DNA of 64,000 nt from an uncultured Ectothiorhodospiraceae bacterium (GTDB lineage Bacteria > Pseudomonadota > Gammaproteobacteria > Nevskiales > Oceanococcaceae): NCBI GenBank assembly GCA_937141935.1, contig CAKZQS010000007.1:1-64000 (forward strand), given 5' to 3'. The notes under the pieces are model-generated. The model was not told the origin of the DNA. It made no database searches and saw nothing but the letters and a program-made list of their open reading frames with translations. The stretch's first letter is position 1, and every line of letters starts with the position of its first letter. Positions 1-64,000 of this stretch are shown piece by piece. The position numbers and the translations under genes are program-made.

Positions 1-985
1 GCGTCAGGTTGATGCGGTGGTCGGTGACCCGGCCCTGCGGGAAGTTGTAGGTGCGGATGCGCTCGGAGCGGTCGCCGCTGCCCACCATCGCCTTGCGGTC
101 GGCCGCCTGCGACTGCGCGGCCGCATTGCGCTGTTCGTCGAGCAGCCGCGCCTTCAACAGCGCCAGCGCCCGGGCGCGGTTCTTGTGCTGCGAGCGCTCC
201 TCCTGGCACTCGACCACCGTGCCGGTGGGCAGGTGGGTCAGGCGCACGGCCGAGTCGGTCTTGTTGACGTGCTGGCCGCCGGCGCCGGAGGCGCGGTAGG
301 TGTCGACGCGCAGCTCGCCGGGGTCGATCTCGATGTCGCCCACCTCTTCGGCCTCGGCCAGCACGGCCACGGTGCAGGCCGAGGTGTGAATGCGGCCCTG
401 CGATTCGGTTTCCGGCACGCGCTGCACGCGGTGGGTGCCGGCCTCGAACTTCAGCCGCGAATAGGCGCCGTAGCCCACGACCCGGCTGATGATTTCCTTG
501 TAGCCACCGTGCTCGCCCTCGCTGGCCGACAGCACCTCCAGCTTCCACTCGCGCGCGGCGGCGTAGCGCTCGTACATCGCGAACAGGTTGCCAGCGAAAA
601 TCGCCGCCTCGTCGCCGCCAGTGCCGGCGCGGATCTCCAGGAAGATGTTGGCGTCGTCGCGCGGGTCCTTGGGCAGCAGCTGCAGTTGCAGCTGGTCGAC
701 CAGCGCGGCGCGGCGCTCCTCGACGCCGGGCAGCTCGCTGCGGGCCATGGCCGCCAGCTCGGCGTCGTCGCCCTCGCGCCAGGCGCGCAGCTCGGCCTCC
801 TCCTCCTCCAGCTTGCGCAGGGCCTGCACGTTGGCGACAACCGGCTCGAGCTGCGCGTATTCCTGCGAATAGCGGCGGAACAGCGGCTGGTCGGCCAGCA
901 CTTCGGGGGAGCTGAGTTCGGCCTGCAAGTCCTCGTGGCGGGACAGCAGGTCGTTCAGGCGGGCATTGACGTTGGGGCTGAGCAT
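1..985 (-). CDS. prfA: Peptide chain release factor 1 (3' end beyond the window)
   Basis: RF1 recognises UAA and UAG stop codons and triggers hydrolysis of the last peptidyl-tRNA. The gene reads leftwards off the window edge; 328 codons are visible. The GGQ catalytic tripeptide lies at residues 236-238 (bases 272-280), close to its place in E. coli RF1. The codon-recognition PxT loop reads PET, just before [10 protein letters not shown], which is conserved in class I release factors. The start ATG at 985 is nine bases after the hemA stop, the usual hemA-prfA operon order. Only the C-terminal end is missing. Identification is secure. Confidence 0.97.
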
Positions 986-994
986 GCGGGCAGC

Positions 995-2266
995 TTAGGG
1001 GGTGTCGTCGTCCGGCGCGTTGTCGTCGGCGGCGAAGGCGCGCGCCAGCGCGCGCACGGCGGCGGCGCGCTCGGCTTCCGGCAGGCCGCGCAGGTGGCGG
1101 CGAGGCGAATGCAGCAGGCGGCGGATGGCGTTGTACTGCAGGCGGTCGAGCACGGCGCGCGGGTCGGCGCCGGCGTCCAGCCGCGCCAGCGCGCGCTCGC
1201 GCAGGTCGGCCAGGTCGCCATGCCACTGCTGCTCCAAGCCGGCCAGGCCCAGGTCGATCTCGCGGCCCTGCAGCCAGCGGGTGAACTCGGCGGTGCGGGC
1301 GCTGACGATGCGCTCGGCGGCGTCGGCGGCCGAGGCCCGCTGCGCCGCGCCGCGCTCGACCCGCGATTGCAGGTCGTCGACGCCGTAGAGGAACACGTCC
1401 TCGTCGCGGGCGACGTCGGCATCGAAGTTGCGCGGCACGCCCAGGTCCAGCATCAGCACCGGCTTGCGCCGGCGGCCGGCGAAGGCCTGCCGGAGCAGCG
1501 CCGGCGTGACCAGCGGCTGCTCGGTGGTCAGCGCGCCGACGACCACGTCGGCGGAGGCCAGAAAGCGCGGGAAGGCCTCCAGCGGGCAGGCGGCGGCATC
1601 GAAGGTGCGGGCCAGGTGCTGCGCGCGCTCCAGCCGGCGGTTGGCGATGGTCAGTCGTGGCTCGCCCATGTCGCCCAGGTAGCGCGCCATCAGCGCCGCC
1701 GTTTCCCCGGCGCCCAGGATCAGCACGTCCTTGCCGGCCAGGGTGCCGAAGATTTCGCTGGCGATGCGCGCCGCGCAGGAGGCCACCGAGACCTGCCCGG
1801 CGCCCAGCGCGGTGGCATGGCGCACGACCTTGGCGGTGCCGAAGGCATGCTGGAACAGCCGCTCGAGCACCGGGCCCAGCGCGCCGCGTTCGCGGGCCAG
1901 TTGCCAGGCCGACTTCATCTGCCCCAGGATTTGTGGCTCGCCGAGCACCAGCGAATCCAGGCCGCAGGCCACCCGCAGCGCATGCGAGGCGGCCGCGGCG
2001 TCGGTTTTGACGTAGCTGTGGCGGTTGATGGCTTCGCGGGGCAGGTCGCGCTGGCGCGCGATCCAGTCCTGCAGTTGCGCCGGATCGCCACCCACGGTGT
2101 AGATCTCGGTGCGGTTGCAGGTGGACACGATCAGGCCTTCCTCGACGGCGGGCTGGGCGCGCAAATCGCTCAGGGCCGCGGGCAGCAGCTCCGGCGCGAA
2201 CGCCGCCCGCTCGCGCAGGTCTATGCCGGCGGAGCGGTGATTCAGGCCCGTCGCGATGATCGGCAC
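995..2266 (-). CDS. hemA: Glutamyl-tRNA reductase
   Basis: Reduces glutamyl-tRNA(Glu) with NADPH to glutamate-1-semialdehyde, the first committed step of C5-pathway haem synthesis. The GTG start at 2266 gives 423 residues, near the usual 418, and puts the catalytic cysteine of VSTCNRTE at residue 50, as in E. coli. An ATG at 2347 is in frame but would add 27 residues not normal for the family. Neither start has a convincing ribosome-binding site. The NADPH-binding LGAGE motif and the C-terminal dimerisation region are present. It is followed directly by prfA and is divergent from the TPR lipoprotein gene, so both promoters must lie in about 90 bases. Confidence 0.96.
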   Translation of the reverse strand: MPIIATGLNHRSAGIDLRERAAFAPELLPAALSDLRAQPAVEEGLIVSTCNRTEIYTVGGDPAQLQDWIARQRDLPREAINRHSYVKTDAAAASHALRVACGLDSLVLGEPQILGQMKSAWQLARERGALGPVLERLFQHAFGTAKVVRHATALGAGQVSVASCAARIASEIFGTLAGKDVLILGAGETAALMARYLGDMGEPRLTIANRRLERAQHLARTFDAAACPLEAFPRFLASADVVVGALTTEQPLVTPALLRQAFAGRRRKPVLMLDLGVPRNFDADVARDEDVFLYGVDDLQSRVERGAAQRASAADAAERIVSARTAEFTRWLQGREIDLGLAGLEQQWHGDLADLRERALARLDAGADPRAVLDRLQYNAIRRLLHSPRRHLRGLPEAERAAAVRALARAFAADDNAPDDDTP

Positions 2267-2354
2267 AGGTTCTTGGGTTGCCAAAACCTTTCTATTGTCC
2301 GGATTCGCGCGATCCGGCTCAAGCGGGCCGCGAGCTTGCACTAACATGGTGGCT

Positions 2355-4064
2355 ATGAAGTTCTTGACTTTGCGGGCGCCCGGCGCCCTTCCCCTGCTGC
2401 TGTTGCTCGGCGCCTGCGCGCAGAAACCGGCCCTGCCACCGCCCGTGCTGGACGACACGCCGGTGGCGCCGCTGACCGAGCCGGGGCCGCAGTCGCGTGC
2501 CACCGCGGCCGTGCTGGCGGCCGAGCTGGCCGGCCGCCGCGGCGATGCCGAGGCCGCCGCGGCGCATACGCTGGAGGCCGCGCGCCTGACCCGCGACCCG
2601 CGCCTGGCCGACCGGGCGACCCGGCTGGCCTTCTCGGCGGGGGCGCAGGAGCTGGCGGCCGAGGCCGCGCAACTGTGGCTGGAGCTGGCGCCGCAGGACG
2701 ACGACGCCCGCAGCCTGGCCCTGCGGGCCAAGGTCGCCGCCGGCGAAGCCACGGTCGAGGACCTGGTGGCCTGGCTGGAGCAGGCCGGCCAGATCGAACA
2801 CGCCGAGGAGCAGATCGCCGCCGTGCTCGGGGCTGCCAGCCCCAGTGCCGACCACGCCCTGGGTCTGTTGCAGGAGCTGGAAGCGCAGCGGCCCAGCGCC
2901 GCGCTCGCCTTTTCGCTGGGTGTGCTGGCCCTGCGCTATGAGCGCCCGGAGCTGGCCCAGCAGGCCCTGGAGCGGGCGCGCGAGCGCGGCTGGTCGGCCG
3001 TGGCCATCGACGAGATGCTGCTGCGTATCCACCTGGCCGAGCAGGACCCGCGCGCCGCCCTGGTGCTGCGCCGCCTGCAGGGCGCCATTGGCGAAGACCG
3101 GGCGCGGGCGCTCGGCATCGGCCAGACGCTGCTCGACGCGCAGGCCTGGGCGCTGGCCCAGCAGCACTTCCAATACGTGGCCCGGCAGTGGCCGGAGGAG
3201 CCGGCGGCGGATCTGGCACTGGGCCTGCTGGCGGCCCGTGGCGCCAACAACGCCGCGGCGCGCAAGCACTTCGAGGCGCTGTGGGAAAGCGGCGCGCGGC
3301 AGGACGAGGCCGCCTGGCAGCTCGGCCGGCTGGCCGTTATCGCCCGCGACTGGCCGCGCGCACAGACCTGGTTCGAGCGGGTCGACCGCGGCAACCGCTG
3401 GTTGGATGCCCAGCTCGGCCTGGTGCAGGTCGCGGCCGGCCAGGGCCGCGTGGAGGCGGCGCGCGACGAGCTGGACCGGCTGCGCGCCGAACTCCCCGAA
3501 GAGCGCGTGCGACTGTGGCAGGCCGAGGCCGAGGCGCTGCGCGATGCCGGGCGCATCGACGAGGCGCTGCTGGTGCTGGACGCCGCTATCGACGAAGAGC
3601 CGGTCACCGAGCTGCTCTACGCCCGCGCGTTGCTGCACGAGCGCGCCGGCGACATGGACAGCGCCGAGCGCGACCTGGCCACGCTGGTCGAGCAGGACCC
3701 CGAAAACGCCACGGCACTCAATGCGCTGGGCTACATGCTGGCCGACCACAACCGCGACCTCGCCCGCGCCCGCGACCTGATCGAGCGTGCGCTGGCGCTG
3801 CGGCCGGAGGACCCGGCCGTGCGCGACAGCCTGGGCTGGGTGCTGTACCGCCAGGGCGAGCTGGAGGCCGCGCGCACGCACCTGCAGCGGGCCTATTCGG
3901 CCTACCCCGACGCCGAAATCGGCGCCCACCTCGGCGAGGTGCTGTGGCAGCTGGGCGAGCGCGACCAGGCCCGCGCCGTATGGCGCCAGGCGCAGCAGGC
4001 CGATGCGGACAACCGCACGCTGCGGCGCACGCTCGAGCGCTTTCTTGGCGAGCCGGCGCTGTGA
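2355..4064 (+). CDS. TPR-repeat outer-membrane lipoprotein
   Basis: A 569-residue lipoprotein. The N-terminus is a short signal peptide with lipobox LLGAC, then a proline-rich linker and an all-helical body of tetratricopeptide-type repeats. The clearest repeats are in the C-terminal 200 residues, for example LNALGYMLADHNRDLARA and DSLGWVLYRQGELEAA. This protein class sits beside lolB in many gammaproteobacteria and is thought to act in envelope assembly or as a scaffold; no enzyme motif is visible. The start ATG at 2355 follows a GGTGG; another ATG at 2346 would add three residues. The lolB gene follows 20 bases later, or overlaps if its GTG start is used. Confidence 0.85.
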   Translation: MKFLTLRAPGALPLLLLLGACAQKPALPPPVLDDTPVAPLTEPGPQSRATAAVLAAELAGRRGDAEAAAAHTLEAARLTRDPRLADRATRLAFSAGAQELAAEAAQLWLELAPQDDDARSLALRAKVAAGEATVEDLVAWLEQAGQIEHAEEQIAAVLGAASPSADHALGLLQELEAQRPSAALAFSLGVLALRYERPELAQQALERARERGWSAVAIDEMLLRIHLAEQDPRAALVLRRLQGAIGEDRARALGIGQTLLDAQAWALAQQHFQYVARQWPEEPAADLALGLLAARGANNAAARKHFEALWESGARQDEAAWQLGRLAVIARDWPRAQTWFERVDRGNRWLDAQLGLVQVAAGQGRVEAARDELDRLRAELPEERVRLWQAEAEALRDAGRIDEALLVLDAAIDEEPVTELLYARALLHERAGDMDSAERDLATLVEQDPENATALNALGYMLADHNRDLARARDLIERALALRPEDPAVRDSLGWVLYRQGELEAARTHLQRAYSAYPDAEIGAHLGEVLWQLGERDQARAVWRQAQQADADNRTLRRTLERFLGEPAL

Positions 4065-4084
4065 GGTTGCGCGAGGCGCGTGCC

Positions 4085-4663
4085 ATGGGCCTGCGTGATG
4101 CCGGCCGCGCGCTGCTGCTGGCGGCGCTGAGCCTGCTGCTGGCCGGCTGCGCCGTGTTCGGCGAGCGCGAAGGTCGCATCGAGGCGCGCACGCCCGTGGA
4201 CCTGGAGCGCTGGGAGCTGCAGGCCGCGTTGCTGGCCAGCGGCGTACACAGCGCCCGCGCGCGCCTGCATTGGCAGCAGGAGCCCGCCAGCTTCGACATC
4301 ACCTTCGCCGGCCCCTTCGGCATCGCCGCCACCCGGCTGCGCGGCGACCTGGAGCAGGTCGAGATCGAGCGCGGCAAGCGCTTCTGGACCAGCCGTGACC
4401 CGGCGCGCGACCTCGCCATGTACACCGGCGTGCCGGTGAACCTGGGCGACCTGCAGACCTGGGTGCTGGGGTTGCCGCGGCCGGGGCTGCGCAGCGTGCC
4501 GCCGCGGCACTGGGAGTCGGGGCCGTGGATCGTGGAGGTGCTGGAGCAGCAGGTGGTGGGCGACTACCTGCTGCCGCGCTCGCTGGAGCTGCGCTCCGAG
4601 CTGCAAACGCTGCTGCTGCGCGACATGCGCTGGCAGCTGCCCGGCGCGGCCGACGCCGGCTAG
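4085..4663 (+). CDS. lolB: Outer-membrane lipoprotein insertion receptor LolB
   Basis: LolB accepts lipoproteins from periplasmic LolA and places them in the inner leaflet of the outer membrane. The 192-residue product has a signal peptide with lipobox LLAGC. The body matches the LolB beta-sandwich pattern: WELQAALLAS early, FAGPFGIAATRL in the middle, and GLPRPG followed by the C-terminal strands. A GTG at 4061 is in frame and overlaps the stop of the TPR gene as GTGA, so translation could start there, eight residues earlier. Position between a TPR lipoprotein and ispE is the classical gammaproteobacterial arrangement. Confidence 0.88.
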   Translation: MGLRDAGRALLLAALSLLLAGCAVFGEREGRIEARTPVDLERWELQAALLASGVHSARARLHWQQEPASFDITFAGPFGIAATRLRGDLEQVEIERGKRFWTSRDPARDLAMYTGVPVNLGDLQTWVLGLPRPGLRSVPPRHWESGPWIVEVLEQQVVGDYLLPRSLELRSELQTLLLRDMRWQLPGAADAG

Positions 4664-4667
4664 CGCC

Positions 4668-5597
4668 GTGGCCGGCGGCTTCGCGCTGGGCGGCGAGGGG
4701 CTGACGCTGCCCGCGCCGGCCAAGATCAACCGCTTCTTGCATGTGCTGGGGCGCGACGCCGCCGGCTACCACCAGCTGCAGACGGTGTTTCAGTTTTGCG
4801 AGTGGGGCGACACGCTGGAGCTCAAGCCCCGCGCGGACGCGCAGATCCACCTGCGGGGCGACCTGTCCGGCGTGGCCGCCGCGGAGAACCTAGCGCACCG
4901 TGCCGCCGTGGCGCTGCGCGTGGCGGCGGGGCCGGCGGCGGCGGGCCTGGGCGCGGACATCCATCTGCACAAGCTCATCCCCCCGGGCAGCGGCCTGGGC
5001 GGGGGCAGCTCGGATGCCGCCACCGTGCTCCTGGGGCTCAATGCCCTGTGGAACCTGGGCTTGGCGCAAACCGAGCTGGCGCGCATCGGCGCCACGCTGG
5101 GCGCCGACGTGCCGGTCTTCGTGCACGGGCGGGCCTGCTTCGCCGAGGGGCGCGGCAACCCGGTGCTGGACGTGGCCGCCGACGAGGGGCCGCTGTGCCT
5201 GGTGCTGCCGCCGCTGCATTCCAGCACCGCGGCGGTGTTTGCCCACCCGCGGATGCGTCGCGACCATCCCCGCATTGCGCCCGCGCAGTGGCCCGCGGCG
5301 GTGGCGGCCGGGGCCAACGATTGCGCCGCGGCCGCCTGCGCGCTGCAGCCGGCGCTGGGCTCCATCGCCGGTGAACTGGAGGCGCTGGGCCCTTTTCGCA
5401 TGTCCGGCACGGGCAGCGCCTTTTACGCCCGCTTACCCTCGCGCGAAAAAATCCGTACAATACGCGGCCTCGTCGAGGCTGTTGCTGAGCGGGCCGTCGT
5501 GACATCGGTGAGCAATCTGTCGCCGCTGCATGTGGCACTGCACCGGGTCCCACCCGAACAGCGACTGGCTGGATCAGACGATCGCACTGGGGCGTAG
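4668..5597 (+). CDS. ispE: 4-diphosphocytidyl-2-C-methyl-D-erythritol kinase
   Basis: A GHMP kinase of the MEP isoprenoid pathway that phosphorylates the 2-hydroxyl of CDP-methylerythritol with ATP. The substrate motif PAPAKINRFLHVLGR is near the N-terminus. The glycine-rich ATP loop PPGSGLGGGSSDAA and the late MSGTGSAFY segment are present. The start is GTG at 4668, four bases after the lolB stop. The family's conserved end (NLSPLH) is at about 5515-5535. The reading frame then runs 20 codons further and stops at TAG 5595-5597, inside the tRNA-Gln gene, so the last residues are probably an unconserved tail. Confidence 0.95.
   Translation: MAGGFALGGEGLTLPAPAKINRFLHVLGRDAAGYHQLQTVFQFCEWGDTLELKPRADAQIHLRGDLSGVAAAENLAHRAAVALRVAAGPAAAGLGADIHLHKLIPPGSGLGGGSSDAATVLLGLNALWNLGLAQTELARIGATLGADVPVFVHGRACFAEGRGNPVLDVAADEGPLCLVLPPLHSSTAAVFAHPRMRRDHPRIAPAQWPAAVAAGANDCAAAACALQPALGSIAGELEALGPFRMSGTGSAFYARLPSREKIRTIRGLVEAVAERAVVTSVSNLSPLHVALHRVPPEQRLAGSDDRTGA
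5433..5461 (+). promoter_or_regulatory. Probable promoter of tRNA-Gln and prs, inside ispE
   Basis: TTACCC (5433-5438), a 17-base spacer and TACAAT (5456-5461), followed by the GC-rich discriminator ACGCGGCC that is common in stable-RNA promoters. The -35 matches consensus poorly, the -10 well. It lies within the ispE coding sequence about 125 bases before the tRNA. Confidence 0.5.
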
Positions 5598-5662
5598 CCA
5601 AGTGGTAAGGCAGCGGGTTTTGATCCCGCCATGCGCAGGTTCGAATCCTGCCGCCCCAGCCA
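5588..5662 (+). tRNA. tRNA-Gln (anticodon TTG)
   Basis: Cloverleaf: acceptor TGGGGCG (5588-5594) pairs with CGCCCCA (5652-5658), discriminator G, encoded CCA at 5660-5662. The anticodon stem GCGGG/CCCGC encloses a loop with TTG at 5620-5622, and the T arm carries GGTTCGAATCC. TTG reads CAA and, by wobble, CAG. The first ten bases overlap the end of the ispE reading frame. Confidence 0.97.
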
Positions 5663-5696
5663 TCTCTTGTTCAGCGCGGTAGATCCGGGAGCCGGA

Positions 5697-6650
5697 GTGC
5701 ACGAACCCTCTTTGATGCTTTTCAGCGGCAATGCCAACCTGCCGCTGGCCCGCGACATTGCCGAGGCGATGCGCACCCGACTCGGCCGCGCTTCCGTTGG
5801 CCGCTTCTCCGACGGCGAAGTCGCCGTGGAGATCGAGGACAACGTCCGCGGCAAGGATGTCTTCGTGGTGCAGCCCACCTGCGCGCCGACGAATGACAAC
5901 CTGATGGAGCTGCTGACGCTGATTGATGCGCTGCGCCGCGCCTCGGCCGGCCGCATCACCGCCGTCATTCCCTATTTTGGCTACGCCCGCCAGGATCGCC
6001 GCCCGCGCAGTGCGCGCGTGCCGATTACGGCCAAGCTGGTCGCCGACATGATCTCCGAGGCCGGCGCGCACCGCGTGCTGACGGTGGACCTGCACGCCGA
6101 GCAGATCCAGGGCTTCTTCTCGGTGCCCGTGGACAATGTCTACGCCTCGCCGCTGCTGCTCTCCGACATCTGGAAGCAGAAGTACCCCAACCTGATTGTC
6201 GTGTCGCCCGATGTGGGTGGCGTGGTGCGGGCGCGGGCCGTGGCCAAGCGCCTGGACGACGCCGACCTCGCCATCATCGACAAGCGCCGCCCGCGGGCCA
6301 ACGAGGCCGAGGTGATGCACATCATCGGCAACGTCGAGGGCAAGACCTGCATCATCGTCGACGACCTGGTGGACACGGCCGGCACGCTGGCCCAGGCCGC
6401 CAAGGCGCTGAAGGATCGCGGCGCGCTGGCCGTGCATGCCTATGTCACGCACCCGGTGCTGTCCGGCAAGGCGCCGCAGAACCTGATGAATTCGCAGCTG
6501 GACACGCTGGTGGTGACCGACACCATCCCGCTGTCCGAGCCGATCATCGCGACCGGCAAGGTGCGCACGCTGCCGATTGCCGAGATGCTGGCGGAAACCA
6601 TCCGCCGGGTATCGGCCGAAGAATCGGTCAGCTCGCTCTACGTCGACTGA
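5697..6650 (+). CDS. prs: Ribose-phosphate pyrophosphokinase
   Basis: Makes phosphoribosyl pyrophosphate from ribose-5-phosphate and ATP, feeding purine, pyrimidine, NAD, histidine and tryptophan synthesis. The product has 317 residues (E. coli 315). The GTG start is chosen because GGGAG (5687-5691) precedes it by five bases, and because E. coli Prs also begins with a GTG shortly before the conserved MxLFxGN; an ATG at 5715 is the alternative. Seen are [16 protein letters not shown], the ATP-site and metal histidines of [12 protein letters not shown], and the PRPP-binding loop [11 protein letters not shown]. It lies 34 bases after tRNA-Gln and is probably co-transcribed with it. Confidence 0.97.
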
Positions 6651-6656
6651 GCCCCC

Positions 6657-6673
6657 GCGCGCCGAGGGCGCGC
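6657..6673 (+). terminator. Small hairpin just after prs
   Basis: GCGCGCC and GGCGCGC form a perfect 7-bp stem with a GAG loop, seven bases past the prs stop. There is no T run, so it may be an mRNA 3' stabiliser or a weak or Rho-assisted terminator. Confidence 0.3.
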
Positions 6674-6754
6674 CACCAGGTAAGCGCCGCATCAGTCTCT
6701 CGCGGACGTGCTTGCGCGCGACGCGCCTGCACCCGCCTGCCGCGGAAGCTCTGC

Positions 6755-6819
6755 TTTGCGCCGTGGTTTCGCGCCGGGGTTTCGCGCCGGGGTTTGGTGT
6801 CGGGGTCTGGCGCCGGCTC
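6755..6819 (+). repeat. Degenerate 13-bp tandem repeat, about five units
   Basis: Units start at 6755, 6768, 6781, 6794 and 6807. The second and third are identical (TTCGCGCCGGGGT); the others differ at a few positions. The array lies in the 357-base gap between prs and rplY, upstream of the rplY promoter, and no convincing reading frame uses it. Confidence 0.75.
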
Positions 6820-6881
6820 GCCCGTCGTGTGCACGGACGCGCGGCTCCACCAGCGCGCCGCTGGGCCACGCGTCCTTGGGC

Positions 6882-6887
6882 TATAAT
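6882..6887 (+). promoter_or_regulatory. -10 box of the rplY promoter
   Basis: A perfect TATAAT, followed by GCTCGGC. Similar bases follow the tRNA-Met -10 box at 9486. No good -35 is seen 16-18 bases upstream, so an activator or a non-standard -35 may be needed. Transcripts would carry a leader of about 115 bases. Confidence 0.55.
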
Positions 6888-6962
6888 GCTCGGCTGACCT
6901 CGCCGTGGGCGGGGTTTGTCTGGGCGCCGATCTGGTCGCGGTCCGGTGCCTTTGTCCCAATC

Positions 6963-6996
6963 TTCACGCCGCACCATGTGCGCATGGCGGCGTGAA
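6963..6996 (+). promoter_or_regulatory. Leader hairpin directly before the rplY ribosome-binding site
   Basis: TTCACGCCGC (6963-6972) pairs perfectly with GCGGCGTGAA (6987-6996). Inside it, after a two-base bulge, CATG (6975-6978) pairs with CATG (6983-6986) around a TGCG loop. The CGGAG ribosome-binding site begins one base later. The placement suggests translational control, possibly by bL25 itself, but this is an inference. Confidence 0.55.
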
Positions 6997-7007
6997 CGGA
7001 GCCAATC

Positions 7008-7655
7008 ATGCAAGAAGATTTCATCGTTAACGCGCAGCCGCGCGAGGTGCAGGGTAAGGGTGCGAGCCGCCGCCTGCGTCGCGCCGGCCAAGTCCCGGCC
7101 ATTGTTTATGGTGGCCATGCCGATCCGCAGAATGTGCAGATCGACCGTTTCGAGCTGGACAAGCACCTCGAGCACGAGTCCTTCTACTCGCACATCCTGA
7201 CGATCAAGACGCCCGACGGCGAGCAGCAGGCCGTGCTCAAGGACGTGCAGCGTCACCCGGCCAAGCCGCTGATCCTGCACGTGGATTTCATGCGCGTCGT
7301 CGCCGGCGAGCAGATCAAGATGCACGTGCCGCTGCACTTCATGAACGAGGGCGGCAGCCCGGCCAAGAAGGCCGGCGGCGTTATCGAGCACCTGGCCAAC
7401 GAAATCGAAATCGTGTGCCTGCCGCGGCAGCTGCCCGAGTACATCGAAGTCGATTGCGCCAACCTGGAGCTGGATGCCTCGATTCACGTCTCCGAGCTGA
7501 CGCTGCCCGAAGGCGTGACGCCGACGGCGCTGCAGCACGGCGACGACCAGGCCGTGTGCGTGGCGCACAAGACGCGCGCCCAGGTCGAGCCCGAGGATGA
7601 GGGCGAGGCCGCCGACGGCGCGGATGCGGGCGAGGACGAGTCCGACGAGGACTGA
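7008..7655 (+). CDS. rplY: Ribosomal protein bL25 (Ctc form)
   Basis: A 5S rRNA-binding protein of the large ribosomal subunit. The 215-residue product is the long, two-domain Ctc/TL5 form rather than the 94-residue E. coli form. The N-terminal domain (about 1-95) has the conserved GKGASRRLRRAG and VPAIVYGG segments, and the C-terminal beta domain (about 96-185) follows. The end is a disordered, strongly acidic tail of about 25 residues rich in Glu, Asp and Ala. GGAG sits about eight bases before the ATG. The prs-rplY-pth-ychF order is standard. Confidence 0.96.
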   Translation: MQEDFIVNAQPREVQGKGASRRLRRAGQVPAIVYGGHADPQNVQIDRFELDKHLEHESFYSHILTIKTPDGEQQAVLKDVQRHPAKPLILHVDFMRVVAGEQIKMHVPLHFMNEGGSPAKKAGGVIEHLANEIEIVCLPRQLPEYIEVDCANLELDASIHVSELTLPEGVTPTALQHGDDQAVCVAHKTRAQVEPEDEGEAADGADAGEDESDED

Positions 7656-7675
7656 TCGACCCCGCGTCGCCATAT

Positions 7676-7711
7676 ACGGGCCGGTACGCGTGAGCGCACC
7701 GGCCCGTTTGT
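7676..7711 (+). terminator. Rho-independent terminator after rplY
   Basis: ACGGGCCGGT (7676-7685) pairs perfectly with ACCGGCCCGT (7698-7707), followed by TTTGTCT. The stem is strong, but the T tract is short. pth starts 20 bases later, so some read-through is likely. Confidence 0.65.
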
Positions 7712-7730
7712 CTATGGGGCCCTTGCTGCA

Positions 7731-8315
7731 ATGAGCCTGCAACGCATATTGATCGTTGGCCTGGGCAACCCCGGGCCGAAATACGAGCGCACGCGGCACA
7801 ACGCCGGCTTCTGGCTGGTGGAGGCCCTGGCCGCGCAGCTGCACGGCAGCTTTCGCGCGCAGGCCAAGATGCACAGCGAGATCTGCGAGGTCGACGCGCC
7901 GCAGGGCGGGCCGCGGCTGATTCTGGCCAAGCCGCAGACCTATATGAACCGCAGCGGGCTGCCGGTGCGCGCGCTGTGCGACTACTACAAGCTGCCGCTG
8001 GACAGCGTGCTGGTTGCCCATGACGACCTGGACCTGCCCCCCGGCCGGGCGCGCCTGAAGCGCGGCGGCGGGGCCGGTGGGCACAACGGCCTGAAAGACA
8101 TCATTCGCCACTGCGGCGGCGATTTTTTGCGCCTGCGCCTGGGCGTGGGCCACCCCGGCCAGCGCGAGGCCGTGCTCGGCCACGTGCTATCGGCGGCCGG
8201 CGCGGCCGAGCAGCGCGAGCTGGACGCCGCCATCGAGGCCGGCCGCGAGGCCGTGCTGCGCTGGCTCGATACCGGCTGGGACAGCGCCACCCAGGCGCTG
8301 CACAGCTCTACCTGA
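7731..8315 (+). CDS. pth: Peptidyl-tRNA hydrolase
   Basis: Cleaves peptidyl-tRNAs that drop off ribosomes, recycling tRNA. The product has 194 residues, the normal length. GLGNPG and the catalytic histidine of TRHNAG (residue 23) are near the N-terminus, followed by PQTYMNRSG, the AHDDLDLP segment with the catalytic aspartate, and [13 protein letters not shown]. There is a 16-base gap to ychF, so the pair is probably one transcript. Confidence 0.97.
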
Positions 8316-8331
8316 TTCACGAGGGAACCCG

Positions 8332-9423
8332 ATGGCCATTCGTTGCGGAATTGTCGGCCTGCCGAACGTGGGCAAATCCACGCTGTTCAACGCGCTGACC
8401 AAGGCGGGCATTGCCGCCGAGAACTACCCCTTCTGCACCATCGACCCCAACGTGGGCATCGTGCCGGTGCCCGACCCGCGCCTGCAGGCGCTGGCCGGCA
8501 TCGTCAAGCCGCAGAAAATCCTCCCCGCGACCTGCGAGTTCGTGGACATCGCCGGGCTGGTGGCCGGGGCTTCGAAGGGCGAGGGCCTGGGCAACCAGTT
8601 CCTCGGCCACATCCGCGAGACCCACGCCATCGCCCATGTCGTGCGCTGCTTCGAGGACGACGACGTCATTCACGTCTCCGGCAACATCGGCCCAGTGCGC
8701 GACGCCGAGGTCATCAACACCGAGCTGGTGCTGGCCGACCTGGACGTGGTCAGCCGCACCCGCGATCGCACGCAAAAGGTCGCCAAGAGCGGCGACAAGA
8801 CGGCCCGCGCCCGCCTGGCGCTGCTTGAGCGCCTGTACGCGCACATGGACGAGGGCAACCCCGCGCGCTCGGCCGAGCTGTCCGACGACGAGCGCTTCGC
8901 GCTGCGCGACCTGAACCTGCTGACGCTCAAGCCGGTGCTCTACGTGGCCAACGTCGCCGAGGATGGCTTCAGCGACAACCCGCTGCTGGATGCCGTGCAC
9001 GAGCTGGCCGCGCGCGAAGGCGCCGAAGTCGTCGCCGTTTGTGGCGCCATCGAGGCCGAGCTGGCCACGCTGGACGAGGAGGAGCAGGGCGAGTTTCTGG
9101 CTGAGCTGGGCCTGGACGAGCCCGGCCTGAACCGCCTGATTCGCGCCGCCTACCGCCTGCTTGGTCTGCAGACCTACTTCACCGCCGGCGAGAAGGAAGT
9201 GCGGGCCTGGGCCGTGCGCGCCGGTGCCACCGCGCCGCAGGCGGCCGGCGTCATCCACACCGACTTCGAAAAAGGCTTTATCCGCGCCGAGGTGGTGGCC
9301 TATGCCGACTATATCGCCTGCGGCGGCGAGGGCAAGGCCAAGGAGGCCGGCAAGTGGCGGCTGGAGGGCAAGGACTACCTTGTGGCCGAAGGCGACGTGA
9401 TGCACTTCCGCTTCAACGTCTGA
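8332..9423 (+). CDS. ychF: Redox-regulated ATPase YchF (Obg family)
   Basis: A ribosome-associated P-loop ATPase of the Obg/OLA1 class. The product has 363 residues. The G1 motif GLPNVGKS is at residues 8-15 and the G3-like DIAGLV follows, with a helical insert in the middle and a TGS domain at the C-terminus ([15 protein letters not shown]). GAGGGAA precedes the ATG. The gene follows pth as in most gammaproteobacteria. Confidence 0.97.
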
Positions 9424-9462
9424 GGCTTCGGGTCGGCGCCGGTGCCGGCCGCAGGCTCAAAC

Positions 9463-9491
9463 TTTACCTGCCGCGGTGCTAGCGCTAAAAT
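9463..9491 (+). promoter_or_regulatory. tRNA-Met promoter
   Basis: TTTACC (9463-9468), a 17-base spacer and TAAAAT (9486-9491), followed by the GC-rich discriminator GCTCGGC. It stands 24 bases before the mature tRNA. Confidence 0.65.
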
Positions 9492-9515
9492 GCTCGGCTT
9501 GCCGGCAGGCCTCGT

Positions 9516-9592
9516 GGCTACGTAGCTCAGCTGGTTAGAGCACAGCACTCATAATGCTGGGGTCGGTGGTTCAAGTCCACCCGTAGCCACCA
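9516..9592 (+). tRNA. tRNA-Met (elongator, anticodon CAT)
   Basis: Acceptor GGCTACG (9516-9522) pairs with CGTAGCC (9582-9588), discriminator A, encoded CCA at 9590-9592. The anticodon stem CAGCA/TGCTG encloses CTCATAA, with CAT at 9550-9552. The sequence closely resembles E. coli metT and starts with a normal G-C acceptor pair, so it is elongator rather than initiator. Its 3' part from 9548 is the left attachment site of an integrative element, and the gene is intact. Confidence 0.97.
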
Positions 9593-9593
9593 T
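9548..9593 (+). repeat. attL: 46-bp direct repeat in tRNA-Met
   Basis: It runs from the anticodon loop through the encoded CCA plus one T, and is identical over 46 bases to 15396-15441. The flanking bases differ on both sides (A versus G upstream, C versus T downstream). This is a typical core for a tRNA-targeting tyrosine integrase. Confidence 0.93.
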
Positions 9594-9614
9594 CAATACA
9601 AGCACTTAGCGTCG

Positions 9615-10640
9615 TCAGGCGACCTTCGCGCTCGGCTGTGTGCCAAAGTTGTGCCCGTGCACTGGCACAATCCGCTCGGAATGATCGACCAAATGCGCCG
9701 CCGACAGGTGCGCATATCGCCGGACCATCTCGAAGGTCGACCAGCCGCCCATCTCCTGCAGAACATGCAACGGCGTTCCCGCTTGCACGTGCCATGACGC
9801 CCAGGTGTGGCGCAGGTCGTGCCAGCGAAATCCGTCGAGCCCTGCCAGACGCACGGCGCGCCGCCAGGCCTTGGTGTTGACCTGCCATACAGGCTGACCG
9901 GCGTAGCTGAACACGTACTGATCGTGTTCCCCGATCTGCCTGGATAGCACCGCCATCGCCTCGGCATTGAGCGGCACCGCGATCGCTCGCTTGGCCTTGG
10001 CCTGGTCGGCATGGACCCAGCAACAGCGCCGGTCCATATCGACGTCGGCCCATTCCAGCCGGCAGACATTGCGTTGCCGCAAGCCTGTCGCCAAGCCAAA
10101 CCGCGCCATCGCGGCTTGATGGGGGGGAAGGTGCGACATCAGCACTTCGGCCTGCTCGCGCGTGACCCAGCACACCCGCTGGCTGCGAACCACGAACATC
10201 GGCACTTTCGGTGCACGGTCGATCCATTCCCACTCATCTCGCGCCCGTCGCAGCACCGCCCGAATCACGGCCATGTAGCGGTTGGCGTTCGCCTTGGTGG
10301 TCTGCTTCGCCTTGCTGTCCGCCATCCGGGACAGCAGGTCGCGGTCAATGTCCCGCAACCGTTTGCCCCGCAGCCAGCGGTCGGCCCAGCGAAAGACCAG
10401 CTGGTCCTTATCAAACGATGATTTGTGGCTCTTCTCTTTGAGCCATTTCACCACCGCCTCTTCCCATTGGCGATCCGGGCGATCCCCCAGGCGATGAACC
10501 CGCCACAGATCGGCCTTCAGCCGGTCGTGGTACTCCTGCGCGGCTTCCCGGTCGGAAGTCCCAGAAGAGCGGCGTACTCGCTCGCCGGAGGGGGCCGTGA
10601 ACCGGACCCACCAGACTTCACCGCGTTTGAACAATGACAT
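9615..10640 (-). CDS. int: Tyrosine integrase
   Basis: A site-specific recombinase expected to integrate and excise the element at tRNA-Met. The 341-residue product has an N-terminal arm-binding region, a SAM-like core-binding domain (about 57-150) and a catalytic domain. Visible catalytic residues are Arg188 (ATGLRQRN), His274 and Arg277 (WHDLRHTWASWH), Trp300 (GGWS) and the nucleophile Tyr309 (VRRYAHLS). The ATG at 10640 is preceded by GGAGAG at a good distance; a TTG two codons earlier is too close to that site. The stop lies 22 bases from the edge of attL. Confidence 0.94.
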   Translation of the reverse strand: MSLFKRGEVWWVRFTAPSGERVRRSSGTSDREAAQEYHDRLKADLWRVHRLGDRPDRQWEEAVVKWLKEKSHKSSFDKDQLVFRWADRWLRGKRLRDIDRDLLSRMADSKAKQTTKANANRYMAVIRAVLRRARDEWEWIDRAPKVPMFVVRSQRVCWVTREQAEVLMSHLPPHQAAMARFGLATGLRQRNVCRLEWADVDMDRRCCWVHADQAKAKRAIAVPLNAEAMAVLSRQIGEHDQYVFSYAGQPVWQVNTKAWRRAVRLAGLDGFRWHDLRHTWASWHVQAGTPLHVLQEMGGWSTFEMVRRYAHLSAAHLVDHSERIVPVHGHNFGTQPSAKVA

Positions 10641-10870
10641 AAGCAACTCTCCGTGCTTGTGCCACCTCGCGGCGCCTGTCGAGGAGCAGAGTAGAGCGAG
10701 CGCAGGTAGGCGACAAGGTCCGCCTCGAGAAACACCCAGCTCTTGCCGGGCTTTGCGCCAGGGACGCGGCCTTGGCGTGCGTACTCGCGCAGCACCACCG
10801 GGTGAAGACGCAGGAACGTCGCGGCTTCCTCAGCCGACAGGGTGCGGTGGCCATGATCAGAGTCCGTCAT
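10517..10870 (-). CDS. Excisionase-like helix-turn-helix protein
   Basis: A 117-residue product whose first 60 residues look like the MerR/AlpA-type winged helix of excisionases: LSAEEAATFLRLHPVVLREY, then RVPGAKPGKSWVF and a final helix. The rest is low-complexity and overlaps the integrase gene by 124 bases, so it is probably a dispensable tail. Its ATG overlaps the rep stop by 14 bases, which suggests coupled translation. Likely role: a directionality factor for excision or a regulator of int. The function is inferred from domain type and position. Confidence 0.7.
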   Translation of the reverse strand: MTDSDHGHRTLSAEEAATFLRLHPVVLREYARQGRVPGAKPGKSWVFLEADLVAYLRSLYSAPRQAPRGGTSTESCLCHCSNAVKSGGSGSRPPPASEYAALLGLPTGKPRRSTTTG

Positions 10871-12188
10871 CGCTGCGAGTCCGCTTTTGGGTCACACGTC
10901 GCTGTGCCGCGCGCCTCGCCGTCTTGCTGCGTTGTGCCGCTGTGTGGGCGACGCTAGCGAATGGTTTGCCGGCCTTCGTCGCCTTCAGTGCGGCCTCATC
11001 AAACAGAAGGCTCTCCGTCGGTACACCGCGATACCGCGCGATAGGCGCAAGCCCTTCGAGCATCTCTTGATAGAGCGCCGAAAGTGCATCGCCACCTTCG
11101 GCCATCAGTCGTACCGCCATGAAGCTTGTGAGCGCGCTACGGGCCTGCCGTATCGCGTAGTCAGCAGACGGCTGATAGACAGGTGCGTTTCGCGCGACAG
11201 GCTGGCCTATATCCTCCGGCCACGGGACTTGCGACAGGGCGGACCAAACAGGGTGAAGCCGCCACCGGCAGCGCTTGGAGTCGCTCGGGCTAGGAACGAC
11301 AAGCCGGAGCCAATCGACGGTGAGGTACGTCCAGATCGACCCACAGCAGGGCTTGAGATCGTCCCAAGTCTGGATCTTCAGGCCGTTAAGAAAATCTTTA
11401 CGGGCCTCGAACTCCTGCCGATAGACCTGTGATTCCCTGTCCCAGCCGTTCTTCCGCCAGAGGCCGATGAGCTCAGGACGTTGAAGGCCCTTCGCTCGCA
11501 TTTCTAGGCATTTGTTGTACAGGCGGGCCGAGAGCGTCCCGCGTGCGCCAATGGTCCAGCCGGAACCGACGCCGCGCTCGGAATAGCGCGCGATCTTCGA
11601 AGCGTGCGTTAGCCAGCATTCTTCGTCCCAGCTCAGCAGGTCCCAATCGGCGGTAAAGTCGACACAAAGGTCCGCTCGGGAGATCCAGTACGCCGGCTCC
11701 GCGCCCGCGCCCAGGTCGCGAAGAATGCCCCCCAATGCCTTGAGTGCCGACTCGACCCCATGCTCGGTGAGGAAGTGACTACGAACCTGGACTGAGGCCA
11801 GGGGCATAGAGTTCGAGGCGGACGAGGAAACCTGGAGATGGAAGTCGGCGTGGCTGAGCACGAACTTAAATCGTCGCGCGCCGCGGTCGAGGACGTGAAA
11901 GTCGAGCCCACCGAGTTCGATCAACGCCAGGGACTGTTCGCCCTTGTCCGGGGAAGCTGACCTGGCCTTGAGCTGAGAGAGAACCGCATCGAGGTCCTCG
12001 GGCAAGTCTCCAGGGTAGGAGAGGTATAGCGAGTCCACGCCTTGGTGAAGGAGGGTGATCGGACTCTTGTCCTGGGAGGGTGCTGTGTTACTAGGCGGCG
12101 CACCCGTCTCACCCCGAGCGGCGCGGTCGCGGCTGCCGCCGCGATCCGAGCCGCCCGTGGCGACGTGAGGGGTCTTTCGATCTGACAT
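10857..12188 (-). CDS. Rep_trans-like replication initiation protein
   Basis: A 443-residue protein resembling the replication initiation factors of rolling-circle plasmids and of small integrative elements (Tn916 Orf20/NicK type). Residues 1-45 are a charged, disordered leader. GVDSLYLSY (50-58), ISRADLCVDF (169-178), ARLYNKCLEMRAKG (221-234, with Tyr224 as candidate nicking residue) and YRQEFEARKDFL (256-267) follow the family pattern. The C-terminus is basic. AGGAG lies eight bases before the ATG but inside a strong hairpin. It probably nicks an origin for replication or mobilisation of the excised circle. The family call comes from motifs read by eye. Confidence 0.72.
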   Translation of the reverse strand: MSDRKTPHVATGGSDRGGSRDRAARGETGAPPSNTAPSQDKSPITLLHQGVDSLYLSYPGDLPEDLDAVLSQLKARSASPDKGEQSLALIELGGLDFHVLDRGARRFKFVLSHADFHLQVSSSASNSMPLASVQVRSHFLTEHGVESALKALGGILRDLGAGAEPAYWISRADLCVDFTADWDLLSWDEECWLTHASKIARYSERGVGSGWTIGARGTLSARLYNKCLEMRAKGLQRPELIGLWRKNGWDRESQVYRQEFEARKDFLNGLKIQTWDDLKPCCGSIWTYLTVDWLRLVVPSPSDSKRCRWRLHPVWSALSQVPWPEDIGQPVARNAPVYQPSADYAIRQARSALTSFMAVRLMAEGGDALSALYQEMLEGLAPIARYRGVPTESLLFDEAALKATKAGKPFASVAHTAAQRSKTARRAAQRRVTQKRTRSDDGL

Positions 12189-12223
12189 TTGGCAGCTCCT
12201 GCCGTGGCGAAGGAGCTACCAAA
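12186..12223 (-). promoter_or_regulatory. Hairpin hiding the rep ribosome-binding site
   Basis: On the minus-strand RNA, UUUGG-U-AGCUCCU (12223-12211) can pair with AGGAGCU-G-CCAAA (12200-12188): 12 Watson-Crick pairs plus one G-U, around a 10-base loop. The AGGAG ribosome-binding site is in the stem and the A of AUG is its last paired base. The G-U pair forms only in the rep-sense RNA; on the other strand it is a C-A mismatch. Confidence 0.7.
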
Positions 12224-12241
12224 GCTATGCACGAGTCCGCG

Positions 12242-13120
12242 CTAGGTCAGCGAAAAAATGTCTACGGGATTTTTCTCGATCTCGCGCTTCCAATTCAAGA
12301 TATTGCGCCAGAGGGCGGCACTTCGATCCGAAGCAGACGCGTCAGACGGGGCGGTCCCTCGGTACAACCGTGCGGTCTCAGAAAAAATCGCTGTGGCGCT
12401 GGCACGGTCGAGGCGGTCAAGTTGCCGTGACTGATGCATGAGGATGAGAACTAAGCGCGGCGTGGAGTACTCCCGCCGACCAAACGGAAGCGGGGAACGA
12501 AGTGCTGACGAAAGACAATTTAGGACATGGCGATGCCGGCATAGTGAGGCAGCTACCAAAACATTCCGCAGCGGCGGCACGAGTAGCACACAGGGGTCCA
12601 CGCGGACAACGAGAGACAAGCAGCTAAGATCGCCTCTTTTGGCACGCTCGAGAAGCCCATACATCGTGCGACCAGCTAGGGCAGCGCGGAGATGGCCAAT
12701 CAGCGGGGCAAACGCTGCCAACTTCATAGCGTCAGTCCCGCTGACGAATGCGCGATCGATCAGCGTGGGCTGACGGCGCGCGAGTCGAGCCAGCGATTCG
12801 CTAATCCCTGCTGGTGTCAAAACTATCGTAGCGCTAGGGCAAAGCAAGAAGAACCCAGCTAGCGAGAGCTGAAATGAGCGCTTTGCTGGAAGGCGATACA
12901 CGTGAGCCCACCAAGCCGGAAATCGCTGAGCCGCCTCGAATACTGCGTCGGAATCAGTAGCAGCTGCCGCCGCCAGTTCTGCATAGCCCTGATTCAGGAC
13001 GTCCACGCCTTGCTCCAGAGCCACAGCAATCTGCGCCCACCCCCTTATCCACTCAGGGCCAGCCCTACCCCGTGCGCGCTCTTCAGCTGCACGCGCCGAG
13101 ACTCGTGGTCGACTCACCAA
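12242..13120 (-). CDS. Cargo protein D, unknown function
   Basis: A 292-residue protein that I do not recognise. It is rich in Arg, Ala and Leu, looks mainly helical, and has two moderately hydrophobic stretches (about 80-105, with LSLAGFFLLCPSATIVL, and about 168-192, with SLVVRVDPCVLLVPPLRNVLVAASL) that could be buried or membrane-associated. There is no signal peptide or catalytic motif. Start: TTG at 13120, with GAGG eight bases upstream formed over the stop of the preceding gene; GTG at 13117 is the alternative. It is last in a four-gene overlapping series, so probably part of the same system. Lower GC than the host suggests transfer. Confidence 0.6.
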   Translation of the reverse strand: MVSRPRVSARAAEERARGRAGPEWIRGWAQIAVALEQGVDVLNQGYAELAAAAATDSDAVFEAAQRFPAWWAHVYRLPAKRSFQLSLAGFFLLCPSATIVLTPAGISESLARLARRQPTLIDRAFVSGTDAMKLAAFAPLIGHLRAALAGRTMYGLLERAKRGDLSCLSLVVRVDPCVLLVPPLRNVLVAASLCRHRHVLNCLSSALRSPLPFGRREYSTPRLVLILMHQSRQLDRLDRASATAIFSETARLYRGTAPSDASASDRSAALWRNILNWKREIEKNPVDIFSLT

Positions 13121-13130
13121 GCGTTGTGCC

Positions 13131-13670
13131 TCAAGCCCGATTGGCCTCGCCGGTGGCGCGCAACCAAAAATGCGAAGCGCGGTTGCGCCACCAGCGAGTG
13201 GAGTAGCGGCTAATCATCTTGAGCCGCGCAGCCATGATCTCTGTACGCAGCGCGGGGTACGCGTCCCCGATTCGCTTGATCCTCGATATCTTCGCGGCAC
13301 TGTCAGCCGATGCTGCATCTTCGATGTCGATCAGGGCTGTATCGCTAAAATCTATCAGCAGACGGGAAATGTCCCCCGTCTTAATGGACTCATGCTTGGC
13401 GTGCTCAAACAAAAGATCGATGTTATGGCTCATGGAGATCAGCCGGGTCGCCTCGGAGTGAACGCGTTCGGCTTGCGAGTGATCCGCACCCCAAAAATCG
13501 ACCGCCCTATCATGGAACGACTCAACCGCACGAGAAAGTTCAGAAAAATACTCCCTTACCTCCGCGCGCCTTGCGGTGCGGCTAGAGTTCCAATAAGTGA
13601 ATGCCCACCCGGCGAGCGCTATGACTAGCAATACATTACTGGGGCCGCCCTTGATAGGAATTTCTGTCAC
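13131..13670 (-). CDS. Cargo protein C, membrane-anchored, unknown function
   Basis: A 179-residue protein with a single predicted membrane span at residues 12-27 (NVLLVIALAGWAFTYW), followed by a basic stop (RTARR) and a mainly helical cytoplasmic domain. No known motif is seen in the domain; it has several His, Glu and Asp residues but no clear active-site pattern. The GTG start overlaps the stop of cargo B as GTGA, showing tight coupling. The topology suggests an N-in membrane anchor with the domain facing the cytoplasm, possibly the effector or sensor partner of the ATPase/STAS pair. The function is unknown. Confidence 0.65.
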   Translation of the reverse strand: MTEIPIKGGPSNVLLVIALAGWAFTYWNSSRTARRAEVREYFSELSRAVESFHDRAVDFWGADHSQAERVHSEATRLISMSHNIDLLFEHAKHESIKTGDISRLLIDFSDTALIDIEDAASADSAAKISRIKRIGDAYPALRTEIMAARLKMISRYSTRWWRNRASHFWLRATGEANRA

Positions 13671-14047
13671 CGAATCGCAGAGGTGTATTGCCGCTCCAAG
13701 GGCGCTCCCTTAGAAGAGCCGAACCTGGCTCTTTCAAGATGACGCATTATTTTGCGTTGGTTCCTCTCATTGCCTGGGGGAAACTCAAGCCTTTTGCAGA
13801 AATCATCTTTCGTAATATACCCGTGCCTTACCAGGCCGCCAAACGCCTCTTCCAAAAAGGAGGGCCCAAGGCCGGGGGTGCCCCGCAGATCCACAGTTAC
13901 TTTCTCATACGAATCGAGGGCAGGTTTTAGATACTCCTCACGAAAGCGCTCTCCATTATATTCATCATGGGCACTCTTCCGCCCGTACGGCGCCCTGCTG
14001 AAGTCTTCGGTAATTGAGATAAATATCTCGCGGCCCATAGTTTTCAC
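13667..14047 (-). CDS. Cargo protein B, STAS-like (DUF4325-type) protein
   Basis: A 126-residue protein matching the STAS-like DUF4325 pattern: ISITEDFSRAPYGRK at the start, then a polar segment with NGERFREEYLKPAL (31-44), the strand VTVDLRG (50-56), and the helix start GPSFLEEAFGGLVR (61-74). STAS folds are small switch domains, as in anti-sigma-factor antagonists; members of this family are often encoded next to GHKL-type ATPases, as here. The ATG overlaps the upstream stop as ATGA and its own stop overlaps the next start as GTGA. The family call is by eye, and the role within this operon is inferred. Confidence 0.75.
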   Translation of the reverse strand: MKTMGREIFISITEDFSRAPYGRKSAHDEYNGERFREEYLKPALDSYEKVTVDLRGTPGLGPSFLEEAFGGLVRHGYITKDDFCKRLEFPPGNERNQRKIMRHLERARFGSSKGAPLERQYTSAIR

Positions 14048-15102
14048 GAAGGCCTCCCGGGAAGAGGTATGCGAATCTGTATCAACGTCCCGTGAAACGA
14101 CCGGACATTGTCGGAGTGAACAGGCTCATGACCGCCACGGAAGTAGGCCCATCCGCGATTGCTGCGAATGTATAGCTCGGCGCCGCCGTCTTCGACCATC
14201 TCAGACATAATCGCGAAACCGTTGCCTCTTCCGCCGCTCCGTCGTTTTCTATTGTGCACGCTGTATTTATACGCGAGGACGATAAGCCAGGAGTCCGTCT
14301 TCGTTATGCGCGCAATTCGGGAAAACCGATCGATAATCCGAAAATCAGGATTTGTCGGGAACCTCTTTGGAATTCCTTGTCCTTTGTCAAAAATGACGAA
14401 ATTTATCCAGCTGTCGTCGGTATGGCCGAAGATCCACCAGCGATCAAGGTCGCGCTTGACGTAGTCCCGACGCTCAGGAGTTGCGTAGGCGTGTTCTTGC
14501 ACGTTTGCAGTAGCCTCCTGGATGGATTCGCTAAGATCCAACCACTGATCGTCATCCATAACGATCTGACCACCATAGAACGAACGATTCATTTTCCGGA
14601 ACAAGTCATGCATGTCCGGCTTCGTAGACCCCGTCTGCATAGGTATAACACCGTCTTGGGCTGTGTCCGGCGGAACAGATTTTCCGAGGCCACTCGCAGA
14701 CACCAAGTGCGACACCGATGTGCCTGACCTAGTACGGCACCTTACGAGGATAACCTTCCGTCGCAGCCCCCTAAGCACGTCTAGCTCCGCGTGAATCTTG
14801 ACAGCGGCCCCGGCGGTCATCTCGCTAGTTTGCCGTAGGTCCAGGTGAATCGTGATGCGCTTGCAGCGCGTGCGAACCCTGAGTACGGCACGTATCTGCT
14901 TGGTGACGCGGATCAGCTCGTCGACGCCCTCGTCAGTCATCAAGTCCAGCTGTCGGCCTACCGTAATCCTGACGTCCTCGCAATATTTGGCCCTCTGCCG
15001 CCGGCGGCGATCTTTGCGGGCTTGTTTGCGAGAGCGCGCCAACCATGCCCGGCGGACCTGGCGGTTGATGCTGGCACGTCTACTGATGTAGTGGCGTTTC
15101 AC
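14044..15102 (-). CDS. Cargo protein A, STAS-like plus histidine-kinase-type ATPase
   Basis: A 352-residue protein. Residues 1-40 are extremely basic (Arg/Lys rich), possibly nucleic-acid or membrane binding. Residues about 45-145 look STAS-like (ITIHLDLRQTSEMTAGAA). From about 180 there is a GHKL/HATPase domain: N box ESIQEATANVQEH (Glu196, Asn200), G1 box FDKGQG (Asp239, Gly241, Gly243), a glycine-rich ATP lid GGRGNG (290-295) and a closing FHGT (337-340). There is no phospho-accepting histidine domain or receiver, so it is more like an anti-sigma-type switch ATPase or a solitary GHKL ATPase. Start: GTG at 15102 with a distant GGAG; start uncertain. Confidence 0.75.
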   Translation of the reverse strand: MKRHYISRRASINRQVRRAWLARSRKQARKDRRRRQRAKYCEDVRITVGRQLDLMTDEGVDELIRVTKQIRAVLRVRTRCKRITIHLDLRQTSEMTAGAAVKIHAELDVLRGLRRKVILVRCRTRSGTSVSHLVSASGLGKSVPPDTAQDGVIPMQTGSTKPDMHDLFRKMNRSFYGGQIVMDDDQWLDLSESIQEATANVQEHAYATPERRDYVKRDLDRWWIFGHTDDSWINFVIFDKGQGIPKRFPTNPDFRIIDRFSRIARITKTDSWLIVLAYKYSVHNRKRRSGGRGNGFAIMSEMVEDGGAELYIRSNRGWAYFRGGHEPVHSDNVRSFHGTLIQIRIPLPGRPS

Positions 15103-15395
15103 TTAGATAGCGTACTCCGTGAATCCGCCTCCAACATCCGGCCGGCCAGCGAGGTTAGCCCTTGACTGCCTTTATCGGCAGCACAGCGGTCTCCGGTCAC
15201 CACGACCCAAGTGTGTACATGCCGAAGAGCTAGACCCGCTCGTCAGGTGAACGGTAGTGTCAAATGTGCAGGTGTTTACGTTGATTCAGCACTACATTTC
15301 GTTGAGTTCTGCCTGACTTCGAAACCGTTCCCTCAACAAAATGGCAGGCGCCGGAAGTGGCTGATTAAGAAGGGCAAAAAACCAATAAAATCAAG
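15103..15395. other. Right-end non-coding arm of the element
   Basis: 293 bases between the cargo operon and attR. I see no convincing gene. On the minus strand TTGACA occurs at 15263-15258, but no good -10 lies at the right spacing. The leftward cargo promoter must nevertheless lie here. Integrase arm-binding sites are also expected here but were not identified. Confidence 0.5.
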
Positions 15396-15441
15396 CTCAT
15401 AATGCTGGGGTCGGTGGTTCAAGTCCACCCGTAGCCACCAT
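15396..15441 (+). repeat. attR: second copy of the 46-bp tRNA-Met repeat
   Basis: A perfect copy of 9548-9593 (anticodon loop to CCA plus T). It is only the 3' part of the tRNA, with no 5' half, so it is not a working tRNA gene. It marks the right boundary of the element. Confidence 0.93.
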
Positions 15442-15678
15442 TCCTCCTGCACCAGCGCAGGTCGCCTCAGCAGGCCGCTAAAGCCGGCCGCCGCAACAGA
15501 CGCTCGCGGTCGCTGAGCTTGCACGGCGTGCCGCCACAGCCGGGTCACCTTGCCCTCACCGCTCAGGTTCCTCGGTTCCGTCGCCGGGCATGGCCGTCAA
15601 CCGGCGGCGCCATGCCCCTGCGCTGGATCTCCCTCCCGCGGGCATAATGCTGCCGCGGTCCGGACTCGGGGAGGGGGC

Positions 15679-16734
15679 ATGGGGCGCTCGCGATTTCTGT
15701 TCAGACCCAGGCGCTATCTGCTTGGCGTGTTCTTGGCCGCCACCATGGGCTCGTCGCCGGCAGGCGCGGCGCCGATCTACGTTTGCACCGACGCCAGCGG
15801 CCAGCGGACGGTCTCCGATCAGCCCTGCGCTCGCGCAAAGCGCACGCCCTACGACTGTGGGCGGGTCGATGGGATTCGCACCTTCGCCGAACAATGCGCC
15901 GCCGAGGCGCCTGCGTCTGGCCAGGCCCTCCCGGCGCCTACGCGGTCGGCTCGGGGTGGAGCATCGACGTCGGGGCATTCGCTGTCGGTGACCGACACGA
16001 GGTCCTTCGGCCCGAGTGCGACGGGACGCGGGCCCATCGACACCTTGATGAACGATGTCGTCGCTGGCCCCATCGTGCGCGCGCTCGTGCCATGGGCCGC
16101 CGGCATGGTCGCGGCCATCGCGCTTATCTTCGTGCTGATACTCATCGCTCGCGCACTCCGGCCCCGGATCCTCGGGTACATCGGTGAGCGGCGCGTACGG
16201 CGCGTGCTGGCCACCCTGAACCCGGCGCACTATCAGGTTCTGCACGATCTCACGCTTCCGGACAGACTCGGCAGCACCCAAATCGATCACATCGTCATCG
16301 CGGCCGACGCGATTTACGTGATCGAAACCAAATGCCTGTCGGGTTGGTTGTTTGGCACTGCCAAGCAGGAGCACTGGACGCGGGTGCGTTACCGCAGCCG
16401 CCAGCAGCTGCAGAATCCGCTGCGCCAGAACTATCGCCACCTGTGCGCGGTGCGCGCCGTCCTGGACCTGCCCGAGGCCGCGGTTCGCAGCTATGTCGTG
16501 CTTGCCGGCAGCGCCGAGCTGCGTAGCGGCTCGGTACCGGGCGTGCTCAGCCTCGGCGCCTTGCGAACGGCCTTCCGCGCCCAGAACGAGCGCTGGAGCC
16601 GGACGCAAAGGCTCACGCTGGCCCAGCGCCTGGAGGCGGCGGCGCTACCGCGCGGCTGGCGGACCCATCGGGCCCACGTCGCTGGGTTGCGCGCCCAACA
16701 CGCGTCGACCGCCGCGCGCCAAAGCCCGTCCTAG
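15679..16734 (+). CDS. NERD-domain protein with signal peptide and membrane span
   Basis: A 351-residue protein with a modular layout. Residues 1-31 are a signal peptide ending near AGA. Residues 32-50 look like a DUF4124-type segment (IYVCTDASGQRTVSDQPC). A linker follows, then a membrane span (about 140-158, AAGMVAAIALIFVLILIA). From 166 on there is a NERD (nuclease-related) domain: GYIGERRVRRVL, QIDHIVI with Asp203, VIETKCLSGW with Glu216 and Lys218, and QNPLRQN. These acidic and lysine residues match the restriction-endonuclease-like core. It would have a periplasmic N-part and a cytoplasmic NERD domain. GGGGAGGGGGC precedes the ATG. It lies just outside attR, so it is probably host DNA. 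Confidence 0.75.
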   Translation: MGRSRFLFRPRRYLLGVFLAATMGSSPAGAAPIYVCTDASGQRTVSDQPCARAKRTPYDCGRVDGIRTFAEQCAAEAPASGQALPAPTRSARGGASTSGHSLSVTDTRSFGPSATGRGPIDTLMNDVVAGPIVRALVPWAAGMVAAIALIFVLILIARALRPRILGYIGERRVRRVLATLNPAHYQVLHDLTLPDRLGSTQIDHIVIAADAIYVIETKCLSGWLFGTAKQEHWTRVRYRSRQQLQNPLRQNYRHLCAVRAVLDLPEAAVRSYVVLAGSAELRSGSVPGVLSLGALRTAFRAQNERWSRTQRLTLAQRLEAAALPRGWRTHRAHVAGLRAQHASTAARQSPS

Positions 16735-16855
16735 CACCCCTGCGGCCGGCACGGGCTGACCGTGCTTGCCTACACTGCCTGCCCCTTTCCGCAGGCCCGC
16801 CCGCCGTGTCCGACGCTCTTGCCCTATTGATCGGGTCTTTCGCCCCTGTCGCCCC

Positions 16856-17725
16856 ATGAGCCACAGCGCCGACGGCGAGTGGTTCAGCGCGCAGGCGGTC
16901 GATGGCACGGCTTTGCCGCTGTGCGCATGGCAGCCGCCACGTCCGCCGCGGGCGGTGATTCTGCTACTGCCCGCGCTGGGTGTGCCGGCGCAGTACTACC
17001 AGCCCCTGGCGCAGGCGCTGGCGGGGCAGGGCCTGGCGGTGCTGCTGTTGGAGCAGCGCGGGCAGGGGCGCAGCCCGCTGCGGGCCAGCCGGCAGCAGAG
17101 CTGGGGCTTTGCCGCGTGTCTGGCCGACATTGGCTGCGCGCTGGAGCAGGCCGGCGCGCGCTGGCCGGGCTGCCCGCGCCTGCTGCTGGGCCACAGCCTG
17201 GGCGGGCACCTCGCGGCGATGGCGACGGCGCTGTATCCGACGCAGCTCGCGGGCGTGGTTCTCGCCGCCTGTGGCTCGCCCTGGCGGCGGCTGTATCGCG
17301 GCGCGACCCGCTGGCAGCTGGAGCTGCTGGCGCGTGTGCTGCTGCCCCTGAGCCTGCGTACGCTGGGCTACTACCCGGGCCACCGCATTGGCTTTGGCGG
17401 GCGGGAGGCGGCGGGGCTGATGCGCGACTGGTCGGTGCTGGCGCGCGAGAACCGCTACCGCGCCGCCGGCCTGGATCAGGACCTGGAGGCCGGCATCCGC
17501 GCCTGGCGCGGACGCATGCTGTTGCTGCGCCCGGCCGATGATGTGCTGGTGCCGCCGGCCGCGGCCCAGTCGGTCGCGGAGCGTTTTGCCGCGGCGCAGA
17601 CGGTGCAGATCACGCTCAGCGCGGCGCAGATCGGCGCGGCCGCCGACCACTATCGCTGGGTGCGCGAGCCGCAGGCCGCGGCGGCCGCCATCGCGGCCTG
17701 GTGGGCCGGGGAAGGCCCCACCTAG
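16856..17725 (+). CDS. Alpha/beta hydrolase, serine-type
   Basis: A 289-residue alpha/beta-hydrolase-fold protein, probably a carboxylic-ester hydrolase or lysophospholipase-like enzyme. The nucleophile elbow GHSLGG has Ser114, a late aspartate is in RPADDVLVPP, and the likely catalytic histidine is in DHYRW. There is no signal peptide, so it is cytoplasmic. The ATG at 16856 is chosen as the first one giving a normal N-terminus. The substrate cannot be told from sequence. It lies 120 bases after the NERD gene on the same strand. Confidence 0.75.
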   Translation: MSHSADGEWFSAQAVDGTALPLCAWQPPRPPRAVILLLPALGVPAQYYQPLAQALAGQGLAVLLLEQRGQGRSPLRASRQQSWGFAACLADIGCALEQAGARWPGCPRLLLGHSLGGHLAAMATALYPTQLAGVVLAACGSPWRRLYRGATRWQLELLARVLLPLSLRTLGYYPGHRIGFGGREAAGLMRDWSVLARENRYRAAGLDQDLEAGIRAWRGRMLLLRPADDVLVPPAAAQSVAERFAAAQTVQITLSAAQIGAAADHYRWVREPQAAAAAIAAWWAGEGPT

Positions 17726-17769
17726 CCGGTGCCCGGCGGGCTGCCGGTGCCGTCCCGGTTGCGGGGTGA

Positions 17770-17789
17770 CGGGGCTGCGAAGAGCCCCG
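17770..17789 (+). terminator. Hairpin between the hydrolase and the ectoine cluster
   Basis: CGGGGCT (17770-17776) pairs with AGCCCCG (17783-17789) around a 6-base loop. No T run follows, so it is at most a weak or Rho-aided terminator. Confidence 0.3.
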
Positions 17790-17912
17790 CGGGCGGTCGC
17801 GAAAACCTGGGGAGACGCTGGTGAAAACCCCGGCTGTGCGGCCATGGTGGTCTGTGGCACAGTGCCGGGCCGGGCCCCGGTCGGGTGCCCCGCCCTATGG
17901 AGATACGCAGCC

Positions 17913-19076
17913 ATGTCCTGGCAGGACCTCGTCGACGAGGCCGTAAGTTTTCGCCACGAACTGCACGCGCACCCCGAGCTGCCCTGGCAGGAGCGGGAGA
18001 CGGCGCGGCGCATTCGCGCGCAGCTGGATGCCGCCGGCATCCCCTGGCGGGTATGCGCCGATACCGGCACGCTGGCCACGCTGGCGGCCGACGCGCCCGG
18101 CCGGCATGTGGCCCTGCGCGGCGATATCGACGCGCTGCCCATCAACGAGGACAGCGGCGTGCCCTGGGCGTCGACGCACGGCGGCTGCATGCACGCCTGC
18201 GGGCACGATGGTCATGCGGCCACGCTGCTGGCCGCCGGGCGCTGGCTGAAGGCGCGCGAGGCGCAGCTGCCGGGGCCGGTCACGCTGGTCTTCCAGCCCG
18301 CGGAAGAAGGCGGCCACGGCGCGCAGAAAATGATCGAGGACGGGGCCCTGGCTGGCGTCGATTGCATCTTCGGCTGGCACAACTGGCCGGCCATCGCCTA
18401 CGGCCAGGCCGTGTGCCCGGATGGCGCGGTGATGTCGGCCAACGGCACCTTTCGCATCACCGTGCAGGGCCGCGGCGGCCATGCCAGCCAGCCCGAGCTG
18501 TGCCGCGACCCGGTGCTGGCCGGCAGCGCCATTACGGTGGCGCTGCAGCAGATCGTGGCGCGACGGCTGGCGCCGCAGCAGGCGGCCGTGGTCAGCCTGA
18601 CCAGCTTCAATGCGCCCAGCGGCGACACGGTGATCCCCAACGCGGCGCGGCTGGCCGGCAGCATCCGGCTCTCCGACAGCGCGCTGCGCGAGGAGCTGGA
18701 GGCCCGCATCAGCGAGATCGCCACGGCCACGGCGCAGGCCTATGGCGTCACGGCGGAGGTGGAGCACATCCGCCGCTACGACGCCACGGTGAACGACGCC
18801 GGCGCCGCCGCCGAGATGCGCGCCGCACTGGCCGCCGAGCTGGGTCCGCAATGGCAGGCACAGAACTTGCGACTGCCAATCATGGCCTCCGAGGACTTCA
18901 GCTATTACCAGCGCGAGATCCCCGGGGCCTTCGCCCTGATCGGGGCGGGGCAGGGAACAGGCGAGGACTGGCCCTGTCACAGCCCCCACTACGACTTTAA
19001 CGATGCGCTGATCGCGCCGGTCATGCGCGTATACAGCCGGCTCGCCGGCCTGCCACCGGAGGACCGGCCCGGCTAG
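17913..19076 (+). CDS. doeB2: M20-family deacetylase, probable ectoine-pathway DoeB role
   Basis: A 387-residue M20D metallo-amidohydrolase. The metal-site segment HACGHDGHAA (residues 94-103), PAEEGGHGAQKM with the catalytic glutamate pair, and the dimerisation domain (GRGGHASQPE) are all visible. Because the next three genes are doeD, doeA and doeC homologues, the likely substrate is N-acetyl-L-2,4-diaminobutyrate, released from ectoine by DoeA. In Halomonas the deacetylase DoeB is of the AstE/AspA fold, so this would be the M20-type alternative; that assignment rests on context. GGAG precedes the ATG by about ten bases. There is a 46-base gap to doeD. Confidence 0.72.
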   Translation: MSWQDLVDEAVSFRHELHAHPELPWQERETARRIRAQLDAAGIPWRVCADTGTLATLAADAPGRHVALRGDIDALPINEDSGVPWASTHGGCMHACGHDGHAATLLAAGRWLKAREAQLPGPVTLVFQPAEEGGHGAQKMIEDGALAGVDCIFGWHNWPAIAYGQAVCPDGAVMSANGTFRITVQGRGGHASQPELCRDPVLAGSAITVALQQIVARRLAPQQAAVVSLTSFNAPSGDTVIPNAARLAGSIRLSDSALREELEARISEIATATAQAYGVTAEVEHIRRYDATVNDAGAAAEMRAALAAELGPQWQAQNLRLPIMASEDFSYYQREIPGAFALIGAGQGTGEDWPCHSPHYDFNDALIAPVMRVYSRLAGLPPEDRPG

Positions 19077-19122
19077 CGAGCGCAATCATCCACCGCGCAG
19101 CAGCGCAAAGGAGTGTGACAAC

Positions 19123-20376
19123 GTGGAAATCTTCGAACAGTGGGAATCCAACATTCGCGGTTACTGCCGGGTGTACCCCACGGTGTTCAAGACGGCGCAC
19201 AACGCGACCCAGGTGGATGAGCAAGGCCGGAGTTATATCGACTTCTTCGCCGGCGCCGGCGTGCTCAACTTCGGGCACAACAACCCCAAGCTGAAGCGCG
19301 CCATCATCGATTACCTCGAGGCCGACGGCGTGACCCACACGCTGGACATGTACAGCACGGCCAAGCGCGAGTTCATTGCCGCCTTTGCCGACACCGTGCT
19401 GGCGCCGCGCGGTTGGGACTACAAGATGCAGTTCGTCGGGCCCACCGGCACCAACGCTGTCGAGGCGGCGCTGAAGCTGGCCCGCCGGGTCACCGGCCGG
19501 CGCGAGGTCGTGGCCTTTGGTAACGGCTTTCACGGCATGACGCTGGGCAGCCTGGCCTGCACCGCCAACAGCTATTTCCGCAACGCGGCCGGCGTGCCGC
19601 TGGACCATGTGCACCGCCTGCCCTTCGAGGGCAGCAGCGCGGGCTGCAGCCAGTGCCTGGGCGCCTACCGCGCGGCCCTGGCCGACGGCTCCAGCGGCGT
19701 CGAGAAGCCGGCCGCCTTCCTGGTGGAGGTGGTGCAGGCCGAAGGCGGCGTCAACGTGGCCACCGCGCAGTGGTTGCAGCAGCTGCAAACGCTGGCGCGC
19801 GAGGTCGGCGCGCTGCTGATCGTCGACGACATCCAGGTGGGCTGCGGCCGCACCGGCAGCTATTTCTCCTTCGACAACATGGAGATCGAGCCCGACATCA
19901 TCACGCTGGCCAAGGGCATCGGCGGCTACGGCACGCCGCTGGCCATGAACCTGATCAAGCCCGAGCACGACAAGCACTGGTCGCCGGGCGAGCACACCGG
20001 CACCTTCCGCGGCCAGAACCTCTCCTTTGTCGCCGGCCGCGAGGCGCTGCGCTACTTCGAGGACGAGAGTTTTCTGAAGACGGTGCGTGACCGCGGCGGG
20101 CGTATGGCGCAGTGCGTCGAGGGCCTGGTCGAGCAGCATGCCGGCCAGGGTCTTTCGGCCCGCGGCCGCGGCATGATCCACGGCCTGGATGTGGGCGATG
20201 GCGAGCGGGCCAAGGCCATTGTGGCCGGCTGCTTCGAGCAGGGCCTGCTGGTTTCGGCCTGCGGCTCGGGCGGGCGGGTCATCAAGCTGATCCCGCCGCT
20301 GACCATCGAGGACGACACGCTGGATCAGGGCCTGGCCACGCTGGAGCGCGTGGTCGGGGAGGTGCTCGCGGCATGA
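19123..20376 (+). CDS. doeD: Diaminobutyrate-2-oxoglutarate aminotransferase (ectoine breakdown)
   Basis: A class III PLP-dependent aminotransferase, 417 residues. The PLP lysine is Lys264 (TLAKGIGGYG) and the cofactor aspartate is in LLIVDDIQVGCGRTG (232-246). The start MEIFEQWESNIRGYCR resembles the EctB/DoeD family. Next to doeA and doeC it most likely transfers the amino group of 2,4-diaminobutyrate to 2-oxoglutarate, giving aspartate semialdehyde. A biosynthetic EctB is less likely because ectA and ectC are absent here. The GTG start has AAGGAG nine bases upstream. Its stop overlaps the doeA start as ATGA. Confidence 0.85.
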   Translation: MEIFEQWESNIRGYCRVYPTVFKTAHNATQVDEQGRSYIDFFAGAGVLNFGHNNPKLKRAIIDYLEADGVTHTLDMYSTAKREFIAAFADTVLAPRGWDYKMQFVGPTGTNAVEAALKLARRVTGRREVVAFGNGFHGMTLGSLACTANSYFRNAAGVPLDHVHRLPFEGSSAGCSQCLGAYRAALADGSSGVEKPAAFLVEVVQAEGGVNVATAQWLQQLQTLAREVGALLIVDDIQVGCGRTGSYFSFDNMEIEPDIITLAKGIGGYGTPLAMNLIKPEHDKHWSPGEHTGTFRGQNLSFVAGREALRYFEDESFLKTVRDRGGRMAQCVEGLVEQHAGQGLSARGRGMIHGLDVGDGERAKAIVAGCFEQGLLVSACGSGGRVIKLIPPLTIEDDTLDQGLATLERVVGEVLAA

Positions 20377-21638
20377 TTCAACGCGACGACATGACCTTCC
20401 CTTTCGCCGAGTACGAGCGGCGACTGCGCGAGTTGCGCGAGCGCATGGCCAAGCGGCTGCTGGACGCCGTGGTCATCAGCGACCCGGAAAATCTGATGTA
20501 CCTGACGGACTATCAGACCACCGGCTACAGCTTCTTCCAGGCCCTCGTGGTGCCGCTGGAGGGCGAGCCCTTCATGATCACGCGCAAGCTGGAGGCGACC
20601 AATGTGCATGCCCGCACCTGGGTCGAGATCACCCGGCCCTACCCGGACACCGGCGATGCCATCCAGGCGCTGGTCGAGAGCCTGCGCGAGTTTGGCCTGG
20701 CCGACAAACACGTGGGTTATGAGCGCAACAGCTACTTCTTTCCCGCCTACCACCAGGATTACATCCACACCACGCTGACCGACGGCAAGCTGCTCGACTG
20801 CTTTGGCATCGTCGAGCAGGGGCGGATCACCAAGTCCGAGCACGAGATCGAGGCGATGCGCATCGCCGCGCGGGCCACCGAGGCGGGCATGCGCGCGGGC
20901 CTGGAAGCCTGCGCGGCCGGCGTGACCGAGAACGAGATCGCGGCCGAGATCAGCGCCGGCATGTTCCGCGCCGGCGGCGAGGCGCCGGCCGTGTGGCCCT
21001 ACGTCACCAGCGGCCCGCGCACCATGATCGGCCATGCCACCTGGGAGGGCCGCACCGTGCAGCCCGGCGAGCATGTCTTCCTGGAGGTGGGCGGCTGCTA
21101 CCGCCGCTACCACACGGCCATGATGCGCACCTGCGTGCTGGGCGAGCTGTCCGACTCGATGCGCAAGGCGCAGGAGCGCATGAAGCTGGCGCTGGCCGAG
21201 ATCAAGGGCGCGATGCGCCCGGGGCTGACGGTCTCCGACGCCGACAACCTGGTGCGCAACATCATTACCGACAACGACGTCGGCGCCTCGCTGATCACCC
21301 GTTCGGGCTATTCCATTGGCATCGCCTTCCCGCCGAGCTGGGATGAGGGCTACATCGTCAGCCTGAAGCAGGGCGATTCGCGAGTGCTGGAGCCGGGCAT
21401 GACCTTCCACATCATCCCGTGGATGTGGGCGGTGGACGGCAACAAGACCTGCGGCATCTCCGACACCGTGTACATCACCGACACCGGCTGCAAGTCCTTC
21501 TTCACGCTGGAGGAGGACTTCGTCGTGAAGCCCGGCGAGGCGGCGCGCGGCAGCGCGAAGGTGCGCCCGGTGCCCAAGGTGGCCGCGGCCACAGACCCCG
21601 AAACCCCGAAGGAGTCCAACCATGCTGCGAGCGGTTGA
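20373..21638 (+). CDS. doeA: Ectoine hydrolase
   Basis: An M24 (creatinase/prolidase-fold) family hydrolase of 421 residues that opens the ectoine ring to N-acetyl-diaminobutyrate. The N-terminal creatinase-like domain (to about 170) contains DAVVISDPENLMYLTDYQTTGYSF. The catalytic pita-bread domain follows (AVWPYVTSGPRTMIGHATWEGR; late FHIIPWMW). The ATG at 20373 overlaps the doeD stop and has GGAGG ten bases upstream; an ATG at 20391 has none. The C-terminal 40 residues are Pro/Ala/Lys rich and not conserved. The stop overlaps the doeC start by 17 bases. Confidence 0.88.
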   Translation: MIQRDDMTFPFAEYERRLRELRERMAKRLLDAVVISDPENLMYLTDYQTTGYSFFQALVVPLEGEPFMITRKLEATNVHARTWVEITRPYPDTGDAIQALVESLREFGLADKHVGYERNSYFFPAYHQDYIHTTLTDGKLLDCFGIVEQGRITKSEHEIEAMRIAARATEAGMRAGLEACAAGVTENEIAAEISAGMFRAGGEAPAVWPYVTSGPRTMIGHATWEGRTVQPGEHVFLEVGGCYRRYHTAMMRTCVLGELSDSMRKAQERMKLALAEIKGAMRPGLTVSDADNLVRNIITDNDVGASLITRSGYSIGIAFPPSWDEGYIVSLKQGDSRVLEPGMTFHIIPWMWAVDGNKTCGISDTVYITDTGCKSFFTLEEDFVVKPGEAARGSAKVRPVPKVAAATDPETPKESNHAASG

Positions 21639-22995
21639 CCCGAGCAATGGCAAACTGATTCGCGAGGTGCCCGAGGCCGACCCGGGCGCGGTGGACGCCG
21701 CGCTGGACGCGGCGGTCAGCGCCTTTCACGCCTGGCGCGAGCAGCCCTTCAGCGAGCGCGCCGAGCTGCTCAACGCGGTGGCCGCGTACATGCGCGAGGA
21801 GCGCGAGCGCCTGGCCCTGCTGATGACCGAGGAGATGGGCAAGCCCATCCGCGAGGCCCGTGGCGAGGTGGACAAGGCCGCCTGGTGCGCCGAGCACTAC
21901 GCCGCCCACGCCGCCGACTACCTGGCCACCCAGTCGCTGCCCTCGGACGCCACGCGCAGCTATGTGCAGCACCTGCCGCTGGGCCCGGTCCTGGGCATCC
22001 TGCCGTGGAATGCGCCCTTCTGGCTGGCCTTTCGCTTCTGCGCGCCGGCGCTGATGGCCGGCAACACCGGCCTGCTCAAGCACGACCCGCACGTGCCGGG
22101 CTGCGCGGCCGCCATCGCCGAGTGCTTCAGCGCCGTGGGCGCGCCCGAGGGCCTGCTGACCAATTTGCCGCTGGGCAATGCGGCCGTGGAGGGCGTCATT
22201 CGCGACAGCCGCGTGCGCGCCGTGTCCTTCACCGGCTCCGAGCGCGCTGGGGGCATTGTCGCCGGCATTGCCGCCAGCGAGATCAAGCCGGTGGTGCTGG
22301 AGCTCGGCGGCTCCGACCCGGCCATCGTGCTGGCCGATGCCGACCTGGCCGCCGCCGCCGACACGCTGACGCTGTCGCGCATCATCAATGCGGGGCAGTC
22401 CTGCATTGCGGCCAAGCGCATCATCGTCGAGGCGCCGGTCTACGAGCAGATGTGCACGCTGCTGCACGAGCGCTTCGCCGCGCTGCGCCTGGGCGACCCG
22501 CGCGACGAGAGCACTCAGGTGGGCCCGATTGCGCGGCCCGATCTGCGCGACAACCTGGCCCGCCAGGTGCGCGAAACCGTGGACGCCGGCGCCCGCGTAC
22601 TGCTGGGCGGCGACGTGGTGGACGGGCCGGGCTATTACTACCCGGTGACGCTGCTCGCCGATGTCGAGCCGGGCATGACGGCCTTCCGCGAGGAAACCTT
22701 TGGCCCGGTGGGCGTGCTGATCCGCGCCGAGGACGACGAGCACGCGCTGGCCCTGGCCAACGACACGCCCTATGGCCTGGCCGCCGGTGTGTGGACGGCG
22801 GCGGTGCGCGGCGAGGCCCTGGCGCGCCGCATCGAGGCCGGTCAGGTGGCCGTCAATGGCATCGTCAAGACCGACCCGCGCCTGCCCAGCGGCGGCATCA
22901 AGCGCTCGGGCATTGGCCGCGAGCTGGGGCCGCATGGCATCCACGAGTTCGTCAACGCGCAGCAGGTGTGGGTGGGGCCGGCGCGGCCGGCCTGA
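21622..22995 (+). CDS. doeC: Aldehyde dehydrogenase, probable aspartate-semialdehyde dehydrogenase
   Basis: An NAD(P)-dependent aldehyde dehydrogenase of 457 residues, succinate-semialdehyde dehydrogenase-like. The general base glutamate is in VLELGGSDP and the catalytic cysteine is Cys261 (NAGQSCIAAKR); the EETFGPVG and PSGGIKRSGIGRE segments are normal. As last gene of the ectoine cluster it should oxidise aspartate semialdehyde to aspartate, completing breakdown to central metabolism. AAGGAG precedes the ATG, which lies inside the end of doeA, so translation is coupled. Confidence 0.85.
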   Translation: MLRAVDPSNGKLIREVPEADPGAVDAALDAAVSAFHAWREQPFSERAELLNAVAAYMREERERLALLMTEEMGKPIREARGEVDKAAWCAEHYAAHAADYLATQSLPSDATRSYVQHLPLGPVLGILPWNAPFWLAFRFCAPALMAGNTGLLKHDPHVPGCAAAIAECFSAVGAPEGLLTNLPLGNAAVEGVIRDSRVRAVSFTGSERAGGIVAGIAASEIKPVVLELGGSDPAIVLADADLAAAADTLTLSRIINAGQSCIAAKRIIVEAPVYEQMCTLLHERFAALRLGDPRDESTQVGPIARPDLRDNLARQVRETVDAGARVLLGGDVVDGPGYYYPVTLLADVEPGMTAFREETFGPVGVLIRAEDDEHALALANDTPYGLAAGVWTAAVRGEALARRIEAGQVAVNGIVKTDPRLPSGGIKRSGIGRELGPHGIHEFVNAQQVWVGPARPA

Positions 22996-23061
22996 ACGGC
23001 GCCAGCGACCAGGCGCGCGCCGGGCGCGCTGCCAGGGACACGCGGATTGATCAGCGTTGGC

Positions 23062-23475
23062 TTAGAAGCGCAGGCTGAATTGGGCCTGCCAGACGCGCTC
23101 GCGTTCGGTGGTGCGGCGGCCCGCGCCCCAGTAGCCGTAGTCGATGCGCGCATGCACCGTGTCGGCGGCCAGCGGCAGTTGCAGCCGCAGCTGCGGCACC
23201 ACGCCGATGAAGCGCTCGCCATGCGCCGACTGGCGCAGCGTGACCGCCGGCCCCAGCGACCAGCGCAGCCGGGCCGCAGGCTCCGCGCGCTCGCGCAGCG
23301 CGTAGCGCAGCCCGCGTTTGCGCGGGTCGCGGCGCTCGTGCACGGTCAGGTGCAGGTTGCCGTGGCTGCCCAGCGGGCAGTCCAGGCCCACGCCGTTGCG
23401 CAGGGCGCCACGTTCGCCGGCCTGCGCGCCACAGGCGCACAGGCACAAGAGCAAGAGCAGGCGGCGGTCGGGCAT
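23062..23475 (-). CDS. Small exported beta-rich protein, probably outer membrane
   Basis: A 137-residue protein I cannot name. It has a cleavable signal peptide (LLLLLCLCACGAQA; cleavage after AQA or lipidation at a Cys is possible). The mature part alternates polar and hydrophobic residues and ends in SLRF; a C-terminal phenylalanine is the usual mark of outer-membrane beta-barrel proteins, though the chain is short. GGGGAG precedes the ATG closely. It stands alone between the ectoine cluster and putA, facing the former. Confidence 0.55.
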   Translation of the reverse strand: MPDRRLLLLLCLCACGAQAGERGALRNGVGLDCPLGSHGNLHLTVHERRDPRKRGLRYALRERAEPAARLRWSLGPAVTLRQSAHGERFIGVVPQLRLQLPLAADTVHARIDYGYWGAGRRTTERERVWQAQFSLRF

Positions 23476-23650
23476 GTCTCCCCTCGCGCACGGATGGGTG
23501 TGGGTGTCAGTGAACCCGGGCCGGCGTCAGAAAAACGTCAATGCAGGCGCGAGCGGACGACGGCGCGTCAGCGGCTTGGCGGCGGGGACGGACGCTCAGG
23601 GCCCGCGGGCGCCTAACGGCCTCGCGCCCACCACGCCGCGGGCCCGTCAC

Positions 23651-23690
23651 GGCAGCCGGCCCGGGGCTGCCGACCGCCCTGCGAGGGCGG
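23651..23690 (-). terminator. Two hairpins just downstream of putA
   Basis: CCGCCCT/AGGGCGG (23674-23690) and GGCAGCC/GGCTGCC (23651-23671) are perfect 7-bp stems placed one after the other, starting four bases past the putA stop. No T run follows on the minus strand. They may end or protect the putA transcript. Confidence 0.35.
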
Positions 23691-23693
23691 GCA

Positions 23694-26600
23694 CTAGCCG
23701 CGGCCGAAGAGCTCGGCGTTGCCGCCGATGGCGGCGGTGTTGATGCTCAGCGTGCGTTCGGTGGCGAAGCGCGGCAGGTAATGCGGCCCGCCGGCCTTGG
23801 GCCCGGTGCCCGACAGGCCGCTGCCGCCAAAGGGCTGCACGCCCACCACCGCGCCGGTCATCGTGCGGTTCACGTACACGTTTCCCGCGCGCAGTTGCGG
23901 CAGCAGCGCCTGCGGCAGCGTGTTCAGCCGCGAATGCAGGCCGAAGGTGAGCCCGTAGCCGGTGCGTTGCAGCGCGCGCAGGTGCCGCGGCAGGCTTTGC
24001 GCATCCCAGCGCAGCACATGCAGCACCGGGCCAAAGACCTCGCCGCGCAGCTGCGCCAGATCCTCGATTTCGTAGATGCGGGGGCCGAAGTAATGCCCCT
24101 CGCGCGGCGGGTCCAGCCGGGACACCAGGCGGGCCTCGTCGTCCATGCGCCGGGCGTGCGCCTGCAGGCCGCCCAGCGCGCGCGCGTCGATGACCGGGCC
24201 GATGTCGCTGTCCACGCACCAGCCCGGCCCCAGGCGCCGCTGCTGCAGCGCCGCGCCCAGCATCTCCAGCAGCGCGTCGGCGATGTCCTTTTGCAGCAGC
24301 AGCACGCGCAGCGCCGAGCAGCGCTGGCCGGCCGAGCCAAAGGCCGATTCCAGGATGTCGTCGCAGGCCTGCTCGAACAGCGCCGTGGAGTCGACCACCA
24401 TCGCGTTCTGCCCGCCGGTCTCCGCAATCAGCGGCACGATGGCGCCGTCGCGTGCGGCCAGCCGCCGCTGGATGTCCTTGGCCGTGGCGGTCGAGCCGGT
24501 GAAGGCGACGCCGGCCACGCGCTCGTCCTCGACCAGCGGCGCGGCGACGCGGGCGCCGTCGCCCAGCAGCAGCTGCAGCACGCCCGGCGGCACGCCGGCG
24601 GCGTGGAAGCGGCGCACCGCCTCATAGGCCACCAGCGGCGTCTGCTCAGCCGGCTTGGCCAGCACGGCGTTGCCGGCGCCCAGCGCGGCCGCGACCTGGC
24701 CGGTGAAGATGGCCAGCGGGAAATTCCAGGGCGAGATGCACAGGAACACGCCGCGCCCATGCAGGCTGAGCGTGTTCTGCTCGCCGGTGGGGCCGGGCAG
24801 CACTTGGGGCTGGTCGCAGTGACGCTGGGCCTGGGTGGCGTAGTAGCGGCAGAAGTCGATGGCCTCGCGCCATTCGGCGATGGCGTCGGGCAGCGTGCGC
24901 CCGGCCTCGGCGCTGAGCAGGTGCAGCAGCGTTTCGGGCTCGCGTTCCAGGGCGTCGCCCATCGCCCGCAGCACGTCGGCGCGCGCCGCGCCGCCACGCG
25001 CATCCCAGGCCGGCTGGGCGGCCAGCGCCGCCTCCACGGCGCGGCCGCGTTCGCCGCTGCCGGCCGCGCGAACGCTGCCCACACGCAGGCCCGGCTGCGC
25101 CGGCGCGTACACGGGCTGCGCCTCCTCGCCGGCGTCCGCGCCGTCGATCAGGCAGGCCGCGCCGATGCCGGCGCCCGCGCGCTGCCGGGCCAGGGCCTGT
25201 TCCAGTTCGCGCGCCGTGGTCGCGTCGCTGAGGTCGATGCCGGCGCTGTTGCGGCGGCCGGGGCCGTACAGATCGGGCGGCCGCGGGATGGCCTCGGGCA
25301 CGGCCTGGGCGTCGCGCGCGCGCTGCGCCAGCAGCGCCTCGACCTGGCTGCGCGGGTCGGCCACGACCTCGTCGATGGGCAGGGTCTCGTTCAGAAAACG
25401 GTGCACGAAACTGGAATTGGCGCCGTTCTCCAGCAGCCGGCGCACCAGGTAGGGCAGCAGGTCCTGGTGCGCGCCGACCGGCGCGTAGACCCGCAGCGGG
25501 ACGGTCTCGCCGATCACGCTGGCGCGCGCGGCGCGGTACAGCAGCTCGCCCATGCCGTGCAGGCGCTGGAACTCGAAGGGCCGGCCATCGGCCATGTGGT
25601 GCACGGCGGCGATGGTGTGCGCGTTGTGGCTGGCGAATTGCGGGGCGAAGGCGGGGCCGGCCTCCAGCAGGCGGCTGGCGGCGTCGAGGTAGGCGAGGTC
25701 GGTGGCCGCCTTGTGCGTGTAGACGGGGTAGTCCGGGTGGCCTTCCACCTGGCTGTGCTTGATCTCGGTATCCCAGTAGGCGCCCTTGACCAGGCGCAGC
25801 GGGATCTGCCGCTGTTGCTGGCGGGCCAGCGCGGCCAGCCAGTCGATGACCTCGGGCGCGCGCTTTTGATAGCCCTGCAGCGCCAGGCCCAGCCCGTTCC
25901 AGCCCTGCAGGCCGGGGGCCCGGCCCAGGGCCTCGAAAAGCTCCAGCGACAGCTCCAGGCGGTCCGCCTCCTCGGCATCGATGGTCAACGGCAGGCCGTG
26001 GTCCACGGCGCACTCGGCCAGCTGGCGCAGGACGGGCAGCAGTTCGGCAAAGACCCGCTCGCGCTGGGCCGGCTCGTAGCGCGGGTGCAGAGCCGAGAGC
26101 TTGATCGAGATCGAGCTGCGCGCGCTCATCGGCACGTCGCTGGCGGTGGCGGCGCCCAGCGTTTCGATGGCATGCCGGTAGCGCCGGGCATAGGTTTGCG
26201 CCGCGGCGGTCGTGCGCGCGCCCTCGCCAAGCATGTCAAAGGAATACAGCTGCGCGCCGCGCGGCTGGCGGGCGCGCTTGCTCAGCGCCTCCTCGATGTC
26301 GCGGCCGAACACGAACTGCCCGCCCATGATGGCCATGGCCTGGCGCACCGCGCCGCGGATCGCGCCCTCGCCGGAGCGGGCCAGCAGGCCCTGCAGCCAG
26401 CGCCGCGGGTCGCGGCGCGCGGCCTGGTCGGCCTCGAGCACGCGGCCGGTCAGCATCAGCGCCCAGACGCCGGCATTGACGAAAAGCTTGTCGGAATGGC
26501 CGCGGTGGCGGTCCCAGTCGCCGGACAGGATCTTCTCGGCGATCAGCGCGTCCTGAGTGTCGTCGTCGGGCACGCGCAGCAGGGCTTCGGCCAGGCACAT

Positions 26601-26834
26601 CAGCGCGATGCCCTCCTGGTTGGACAGGCCGAACTCGTGCAGGAAGGCATCCAGCGTGCCCTGGCGCGAGCGTTGCGCCCGCGAGGCGTCGACGATGCGG
26701 GCGGCGTCGCGCTGCACCGCAGCCGCGTCGTAGCGGCCGGCGGTATCGCGCAGCAGCCGGGCCAGGCAATCGCCCTCGGCGGCGTGCTTGCGGGCGCGCA
26801 GCGTGTTCAATGTGGGCTTGGACTCAGCAGGCAT
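23694..26834 (-). CDS. putA: Bifunctional proline dehydrogenase / glutamate-semialdehyde dehydrogenase
   Basis: Oxidises proline to glutamate in two steps, FAD then NAD. The product has 1046 residues, which fits the minimal (type A) PutA without the N-terminal DNA-binding ribbon-helix-helix of the 1320-residue E. coli protein, so it is unlikely to repress its own gene. The FAD-barrel segment has LRLVKGAYWDTEIKHSQ. The aldehyde dehydrogenase half has CISPWNFPLAIFTG, the glutamate in AETGGQN, and the catalytic cysteine in GSAGQRCSALR. The ATG at 26834 has GGAGG eight bases upstream. It follows the AlkB-like gene by 41 bases. Confidence 0.95.
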   Translation of the reverse strand: MPAESKPTLNTLRARKHAAEGDCLARLLRDTAGRYDAAAVQRDAARIVDASRAQRSRQGTLDAFLHEFGLSNQEGIALMCLAEALLRVPDDDTQDALIAEKILSGDWDRHRGHSDKLFVNAGVWALMLTGRVLEADQAARRDPRRWLQGLLARSGEGAIRGAVRQAMAIMGGQFVFGRDIEEALSKRARQPRGAQLYSFDMLGEGARTTAAAQTYARRYRHAIETLGAATASDVPMSARSSISIKLSALHPRYEPAQRERVFAELLPVLRQLAECAVDHGLPLTIDAEEADRLELSLELFEALGRAPGLQGWNGLGLALQGYQKRAPEVIDWLAALARQQQRQIPLRLVKGAYWDTEIKHSQVEGHPDYPVYTHKAATDLAYLDAASRLLEAGPAFAPQFASHNAHTIAAVHHMADGRPFEFQRLHGMGELLYRAARASVIGETVPLRVYAPVGAHQDLLPYLVRRLLENGANSSFVHRFLNETLPIDEVVADPRSQVEALLAQRARDAQAVPEAIPRPPDLYGPGRRNSAGIDLSDATTARELEQALARQRAGAGIGAACLIDGADAGEEAQPVYAPAQPGLRVGSVRAAGSGERGRAVEAALAAQPAWDARGGAARADVLRAMGDALEREPETLLHLLSAEAGRTLPDAIAEWREAIDFCRYYATQAQRHCDQPQVLPGPTGEQNTLSLHGRGVFLCISPWNFPLAIFTGQVAAALGAGNAVLAKPAEQTPLVAYEAVRRFHAAGVPPGVLQLLLGDGARVAAPLVEDERVAGVAFTGSTATAKDIQRRLAARDGAIVPLIAETGGQNAMVVDSTALFEQACDDILESAFGSAGQRCSALRVLLLQKDIADALLEMLGAALQQRRLGPGWCVDSDIGPVIDARALGGLQAHARRMDDEARLVSRLDPPREGHYFGPRIYEIEDLAQLRGEVFGPVLHVLRWDAQSLPRHLRALQRTGYGLTFGLHSRLNTLPQALLPQLRAGNVYVNRTMTGAVVGVQPFGGSGLSGTGPKAGGPHYLPRFATERTLSINTAAIGGNAELFGRG

Positions 26835-26875
26835 GGCAGGACCTCCGCGCGCATTGTAGGCCGGTGCCCGCGGCC

Positions 26876-27508
26876 TCAGCGCCCCCCGACCCAGCGAAAG
26901 GTCAGGTTGATGCGCGGCTCGCGCACGCGGGCCATCCGCGGCAGCGCATGCTGCCAGTGCCGCTGCGTGGCGCCGGCCATCAGCAGCAGGCTGCCATGGC
27001 CGAGTTCCAGCGTCTGCGCGGGGTGCGCGTCGCGCTCGCGCGGCCGCAGCCGAAAGCGCCGGGTGGCGCCCAGGCTCAGCGAGGCGATCTGCGGCGCCGG
27101 CCCCAGCTCGCGCTCGTCGTCGGCATGCCAGCCCATCGCGTCCTGGCCGTCGCGGTAGCAATTGCACAGCACGCTGTTGAAGCGCGCCCCGCACAGCGCT
27201 TCGACCCGCGCGCGCAGCACCTGCAGCGTGGGGGTCCAGGCTTCGGGCGCGAAATCCCGGCCGGAATAGCGGTAATGGGCCTCGGCTTCGCCATGCCAGG
27301 CGCTGAGCCGCGGCTGCAGCACGCGGCGACCGAAAATGACGATCTGCTGCTGTTGCCAACCGACTTCCCGCTGCAGCGACGTGAAGGCCGCATCGGCCTC
27401 GGGCGCGGCGAGGGCCGCGGGCCAATGCCACAATGTCGCCTGCGGCAGCGCGATGTGTAGCGCGCCGCTCGCGGCGAAGGTCGCGGCCGATTGCTGGCGC
27501 ATCGCCAT
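26876..27508 (-). CDS. AlkB-like 2-oxoglutarate/Fe(II) dioxygenase
   Basis: Oxidative demethylase of the AlkB family, expected to repair alkylated DNA bases. The product has 210 residues with the ATG at 27508 (another ATG two codons later). The iron ligands His128 and Asp130 are in MGWHADDE, His187 is in HWQHALP, and the 2-oxoglutarate arginines are in PRINLTFR at the end; NCYRDGQDAMGWHADDE is typical of the short ALKBH2/3-like bacterial group. It is divergent from the metallo-beta-lactamase gene and probably shares a transcript with putA. Confidence 0.85.
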   Translation of the reverse strand: MAMRQQSAATFAASGALHIALPQATLWHWPAALAAPEADAAFTSLQREVGWQQQQIVIFGRRVLQPRLSAWHGEAEAHYRYSGRDFAPEAWTPTLQVLRARVEALCGARFNSVLCNCYRDGQDAMGWHADDERELGPAPQIASLSLGATRRFRLRPRERDAHPAQTLELGHGSLLLMAGATQRHWQHALPRMARVREPRINLTFRWVGGR

Positions 27509-27605
27509 CCCAGTGTCATCGGAATCCGTGAGTCTACGGGGGCTGCCGGAACGGCCCCGGGCGTCGCGGGTCCAAGGCCCTTTTCTCCACCGAGCTCCCC
27601 CGCGC

Positions 27606-28388
27606 ATGCGCGACGAGATGCTGTTTTTAGGCAGCGGCGACAGCCGCTCCACCGAGCTGGGCAACGCCTGCGCCGTGCTGCTGCGCGACGGCGAGCCCTG
27701 CCTGGGTATCGACTACGGCTATACGGCGCCGCGCGCCTGGGCCGAGGCCTTTGGCCGGCTGCCCGAGGCGCTGTTCATCAGCCATGCGCACCTGGACCAT
27801 TGCGCCGGTCTGGAGTCGCTGTTCTACGCCCGCATGGTGGGCGAAGGGCAGGGCGCGCAAACGCGGTTGTATTGCGCGGCGCCGCTGGTGCCGCTGCTGC
27901 AGGCGCGACTGGCCAGCCTGCCCGAGCCGCTGGCAGAGGGCGGCGCCAATTTCTGGGATGCCTTCCAGCTGGTGCCGGTTGGCGAGCGCTTCTGGCATGC
28001 CGGGCGCCAGTTCCGCGTGTTTCCCAACCGCCACCACGCGCCGCAAAGCTCTTTCGGCCTCGCCCTGCCCGGGCGCTTCCTGTACAGCGGCGACACCCGG
28101 CCCATCCCCGAATGGCTGACGGCGCTGGCGGCGGGGGATGAGGTGATCTTCCATGACTGCGCCCTGCAGCCCAACCCCGCGCACAGCGGCCTGGACGAAA
28201 TCCTGGCCGAGTACGACGCCGGCCAGCGTGCGCGCCTGGTGGCCTACCACCTGGGCGACGAGGCCGCCTGCCAGGCGGTGGAAGGCGCGGGCCTGCGCGT
28301 GGCCCGGCCGGGGGATGTCTTCGTGCTGGATGGCGCCGCCGGCCCCCGCGAAGGGCGCACGCTGAGCCCGGCCCTGCCGGAAGACTGA
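27606..28388 (+). CDS. Metallo-beta-lactamase-fold hydrolase (RNase Z-like)
   Basis: A 260-residue MBL-fold protein. The zinc motif HxHxDH is [14 protein letters not shown] (His60, His62, Asp64, His65). Further ligands are expected in [21 protein letters not shown] and VAYHLGDE. The layout is that of RNase Z/ElaC relatives, but it lacks the long flexible arm of true tRNase Z, so the substrate is open. The ATG at 27606 faces away from the AlkB-like gene, with about 97 bases shared for both promoters. Confidence 0.75.
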
Positions 28389-28525
28389 GCCCCGCCGAAG
28401 GCCTGCCCGCGGCCCGTGAGACGGCCGTGGTGGGCCTAAGGTCATGCTCTGGGGCGCCGGGGGGCGCGGTACCATCAAGGCTTTACCGACAGCGCGCCGC
28501 CGGCGCGCGCCATAGGGACGAAGCA

Positions 28526-30358
28526 ATGTGTGGAATCGTGGCCGCGCTGGCCGAACGCAACGTCGTGCCGATCCTGCTCGAGGGCCTGCGCCGCCTGGAA
28601 TACCGCGGCTACGACTCGGCGGGCTATGTGCTGCATGACAGCGAGGGCCTGCGCCCGGTACGGGCCGTGGGCAAGGTCGCGGCCCTGGCCGAGGCGGCCG
28701 CCGACGACGGGCGCAGCGGCCACTGCGGTATTGCCCACACCCGCTGGGCCACCCATGGCGAGGTCAGCGAGGCCAATGCCCACCCGCAGGTGGCCGGCGA
28801 GCGCGTCGCGGTGGTGCACAACGGCATCATCGAAAACTTCCAGCCGCTGCGCGAGGAGCTGCAGGCCGCGGGTATCACACTGCATTCGCAGACCGATACC
28901 GAGATCATCGCGCACCTGATCGCCGCGGCGCGGGCGCAGACCGACTCGCTGCTGGATGCCGTGCGCCAGGCGCTGACCCGGCTCGAGGGCGCCTTCGCCA
29001 TCGCCGTGATCAGCCGCGATGACCCCGAGCGCATGGTGGTGGCCCGCGTGGGCAGCCCGCTGGTGCTGGGCATGGGCATCGAGGAGGTCTTCGCGGCCTC
29101 CGACGCCCAGGCGCTGCTGCCGGTGACGCAACGCTTCATCCACCTGCACGAGGGCGACGTCGCCGAGCTGCGCCGCGACGGCGTGCAGGTTTACGACGCC
29201 GACGGCCAGCCGGTAGAGCGCGGCGAGAAGGAAGTGGCGCGCGGCGAGGATGCCAACGACAAGGCCGGCTACCGCCACTACATGCTCAAGGAGATCTACG
29301 AGCAGCCGCGTGCCCTGCGCGACACCCTGCAGGGCCGGCTGCAGGCCCGCACCCTGCTGGCCGACAGCCTGGGCAATGCGGCCAGCGCCGCGCTGCCGCA
29401 GGTGGAGCAGATCCACATCGTGGCCTGCGGCACCAGCCACCACGCCGGCATGGTCGGCCGCTACTGGCTGGAGAAGCTGGCCGGCGTGCCGGTCAACGTG
29501 GAACTGGCCAGCGAGTTTCGCTACCGCGACCCGGTGGTGCCGCCCAAGACCCTGTTCATCACGCTGTCGCAGTCCGGCGAAACGGCCGACACGCTGGCGG
29601 CGCTGCGCTACGCCAAGGACGCGGGCTATGCCTGGACGCTGACCATCTGCAACAGCCCGCAGTCCTCGATGGTGCACGAGAGCGACCTCGTGATGCTGAC
29701 GCGCGCCGGCACCGAGATCGGCGTGGCCAGCACCAAGGCCTTTACCACCCAGCTGGCCTCGATGCTGCTGGTGGCCGGTTACCTGGCCAAGGCCCGCGGC
29801 CGGCTCGATGCGCAGGCCGAGGCGCGGCTGTGCGGCGAGCTGCTGGCGCTGCCCGACCTGGTCGAGGATGCGCTGAGCATGGACCCGGCGCTGGAAACGC
29901 TGGCCGAGGACTTCGCCGACAAGCGGCACTGCCTGTTCCTGGGGCGGGGCGACCAGTACCCGATTGCGCTGGAAGGGGCGCTGAAGCTCAAGGAAATCAG
30001 CTACATCCACGCCGAGGCCTATGCCGCCGGCGAGCTCAAGCATGGCCCGCTGGCGCTGATTGACGAGTCGATGCCCGTGGTGGCCGTGGCGCCCGGCGAC
30101 GAGCTGGCCGACAAGCTGCGTTCGAACCTGCAGGTGGTGCGCGCCCGCGGCGGGCAGCTCTATGTTTTTGCCGACAAGGCCGCCGCCATTACCCCCGGCG
30201 AAGGCGTGCGGGTGGTGTCGATGCCGAGCTGTCCGCTCAGCGTTGCGCCCCTGCTGTACACCGTGCCGCTGCAACTGCTCGCGTATCATGTGGCGGTACT
30301 GAAGGGGACCGACGTGGATCAGCCGCGCAATCTCGCCAAATCGGTGACGGTCGAATAA
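28526..30358 (+). CDS. glmS: Glutamine-fructose-6-phosphate aminotransferase
   Basis: Makes glucosamine-6-phosphate, the entry to UDP-GlcNAc for peptidoglycan and LPS. The product has 610 residues (E. coli 609). Cys2 of MCGIVAAL is the glutaminase nucleophile. [18 protein letters not shown] and SQTDTE lie in the amidotransferase domain. Two SIS domains follow ([42 protein letters not shown]), and the end [13 protein letters not shown] is classical. AGGGA lies before the ATG. glmU is 19 kb away, beyond the atp operon. No glmS riboswitch is seen. Confidence 0.98.
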
Positions 30359-30363
30359 ACCTT

Positions 30364-30397
30364 TTGACGCACTTTAGGAAAGCGTGCTAAAAGCACG
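30364..30397 (+). promoter_or_regulatory. Possible promoter with overlapping palindrome before the large lipoprotein
   Basis: TTGACG (30364-30369), 18 bases, TAAAAG (30388-30393). Overlapping the -10 is a perfect small palindrome, CGTGCT-AAA-AGCACG (30383-30397). It could be an operator or a weak glmS terminator; a T5 run occurs only about 12 bases further on. Confidence 0.4.
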
Positions 30398-30442
30398 AAA
30401 TATAGGAATTTTTCGGGTCGGCATGCTGGCCTGGGGGGAACG

Positions 30443-33400
30443 ATGACACCGCTGATTTCACCTGCCTCGATCCGCCGGTTCGGGTTGACTGCCCTGATGG
30501 TTGCCGCGCTCAGCGCCTGCGGCAGCAATGACGATGTTGACGGCGGCGTGCCGGGTGACAATCAGCCGCCACAGCTGACTGGCCAGATCGAGAACTTCAC
30601 CATCCCGCAGGGCGGCCAGAGCACCGAAACGCGCGATCTGCGTGCGGTGTTCTTCGATCCGGACGGCGACACGCTCAGTTACTCCACCGGCTCAACTCAG
30701 CCTCAGGACGTGAGCGCCACGGCGAACAGCACGGGCGTGCTGAGCGTTACCGTGCTGGACCCGACCTTCGCAGGTTTGGCGGTCATCACCGTTACGGCAG
30801 CCGACGGCCGCGGTGGCTCGCAGACCACGAGCTTCAGCGTGGTCGTGCAGGGTGGAAGCGCCGGGAATGAGCCGCCGCAACAAATCGCTGAACTTCCGGA
30901 CCAGCAGTTCACGACCCGTGACACCGAGGGCACGTTGAACGGGCTGTCGCCGTCCTTCTTCGTTGACCCCGACAACGACACGCTGTCCTTCTCCGCCCAG
31001 TCCGACACCACGGAGGTCGTTGTCGCCAACATCGGTGCCGACGACAACAGCGTGCGCATGCAGATCATCGGCCCCGGCCAAGCCACGATTACCGTGACGG
31101 CGGTCGACACCGAAGGCCAAAGCGTGACCGGCCAGTACGGCGTGGTGGTGGTGCGGCCGAACCCCGAAGGGCTGGGCAGCCAGGACCCGCAGGACATCCG
31201 CATTGCCGAGGGCGAGCGCGCCGCGCCGCTGGACCTGAGCCAGTTCTTCCTGACCAACCCCAACAGCGGCGACCTGGTCTACGAGGCCAGTTCCAGCCGG
31301 CCGAATGTGGTCGTCGCCCGCGTCGACGACGGCCAGTTGCTGATCTTTGCGCCGGACGCCGCCGCGCCGAAAGCGGACGGTGATGTGGCCGTTGTTACCG
31401 TGGTCGCGCGCGATGAGCGTGGCGCTACCGGCCAGATCGAATTCGAGGTGCGCGTCGACAATGCACTGGCGCCGACCTCGGCTTGCGAACTTCAGGATGT
31501 GGTGGGCTCGGACGGCGAGGCACGCCCGCGCTTTGCCGAGGTGGCCTGCCTGACGGCCACCAACGTCAACTTGAACGCCACTACGCCCACGGCGCTCGAG
31601 CTCAACACCGTGTTCGATGGCCCCGGGCAGCTGAGCTTTGAAGCCTCCTCGTCAAACCCGGACGCCGTTCGTGTGTCGCGCTCCGGCGGCATCTTGCGGG
31701 TGACGCTGACCGAGGTCGACGGCGTTGCGACGGTCGGTGTCACCGCGCGTGATGCCGAGGGCAATACCGCCTATCAGGAGTTCCGGGTCACCAATGCCTT
31801 CCAGACCGCGCCGGTCAGCTTTGGCGAGTTCAATGCCGCTGCCGGCCGCAACGAGCTGCCTGCATTGACGGTCGAAACCGGCCCGCGCACGCGCCGTATC
31901 GCCATCGAGCTTGCCGACTTCGTCGCCGATGCCGACCCCAACGACGCGGATGAGGACCCGGCGCCCGCCGACGCGGAAGATGGCAGTTACAGCTTCAGCC
32001 TCGATCAGAACACCGTGCCGCAAGTCGTCGATCTGACGGCCCCCGGTGTGTCGACGGGCAATCTTGGCGAGTTGACTTTGGAAATCGACGTGTTCGCAGT
32101 CCCCGCGGACGAGCTACCGCTGGGCGGCGAGTTGACCTTCCGCGTCAGCGATGACGATGGCGATGTCAGCGAGGCCGTGTTGCCGATTACCATCGTTGCG
32201 GCCGAAAGTGACATTTATGCGGTCTCCGCGAGTGCGCGCGAAGTGCTGCGCTTTGACGCCGGGGCTGGCGCCGCGGCGACGCCGACGGCCACCTTTGATC
32301 TGGGGCTGAACGCCGGTATCGCTCTCGACGAGACGGGTAGTCTGTTCCAAGCCGGACGCACGGGCGCCGCTACCCCGGAGCCGCGTATTCACGTGCTGGC
32401 CAACGCGCTCGAGCGCGCCGAGGCCGCCGCAGACGACACGGCGACCTTCAATGCGAACTTTGGCGATCGCAATTTCGCGACGGCGAGTGATGCGCTGACT
32501 GGCGCAGTGCCGCGCAATCTCTTGCTGGAGCCCGACAGCGGCTTGCTGATCGCGCTGCATACCGACCCGGAAAGCGATGCCGGGGATTTTCCGGCCGTGC
32601 AGATCTATGCCCCGCAAGCCGGTGCGGCCGCGGCGCCGCTGCTCAGCATTCCGCTGAGCACGCTGCACGCCACGGGAGCGACCGAATTCGCTGATGTGTG
32701 GGACGCTGTCTATACCCGTTCGGGTGACGCGGAGCCCGTCCAGGGCGCCGTGACGGATGCCCTGTTCATCACGATGACCGACGGGCGCATCGTGCGCTGT
32801 GACGCTTTGCTCGAGCGCTTCGAGGCTGGCTTGGCGCCCCAATGCCGAGCGGCAGACGACAGCGTGCAAGCCATCGTGCCCGATGTCGGCGATTGCATCG
32901 ACGCTGGCAGCAGCAGCACCAACTGCGTCAACCTGCACGGCATCGATTACCTGCCGGCCAGCGACACCCTGGTGGTGTCCGATGTGGGCCCGGAAACCGC
33001 GGCCGGCACCGGTCAGGATCCCGGCTTCGACAACGACGGTTCGGTATACGTTTTCCACGGCATTGGCAGCCAGCTCGGCGCCGTAACGCCGGATCTCATC
33101 ATTCGCAAGGTCGCCGATGACGCGGACAACCCGACCCTGCTCGGCAACCCGGTGGATTTGGCCGCTGAGGGCCTCGACCTGCTGGTGGCCGAGAAGGCCA
33201 ACAACGGCGGCGCCGTTCTGCGCTACGAGGGTGTGCTGGATGTGGGCTACACCCCGCCCGCCGGTGGTGCAGCCATCGCCCCTGACGACGTGCTTCCGGT
33301 GGCCGCCGTGGAGATCGTGCGTGTACTGGAGCGCCCGGATGGCGCGGCGGATCTGAGCGACCTGGCGGACCGCCAGCGGGGCGACCTCTACGTGGATCTG

Positions 33401-34522
33401 GGTGATCTGACCGGGGCCGTGCTGGTCGCCGGCGCACAGCGCTACCAGCGGGTTGTTGTGGGCCTTGGTGATGATGACGCGCCGCTCGCGCCGCAGCTTG
33501 ACGCCGGCCTGCGCGGCAGCACGGCTACCGGCAGCGCGGTGTTCGGCGTCGACATCGATGCCGCCGGCACAATCGTCGGGACGGTCAGCAGCGGCCCGGT
33601 GAGCGGTGCGGCGGGCGGCCTGTTGATCGCGGGCACCCGCACGGCCGGTGCCGAACTGACCGAAGACCGGGCGCGTTCCATTGTGGCCAGCATCGCCGGC
33701 GGCACGCAGACCAGCCTGCAGGCGCCGAAGGGCATCGACGTGGTGGCCGAGCTTGGCGTGGCCTTCGTTGCCGACTTCCGCCAAAACGGGCAGTTCCCGA
33801 GCGGGCGGATTGAAGCCTACCGCTACGGCACCGAAGGCGACGTTGCTCCGGCGTTTGAAATTGATCTGCCCAGTCGCCGCCCTTGGGATCTTGATTACGA
33901 CATTGAAGAAGATCGTCTGTATGTGGCTCTGACCAACGGCCGGATTCTGATCTTCGACAACGTGCTCGCGTCCCCGCCAGCGGACGACTCCGGTGCGCGT
34001 CTGGTGCGGCCGGCGGAAGCCGGTGCGGCGCTCAACGGCAATCTGCACGGCATCAACCACCACCGCGTGTACGACGCGGACGGTGGGGTGCTGTTCGAGG
34101 AGCTCATTGTCAGTGACGTGGGCGATGTAGCGGACGGCACCGATGGAGCCATCTATGTGCTGAGTGCGCCGGACATGGGTGCCGCCGGCTTTGCCGGCTT
34201 GCAGGAGGTGGACCTGCGGATCGATGGCCTGAGCGAGGGCGACGAGCAGATCGCCACGTGTGATGTCGATGGCGTTACGGCCAACGATGCCGCCGTGCTG
34301 GGCAACCCGGTCGATCTGGCCTACAGTGCCATTGAAGATTCGGTTTACGTGGTCGACAAGAGCACGCAGGCGCTGGTGCATATCCGTCTGCAGCGCAGCG
34401 GGTTGACCGGCCGTGCCGATGACTTCGTCGCGAGCTGTGCCGCCCTGGGCTTTGCGCCCGAGGCCCTGCAGCAGCTGCCGAACAACCTGCCGCCCTTCAA
34501 CCCGGATCTGCCCCTCGACTGA
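30443..34522 (+). CDS. Very large lipoprotein with Ig/cadherin-like and propeller-like repeats
   Basis: A 1359-residue surface or periplasmic lipoprotein. The signal peptide has lipobox LSAC (Cys26). Residues about 40-480 hold several modules of about 100 residues with Asp-rich turns (DPDGDTLSYS, DPDNDTLSFSA), as in calcium-binding cadherin/Ig-like folds. From about 590 the chain has strand-rich repeats with recurrent phrases: NLHGIDYLP and NLHGINHH, VVSDVG and IVSDVG, LLGNPVDLA and VLGNPVDLA. These look like blades of beta-propellers. GGGGGGAA precedes the ATG. No catalytic motif is seen. The next gene is a paralogue. Function unknown; adhesion or ligand capture is plausible. Confidence 0.7.
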   Translation: MTPLISPASIRRFGLTALMVAALSACGSNDDVDGGVPGDNQPPQLTGQIENFTIPQGGQSTETRDLRAVFFDPDGDTLSYSTGSTQPQDVSATANSTGVLSVTVLDPTFAGLAVITVTAADGRGGSQTTSFSVVVQGGSAGNEPPQQIAELPDQQFTTRDTEGTLNGLSPSFFVDPDNDTLSFSAQSDTTEVVVANIGADDNSVRMQIIGPGQATITVTAVDTEGQSVTGQYGVVVVRPNPEGLGSQDPQDIRIAEGERAAPLDLSQFFLTNPNSGDLVYEASSSRPNVVVARVDDGQLLIFAPDAAAPKADGDVAVVTVVARDERGATGQIEFEVRVDNALAPTSACELQDVVGSDGEARPRFAEVACLTATNVNLNATTPTALELNTVFDGPGQLSFEASSSNPDAVRVSRSGGILRVTLTEVDGVATVGVTARDAEGNTAYQEFRVTNAFQTAPVSFGEFNAAAGRNELPALTVETGPRTRRIAIELADFVADADPNDADEDPAPADAEDGSYSFSLDQNTVPQVVDLTAPGVSTGNLGELTLEIDVFAVPADELPLGGELTFRVSDDDGDVSEAVLPITIVAAESDIYAVSASAREVLRFDAGAGAAATPTATFDLGLNAGIALDETGSLFQAGRTGAATPEPRIHVLANALERAEAAADDTATFNANFGDRNFATASDALTGAVPRNLLLEPDSGLLIALHTDPESDAGDFPAVQIYAPQAGAAAAPLLSIPLSTLHATGATEFADVWDAVYTRSGDAEPVQGAVTDALFITMTDGRIVRCDALLERFEAGLAPQCRAADDSVQAIVPDVGDCIDAGSSSTNCVNLHGIDYLPASDTLVVSDVGPETAAGTGQDPGFDNDGSVYVFHGIGSQLGAVTPDLIIRKVADDADNPTLLGNPVDLAAEGLDLLVAEKANNGGAVLRYEGVLDVGYTPPAGGAAIAPDDVLPVAAVEIVRVLERPDGAADLSDLADRQRGDLYVDLGDLTGAVLVAGAQRYQRVVVGLGDDDAPLAPQLDAGLRGSTATGSAVFGVDIDAAGTIVGTVSSGPVSGAAGGLLIAGTRTAGAELTEDRARSIVASIAGGTQTSLQAPKGIDVVAELGVAFVADFRQNGQFPSGRIEAYRYGTEGDVAPAFEIDLPSRRPWDLDYDIEEDRLYVALTNGRILIFDNVLASPPADDSGARLVRPAEAGAALNGNLHGINHHRVYDADGGVLFEELIVSDVGDVADGTDGAIYVLSAPDMGAAGFAGLQEVDLRIDGLSEGDEQIATCDVDGVTANDAAVLGNPVDLAYSAIEDSVYVVDKSTQALVHIRLQRSGLTGRADDFVASCAALGFAPEALQQLPNNLPPFNPDLPLD

Positions 34523-34546
34523 GGCGCAACCCGGCCCCTGAATGGC

Positions 34547-34585
34547 AGGCCCACCAGCCCAAGATGAGCGGGCTGGTGGGCCTTT
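34547..34585 (+). terminator. Strong hairpin after the first large lipoprotein
   Basis: AGGCCCACCAGCCC (34547-34560) pairs perfectly with GGGCTGGTGGGCCT (34570-34583) around a 9-base loop, followed by only TT and then GCG. The hairpin is very stable with a short T tract, so it probably terminates or attenuates before the second lipoprotein. Confidence 0.6.
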
Positions 34586-34641
34586 GCGTAATAAAAGCTC
34601 GTCACGCTGGACTGGACCGAACGTGCCGGAAGGACTCTGAC

Positions 34642-37600
34642 ATGACACAAGCTCGCATTGCCGTTCCCTTGGCGGCCCTGCTTCTATTGACCGCCTGTGG
34701 GGGCGGTGGCAACGACAGCCGTTCGGGGGATCCCGACAACAGGCCACCGGTCGTCGACGCCGGCCTGCCCTCCCGCGAAGAGCAGGCGGGGCAAACGATC
34801 CTGCTGCTGGGCTCCGCCAGCGACCCGGATACGACCGACACCTTCACCGTGCAGTGGCGGCAAGTGCTCGGGGCCGGCCAGACCGCGGTGACGATCAACA
34901 ACGCCAACCAGCCGGTCGCGAGCTTTTTCGCCCCGATCGAGGCGGCGGGCGAAACGCTGATTTTTGAAATTACGGCCGAGGACATCAACGGCGCGAGCAG
35001 CTCCGACCGCGTCAGCATCGAACTGCTGCCCGCCGAGGGCGAGAGCGTGCCGGTCATCAGCGTCCCGCTGCCCTCGCCGCAGGCCAATGAAGGGGAAACG
35101 GTCACGCTCACCGCGCAGGCCACGGACCCGGATGGCCAGATCACCAGCTACACCTGGGATCTGATCGCCAGCGACCCGCCCCTGGGGGTCGTTGAGGTTG
35201 TGCTCGAAGGCAACGGCGATGCGACGCCGGAAGCCACCTTTGTTGCGCCCCCCGTGGACACCGCAACGGTGCTGACCTTTTCGCTGACGGTGGAGGACGA
35301 CGCCACGCCGCCGAACGAGGACGTGGAGCAGACCACGGTCACCATCCTGCCGCTGCCCGACCAGGCGCAGGCCGCCCAGCTCTACGCGCTGCGCGGCGAT
35401 GGCCTGATTGTGCGCTTCGTTTCCAGCGCGCAGTCGCCGCAGTCCTATGTGGCCGATGCCAACTTTGGGGCATTCGACCCGGGCGACGCGGGCAGCAGTG
35501 TCGTCGTCAATGGCGGCATGGACCTGTCCACCGACGGGCGCCTGATCATTGGCGACGATGAGGACGCCAACGGGATTCGCGAGGTGTGCACGCTGGCCAA
35601 CCGCCTCAACGACGGCGACTACACGCCGGCGCTGGATCGTCAGTTCGACTTCGAGACCTACGAGGCCGACTCCAACGGTGACCTGACCGTGCCCGAAGGC
35701 CGCACCGAATCCTACGCCAGCGTGGTGTACGCCAAGGAGCGCGGCTTCGTCATCGCGATCGATGATTTCGCCGGTGGCTCCCAGGACGCGCGGGCCCTGC
35801 ATGTGTACGGCGCAGCCGTCACCGGGGATCGGCCCTTCAACGACAACGAAGGCAATCGGCAGCTCTATGCGGATATCCCGCTGCCCGGTACGGCCCGCGA
35901 CCTGGCCTATGACGAGGCCAATGACCGCCTGTATCTGACGCTGCCCACGGCGGGCATCGCGGTCTACAACAACTTCCTGGCCGAAGTCGAAAACGAGCGC
36001 GCGCTGCGCGACAACCCCGACGAGGTCGCCGGTGGCACGGTCGCACTGGACGCGCTGATCGAGGTGCGCAACGCCAGCGCCACGCGCCCGGTCAACTACC
36101 ACGGCGTCGCCTACGACGCGGTCAGCGACCGCTTGCTGGTGTCTGACATCGGCCGCGCCTTCGACCAGACCAACCCGACGGGTGATGCGGACGGCGCGGT
36201 TTACATCCTGAGCGACGCCGTGTCGATCGCCAGCGGTGGTAATGACGTGGTGCCGGACCGGGTGATCACCGCCGCCGGCGCGCCCGACAGCGGCACCACG
36301 CTGGGCGACCCGGTGGATCTGGCGCTGAATGGGCGTGACCTCGCCGTGGCCGATCGGGCGGCCGGCGTGGTTTACATCTACCAGGATGTGTTCGCCACTG
36401 CTGCGAACCGCATCGAGGCGCCGGTCGACTCGCTGGCTGCGCTGGGCGTGCAACGCATTGCGCTGCAGGCGCGCGATGTGCCGCCGCCGCACGTCAATGA
36501 CCTGTCCCCGGACAACGCTCTGGCCGCCACGGGCGAGTTGCTGGTGGTGCGCACCGTGACGGTCACCGACGAGGGCGGGGCTTCAGAGCGCTTTGTGCGT
36601 CTGGAGCGGCTTGATGCCGCGCTGGCGGCCACCAGTCGCCCGGCGCTGCAGTACAGCATCGCCGACGGCCGTGACCTGAAGGCGATGTCGGTGGCGCTCA
36701 ACGGCGATGTCTACGTCGCCACAGGCACGCAGAGCGGTGGCTCGGGGACCCCGGTCATTGACCCTTACAACCCGGGTAGCACCCGCGTGGTTGTGGTCAA
36801 TAGTGCGGCGGAGAACCGGCTGAGCCAGGCCAGCGCTGAAGGCTTGAACGTGCTGCGCGACCGCCGCTTCAGCCTGGGCGGCGCCGGCAATGGCGGCGAC
36901 CGCGGTGCGCAGGATGCGCGGGCCTCGCTGGTCATCGACGACTACGGCGTCATCGTATACGCCGACGCCGGCGATGACCCCGGCCCGACGCCCCCGGGCG
37001 ACGACCCGCAGCCGGGCCTGGCCCTGTACTCGGTGTGTGCCAACGGCACCCGCATCGGCAGCTTCCTGAATACCCCGCGCACGCCGACCGACCTCGATTA
37101 CGACGGCACCACAGGCGACCTGTACCTGAGCTTTGACGATGGCACGGTGGGCATCTACCGCGCCTTCGGCGACTTCCTTGCCCGCGTCGTGCGGGGTGAG
37201 GCGGCATCGCCGGCGTCGCTGACGCGTGTGACGCCGACCCGGGTCGGCGGCACCGGCAGCCGGGTGAAGGTGGCCGGGGACTTCAGCGCCATCGAATACC
37301 TGCAGGGCCTGGACCAGCTGGTTCTTGCGAGCCGCGGCACCGTGGGTGATGGCAGCGACGGCAAGCTCTTCGTGCTGGGTCGTAGCAACGGCTTTGCCGC
37401 TTCCGAACTGATTGGTGGCAATGTCGACGTCAACGCCGAGATCAGCGGGCCAAATACCGCCCTGGGTGACCCCGTGGATCTAGCGTTCGACGGCGCCAAC
37501 ATTTACGTGGCCGAACAGCAGAACGGCCGCGTGCTGCGCTTCAACGGCATTGGTGCGACAACCGGCGGCGACTTGCTGCCGAACGCCGATACGCCAGTCA

Positions 37601-37653
37601 CCGGCATCACGGACATCGTCCCCTTGCCGGAGTACATCGGCGGCGGTCGCTAA
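34642..37653 (+). CDS. Large lipoprotein, paralogue of the preceding gene
   Basis: A 1003-residue lipoprotein with lipobox LLTAC (Cys19) followed by GGGG. Residues about 30-265 contain PKD/Ig-like modules (DPDTTDTFTVQW, DPDGQITSYTWDL). The rest shares the propeller-type phrases of its neighbour: NYHGVAYDAVSDRLLVSDIG, TLGDPVDLALNG, ALGDPVDLAFDGANIYVAEQ, and VYILSD. The two have probably arisen by duplication, with fewer Ig modules here. It may form an envelope complex with its neighbour. AGGA sits about eight bases before the ATG. No enzyme signature is seen. Confidence 0.7.
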   Translation: MTQARIAVPLAALLLLTACGGGGNDSRSGDPDNRPPVVDAGLPSREEQAGQTILLLGSASDPDTTDTFTVQWRQVLGAGQTAVTINNANQPVASFFAPIEAAGETLIFEITAEDINGASSSDRVSIELLPAEGESVPVISVPLPSPQANEGETVTLTAQATDPDGQITSYTWDLIASDPPLGVVEVVLEGNGDATPEATFVAPPVDTATVLTFSLTVEDDATPPNEDVEQTTVTILPLPDQAQAAQLYALRGDGLIVRFVSSAQSPQSYVADANFGAFDPGDAGSSVVVNGGMDLSTDGRLIIGDDEDANGIREVCTLANRLNDGDYTPALDRQFDFETYEADSNGDLTVPEGRTESYASVVYAKERGFVIAIDDFAGGSQDARALHVYGAAVTGDRPFNDNEGNRQLYADIPLPGTARDLAYDEANDRLYLTLPTAGIAVYNNFLAEVENERALRDNPDEVAGGTVALDALIEVRNASATRPVNYHGVAYDAVSDRLLVSDIGRAFDQTNPTGDADGAVYILSDAVSIASGGNDVVPDRVITAAGAPDSGTTLGDPVDLALNGRDLAVADRAAGVVYIYQDVFATAANRIEAPVDSLAALGVQRIALQARDVPPPHVNDLSPDNALAATGELLVVRTVTVTDEGGASERFVRLERLDAALAATSRPALQYSIADGRDLKAMSVALNGDVYVATGTQSGGSGTPVIDPYNPGSTRVVVVNSAAENRLSQASAEGLNVLRDRRFSLGGAGNGGDRGAQDARASLVIDDYGVIVYADAGDDPGPTPPGDDPQPGLALYSVCANGTRIGSFLNTPRTPTDLDYDGTTGDLYLSFDDGTVGIYRAFGDFLARVVRGEAASPASLTRVTPTRVGGTGSRVKVAGDFSAIEYLQGLDQLVLASRGTVGDGSDGKLFVLGRSNGFAASELIGGNVDVNAEISGPNTALGDPVDLAFDGANIYVAEQQNGRVLRFNGIGATTGGDLLPNADTPVTGITDIVPLPEYIGGGR

Positions 37654-37692
37654 GCCGCCCTAGGCAACAACGCACTAAGGCGAAAACCAAGG

Positions 37693-37727
37693 ACCGCGGT
37701 CGGCGCACGCCGGCCGCGGTTTTTTTG
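37693..37727 (+). terminator. Rho-independent terminator after the large lipoproteins
   Basis: ACCGCGGTCGGC (37693-37704) pairs with GCCGGCCGCGGT (37709-37720), 12 pairs including one G-T, around a GCAC tetraloop, followed by seven T residues. This is the clearest terminator in the window. Confidence 0.93.
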
Positions 37728-37973
37728 TGCCTGCCGTCCAGCGGGGGGCGCCCCAGCGGTGCCTGAGGCCAGCGGTGCCTGAGGATGAGGTAGGCCCGCC
37801 CAGAGTGCGCGCCAGGAGGGTGGCCACGCGAACGGCTGCGGCCCCTGCCGCCAATCCCGCCCGCCTCGTGTTGTGGCGCGCTGCGACCAGACGATACGCA
37901 GCAGTGCGAGCCCTGCGGGCAGCGTGACGCCCGCGGTCTACCGCGCTGCCGGGAGGGGGCGGCGGGCTACGCC
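37728..37973. other. Non-coding gap with a short tandem duplication
   Basis: 246 bases between convergent transcripts. The only structure I see is a perfect two-copy 16-bp repeat (CCAGCGGTGCCTGAGG at 37753-37768 and 37769-37784). Confidence 0.5.
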
Positions 37974-40478
37974 TCAGTCCGCCCGCTGCGGGTATACGCG
38001 GGTCAGCAGCAGCGGCAGCAGCGTGAGGTTGGCTAGGAAGGCCACCAGCATCGCCAGGCCCGTGAGCAGGCCGAAGAGCACGATGGGCACGAAGTTCGAC
38101 AGGGCCAGGATCGAAAAGCCCACCGTGACGATGATCGAGGTCAGGAAGATCGCCCGGCCGACGCTGCCGTGGCTGGCGCGCATCGCGTCCTGCGTGGCGG
38201 TGCCGGCGCGCAGCTCGGCCAGGTAGCGGTGGGTGTAGTGGATGGTGTTGTCCACGCCGATGCCGATGGTGATCGCGGCGATGGTGATGGTCATGATGTC
38301 CAGCGGGATGCCCAGCGCGCCCATCAGGCCCAGGATCGTCGCCGCCGCGAACAGCGTCGGCATGATGCCGGCCAGCGCGATGCGCAAAGAGCGGAACAGG
38401 GCCCAGAGCATCAGCACGATCAGTGCGAACACCACCCCCAGCGTCTGAATCTGCGAGCTGAACAGGCTTTGCAGCACGTTGTTGTAGAGCACCAGGGCGC
38501 CGGCGAGGCGCAGCTGCTCGGGCTCCAGCTCAAAGTCGGCGAGTAGATCGGTGCGGATCTTCTGCAGCAGCGCATTGCGCTCCAGGTTGGCATCCGAGTC
38601 GATCACGCGAATCGAAAAGCGCACCTCATTGCCCTCCGGCCCCAGGTAGGGGTCGAACAGGGTCTGCTTTACGTCCGGCGGCAGGCGCTGGTAGAGCAGG
38701 GCCAGCGTAAAGTTGTCCAGCGGCTCGTCGTTATTCAGCTGCTCAAGCAGGCGCATCGTCGAGGCCATCGACAGCACCTTGCCGGTTTCCGGCAGCGCGT
38801 CGAGGTAGTCGTGAATGGCCTTGAGCCTTTCGATGGCGAAGCGGTTGAACCAGTAGCTTTCGCCCGAGATGCCGCCGCCACCGCCCAGCTCCTCGGCAAA
38901 GTCGCCGAACTCGGCGGCAAAGGCGGCCTGCTCGTCGAAATAGCTTTGCGGCGCGGTGATCACGACGTCCAGCGGCGTGGTGCCGCCGAGCTTTTTGTCG
39001 ATCTGCACCAGGCCCTGATAGATCTCGGTGTCCTCGCCGAAGTAGTCGATGAAGCGGTTCTCGACCCCGAGCCGGCTGATGCCCACGACGGCGGCGACGG
39101 CCAGCAGGGCATAGGCGACGGCCAGCAGCGCGCCACGCCGCGCCACCAGGCCGGCCAGCGCGGCGGTGATGCGCCCGGTCAGGTCGCCGGGCCGGGCGCC
39201 GCCTTCCGGCCGCGGCCGCAGGCGCGCCGCCAGCAGCGGGAACAGCCAGAAGGTCATCGCAAAGGCCGTCAGCACGGCGGCCACCATCATCAGGCCAAAG
39301 TCGATGACCGGGCGGATGTCGGCGATGATCAGCGAGCCGAAGCTGACCACCGTGGTCGTGGTGGTGTACACCGAGGGCGCCAGCTTGTCGCGCAGCGTGG
39401 CCTCGACCAGGGCCGGGCCCGTGGCATGCCCGCCCGGTGCGGCTGCCTCCAGCTCGCGGTAGCGCACCACCAGGTGCACCACCAGCGCCAGCGTGATGAT
39501 CAGCGTCAGCGAGCTGAAGTTGCTGCTGACCACCGTCACCGGCCAGCCGCGCCAGGCGATCAGGCCGACGACAACCACCGTGGTGGTGGCGCAGATGGCG
39601 ATGGGCAGCAGCACCCAGCGCCACTGGCGAAAGGCCAGCCCGAGCAGCAGCACCAGCAGCGCCAGCACCAGCCCGCCGAACAGGCGGATGTCCTGCTCGA
39701 CGAAGCGGATCATGTCGGCCGCGATCATCGGCACGCCGCCCAGGAAGATCTTGGCCTCGTCCTTGTAGGGGGCGATGGTGTCGCGCAGCGTGGCAATCAG
39801 TGCGCGCTGTTTCTCCTGCCGCTGCGCGCTCAGCGCGTCGTATTCGGCCTCAACCCGGGCCAGCTCGGTGGCCTGCTCGGCCGTCAGCGCGCCCTCCCGG
39901 CGCTGGGCGCGCAGGTCCTCGCGGCGCTGCAGCAGCTCTTCGGCCCGGGCGTTGCCGGCCAGTGTGACCTGCAGCGCGGTGGTTTCCCCCGCGGGGTCGG
40001 TCAGCAGGCTGCGGTACAGCGGGCTGTTGGCGAATTCCTCGCGCGCCAGGTCGCGGTCGCTGTCCGGGTCGAGCAGGGTGCGCGTGCCCTCCTGGATCTG
40101 CGTCAGGCTCATCGGCGGGCTGGCCACCAGAGGCACATCCAGGATGCTGGTGACGCCGGAGACCCCCTCGACGGCGCGCAGGTCGTCGCGCAGCTGCTGG
40201 AGCCGGGCCAGCGTGGCGTCGGCGAACAGGTCGCCCTGCGGCGTGTAGGTCACGATGACGAACTCGGCCTGCTGCGTGTAGCGCTGGCCCATCTCGCGCA
40301 GGTAGTGCAGATCCTCGTCGTTCTCCAGGATCAGCGAATCCGCCGAGGCATCCAAGCGAAAGCTGGGCAGCTGCGTGGCCGCCAGGCCCAGCAGCAGCAG
40401 CAGGGCCACCGCGCCGATCCAGCGGTGATGCAGAACCAGGGCGGTATACAGGCGCCAGGGGGCCGGGGCTTGCGACAT
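37974..40478 (-). CDS. MMPL/RND-superfamily exporter
   Basis: An 834-residue inner-membrane protein with the duplicated RND plan. A first span (HHRWIGAVALLLLLGLAATQLP) is followed by a large periplasmic loop (about 45-250) and a block of five spans, then a second loop and block. The second block includes the ITIGIGVDNTIHYTHRY and TSIIVTVGFSILALSNFVP segments typical of the MMPL/HpnN-like group. The first periplasmic loop contains a coiled-coil-like Arg/Glu stretch (RREDLRAQRREGALTAEQ). It probably moves lipids or hydrophobic compounds using the proton gradient. AAGGAAG precedes the ATG. No adaptor or TolC gene is adjacent. Confidence 0.8.
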   Translation of the reverse strand: MSQAPAPWRLYTALVLHHRWIGAVALLLLLGLAATQLPSFRLDASADSLILENDEDLHYLREMGQRYTQQAEFVIVTYTPQGDLFADATLARLQQLRDDLRAVEGVSGVTSILDVPLVASPPMSLTQIQEGTRTLLDPDSDRDLAREEFANSPLYRSLLTDPAGETTALQVTLAGNARAEELLQRREDLRAQRREGALTAEQATELARVEAEYDALSAQRQEKQRALIATLRDTIAPYKDEAKIFLGGVPMIAADMIRFVEQDIRLFGGLVLALLVLLLGLAFRQWRWVLLPIAICATTTVVVVGLIAWRGWPVTVVSSNFSSLTLIITLALVVHLVVRYRELEAAAPGGHATGPALVEATLRDKLAPSVYTTTTTVVSFGSLIIADIRPVIDFGLMMVAAVLTAFAMTFWLFPLLAARLRPRPEGGARPGDLTGRITAALAGLVARRGALLAVAYALLAVAAVVGISRLGVENRFIDYFGEDTEIYQGLVQIDKKLGGTTPLDVVITAPQSYFDEQAAFAAEFGDFAEELGGGGGISGESYWFNRFAIERLKAIHDYLDALPETGKVLSMASTMRLLEQLNNDEPLDNFTLALLYQRLPPDVKQTLFDPYLGPEGNEVRFSIRVIDSDANLERNALLQKIRTDLLADFELEPEQLRLAGALVLYNNVLQSLFSSQIQTLGVVFALIVLMLWALFRSLRIALAGIMPTLFAAATILGLMGALGIPLDIMTITIAAITIGIGVDNTIHYTHRYLAELRAGTATQDAMRASHGSVGRAIFLTSIIVTVGFSILALSNFVPIVLFGLLTGLAMLVAFLANLTLLPLLLTRVYPQRAD

Positions 40479-40521
40479 GGGACTTCCTTGGGGGCGCAGG
40501 GCGGCGCCGCGGTGGCGGCCC

Positions 40522-41613
40522 TCAGCCCTGTGCGTGGCAGAACTCGTGCAGCGTGTCCTCGAGGGCCTGCGCAGCATAATCGCTGACGACCCGTGCCTGC
40601 CCGATCTTGTCGAGCAGCACCAGGCGGATCTGGCCGCCCAGGTTCTTCTTGTCGCCGCGCATATGCTCCAGCATGGCGGCCGGCGTCAGCCCCGCCGGCG
40701 GCGCCACCGGCAGGCCCAGGCTGTGCAGAAGTTCGCGCAAGCGCGCCACCTCGTCGCCGGGCAGCCAGCCCAGCCGGGCCGACATCGCAGCGGCCATCAG
40801 CATGCCGCAGGCCACGGCCTCGCCATGCAGCCAGTCGCGGTACTGCAGGTGCGCCTCGATGGCGTGGCCGAAGGTGTGGCCCAGGTTCAGCAGCGCGCGC
40901 TGGCCGGCCTCGCGCTCATCGGCGGCCACGATGGCGGCCTTGTGCCGGCAACTTTGCTCAATCGCCTGCTGCAGCAGCGCGGGGTCGCGCGCCAGCAGAC
41001 CGGCCTGCTCGCGGCGGATCCAGTGGTAAAAGTCGGCGTCGCCCAGCAGGCCGTACTTGAGCACCTCGGCCAGCCCGGCCAGAAACTCGCGCTGCGGCAG
41101 GGTGCCCAGCGTGTCGGTATCCGCCAGCACGGCAATCGGCTGATGAAAGGCGCCGACCATGTTCTTGCCCAGCGGGCGGTTCACGGCCGTCTTGCCGCCC
41201 ACGGAGGAATCCACCTGGGCCAGCAGCGTGGTGGGCAGCTGCACGAAGCGGATGCCGCGCTGGAAGATGGCCGCGGCAAAGCCGGTCAGGTCGCCGACCA
41301 CGCCGCCGCCCAGGGCCAGCAGCGTGCAGTCGCGGCCCAGCCGTTGCTCCAGCAGGTAATCCAGCAGCGCGGCGCAGGTATCCAGCGACTTGTAGCGCTC
41401 GCCGTCCGGCATCAGGTACTCGCGCAGCCCGCCGCCAAAGGCCTGCTGCACCCGCTCCAGGTACAGCGGCGCAATCGTTTCGTTGCTGACGATGACGCAG
41501 CGGGCCGGGTCCAGTGCGGCGGGGTAGTGCGCGCGCTCGGCGAGCAGGCCGCGCCCGATCAGGATGGGGTATGGCCGGCTGGGCGTGGCGACGTCGACGC
41601 GGGTCAGGGACAT
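40522..41613 (-). CDS. aroB: 3-dehydroquinate synthase
   Basis: Second step of the shikimate pathway: NAD-dependent cyclisation of DAHP to 3-dehydroquinate. The product has 363 residues, normal length. LALGGGVVGDLTGF binds NAD; DSSVGGKTAVN and the metal-binding NLGHTFGHAIE are present. It starts 18 bases after the aroK stop and forms an operon with it. Confidence 0.97.
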   Translation of the reverse strand: MSLTRVDVATPSRPYPILIGRGLLAERAHYPAALDPARCVIVSNETIAPLYLERVQQAFGGGLREYLMPDGERYKSLDTCAALLDYLLEQRLGRDCTLLALGGGVVGDLTGFAAAIFQRGIRFVQLPTTLLAQVDSSVGGKTAVNRPLGKNMVGAFHQPIAVLADTDTLGTLPQREFLAGLAEVLKYGLLGDADFYHWIRREQAGLLARDPALLQQAIEQSCRHKAAIVAADEREAGQRALLNLGHTFGHAIEAHLQYRDWLHGEAVACGMLMAAAMSARLGWLPGDEVARLRELLHSLGLPVAPPAGLTPAAMLEHMRGDKKNLGGQIRLVLLDKIGQARVVSDYAAQALEDTLHEFCHAQG

Positions 41614-41631
41614 TCGTGCGGGGCCGGGCGC

Positions 41632-42174
41632 TCAGGCGCTTTTCTGGGGCGGCGCGCCTTGGGCCAGGCGGCGCTGCAGGTGGGTGGACAGGCTGCGAAC
41701 GAGGTCGCGGGTGCTGCGCGTGGCGCTGGCCACGATCAGGTCCGAGCACTCGCGGTAGTGCGGGTCGCGCTCGCTCAGCAGCGCATTGAGCCGGCGGCGC
41801 GGGTCGTCGGTGCGCAGCAGCGGCCGGTGGGTGCTGTGGCGGGTGCGCTTGAACTGCTGGTCCACGCTGGCCAGCAGGTAAATCACATAGGGGCCGCTGC
41901 GCAGCAGCTGGCGATTCTCGGGGCGCGTGACCACGCCGCCGCCGGTGGCGAGCACGATGTCCGGCGTCGTCACCAGCTCGCGCAGCAGCTCGGTTTCGCG
42001 CTCGCGAAAGCCGGCCTCGCCCTCTTTTTCGAAGATGTAGGCGATGTCCACGCCACAGCGCTGCTCGAGTTCGTGGTCGGCATCGACAAAGCGGTAGCGC
42101 AGGTCCTTGGCCAAGGCCCGACCAATGGTCGTCTTGCCCGCACCCATGGGCCCGATGAGAATGACGCTGCGCAT
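41632..42174 (-). CDS. aroK: Shikimate kinase
   Basis: Phosphorylates shikimate with ATP. The product has 180 residues. The Walker A motif is GPMGAGKTT (9-17), the DADHELE shikimate/Mg segment follows, then GFRERE and the GGGVV loop, and the lid Arg region (RHSTHRPLLR). In many gammaproteobacteria aroKB follows the pil genes; here the gene is instead divergent from the atp operon, with about 150 bases between them. Confidence 0.97.
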   Translation of the reverse strand: MRSVILIGPMGAGKTTIGRALAKDLRYRFVDADHELEQRCGVDIAYIFEKEGEAGFRERETELLRELVTTPDIVLATGGGVVTRPENRQLLRSGPYVIYLLASVDQQFKRTRHSTHRPLLRTDDPRRRLNALLSERDPHYRECSDLIVASATRSTRDLVRSLSTHLQRRLAQGAPPQKSA

Positions 42175-42257
42175 CGCAGAAGGCTACCAAGACCCGCGCG
42201 CGCCCGTGCGGCCCGCTGGCCAGGGCCCCGTCCCGGGCCCCGCCGGGCCCGACGCCT

Positions 42258-42292
42258 GCGTATTGACGCACTGCGTCAATACGCGCTATATT
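42258..42292 (+). promoter_or_regulatory. atp operon promoter with a perfect 27-nt palindrome
   Basis: TTGACG (42263-42268), 18 bases, TATATT (42287-42292). GCGTATTGACGCA (42258-42270) and TGCGTCAATACGC (42272-42284) are exact inverse complements around one C, covering the -35 and most of the spacer. A dimeric repressor bound there would block RNA polymerase. The palindrome does not match FNR or CRP spacing. Confidence 0.75.
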
Positions 42293-42323
42293 TGGCTGGA
42301 TTTGGTCAGGGGTTGAGCGCTAG

Positions 42324-43542
<1,219 letters not shown>

Positions 43543-43576
43543 TACCGCGTCGCGGATCGACTTTTTCTACCTCTAA

Positions 43577-43876
<300 letters not shown>

Positions 43877-43927
43877 ACCGGATCCTAAACCGGACCCCGT
43901 CACGCCCTTCGTAGCAGGAGCTTTAGG

Positions 43928-44398
43928 ATGACCATCAACGCCACTCTCATCGGCCAGATGATCGCGTTCGCGATTTTCGTCTGGTTCACGATGAAGTACG
44001 TCTGGCCGCCGATCGCGAGCGCGATGGCCGAACGCCAGCAGAAGATCGCCGACGGCCTGGCCGCCGCAGAAAAGGGCGCCCGCGCCCTGCAGGATGCGTC
44101 GTCGCAAGCCGAGGCGGAACTCGTCAAGGCCCGCGAGGAAGCCCGCGAGATCGTGGCCAGCGCCAACCGCCAGGCGACCGCTCTGGTCGAAGAGGCGCGC
44201 GAGCAGGCCAAGGTCGAGGCGCAGCGCATCCGCGAGGCGGCCGAAGGCGAGGTGGACCAGCAGGTGATGCAGGCGCGTACCGCCCTGCAAAAGCATGTGG
44301 GCCGCCTTGTCGTCGAGGCCAGTGCCAAGATCCTGCGCAAGGAGGTCAATGCCGATGTGCATAACGACCTGCTGAAGCAGGTCGAGGCCCAGGTCTAA
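43928..44398 (+). CDS. atpF: ATP synthase subunit b
   Basis: Peripheral-stalk subunit, 156 residues (E. coli 156). One N-terminal span ([23 protein letters not shown]) is followed by a long charged helix with alternating Ala, Glu and Lys, as expected for the stator coiled coil. GCAGGAGC precedes the ATG. Confidence 0.97.
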
Positions 44399-44402
44399 GC
44401 CG

Positions 44403-44933
44403 ATGGCGGATCTGCAAACGCTGGCACGCCCCTACGCGGTCGCCGCCTTCCGCCACGCCCAGGGCGCCGCTGCCCTGGACGCCTGGGACACGGCGCTTGA
44501 GCGCCTGGGCGCGGCCGCCCGCACGGATGCGGCGCAGGTCGTGATCAAGGCCCCGCAGGTTCCGGCCGACACCGCCGCCGGCGTGCTGGCCGGCGTGGTC
44601 AGCGAGGCGCCCGATGGCCTGCAGGCCTTTTTGCGCCTGCTGGCCGAGTACGACCGGCTGGCGCTGCTGCCCGCCATTGCGGCGCAGTTCGCCCGCCTGC
44701 GGCGCGACGCGGAGAACCGCCTCGACGCGACCGTGCGCACGGCCATGCCGGTGGACGACGCCGCCGCGCAAAGCCTGCAGGCGGCGTTGGCCCGCCAGCT
44801 GGGCCGCGAGGTGTCGCTGCAGTTCGAAGACGACCCCGAGCTGATCGGGGGCGTGGTGATCGAGTCGGGGGACATCGTCATCGATGCCTCCCTGCGCGGT
44901 GACCTCGAGCGTCTCGCCCAGCAGCTTCATTGA
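44403..44933 (+). CDS. atpH: ATP synthase subunit delta
   Basis: Links the F1 head to subunit b. The product has 176 residues. LARPYAVAAFRHA at the N-terminus and the ending region (EDDPELIGGVVIESGDIVIDASLRGDLERL) are diagnostic. It begins four bases after the atpF stop. Confidence 0.96.
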   Translation: MADLQTLARPYAVAAFRHAQGAAALDAWDTALERLGAAARTDAAQVVIKAPQVPADTAAGVLAGVVSEAPDGLQAFLRLLAEYDRLALLPAIAAQFARLRRDAENRLDATVRTAMPVDDAAAQSLQAALARQLGREVSLQFEDDPELIGGVVIESGDIVIDASLRGDLERLAQQLH

Positions 44934-44964
44934 CGTACGAAATACAGACTAAAGGATTGCATCC

Positions 44965-46509
<1,545 letters not shown>

Positions 46510-46557
46510 GGCCGGGATGCGCAAGATCGCCCCCATCGATCCGAGCAGGAGCGTCTA

Positions 46558-47421
46558 ATGGCAGGTGCCAAGGAAATCCGCACCAAGATCGGAAGCGTCA
46601 AGAACACGCAGAAGATCACCAAGGCGATGGAAATGGTCGCGGCCAGCAAGATGCGCCGCGCCCAGGACCGCATGGCCGCCAGCCGGCCCTACGCCGAGCG
46701 CATGCTGCGCACGATTGGCCACCTGTCGGCGGCCAACCCGGAGTATCGCCACCCCTTCACCGTCGAGCGCGAAGTCAAGCGGGCCGTCGTGATTGTGGTG
46801 TCGACCGACCGCGGCCTGTGCGGCGGCCTGAACATCAACCTGTTCCGGCGCGTCACGCAGCGTCTGCGCGACATGCAGGACAAAGGCATTGAGGTCGAGC
46901 TGCTGCTGATCGGCAACAAGGCGCAAGCCTTCTTCAAGCGCCTGAACGTCAAGGTGGCCGGCACCATCGGCAACATGGGCGACACGCCGCACCTGAGCAC
47001 GCTGCTGGGCAGCATCAAGATCGCTCTGGATGGCTTTCGCGACGGCGAGTACGACCAGGTCGTGCTGATGGGCAACCGCTTCGTCAACACCATGACGCAG
47101 CAGCCCTACGCGCAGACGCTGCTGCCGATCCCCGAGGCCGAGGACGAAGAGGCGCTGCCCAACCTGTGGGACTACATCTACGAGCCCGAGCCGGTGGAAC
47201 TGCTCGATACGGTGCTGTCGCGCTTTATCGAAAGCCAGACCTACCAGGCCGTGGTTGAGAACGTGGCCTGCGAAATGGCCGCGCGGATGATCGCGATGAA
47301 GGCCGCCTCGGACAACGCGGGCGACATCATCGAAGGCCTGCAGCTTGAGTACAACAAGGCGCGCCAGGCGGCGATTACGCAGGAGCTGGCGGAGATCGTC
47401 GGCGGCGCCGCAGCGGTATAA
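46558..47421 (+). CDS. atpG: ATP synthase subunit gamma
   Basis: Rotor shaft, 287 residues (E. coli 287). [20 protein letters not shown] at the N-terminus, [11 protein letters not shown] in the middle and the C-terminal helix ([20 protein letters not shown]) are typical. GAGCAGGAG stands before the ATG. Confidence 0.97.
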
Positions 47422-47479
47422 CGATTTTCACGTATGGGTTCCGGCTGGCTGGCCGGCAACCACCTCCATAGAGGCATGA

Positions 47480-48880
<1,401 letters not shown>

Positions 48881-48893
48881 GGCCCATAACGGA

Positions 48894-48990
48894 AACCACA
48901 GATTTCGCAGATTTCGCAGATTACAAATCTCTTGGTAGGGCGCCGAAGCCGGCCTGCTGACCATCTGCGGAATCTGTGTAATCTGTGGTT
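48894..48990. repeat. 97-bp inverted-repeat element between atpD and atpC
   Basis: The left arm 48894-48921 and the complement of the right arm 48963-48990 share about 24 of 28 bases. Each starts AACCACAGATT and is built from 9-base CAGATTxCx-type units. The 41-base centre is unrelated. It looks like a REP- or MITE-type palindromic element and would form a long hairpin in the atp mRNA. Confidence 0.75.
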
Positions 48991-49029
48991 ATTAGATCCT
49001 CAAGCTCGTGATTCGAGCGGGATGAGGGA

Positions 49030-49449
49030 ATGGAAGATATGAAACTGCATGTCGACATCGTCAGCGCCGAAGGCGAGATCTACAGCGGCCACGCCGCGAT
49101 GGTCTTTGCCCCGGCGGTGATGGGCGAGGTGGGCATCGCGCCCCGCCACGCCCCGCTGCTGACCCAGCTCAAGCCCGGCGCCGTGCGTGTGCGCGACGAG
49201 AACGGCAAGGACGAATCGATCTTCGTCAACGGCGGCATCCTCGAGGTGCAGCCGCATCACGTCACCGTGATGGCCGACTCGGCCGAGCGCGCCGCCGACA
49301 TCGACGAGGCCCGTGCGGCCGAGGCCAAGCGCGCCGCCGAGGAGGCCCTGGCCAACGCCAGCGCCAAGGTGGACCTGGCGCGCGCCCAGGCCGAACTGGC
49401 CGAAGCCGCCGCCCGCCTGCACCTGGTGCAAAAGCTCAAGCAGCGTTAA
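49030..49449 (+). CDS. atpC: ATP synthase subunit epsilon
   Basis: Regulatory subunit of F1, 139 residues. The N-terminal beta domain has LHVDIVSAEGEIYSG and GEVGIAPRHAPLLTQLKPG. The C-terminal half is two Ala/Glu-rich helices that can inhibit ATP hydrolysis. GAGGGA lies close to the ATG. The gap from atpD is 149 bases because of the inverted-repeat element. Confidence 0.96.
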   Translation: MEDMKLHVDIVSAEGEIYSGHAAMVFAPAVMGEVGIAPRHAPLLTQLKPGAVRVRDENGKDESIFVNGGILEVQPHHVTVMADSAERAADIDEARAAEAKRAAEEALANASAKVDLARAQAELAEAAARLHLVQKLKQR

Positions 49450-49478
49450 GCGCCTGGCGGCAACAGGCCGATAGTCAC

Positions 49479-49507
49479 AAAAACCCCGCCCTCGAGCGGG
49501 GTTTTTT
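49479..49507 (+). terminator. Rho-independent terminator of the atp operon
   Basis: CCCCGC (49484-49489) pairs with GCGGGG (49496-49501), extended by A5/T6, ending in TTTTTTG. A-rich before and T-rich after, so it may work in both directions. glmU starts only 15 bases after it. Confidence 0.92.
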
Positions 49508-49521
49508 GTAGGCTGCGCGGC

Positions 49522-50886
49522 ATGGAACTGCACATCGTTATCCTCGCGGCCGGTCAGGGCACGCGCATGAAGTCCCGGCGGCCCAAGGTGCTGCAGGATC
49601 TGGCCGGCCGGCCATTGCTCGCGCACGTGCTCGACACGGCCGCGGCGCTGGACCCGGCCCGCATCCACGTGGTCTACGGCCACGGCGGCGACCAGGTGCG
49701 AGCGGCCTTCGCCGAACGACCGGTGAGCTGGGTCGAACAGGCCGAGCAAAAGGGCACCGGCCACGCCGTGGACGTCGCCATGCCGCAAATCCCCGACGGC
49801 GCCACCGTGCTCGTGCTCTATGGCGATGTGCCACTGATTGGCGCGTCCACGCTGCGCGAGCTGCTGCAGGCCGCGGCCCAGGGCCTGGCCATCCTCACCG
49901 TGGAGCTCGACGACCCCAGCGGCTACGGGCGCATCCTGCGCGACCCCGAGGGCGCCGTGCGCGGTATCGTCGAGCAAAAGGACGCCAGCGCCGAGCAGCT
50001 GGCCATCCGCGAGGCCAACACCGGCATCCTGGCCGCCCCCGCGGCGCAGCTGCGCGGCTGGCTGGAGGGCCTGGACAACGACAACGCCCAGGGCGAGTAC
50101 TACCTGACCGACTGCGTGGCCGCCAGCGTGGCCCAGGGCCGGGCCGTGGCCGCCGCGCAGGCCGCCGACGAGGACGAGATCCTCGGCGTCAACGATCGCC
50201 TGCAGCTCGCCGGCCTGGAGCGCATCTACCAGCGGCGCCAGGCCAGCGCGCTGCTGCGCGAGGGCCTGGGGCTGGCCGACCCCGCGCGCCTCGACATCCG
50301 CGGGCGCCTGCGCCACGGGCGCGACTGCCATATCGACGTCAACGTCGTCATCGAGGGCGAGGTCGTGCTGGGCGACGGCGTGCGCGTCGGGCCCAACTGC
50401 GTGCTGCGCGACGTCGTCATTGGCGACGACAGCCGCATCGAGGCCTTCAGCCACCTCGACGGCGCCACGCTGGCCGGCGACTGCCAGGTGGGCCCCTACG
50501 CGCGCCTGCGCCCCGGCACCGAGCTGGCCGCCCGGGCCAAGGTCGGCAACTTCGTCGAAACCAAGAAGGCACAGGTGGGCGAGGGCAGCAAGATCAACCA
50601 CCTGAGCTATGTGGGCGACGCCGTGCTCGGCGCCGATGTCAACGTGGGCGCGGGCACCATCACCTGCAACTACGACGGCGCCAACAAGCACCTGACCCAG
50701 ATCGACGACGGCGCGTTTATCGGCTCCAACAGCGCGCTGGTGGCGCCGGTGCACATCGGGGCCCAGGCCACCATCGCCGCCGGCAGCACCGTCACCCGCG
50801 ACGCGCCGGCCGAGGCGCTGACCGTGGCGCGCAGCCGGCAAAAAAGCATCAGCGGCTGGCGCCGGCCAACCAAGTCCAAGGGTTAA
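49522..50886 (+). CDS. glmU: UDP-GlcNAc pyrophosphorylase / GlcN-1-P acetyltransferase
   Basis: Bifunctional enzyme for the last two steps to UDP-N-acetylglucosamine. The product has 454 residues. The N-terminal transferase has ILAAGQGTRMKSRRPKVL, QKGTGHA and LYGDVPL. The C-terminal left-handed beta-helix acetyltransferase has repeated hexapeptides and KVGNFVETKKA, GTITCNYDGANK and FIGSNS. The start is 15 bases past the atp terminator with no clear Shine-Dalgarno sequence, so its transcript leader, and perhaps its promoter inside atpC, are unusual. Confidence 0.97.
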   Translation: MELHIVILAAGQGTRMKSRRPKVLQDLAGRPLLAHVLDTAAALDPARIHVVYGHGGDQVRAAFAERPVSWVEQAEQKGTGHAVDVAMPQIPDGATVLVLYGDVPLIGASTLRELLQAAAQGLAILTVELDDPSGYGRILRDPEGAVRGIVEQKDASAEQLAIREANTGILAAPAAQLRGWLEGLDNDNAQGEYYLTDCVAASVAQGRAVAAAQAADEDEILGVNDRLQLAGLERIYQRRQASALLREGLGLADPARLDIRGRLRHGRDCHIDVNVVIEGEVVLGDGVRVGPNCVLRDVVIGDDSRIEAFSHLDGATLAGDCQVGPYARLRPGTELAARAKVGNFVETKKAQVGEGSKINHLSYVGDAVLGADVNVGAGTITCNYDGANKHLTQIDDGAFIGSNSALVAPVHIGAQATIAAGSTVTRDAPAEALTVARSRQKSISGWRRPTKSKG

Positions 50887-50923
50887 AGTTAGCGCCACCT
50901 GCACCCGGGGGAGACGCGAAGCA

Positions 50924-51550
50924 ATGCTGCACACCCACAGCGCCTACCGGCCCGCCGCCTGGCTGGGCTGCGTGCTCGCCGTGCTGCTGCTGGCCGCCTG
51001 CGGCGGCCGCGGCGAAACCGTGGTGTATGCCGTGGATTCCGGCGCCACCATCCTGGCCTTTGGCGACAGCCTGACCGATGGCGTGGGTGCCCCGGAGGCC
51101 GCCAGCTACCCCCGCCAGCTCGCCGCCCTGACCGGCTGGGATGTCGTCGAGGCCGGCGTGCCCGGCGAGACCACCAGCGGCGGCCGCGAGCGGCTGGCCA
51201 CCGTGCTCGAGGCCACCGAGCCCGATGTCGTACTGCTGGCCCTGGGCGGCAACGACATGCTGCGCAAGCAATCCACCCAGCGCATGCGCGACAACCTCGC
51301 CGCCATGCTCAGCGAGATCCAGGCCGCCGGCGCCCAGCCCATCATGCTCGCCATCCCCGAGCCCACCCTCTTCGGCCTGGACGACCACCCCGCCTACGCC
51401 GCCCTGGCCAAACAACGCGACGTGCCGCTCATCGCCGGCGTGTTCAGCGAAGTGCTGGAGCAATCCCGCCTACGCGCCGACCGCATCCACCCCAATGCCG
51501 AGGGCTATCGCATCGTCGCCGAGCGGGTCGCGCGGGCGTTGGGGTATTGA
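50924..51550 (+). CDS. SGNH-family esterase lipoprotein (TesA-like)
   Basis: A 208-residue GDSL hydrolase. The signal peptide ends in lipobox LLAAC (Cys26), unlike soluble periplasmic TesA. Block I is AFGDSLTDG with Ser49, block III GGND, block V DRIHPN with Asp and His. It is expected to hydrolyse esters or thioesters (arylesterase or lysophospholipase type) at the outer membrane. GGGGGAGACG precedes the ATG. It lies 37 bases after glmU. Confidence 0.85.
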   Translation: MLHTHSAYRPAAWLGCVLAVLLLAACGGRGETVVYAVDSGATILAFGDSLTDGVGAPEAASYPRQLAALTGWDVVEAGVPGETTSGGRERLATVLEATEPDVVLLALGGNDMLRKQSTQRMRDNLAAMLSEIQAAGAQPIMLAIPEPTLFGLDDHPAYAALAKQRDVPLIAGVFSEVLEQSRLRADRIHPNAEGYRIVAERVARALGY

Positions 51551-51639
51551 TCCCAGCGACCCGCTGGGCGCAATGCCCGCATTGCCTCGACTTGTCGGCT
51601 CAGGAGATCTAGCCTGTTTACGGCTCCCTGAGGGCGAGT

Positions 51640-51834
51640 GTGATGAAGCAAGTTCGTAATAAGCGCGAGGCCGGGGCTGAGCTCGCACAGCTCGGCGGGC
51701 CCTCCCGGGATGTCGTCGCACACCAAAGCAACAGCAAAGAGCGCAGGCCCGGCCGCCTTAAGGGTCAGATTCGGGTGGTCAAGGACTTTGATCGAACCCC
51801 GTTGGACGTAATCGAAGGTTTCGAGTCCGCGTAG
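51640..51834 (+). pseudogene. Remnant of a Phd/YefM-type antitoxin
   Basis: A 64-residue frame. Its C-terminal half (RRPGRLKGQIRVVKDFDRTP) is close to the usual tail of Phd-family antitoxins (a Gly-Lys-Gly motif then a DFD acidic turn). The N-terminus keeps MKQV and a short helix but lacks the conserved middle that normally forms the DNA-binding fold. No VapC/PIN or Doc toxin follows. Probably a decayed module. Confidence 0.5.
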
Positions 51835-52100
51835 GGGTGGTGCCTCCGCCCGGTAGCCCCGCCCCTCCCGTGGTCACTCGCAAGCAACGCCAGATCATCC
51901 GCCTGTATGGGGGAGTTCCCTCGTCCAGCGGGAGACGAGGTGCGAGAACGAGGGTGCATCGACCGCGTCGTGAAACGTCGCCTTCCTCCGCAGTGGCCAC
52001 TAGCGGCAACTTCTGACGCGTCTCCGAGGCCCTGTGTCGGCGGGGCTGGGTGGAGATTTCTGGTCGCGAGTCGTAGATTTGCGCTAGGAGGGTCGTCTAA
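51835..52100. other. Intergenic stretch without recognised features
   Basis: 266 bases with mixed composition and no supported gene, repeat or RNA. It lies between the antitoxin remnant and a small membrane protein gene. Confidence 0.4.
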
Positions 52101-52250
52101 ATGCGTGAACAAGCCGCACAGACATCTTCGGCGAGATCATGGGAGTTCGACCGCGTCGAAAACCGGAAACTGCTCGCCGGTTTAGGTTTATCGACGGTCG
52201 TGGTGGTGGCCGCGGAGGCAACTTCCGTGGCGCTAAATCATTACGTGTAG
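52101..52250 (+). CDS. Small membrane protein, 49 residues
   Basis: An ATG with AGGAGG nine bases upstream opens a 49-residue frame that ends in TAG. The N-terminal half is polar (MREQAAQTSSARSWEF); the C-terminal half is a hydrophobic helix (LLAGLGLSTVVVVAAEATSVAL) ending NHYV. The strong ribosome-binding site and single-span design argue for a real gene; no homologue is recognised. The next gene also encodes a membrane protein and follows by 111 bases. Confidence 0.45.
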   Translation: MREQAAQTSSARSWEFDRVENRKLLAGLGLSTVVVVAAEATSVALNHYV

Positions 52251-52361
52251 CCGCGATATCCGATCTGCGAACCAGGAGTCGACTGTCTGTGAACGCGGTG
52301 ATCACTCGCGACGGTTGGCGGTTACCCGCCCGTGCCCCTCGAGAGCAGTGTGGAGGTGAGC

Positions 52362-52826
52362 ATGAGGGCTAAACCGAAATCGACCATCACGTACTTTCTG
52401 AGGCTGCAGTGGCTGGTCATCCCGACCACCCTTGCACTGATGGTCTGGGCGGACCGGATCGTTCTGCGCTACCACAGTGTGTGCTTGGAAGAGCGGTATT
52501 GCTTTTCCGAGCGAGAGCTCAAGATTCGTGCGCTGACGTCGGCACTCCTCTCACACTCCTACCTATTCGAGTCGCATCTCGACGGCGTGCACATGAAGAG
52601 TTCCGCTGAGCTCACGCGTGCTGCAGAGAGAATTATAGACTATGACGAAGTGGTGATAAGCGCGAGAAGCATCGGCGGTATCGCATGGCACGTATCACCC
52701 TTAAGCAGATTATTGGGGAAAGAGATGACCGCGTTCTATATAGCGTCGCCCCACTGGCCACAGACCGAGTATCCGACGGGAGCTACCTTCGTAAGCTTCC
52801 CTGATCCGGCGACACCTCAGAAGTAG
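52362..52826 (+). CDS. Hypothetical membrane protein truncated by the IS element
   Basis: A 154-residue frame with GGAGG five bases before the ATG. One span near the N-terminus (LQWLVIPTTLALMVWADRIVL), then a cytoplasmic or periplasmic domain that I do not recognise. The last 11 residues (VSFPDPATPQK) and the stop are encoded by the IS terminal inverted repeat, which begins at about 52791. The original C-terminus is therefore lost. The GC content is lower than the core genome. Confidence 0.6.
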   Translation: MRAKPKSTITYFLRLQWLVIPTTLALMVWADRIVLRYHSVCLEERYCFSERELKIRALTSALLSHSYLFESHLDGVHMKSSAELTRAAERIIDYDEVVISARSIGGIAWHVSPLSRLLGKEMTAFYIASPHWPQTEYPTGATFVSFPDPATPQK

Positions 52827-52862
52827 AGCTTTCTGGCATGTTTTCCCATGCAGGAGGTTCAG

Positions 52863-53129
52863 ATGAGGAAGTCCCGTTTTACCGAGTCGCAGATCGTGTC
52901 GATCCTGAAGCAGGCCGACGCGGGATTGGCCGTGAAGGAGATCTGCCGGCAGCACGGCATCAGCAGCGCGACGTACTACCAATGGAAGTCGAAGTACGGC
53001 GGCATGGAGGCATCCGACCTGCGTCGGGTCAAGGAGCTGGAGGCGGAGAACGCCCGGCTCAAGCGCATGTACGCGGACTTGGCGCTGGAGAACACGGCGA
53101 TGAAGGATCTGATCGAAAAAAAGCTCTGA
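52863..53129 (+). CDS. IS3-family OrfA (helix-turn-helix)
   Basis: An 88-residue DNA-binding protein of the IS. RKSRFTESQIVSILKQADAG and the helix-turn-helix KEICRQHGISSATYYQWK are standard, followed by a leucine-zipper-like helix. The ATG at 52863 has AGGAGG five bases upstream, better than the ATG at 52848. It ends just after an A7 run (53116-53122), the usual -1 frameshift site of IS3 elements. Confidence 0.9.
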   Translation: MRKSRFTESQIVSILKQADAGLAVKEICRQHGISSATYYQWKSKYGGMEASDLRRVKELEAENARLKRMYADLALENTAMKDLIEKKL

Positions 53130-53977
53130 CGCCGCCCGCTCGGCGCGAGGCGGCGCGATTTCTGGTCGATTAGCACTCCCTGCCGGTGCGGCGTGCCTGC
53201 GACTGTGTTGAGTTGTCGCGCTCGGCGTGGTATAGCGAGCCCTTGGACTGGACAGTGCGGGACGCAGAAATCATCGGAGCCCTGTCTCGCCTGATTGAGG
53301 ATCGGCCAGCGCGTGGCTTTTGGAAGTGCCGCAAGATTCTGCGACGGCAGGGCTACCGCTGGAATCACAAGCGGATCTACCGGGTGTATACCGCGATGAA
53401 GCTCAGTCGACGCCGGGCGGCGCGCCGCCGACTGCCCAAGCGCCAGCGCGTGCCGCTGTATGTGCCGCAGATGCCCGACACCGTCTGGTCGGCGGACTTC
53501 ATGGCCGACACGCTGAGCTATGGCCGTCGCTTTCGCACCTTCAACGTCGTCGACGACTTCAATCGCGAAGCCCTGCACATCGAGATCGACACGTCGATCA
53601 CCTCCGCACGCTTGGTGCGCATCTTCAAGCAGCTGCGGGAGCAGAACGGCCTGCCGCAGGTCTTGCGGACCGACAACGGACCGGAGTTTCTCGGCGAGGC
53701 CTTCACCGCGTGGGCCAAGAACGCCGGGATGGCTATCCAGTACATACAGCCTGGCAAGCCCAACCAGAACGCCTACATCGAGCGCTTCAATCGTACGTAC
53801 CGAGAAGACGTGCTGGACCAGCACCTCTTCGTCCGACTCGCCGACGTGCGCGAGGCCACCTACTGGTGGATGCTCGAATACAACGAGCACCGCCCCCACG
53901 ACGCCCTCGGCGACCGCACACCCGCCGAGGTCCGTTCCCAAGCCGCCAGAATCTCTACTTTCGATGTGTCGCCTTGA
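53130..53977 (+). pseudogene. IS3-family transposase OrfB with an in-frame amber codon
   Basis: DDE integrase. Catalytic residues are visible: Asp in VWSADFMAD, Asp in RTDNGPEF, Glu in NAYIERFNRT. Reading on in the -1 frame from A7 gives KALTPPARREAARFLVD, then TAG at 53171-53173, then HSLPVRRAC and an open frame to 53977. The stop falls where relatives have a Gln or Glu codon, so one base change explains it. A GTG at 53186 could still start a shortened OrfB, but the OrfAB fusion should not be made. Confidence 0.75.
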
Positions 53978-53990
53978 CGGGGAAGCTTAC

Positions 53991-54227
53991 GGTACTTCAT
54001 GTCCGCCTGTGGCGTCCCACAAAGAGCTGATTGGCTTGAATGGCTCGGGCGGTAGCTCCAGGCGAATGTGCGCTGCATGCGTTTTCGAACGTTGTCCCGA
54101 AATACTCCGCGCATCAATTGCGGGGCTATGTGCGCAAGAATATATTCTGGATAAGCGTGGAATCGCGGATGATAGATGTCGTTGAAAAGCGGTTTGGCTG
54201 CTCAGTGTTTCGCCCCGGAGGCAATCC
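53991..54227. other. Gap after the IS, no supported gene
   Basis: 237 bases. It may include the displaced 3' part of the gene cut by the IS, but I cannot align it with that frame. GC falls along the stretch. Confidence 0.35.
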
Positions 54228-54806
54228 GTGAATTCAGTTGTAAGCCTTGCAAAAAAGGTCCCAGTGGAATTGTATCGATTGCTGAGATTTGTGGTCGGGG
54301 TGTATACGTGGAAGTTCTTCAAGTCTTTTCCATCGATTTGCGGAGTCGCCTGGGTGGCCTTCGCATATCTTGGGTTCAAGGCAATCGATATTAGCGTATA
54401 CGAGGATTACGAAGCGCCGAGAGTTTCTCAATTGGAAGTCTCCAAAGGAAGAATAGAAAATCTTAAGTACACGCGGCATGGGGCGTATGAAAAGTTAGAC
54501 CTGTCGGAGTGTCAATCTGAGTGTGTGTTTTATGTGGACCTCTGGGTCGAGAAATTCGAAGAGATTCTAGATAGGCGTGGCGAGGCGGTTGTAGTGAAAT
54601 GGGACCCTAAACTTCGAATAGGAAACCGACCTGTTCTCCTGTCGATGTGGGCGGGGGGCGAGGAGCTCGTTAGATACGACGTAGCCACGATGTTCGTGCG
54701 TGATTACGTTGGCCAAGTCGAAGGCTGGTACAGGGCGTTCCAAATAGGGCTGCTTATAATTATTGTGCTGCCGTGGTTCTGCTACGGCATACAGTCCGGG
54801 ACCTGA
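54228..54806 (+). CDS. Hypothetical two-span membrane protein, low GC
   Basis: A 192-residue protein with predicted spans near residues 36-54 and 172-190. Between them is an extracytoplasmic-type domain with two cysteines (SECQSECVFYVD, in part) and the strand-rich VVVKWDPKLRIGNRPVLLSM. The GTG start has GGAGG about six bases upstream. AT-rich codons contrast with the neighbours, which suggests recent transfer. No family is recognised. Confidence 0.55.
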   Translation: MNSVVSLAKKVPVELYRLLRFVVGVYTWKFFKSFPSICGVAWVAFAYLGFKAIDISVYEDYEAPRVSQLEVSKGRIENLKYTRHGAYEKLDLSECQSECVFYVDLWVEKFEEILDRRGEAVVVKWDPKLRIGNRPVLLSMWAGGEELVRYDVATMFVRDYVGQVEGWYRAFQIGLLIIIVLPWFCYGIQSGT

Positions 54807-55121
54807 AGAGGTCTGATTCGACTTGAATTCACCCGGTCGTCGCGGCTCCCTGCATGAACTCAATCAAGACACGGTTGGCGGGCATGTTTCTGACTGGCTT
54901 GAGAACCAGACCTGCATGCTGCGACAGTTTCGCGACAGCATTCCGTTGATACGCGAGATCGGCGATGCATCACGCACGAGCCCGACCTTTTGCGCGTCGC
55001 CGCAGCTTCACTGTCGAAGCTCGTGCGCGCCCGCAGACCTGCTCTGCAACGGGCGCAAGAATCGGATTGCTCGGCCCTCAGGCGGGCCCGAAACTCCGCC
55101 TAAGACTTACAGGGAGCCGAG
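54807..55121. other. Gap without recognised features
   Basis: 315 bases, host-like composition in the right half. One frame is open but has no ribosome-binding site or recognisable product. Confidence 0.35.
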
Positions 55122-56042
55122 GTGAGCGCTGCGATCAATACGCCTATGAACTCCGTCGCGTGGGGGATGTTGCTCACCCTCTCGGTACTGTGGGGAGGAT
55201 CATTCTTCTTCGCGGAGGTGGCCCTGGCGGCATTGCCACCGCTGACCATCGTGGCGCTGCGGGTCGCGCTGGCCGCGATGGCGCTCTGGATGGTTGCGTT
55301 GTTCGTCGGTCTTAAGCCGCCGCGGGCGCCGAAGGTGTGGATTGCCTGCATGGTCATGGGCACGCTCAACAATGCGATTCCGTTCTCGTTGATCGTCTGG
55401 GGGCAGACGGAAATCAGCTCGGCTCTGGCGTCAATACTGAACGCGACCACGCCGCTGTTCACGGTGGTCGTTGCCGGGGTGTTGCTCCAGGATGAGCGTG
55501 TCACACCAGGCAAGATCACTGGTGTCGTGATCGGTTTTGTCGGGGTCGTCATCATGATCGGCCCGGCCGCACTCGCCGGAGCGGGCAAGAGCCTCTGGGC
55601 CCAGATGGCCGTTTTGGGCGCTGCGATGAGCTATGCCTTCGCAGGTGTATATGGCCGACGCTTCCGTACCCTGGGTGTGGACCCGGTGCTTGGCGCCGCT
55701 GGGCAAGTCACAGCCTCTTCCTTCATTTTGCTGCCGCTGGCGGCGGTGGTCGATCGTCCCTTCACGCTTAGCCCACCGCCCCTGACAGTTTGGGGTGCGA
55801 TCACTGCGTTGGCTCTGTTGTCCACCGCGCTGGCGTACATCCTGTACCTTCGCCTGCTCGCCAGCTCGGGTGCCACCAATTTGCTGCTGGTCACGTTTCT
55901 CATTCCCGTCTCGGCGATTTTGCTGGGAGTCGGGGTGTTGGGCGAAGTGCTAGCACCCTCCCACTTCGCAGGCATCGCACTGATCGGGCTGGGGCTAGCC
56001 GCGATAGACGGCCGTCTGTGGCCGTGCGCTCTCCGGGGCTAG
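55122..56042 (+). CDS. EamA/DMT-superfamily transporter
   Basis: A 306-residue inner-membrane protein with ten predicted spans in two EamA repeats (VLWGGSFFFAEVALAALPPLTIVALR first; LLSTALAYILYLRLLASSGATN in the second). Members export metabolites such as amino acids; the substrate is unknown. The start is GTG with GGGAG five bases upstream. Its stop overlaps the convergent methyltransferase stop by 4 bases. Confidence 0.85.
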   Translation: MSAAINTPMNSVAWGMLLTLSVLWGGSFFFAEVALAALPPLTIVALRVALAAMALWMVALFVGLKPPRAPKVWIACMVMGTLNNAIPFSLIVWGQTEISSALASILNATTPLFTVVVAGVLLQDERVTPGKITGVVIGFVGVVIMIGPAALAGAGKSLWAQMAVLGAAMSYAFAGVYGRRFRTLGVDPVLGAAGQVTASSFILLPLAAVVDRPFTLSPPPLTVWGAITALALLSTALAYILYLRLLASSGATNLLLVTFLIPVSAILLGVGVLGEVLAPSHFAGIALIGLGLAAIDGRLWPCALRG

Positions 56043-56680
56043 CTGTGTTGCGCGCCGGTAGCTTCGCCACCAGAGGACGGCCCCCACTGCAGCAGCAGAT
56101 TATTCGCCGGCATGGCCGTAACCGTCGGCTCACCGAAACCGGCGGCCTCGGCTAGCGCCTGTACGGCGGCTAGCCGCCGCAAGCCCATCTGCGGGTCGCG
56201 TGCGCGCAGGTCGGCGTCGAAGGCGAGGTTGGAAGGGGCGGTGGGGGCGTCGTCGCGCAGGAAGGCGCCGTAGATCACCAGGCCCGCGCTCAGTGGCGCG
56301 AGTTGGGGCAGGTGGCTAAAGAAGGCCTGCACGGCCGTCCACGGCATGATGTGCAGCGTGTTGGCGCTGTATACGAGGTCCCAGGGCTCTTGCGCCAGCG
56401 GCTGCCAGTCGGCGGGGCGGGTGACGTCGAGCAGCCTGGGCGGGGGCAGGTTGGGGCGCTGCGCCTCGCGCTGCCACTTGCTGATGCCGGGCAGGTGGGC
56501 GGCGACATCGGTGCTTTGCCAGTGCCATTGGGGCTGCGCGGCGCTGAAGTAGGCGCCGTGCTGGCCGGTGCCGGCACCGACCTCGAGTACGCGCAGCGGG
56601 CGGTCACCGAAGGCGGCCTGAAGCCGGGCGAGGATGGGGTCGCGGTTGCGCTCGCAGGCGGGGGAATAGGGTTTGTCCAT
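56039..56680 (-). CDS. DUF938-family SAM-dependent methyltransferase-like protein
   Basis: 213 residues. SPACERNRDPIL and VLEVGAGTGQHGAYFSA (SAM loop) are typical of DUF938, then STDVAAHLPGI, the YSANTLHIMPW segment and a YGAFLRDD strand. The substrate of this family is unknown. It ends in a 4-base overlap with the convergent transporter gene. Confidence 0.85.
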   Translation of the reverse strand: MDKPYSPACERNRDPILARLQAAFGDRPLRVLEVGAGTGQHGAYFSAAQPQWHWQSTDVAAHLPGISKWQREAQRPNLPPPRLLDVTRPADWQPLAQEPWDLVYSANTLHIMPWTAVQAFFSHLPQLAPLSAGLVIYGAFLRDDAPTAPSNLAFDADLRARDPQMGLRRLAAVQALAEAAGFGEPTVTAMPANNLLLQWGPSSGGEATGAQHS

Positions 56681-56748
56681 GCGGCGATGCTATCGCCCCG
56701 CCGGGCAAGCTGCGACAATCGCCGCGCCACAAACTTTGGGGAGTCACC

Positions 56749-57174
56749 ATGGCGCCGGAAGCGATTCTGTTTCCATCCATCGCGATGTTTTTGCTGACCA
56801 TCGGCGTGTTTGGCCGCTTGGGTTACATGCGGGCCACGGCGGCCGCCAAGCGCGAGGTCGACCCGCGCTATTACAAGCTGTACCGGGGCGGTGAGGGCGA
56901 GCCGGACCACCTGCGCGTGGTCAGCCGGCATGCGCAGAACCACTTCGAGTTCCCGCCGCTGTTTCATGTGGTGGTAGTGATGACCTATGTCAGCGGCAGC
57001 GTCAGCGCGCTGGCGGTGGGCCTGGCCTGGCTCTATGTGCTGGCACGTGCCGCGCACACGGCGGTGCACCTGGGCGGCAACAAGGTGCCGCGGCGCTTCC
57101 AGGTGTTCATAGTCGGGGTGTCGGTTCTGACGCTGCTGTGGTTGCACCTGGCCTGGGCGCTGATCGCCCGCTAG
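56749..57174 (+). CDS. MAPEG-family membrane protein
   Basis: A 141-residue protein with four predicted spans; HFEFPPLFHVVVVM and the following ARAAHTAVHLGGNKVPRR match the MAPEG (glutathione/eicosanoid metabolism) family. The bacterial role is uncertain. It is divergent from the methyltransferase and convergent with the thiolase. Confidence 0.8.
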   Translation: MAPEAILFPSIAMFLLTIGVFGRLGYMRATAAAKREVDPRYYKLYRGGEGEPDHLRVVSRHAQNHFEFPPLFHVVVVMTYVSGSVSALAVGLAWLYVLARAAHTAVHLGGNKVPRRFQVFIVGVSVLTLLWLHLAWALIAR

Positions 57175-57204
57175 GCGCGCCGCCCAGGCGGCCTTAAGGG
57201 CCCG

Positions 57205-57270
57205 GCAGGGTCTCCCTGCGGGCGCTGGGCGGCAGTGGGGCGGCCCCGGGGGCGGGGGGCGCTGCCGCCC
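57205..57270. terminator. Hairpins between convergent MAPEG and thiolase genes
   Basis: GCAGGG-TCT-CCCTGC (57205-57219) and GGGCGGCAG/CTGCCGCCC (57227-57235 with 57262-57270) lie in the 121-base gap between two converging genes. There is no T run on either strand, so they are candidate weak bidirectional terminators. Confidence 0.35.
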
Positions 57271-57295
57271 GCCCGCCGCCCCGCAGGCCTGGCCC

Positions 57296-58477
57296 TTAGA
57301 GGCGCTCGACGGCCACGGCCACGGCTTCGCCGCCGCCGATGCACAGGCTGGCCACGCCGCGCGTCTTCTCGTAGCGCGCCAGCGCGTACAGCAGCGTGGT
57401 CAGGATGCGCGCGCCGGAGGCGCCGATGGGGTGGCCCAGCGCACAGGCGCCGCCGTGCACGTTGACGACGTCGTGGCTGATGCCCACGTCCTTCATCGCG
57501 GCCAGCGTGACGACGGCGAAGGCCTCGTTGATCTCCCACAGGTCCACATCGCTCGCGCTCCAGCCGGTCTTCTCCAGCAGCTTGGCCACGGCGCCGCCCG
57601 GGGCGGTGGTGAACCACTCGGGCTCATGCGAATGGCTGGCATGGCCGACGATGCGCGCCAGCGGCTTCAGGCCGCGGCGCTCGGCCTCGCTGGCGCGCAT
57701 CAGCACCAGCGCCGCGGCGCCATCGGAAATCGAGCTGGCGTTGGCCGCCGTCACGGTGCCGTCCTTGGCGAAGGCGGGCTTGAGCTGGGGGATCTTGTCG
57801 GCCTTGGCCTTGCCCGGCTGCTCGTCCACCTCGACCACGGTGTCGCCCTTGCGGCCGCTGATGATGACCGGCTCGATCTCGTCGGCGAACAGGCCCTCCT
57901 TGGTGGCCCGCTGGGCGCGGGTCAGCGATTCGATGGCGAAGTCATCCTGCTGGGCGCGCGAGAAGCCGTAGTTGTCGGCGGTGGCGTCGGCGTAGCAGCC
58001 CATCAGCTTGCCGCGCTCGTAGGCGTCTTCCAGCCCATCCAGGAACATGTGGTCGAAGACCTGGCCGTGGCCCAGGCGCATGCCGCCGCGGGCCTTGGGC
58101 AGCAGGTAGGGCGCGGCGCTCATGTTCTCCATGCCGCCGGCCACCATGATGTCGGCGCTGCCGGCGGTGATCAGGTCATGCGCCAGCATCACGGCCTTCA
58201 GGCCCGAGCCGCACATCTTGCTGATGGTGGTGGCGCCGGCCGCCAGCGGCAGCCCGCCGGCCAGGCTGGCCTGGCGCGCCGGGGCCTGGCCCTGGCCGGC
58301 CATCAGGCAGTTGCCCATGATGACCTCCTGCACCGCCTCGGGGTCGAGGCCGGCACGCTTCACGGCGGCGGCGATGGCGGTGCCGCCAAGCTGGGCGGCG
58401 GGCACGCTGGTCAGGTCGCCGAGCATGCCCCCCATGGGGGTGCGGGCGGCGCCGACAATCACAATCGGATCAGACAT
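57296..58477 (-). CDS. Acetyl-CoA acetyltransferase (thiolase)
   Basis: A 393-residue thiolase. The nucleophile is Cys89 (KMCGSGLKA), with the catalytic GHPIGASG and CIGGGEA near the end. The size and sequence are of the biosynthetic/degradative acetoacetyl-CoA thiolase group (AtoB/PhaA-like). The partner dehydrogenase lies 42 bases upstream in the same direction, so the pair probably handles short-chain or branched acyl-CoA breakdown. Confidence 0.92.
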   Translation of the reverse strand: MSDPIVIVGAARTPMGGMLGDLTSVPAAQLGGTAIAAAVKRAGLDPEAVQEVIMGNCLMAGQGQAPARQASLAGGLPLAAGATTISKMCGSGLKAVMLAHDLITAGSADIMVAGGMENMSAAPYLLPKARGGMRLGHGQVFDHMFLDGLEDAYERGKLMGCYADATADNYGFSRAQQDDFAIESLTRAQRATKEGLFADEIEPVIISGRKGDTVVEVDEQPGKAKADKIPQLKPAFAKDGTVTAANASSISDGAAALVLMRASEAERRGLKPLARIVGHASHSHEPEWFTTAPGGAVAKLLEKTGWSASDVDLWEINEAFAVVTLAAMKDVGISHDVVNVHGGACALGHPIGASGARILTTLLYALARYEKTRGVASLCIGGGEAVAVAVERL

Positions 58478-58519
58478 GGGGGACTCCTGTGGGGCTCGGG
58501 GACGGGGGCGGTGCGGCGC

Positions 58520-59281
58520 TTATTTGGGCGCCATGCGGATTGCGCCGTCCAGGCGAATGGTTTCGCCGTTGAGCATCGTGTTCTCGAAGATCTGCTGGGC
58601 CAGCTGGGCGTATTCGTCCGGCTTGCCCAGGCGGGCGGGGAAGGGCACCTGCGCGCCCAGCGAGGCCTGCGCCTCGGGCGGCAGCTCGGCCATCATCGGC
58701 GTTTCGAACAGGCCCGGGGCAATGGTCATCACGCGGATGCCGAACTTGGCCATCTCGCGGGCGATGGGCAGGGTCATGCCCACCACGCCGGCCTTGGATG
58801 CGGCATAGGAGGCCTGGCCGATCTGCCCATCAAAGGCCGCCACCGAGGCGGTGTTGATGATCACGCCGCGCTCGCCGGCGGCGTTGGCATTGCTGTCCAT
58901 CATGGCCGCGGCGGCCAGGCGGATCATGTTGAAGCTGCCGATCAGGTTGACCTGAATGACGCGGCTGAAGTTATCCAGCGGAATCGGGCCATCGCGGCCC
59001 ACGGTGCGCTGCGGCGCGCCGATGCCGGCGCAGTTGACCAGCCCGGTCAGGCCGCCAAAGGACTCGCGCGCGGCATCCACGGCCGCCTGCGCATCGGCCT
59101 CGTCGGTCACGTTGCAGCGCAGGAAGCGGCCGCCAATCTCTTCGGCCACCTGCTGGCCGCCGGCCTCGTTGAGGTCGGCCACAATGATCTTCGCGCCAGC
59201 GCCGGCCAGACGTCGCGCGGTGGCCGCGCCCAGGCCCGAGGCGCCGCCGGTCACAATGGCTACGGTTTCGGCAAGTTTCAT
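58520..59281 (-). CDS. Short-chain 3-hydroxyacyl-CoA dehydrogenase (SDR family)
   Basis: 253 residues. The NAD-binding TGGASGLG is at 11-18, NCAGIGAP follows, and the catalytic Ser146, Tyr159 and Lys163 are in [21 protein letters not shown] (split by position). The insert [18 protein letters not shown] is typical of HSD17B10/type 2 3-hydroxyacyl-CoA dehydrogenases. It is in an operon with the thiolase. Confidence 0.88.
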
Positions 59282-59422
59282 GGGTGTCTCCCGATTTCCG
59301 GACGGCGGATGCTAGCAGACGCGGCCCGCCCCGGCCCCGGCAGGCCAACCTCGTGCGGCCGGAGCTTCATGCGGCCGGCCCCAGTCGCCGGCGGCAGTGC
59401 GATTCCGCGAGCCGGCGCGGCC

Positions 59423-60058
59423 TCAGGGCCGCTGCGAGGCGGGGTAGCGGCACAGGTCGGCAATGCGGCAGTCGCCACAGTCCGGCTTGCGCGCCTTGCA
59501 CACATAGCGCCCGTGCAGGATCAGCCAGTGGTGCGCATGCTCCAGGTATTCGCCGGGGATGCGCGCCAGCAGGCCCTTTTCGACCGCCAGCGGTGTCTTG
59601 CCGGGGGCGATGCGGGTGCGGTTGGCCACGCGGAAGATGTGCGTGTCCACCGCCATCGTGGGCTCGCCAAAGGCCACGTTGAGCACGACATTGGCGGTCT
59701 TGCGGCCCACGCCGGGCAGGGCCTCCAGCGCGGCGCGCTCGCGCGGCACCTCGCCGCCGTGCTGCTCCAGCAGCAGCTGCGCCATCGCGATGATGTTCTT
59801 GGCCTTGCTGTTGAACAGGCCGATGGTGCGGATGTAGGGGGTCAGGCCCTCCACCCCCAGCGCGGCGATCTGCGCCGGCGTGTTGGCCACGGGGAAGAGC
59901 TTGCGCGTGGCCTTGTTCACGCCTACGTCGGTGGCCTGGGCCGACAGCGTCACGGCCACCAGCAGTTCGTAGGGGCTGGCGTACTCCAGCTCGGTCTGCG
60001 GCGTGGGGTCGGCCGCCTGCAGGCGGGCAAAAACGGCCGCAATGTCCTCCCGCGGCAT
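59423..60058 (-). CDS. nth: Endonuclease III
   Basis: DNA glycosylase/AP lyase for oxidised pyrimidines. The product has 211 residues, exactly the E. coli length. Lys120 in LPGVGRKTANVV and Asp138 in VDTHIFRVANR are the catalytic pair; Cys187, Cys194, Cys197 and Cys203 bind the 4Fe-4S cluster in the standard 6-2-5 spacing. The ATG at 60058 is chosen by length; a GTG at 60085 overlaps the kinase stop as TAGTG and may couple translation. Confidence 0.97.
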   Translation of the reverse strand: MPREDIAAVFARLQAADPTPQTELEYASPYELLVAVTLSAQATDVGVNKATRKLFPVANTPAQIAALGVEGLTPYIRTIGLFNSKAKNIIAMAQLLLEQHGGEVPRERAALEALPGVGRKTANVVLNVAFGEPTMAVDTHIFRVANRTRIAPGKTPLAVEKGLLARIPGEYLEHAHHWLILHGRYVCKARKPDCGDCRIADLCRYPASQRP

Positions 60059-60084
60059 CGGCCGCGGCAGCCCCTTCGCCGCCA

Positions 60085-61413
60085 CTAGCCCTTGGCCTGC
60101 AGCCGCGCGCTGGTCATCGCCAGGCGGAAAATCAGCGTCTCGGCAAAGGTGCGGTAATAGCTGAGCTGGCAGCCCTCGGAGACCTGCTCCACGGCGGCCT
60201 GCGTGACCCGCAGCGTCAGCACCTCGCTTTGCGCGATGACGCTGGCACTGCGCCGGCTGGCGGTGACAAAGCCCATCTCGCCAAAGACATCGCCCTTGGC
60301 CAGCGTGGACAGCACGGCGTCGCCCTTGCGCACCTCCGCCTCGCCCTGGGCAATGATGTAGAAGGCGTTGTCGGAGTCGCCCTCGCGGATGATGCGGTCG
60401 CCGGCGCGGAACTGCAGCATGGTGGCCACGGCCAGCAGCTCGTCGATCTCGGCATCGGCGAAATAGGTGAAAAAGCGCAGGCTGCGCAGCGCGTTGCGGT
60501 TTTCCTTGCGCCGCACCTGGCGCTCGGCGTGGCGGATGCGCGTGCTCATCTTGGCCAGCGCGGCGGCCACCTGCTCGCCGGTGGCCGGGCGCTTCTCCGG
60601 CTCCTTTTCCAGCAGCTGGTCGACCAGCGCGCACAGCGCCTCGGGCAGCTCCGGGCGCAGCGTCTTGAGCTGCGGCGCCGGCGCATAGCGCACCATCTCG
60701 AACAGCATCTTCATCTGCTGCGCCATGAAGGGCGGCTCGCCGGCCAGCAGGTGGTACAGCACGGCGCCCAGGCCATAAAGGTCGGTGCGCGGGCCAATGT
60801 TCTCGCGGGCCACCTGCTCGGGCGCCATGTAGGCGGGCGAGCCCACCACGGCCTGCGTGCTGACCCCGGCGCCCTGCATGAACTCGGCAATCGAGAAGTC
60901 CATGATCTTGGCGCCATCGGCCTGGCTCAGCATGATGTTGCCGGGCTTGATGTCCCGGTGCAGCACGCTGCGCTCGTGCGAATAGGCCAGGGCCTTGGCG
61001 CAGCGAAAGCCGATGTCGATGACCTCGTCGGCCGACAGCGGCCCGGCCTTGCCGGTGGCGTAATCGGACAGCGGGCGGCCGTCGATGTACTCCATCACGA
61101 TGTAGTTGAAGTCGCCTTCGGTGCCGGCGTCGTAGATGGAGACGATGTGCGGGTGGTGCAGCGAGCCGGCGGCATGCGCCTCGGCAAAAAAGGTGCGCTC
61201 GCTCTGGCTGTTGCTGCCGGTCTTGCGGGCCAGCGCCAGTTTCAGCGCCACCGTGCGCTTGACGAAGGGGTCGAAGGCCTTGAACACCACGCCGCAGGTG
61301 CCGCGGCCCAGTTCCTCGCCAATCTGGTACTTGCCCAGCTTGTCGGGCACGCCGCCATCGGCAAGGCGCGCCTCAAGCGCGGCCCGGGTCGAATGTGCTG
61401 ACTGACGCGGCAT
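60085..61413 (-). CDS. Ser/Thr protein kinase fused to a cyclic-nucleotide-binding domain
   Basis: 442 residues. The kinase domain is about 28-290: GRGTCG (36-41), ATP lysine Lys58, HRD at 152-154 with DIKPGN, and APE in AYMAPEQ. The DFG motif reads DFS (172-174). From about 325 a cyclic-nucleotide-binding domain follows: REGDSDNAFYII, then GDVFGEMGFVTASRRSASV, with the Glu and Arg that grip cyclic phosphate. No membrane span is seen. ATG 61413 has a strong GGGAG; ATG 61485 has none. It is directly followed by nth. Likely role: a soluble kinase gated by a cyclic nucleotide. Confidence 0.85.
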   Translation of the reverse strand: MPRQSAHSTRAALEARLADGGVPDKLGKYQIGEELGRGTCGVVFKAFDPFVKRTVALKLALARKTGSNSQSERTFFAEAHAAGSLHHPHIVSIYDAGTEGDFNYIVMEYIDGRPLSDYATGKAGPLSADEVIDIGFRCAKALAYSHERSVLHRDIKPGNIMLSQADGAKIMDFSIAEFMQGAGVSTQAVVGSPAYMAPEQVARENIGPRTDLYGLGAVLYHLLAGEPPFMAQQMKMLFEMVRYAPAPQLKTLRPELPEALCALVDQLLEKEPEKRPATGEQVAAALAKMSTRIRHAERQVRRKENRNALRSLRFFTYFADAEIDELLAVATMLQFRAGDRIIREGDSDNAFYIIAQGEAEVRKGDAVLSTLAKGDVFGEMGFVTASRRSASVIAQSEVLTLRVTQAAVEQVSEGCQLSYYRTFAETLIFRLAMTSARLQAKG

Positions 61414-61503
61414 CGCGGCTCCCTCTCCCGCTGCGCGCCCAGTGTACTGCAGCGGGGCGGTGCGGCCGGCCGTCTCTTCGTTCATGCCGGGTTCACGCCG
61501 GGG

Positions 61504-62406
61504 TCATGCCTGGCCGGCCGTCGCCTTGATCCAGGCGCCCGCCAGCATCAGCGCACGACGGGCCTCGGGCAGCCAGTCGGGCAGCGTCTGAAAATCGTGG
61601 AACATGTCGGCGAAGACCTCGACCTTGACCGGGGTGCCGGCCTCCCGCGCAGCCTGCGCGATCTGCCGCGCATCGTCCAGCAGGATGTCGTTGCCGGCGG
61701 CCTGGATATACAGCGGCGGCAGGCCGCGGTAATCGCCCAGCGCCGGCGACAGCGAGGGCGCGCCGAGGTCGGTGCCGGCGGCGTAGTACTCGGCGCACAG
61801 CGCCAGGTTGTCGCGGGTCAGCAGCGGCTCGTTGGCCCGGTTGCGGCGCAGCGAGTCGTTCTCCAGCCGCAAATCGCCCCAGGGGCAGATCAGGTAGGCG
61901 CAGGCGGGCAGGGGCTGGCCCGCGTCGCGCAGCGCGAACAGCGTGGCCAGTACCAGGCCGGCACCGGCCGAATCGCCGGCCAGCACCAGCGCGCTGTCCG
62001 GGTGGCGCTCGGCCACGGCGCGCAGCGCCCGCAGGGCGTCTTCGCCGGCCGCCGGCGCCGGGTGCTCGGGCGCCTTGCGGTAGTCCAGCGCATACACGGT
62101 GGCGCGGCAGGCGCGGGCCAGGTGGCTGCACAGCGCGCGGTGGGTGCGCGGCGAGCCAAACACATAGGCGCCGCCGTGCAGGTACAGCAGCACCCGGCGG
62201 GGGTCTGGCTGGGCCGGCGCGAAGCGCAGGGCCGGCCGGCCGGCCAGCCGATCCTCGTAGACCGTTATATCCTTCGCCATCCGCGACAGGCGGGTGAACC
62301 TTTCCAGATGGCGGCGCGCGGCTTCGACGGGGCGCGTGACGTCCAGGCCGGGCCGCAGCACGTGGCGCAAGGACCAGGCAAGCAAATGACTGCGCAAACT
62401 CGTCAA
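61504..62406 (-). CDS. HSL-type alpha/beta hydrolase (esterase)
   Basis: Hormone-sensitive-lipase family carboxylesterase. The oxyanion motif is LYLHGGAYVFGS, the nucleophile is in AGDSAGAG, and the late acid and histidine are in AAGNDILL and DMFHDFQ. The first ATG (62280) would leave only 35 residues before HGG. The frame upstream keeps the helical cap expected for this group (LRSHLLAWSLRHVLRPGLDV), so a TTG at 62406 (300 residues) or nearby TTG/GTG is more likely. It overlaps the 5' end of the divergent ABC gene by 21 bases. Cytoplasmic; substrate unknown. Confidence 0.65.
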   Translation of the reverse strand: MTSLRSHLLAWSLRHVLRPGLDVTRPVEAARRHLERFTRLSRMAKDITVYEDRLAGRPALRFAPAQPDPRRVLLYLHGGAYVFGSPRTHRALCSHLARACRATVYALDYRKAPEHPAPAAGEDALRALRAVAERHPDSALVLAGDSAGAGLVLATLFALRDAGQPLPACAYLICPWGDLRLENDSLRRNRANEPLLTRDNLALCAEYYAAGTDLGAPSLSPALGDYRGLPPLYIQAAGNDILLDDARQIAQAAREAGTPVKVEVFADMFHDFQTLPDWLPEARRALMLAGAWIKATAGQA

Positions 62407-63339
62407 GAAAGCAAAACCGCGTTCGATGGGGGCGCGATGGTAGCGCAAACCCCGGCCACCGGCCCGGTGCTCGAGGCCCGCGAGCTGCGCAAGAACTACG
62501 GCGAACTGGAGGCCGTGCGCGGCATCAGCTTCGCCGTGCCCGCCGGCTGCTGTTTCGGCCTGCTGGGCCCCAACGGCGCCGGCAAGACCACGACCATCGA
62601 AATGCTCGAAGGCGTGTTGCCGGCCAGCAGCGGCGAGGTCTGCTACCGCGGCCAGCCGCGCGACGGGCGCTTCCTGCAGGAGGTTGGCATCGCCTTCCAG
62701 GCCACGGCGCTGCAGGACTTTCTGACCGTGCGCGACCAGCTGCGTCTGTTTCGCAGCCTGTACGCCGACCCGCTGCCCGAGGACGAGCTGGTGGCGCTGT
62801 GCGCGCTGGAGCCGCTGCTCAACCGCGATTCGCGCAAGCTGTCGGGCGGCCAGCGCCAACGCCTGCTGCTGGCCCTGGCGCTGGTCAACGACCCGCAGCT
62901 GGTGTTCCTGGACGAGCCGACCACGGGCCTCGACCCGCAGGCCCGGCGCAATGTCTGGGCGGTGCTGGAGGCCATCAAGGCCCGTGGCAAGACGATCCTG
63001 CTGTCCACGCATTACATGGAGGAGGCCTACCGCCTCTGTGACGAGATCGCCATCATCGACCACGGCCGCATCATCGCCCAGGGCTCGCCGGACGCCCTGC
63101 TGGCCAGCCACTTCGACGAAACCGTCATCGCGCTGCCGGTGCCGGCCAGCGCGCTGCCCGACGACCTGCCGCTGGATTTCATCGAGACGGCGACCGGCGT
63201 CGAGATCATCACGCCCGACGTGGATTCGGCGCTGAAGGCGCTGGCCTTTGCCGGCACGCCGCTGAACGGCGTGGTGCTGCGCCACCGCACGCTGGAGGAT
63301 CTGTTCCTGGAGCTGACCGGCGAGGAGCTGCGCGCATGA
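62386..63339 (+). CDS. ABC transporter ATP-binding protein (ABC-2 exporter)
   Basis: 317 residues. Walker A is GLLGPNGAGKTTT, the signature LSGGQRQRLLLALAL, Walker B LVFLDEPTTGLD, and the H-loop LSTHYMEE. It resembles the drug/polysaccharide exporter ATPases that pair with an ABC-2 permease. The C-terminal 80 residues form the usual accessory domain. Start ATG 62386 with AAGGA about ten bases upstream; ATG 62438 is an alternative. The stop overlaps the permease start as ATGA. Confidence 0.9.
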   Translation: MTAQTRQESKTAFDGGAMVAQTPATGPVLEARELRKNYGELEAVRGISFAVPAGCCFGLLGPNGAGKTTTIEMLEGVLPASSGEVCYRGQPRDGRFLQEVGIAFQATALQDFLTVRDQLRLFRSLYADPLPEDELVALCALEPLLNRDSRKLSGGQRQRLLLALALVNDPQLVFLDEPTTGLDPQARRNVWAVLEAIKARGKTILLSTHYMEEAYRLCDEIAIIDHGRIIAQGSPDALLASHFDETVIALPVPASALPDDLPLDFIETATGVEIITPDVDSALKALAFAGTPLNGVVLRHRTLEDLFLELTGEELRA

Positions 63340-64000
63340 TGGGGCGGGTCTATGCGCTGCTGCATGCGCGCAACCTCGAGTTCCTGCGCGACCGCTCGAC
63401 GCTGGGCTGGAACGTGCTGCTGCCGCTGTTGCTGGTGGCCGGGCTGGCGGCCGTGTTCGGCAATGGGGTGCGGCCGTTGTTCAAGGTGGCCGTGGTCGGC
63501 GATGTGCCCACGGTGCAGGCGCAGACCCTGCTCGAGTTCACCGATTATGTGGCCGTCGATGACGCCGAGCGCTTGCGTCGCCAGGTGGCGCGCCACCAGA
63601 TCGATGCGCTGCTGCTGGCCGACAGCCGCGAATACTTTTACAACCCCGCCTCGCCCAAGGGCGCGGTGATCCACCGCATGCTGCAGGCGGTGCCCAGCTG
63701 GCAGGGCCGCATCGAGGAGGGCGCCGGGCTGCGCTACATCGACTGGCTGCTGCCGGGCATTCTGGGCATGAACATCATGTTCTCCTGCCTGTTCGGCGTG
63801 GGCTACGTGATCGTGCGCTACCGCAAGAACGGCTACCTGAAGCGGCTGTCGGCCACGCCGGTGCGGCCGCTGGATTTCGTGCTGGCCCAGGTGCTGTCGC
63901 GGCTGCTGCTGATCCTGCTGATCACGGTGGCGGTGTTTATCGGCACCGACTTCGTCTTCGAATTTCCCGTGCGCGGCAGCTATGCCGACCTGCTGTTGCT
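63336..64000 (+). CDS. ABC-2 type permease (3' end beyond the window)
   Basis: 221 residues seen, running off the right edge. The N-terminal span (NVLLPLLLVAGLAAVFGNG), a periplasmic loop of about 90 residues, then LLPGILGMNIMFSCLFGVGYVIVRYRKNGYLKRL and further spans. This is the ABC2_membrane plan, with a long first loop as in YadH/YhhJ-like exporters. It pairs with the ATPase through a 4-base overlap. The substrate cannot be told. Confidence 0.88.
   Translation, partial: MMGRVYALLHARNLEFLRDRSTLGWNVLLPLLLVAGLAAVFGNGVRPLFKVAVVGDVPTVQAQTLLEFTDYVAVDDAERLRRQVARHQIDALLLADSREYFYNPASPKGAVIHRMLQAVPSWQGRIEEGAGLRYIDWLLPGILGMNIMFSCLFGVGYVIVRYRKNGYLKRLSATPVRPLDFVLAQVLSRLLLILLITVAVFIGTDFVFEFPVRGSYADLLL

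Follow-up and report, generated by a model that had tools for sequence, protein, structure and literature searches.

The window analysed here, a stretch of 64,000 nucleotides, carries a perfect 27-nt palindrome that lies over the core promoter of an ATP synthase operon. We lean, with little more than even confidence, towards the view that this is an ordinary sigma-70 promoter, the spacer of which came to mirror the arm holding the -35 box by drift or by template switching. The promoter itself is conserved in the other available genome of the genus, the palindrome is broken there, and the genome holds no other copy of the site.

Geometry of the promoter palindrome

The palindrome (42258-42284) reads GCGTATTGACGCA-C-TGCGTCAATACGC, and the report in the preliminary description of two 13-base arms, exactly complementary around a single base, holds to the letter (Table 1); the range given there, 42258-42292, takes in the palindrome plus the -10 box. 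The atpI promoter consists of TTGACG, an 18-nt spacer and TATATT, with 10 of 12 matches to the consensus, and is the sole sigma-70-like site found in 42150-42750; an alternative reading, made by eye, has a 17-nt spacer and CTATAT. The left arm contains the whole -35 box and most of the spacer is taken up by the right arm, such that the palindrome spans the entire -35 box and 16 of the 18 spacer bases, and leaves the -10 box outside; its placement over the -35 box and most of the spacer of a good promoter was, in other words, correctly described. With TTGACA- and TATAAT-like boxes set 16-18 bases apart, and conserved in the genus (see below), the site has the features of a sigma-70 housekeeping promoter.

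Table 1. Coordinates of the palindrome, the promoter elements and the neighbouring genes in the window
Feature	Position	Strand	Remarks
aroK, shikimate kinase	41632-42174	-	PF01202; divergent neighbour
Palindrome arms	42258-42270 + 42272-42284		13 nt each, 100% complementary, centre C42271
-35 box TTGACG	42263-42268	+	within left arm; same in same-genus genome G001
-10 box TATATT	42287-42292	+	beyond palindrome; same in same-genus genome G001
Leader	42293-42313	+	putative ribosome site AGGGG (42308-42312, by eye); 20/21 bases conserved in G001
atpI, first ATP synthase operon gene	42324-42740	+	GTG start; PF03899, barely above cutoff (25.4 vs 25.1 bits)
atpB, ATP synthase subunit a	42721-43542	+	PF00119; comparison anchor

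The genes downstream were rightly assigned to an ATP synthase operon, on the strength of the atpI and atpB domains. This operon is read from the plus strand, and the minus strand carries aroK and aroB; none of the five neighbouring proteins scanned is a regulator. For comparison we used the order, of 85 genomes, in which our own family is represented by four (G000, our genome, to G003) and our own genus by two (G000 and G001). The family is probably Oceanococcaceae, where the NCBI taxonomy puts Oceanococcus and Abyssibacter; Abyssibacter is a conceivable genus for the window. The aroK-atpI layout is common to the window and to G001. In G002, from the same family, a ParB-like gene (named by eye) lies upstream of atpI in the same direction. 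Because atpI is divergent from aroK here and preceded by the ParB-like gene there, the atpI neighbourhood (window 42174-42324 versus L006) is, judging by predicted gene order, rearranged between the two genera.

Frequency of such palindromes by chance

At 68% G+C, the expected number of perfect repeats with 13-nt arms set exactly one base apart is 0.0046 in 64 kb and 0.26 in 3.57 Mb. Among 200 windows simulated with a first-order Markov model, 13-nt arms appeared in none with a gap of 1, in three with a gap of up to 3 and in seven with a gap of up to 10; and 496,071 bases from 80 related loci (L052-L131) yielded, at gaps of up to 4, two perfect repeats with 12-nt arms and none with 13-nt arms. 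Such a palindrome is uncommon, yet a few genomes taken together should contain one at some place. The window as a whole holds eight perfect inverted repeats (arms of at least 9, gap of up to 10), where 25 simulations averaged about 6.5; one of its inverted repeats, at 34547-34583, has longer arms, of 14 nt, around a 9-nt gap (AGGCCCACCAGCCC...GGGCTGGTGGGCCT). Perfect 13-nt arms are rare at any one given promoter, and the palindrome is notable more for its position than for its existence.

Comparison within the genus

The atpI promoter of G001 reads ATTGACGCACTGCCGCAATATCAGCTATATTTGACTGGATTTGGTCAGGGG. It matches ours at all six positions of the -35 box, all six of the -10 box, 20 of the next 21 bases and 13 of the 18 spacer bases, and its arms pair at 8 of 13 positions, seven of these among the inner nine. 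The five spacer differences all fall in the right arm, where they form two runs (GT vs CG, CGC vs TCA). A dedicated operator is expected to be kept as the same site at the same promoter in close relatives; with its 8 of 13 pairs, G001 has not kept it.

Over the 60 bases upstream the two genomes match, ungapped, at only 14, and the spacer is more conserved than that; since the fourfold sites of atpB already match at 60 of 119, however, its 13 of 18 is just mildly higher (binomial P 0.05), and the spacer appears at most mildly conserved. Both genomes have ATTGACGCACTGC..CAATA in common, and their ancestor would therefore have held at least seven of the nine inner pairs. With a single other genome of the genus to compare, our own genome may have been perfected, or G001 may have decayed from a perfect ancestor.

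Comparison across the family and order

We found atpB in 80 of the 85 genomes and used 77 atp loci, leaving aside G070, where the match was partial, G083, which was split into two pieces, and G075, whose score equalled that of G015 and G059. A promoter-like site was present in 77/77, though by a permissive pattern, such that some of these promoters may be wrong, and the counts of imperfect repeats over the promoter use the first match per locus; TTGACC serves as the -35 box in 36 of the 77. A perfect repeat over the promoter (arms of at least 7, gap of up to 6) occurs in our own genome only, and in none of the other 76 loci.

Imperfect symmetry is another matter. With a one-base centre, at least seven of nine pairs over the -35 box are found in 4/4 family genomes vs 4/73 others (Fisher 5e-5), a value that overstates the case: the test is post hoc, our genome was chosen for its palindrome, and the family consists of two sister pairs (G000/G001 and G002/G003) and so adds about one independent lineage. 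At eight or more pairs the counts become 3/4 and 0/73; when gaps of up to 6 are admitted at seven of nine pairs, they become 4/4 and 12/73, and by this measure a quasipalindrome of seven in nine over a -35 box is not rare. When up to one mismatch in nine is tolerated, a repeat overlapping the stretch from -35 to -10 is seen at four of the 77 loci (G000, G002, G003 and G066), and a search allowing mismatches in 80 bases from each of 30 loci gave eight of nine pairs in G002, G003, G022, G032, G034 and G056.

The promoter of G002 and G003 (the Oceanococcus group) is TTGACC-17-TATAGT, with a spacer unlike that of our genome. At its -35 box lies an imperfect one-base-centred repeat with eight of nine pairs, GGGATGTCA-T-TGACCTCCC in G002 (L207) and GGCACGTCA-T-TGACCTGCC in G003 (L208), in which both members of one pair differ between the two genomes (G-C to or from C-G). 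In 2000 column shuffles of the G002/G003 alignment, a shared repeat as good arose in 13, and in two of these with a two-sided change as well. Of 39 close genome pairs, this pair alone has a repeat over the promoter in common; the one common to G032 and G034 is in the leader. Searched without mismatch, the G002/G003 pattern occurs once in each of these genomes and is absent from G000 and G001. The family repeats differ in sequence and that of G002/G003 is centred eight bases further upstream relative to the -35 box, and for these reasons it is not the same site as the window palindrome.

The atp promoter of relatives, which the preliminary description had singled out for comparison, gives a divided answer: the palindrome is not conserved, and one-base-centred symmetry, in another sequence, recurs in the family genomes. 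To us this is a moderate argument for an operator that falls short of proof, because the test is post hoc, the lineages are two sister pairs, the sequences differ and template switching also yields two-sided changes.

A separate inverted repeat was observed in family f2, in the atpI leader, after the -10 box. It has a three-base loop (TTGGTGC-nnn-GCACCAA or TTGATGC-GGT-GCATCA), was seen at L173 (G032), L179 (G034), L187 (G022) and other atp loci of f2, stands whole or degraded in the 14 sequences aligned, and could be a hairpin at the 5' end of the atp transcript or an operator; its two inner pairs are invariant, and its covariation does not exceed that of shuffles. Written as TTGGTGCA-N-TGCACCAA, it has the frame TTGnnGCA-N-TGCnnCAA in common with the window palindrome. 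The joint pattern finds its sole exact genome match at the atp site in G022, G028, G032 and G034; with one mismatch it occurs at six places in our genome vs eight for the control, and at 4-9 vs 0-5 in nine other genomes. That the two are the same element was considered and rejected, given that the leader repeat sits after the -10 box.

Search for further copies

The preliminary description had proposed searching the genome for further half-sites; TGCGTCAATACGC occurs in it nowhere except in the two arms of the palindrome. The 23-mer GTATTGACGCANTGCGTCAATAC, with up to three mismatches, likewise returned the atp site alone, and among 100 genomes it is present in three, our own included, with three mismatches each in G037 and G093. 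For the 17-mer TTGACGCANTGCGTCAA at the same tolerance, our genome has 15 places vs 14 for a reversed control, and all 14 besides atp carry three mismatches; places and control stand at 25 and 13 in G001, 29 and 24 in G002, and 18 and 18 in G003. The excess of loose matches in G001 leans towards an operator. Further copies in the genome, which are usual for a regulon and are not required of a single-target regulator, were not found.

Some individual matches may be recorded here. In G001 the second-best 17-mer site, a two-mismatch version (L040, 1501-1517), sits in the interval that separates a tyrosyl-tRNA-synthetase-like gene from a divergent peptidase-like gene (by eye). In G002 a one-mismatch site falls within an MMPL-like frame (a name given by eye). 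The two-mismatch site TTGACGCAGTGCAACAA is common to G002 and G003 (L042 and L043, 1501-1517), and in G002 it lies downstream of a PhaR-like gene (by eye), outside the two longer flanking frames, with a 101-aa frame covering it.

Outside the family, the exact 17-mer was found in one of 369 sampled genomes of the class, namely our own, and in nine viral stretches, several of which have common flanks. We considered a phage operator and rejected the idea, as the viral matches are, by estimate, about what chance would give in a collection of that size and their arms are just 8 in all. Among the papers listed in a literature search for the 17-mer and its parts, none was related, judged by title.

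Discussion

We suggest that selection on the -35 box, the -10 box and the leader would have kept a strong sigma-70 atp promoter (TTGACG-18-TATATT) in place, and that the perfect palindrome upon it is, as far as the compared genomes show, specific to the species and probably without a regulator of its own. In the ancestor of the genus an imperfect inverted repeat, with its seven or more inner pairs, would already have been here; in our own lineage the arms may then have been perfected by plain drift, or by a one-step quasipalindrome template switch, whereby a stalled polymerase would copy one arm into the other. For such a switch one looks to an outgroup with the imperfect ancestor, and here there is a single genus mate, the other spacers of the family being unlike. 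The palindrome may well be an accident of mutation.

The preliminary description had suggested an operator, and a fast-drifting one, specific to the family or lineage and with a single target, is a possibility to which we give appreciable weight, though clearly short of even. A dimeric helix-turn-helix repressor would sit on TTGACGCA-N-TGCGTCAA over the -35 box, block RNA polymerase and tune the expression of atp, and perhaps of aroK. The perfect symmetry of the window palindrome and its geometry suit a repressor of this kind, its half-site centres lying 12 bp apart and overlapping the -35 box, much as Rex, with a footprint of 29 nt, does at the atpI promoter of Streptomyces (PMC5355995). The want of a second site in our genome, which tells against the suggestion, is tempered by the fact that a single-target regulator needs none, and the pattern of the G002/G003 repeat likewise matches exactly at just one place in either genome. 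That repeat, with its two-sided pair change, and the symmetry over the -35 box in all four family genomes (vs 4/73 others) argue for an operator, but its differing sequence and position argue the other way, as do the broken palindrome in G001, the lack of the palindrome at other atp loci and of the exact 17-mer in the rest of the class sample, the regulator-free neighbourhood and the short arms of the viral matches. A more ambitious version, which we think unlikely, is that in this family a dimeric repressor on the -35 box is dedicated to the ATP synthase operon as its single target; repressor and site would co-evolve fast, with symmetry alone shared between genera and the most perfect form in our own species.

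Two further explanations take the fold itself to be what matters. A supercoiling-sensitive cruciform, which would extrude under strong negative supercoiling, hide the -35 box and lower atp transcription, seems to us very improbable: the strand, folded as DNA, does form a 13-bp hairpin (-15.1 kcal/mol and z -4.9 for a stretch of 51 bases around it), but any perfect palindrome of this size folds equally well, arms of 13 bp are short for cruciform extrusion in cells, and the symmetry is not kept in the genus mate. Even less credible is an RNA hairpin or terminator instead of a DNA site. The stem at 42257-42285 that a simple scan flags as terminator-like (one found, 0.4 expected) precedes the point at which the atp transcript is predicted to begin, the nearest genes on its upstream side, aroK and aroB, are read in the opposite direction, and its tail, CTATATTTGG, has no T run and contains the -10 box itself, unlike an intrinsic terminator, in which a stem and then a T run stand downstream of a gene; Rfam showed no family at gathering score in 41500-43500.

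Were the palindrome an operator after all, ATP synthase would have a dedicated switch of an uncommon sort, and symmetry shared without shared sequence would offer a neat test of regulator-site co-evolution. If it is not, the case is a useful warning that a palindrome, however perfect and striking its place on a core promoter, can be confined to one species and is not necessarily the sign of a regulator.

Comparison with known systems

The consensus for FNR is TTGAT-N4-ATCAA and that for CRP is TGTGA-N6-TCACA. The window has TTGAC-N7-GTCAA, with TTGAC in place of the TTGAT half-site of FNR and seven bases in place of four between the half-sites, and its spacing excludes a site for either protein, as had been stated at the outset.

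The accompanying statement, by which an operator of this sort is not usually known from ATP synthase operons, was right only in part. Our literature search on promoter palindromes or operators of the atp operon found nothing besides the case of Rex; elsewhere, atp operons are bound by Rex and OmpR and have predicted sites for Fnr and ArcA. In Klebsiella the DNA upstream of atpI is bound by OmpR (PMC10269446), and predictions place sites for Fnr and ArcA ahead of the atp genes in some Enterobacteriaceae, Yersinia and Vibrionaceae (PMC1805755); the window resembles these in having a candidate control site ahead of an atp operon in a gammaproteobacterium.

For the mutational reading, it is established in E. 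coli that quasipalindromes can be made perfect by template switching (PMC7202029), and a single such event has been proposed to yield perfect stems as well as paired changes (PMC8794818). Unlike the products described there, ours has an ambiguous ancestor and the event itself is presumed; like them, it has clustered differences that all make one arm the exact complement of the other.

At the atpI promoter of Streptomyces avermitilis, Rex binds a palindrome that lies over the -35 box and spacer (PMC5355995). Rex sites read TTGTGAA-N4-TTCACAA and are present at several respiratory operons, whereas the window has TTGACGCA-N-TGCGTCAA, in a single copy and in a gammaproteobacterium, and Rex as its binder is ruled out by sequence; the arrangement is nonetheless like that of the Rex operator, an inverted repeat over the -35 box and part of the spacer of an atpI promoter.
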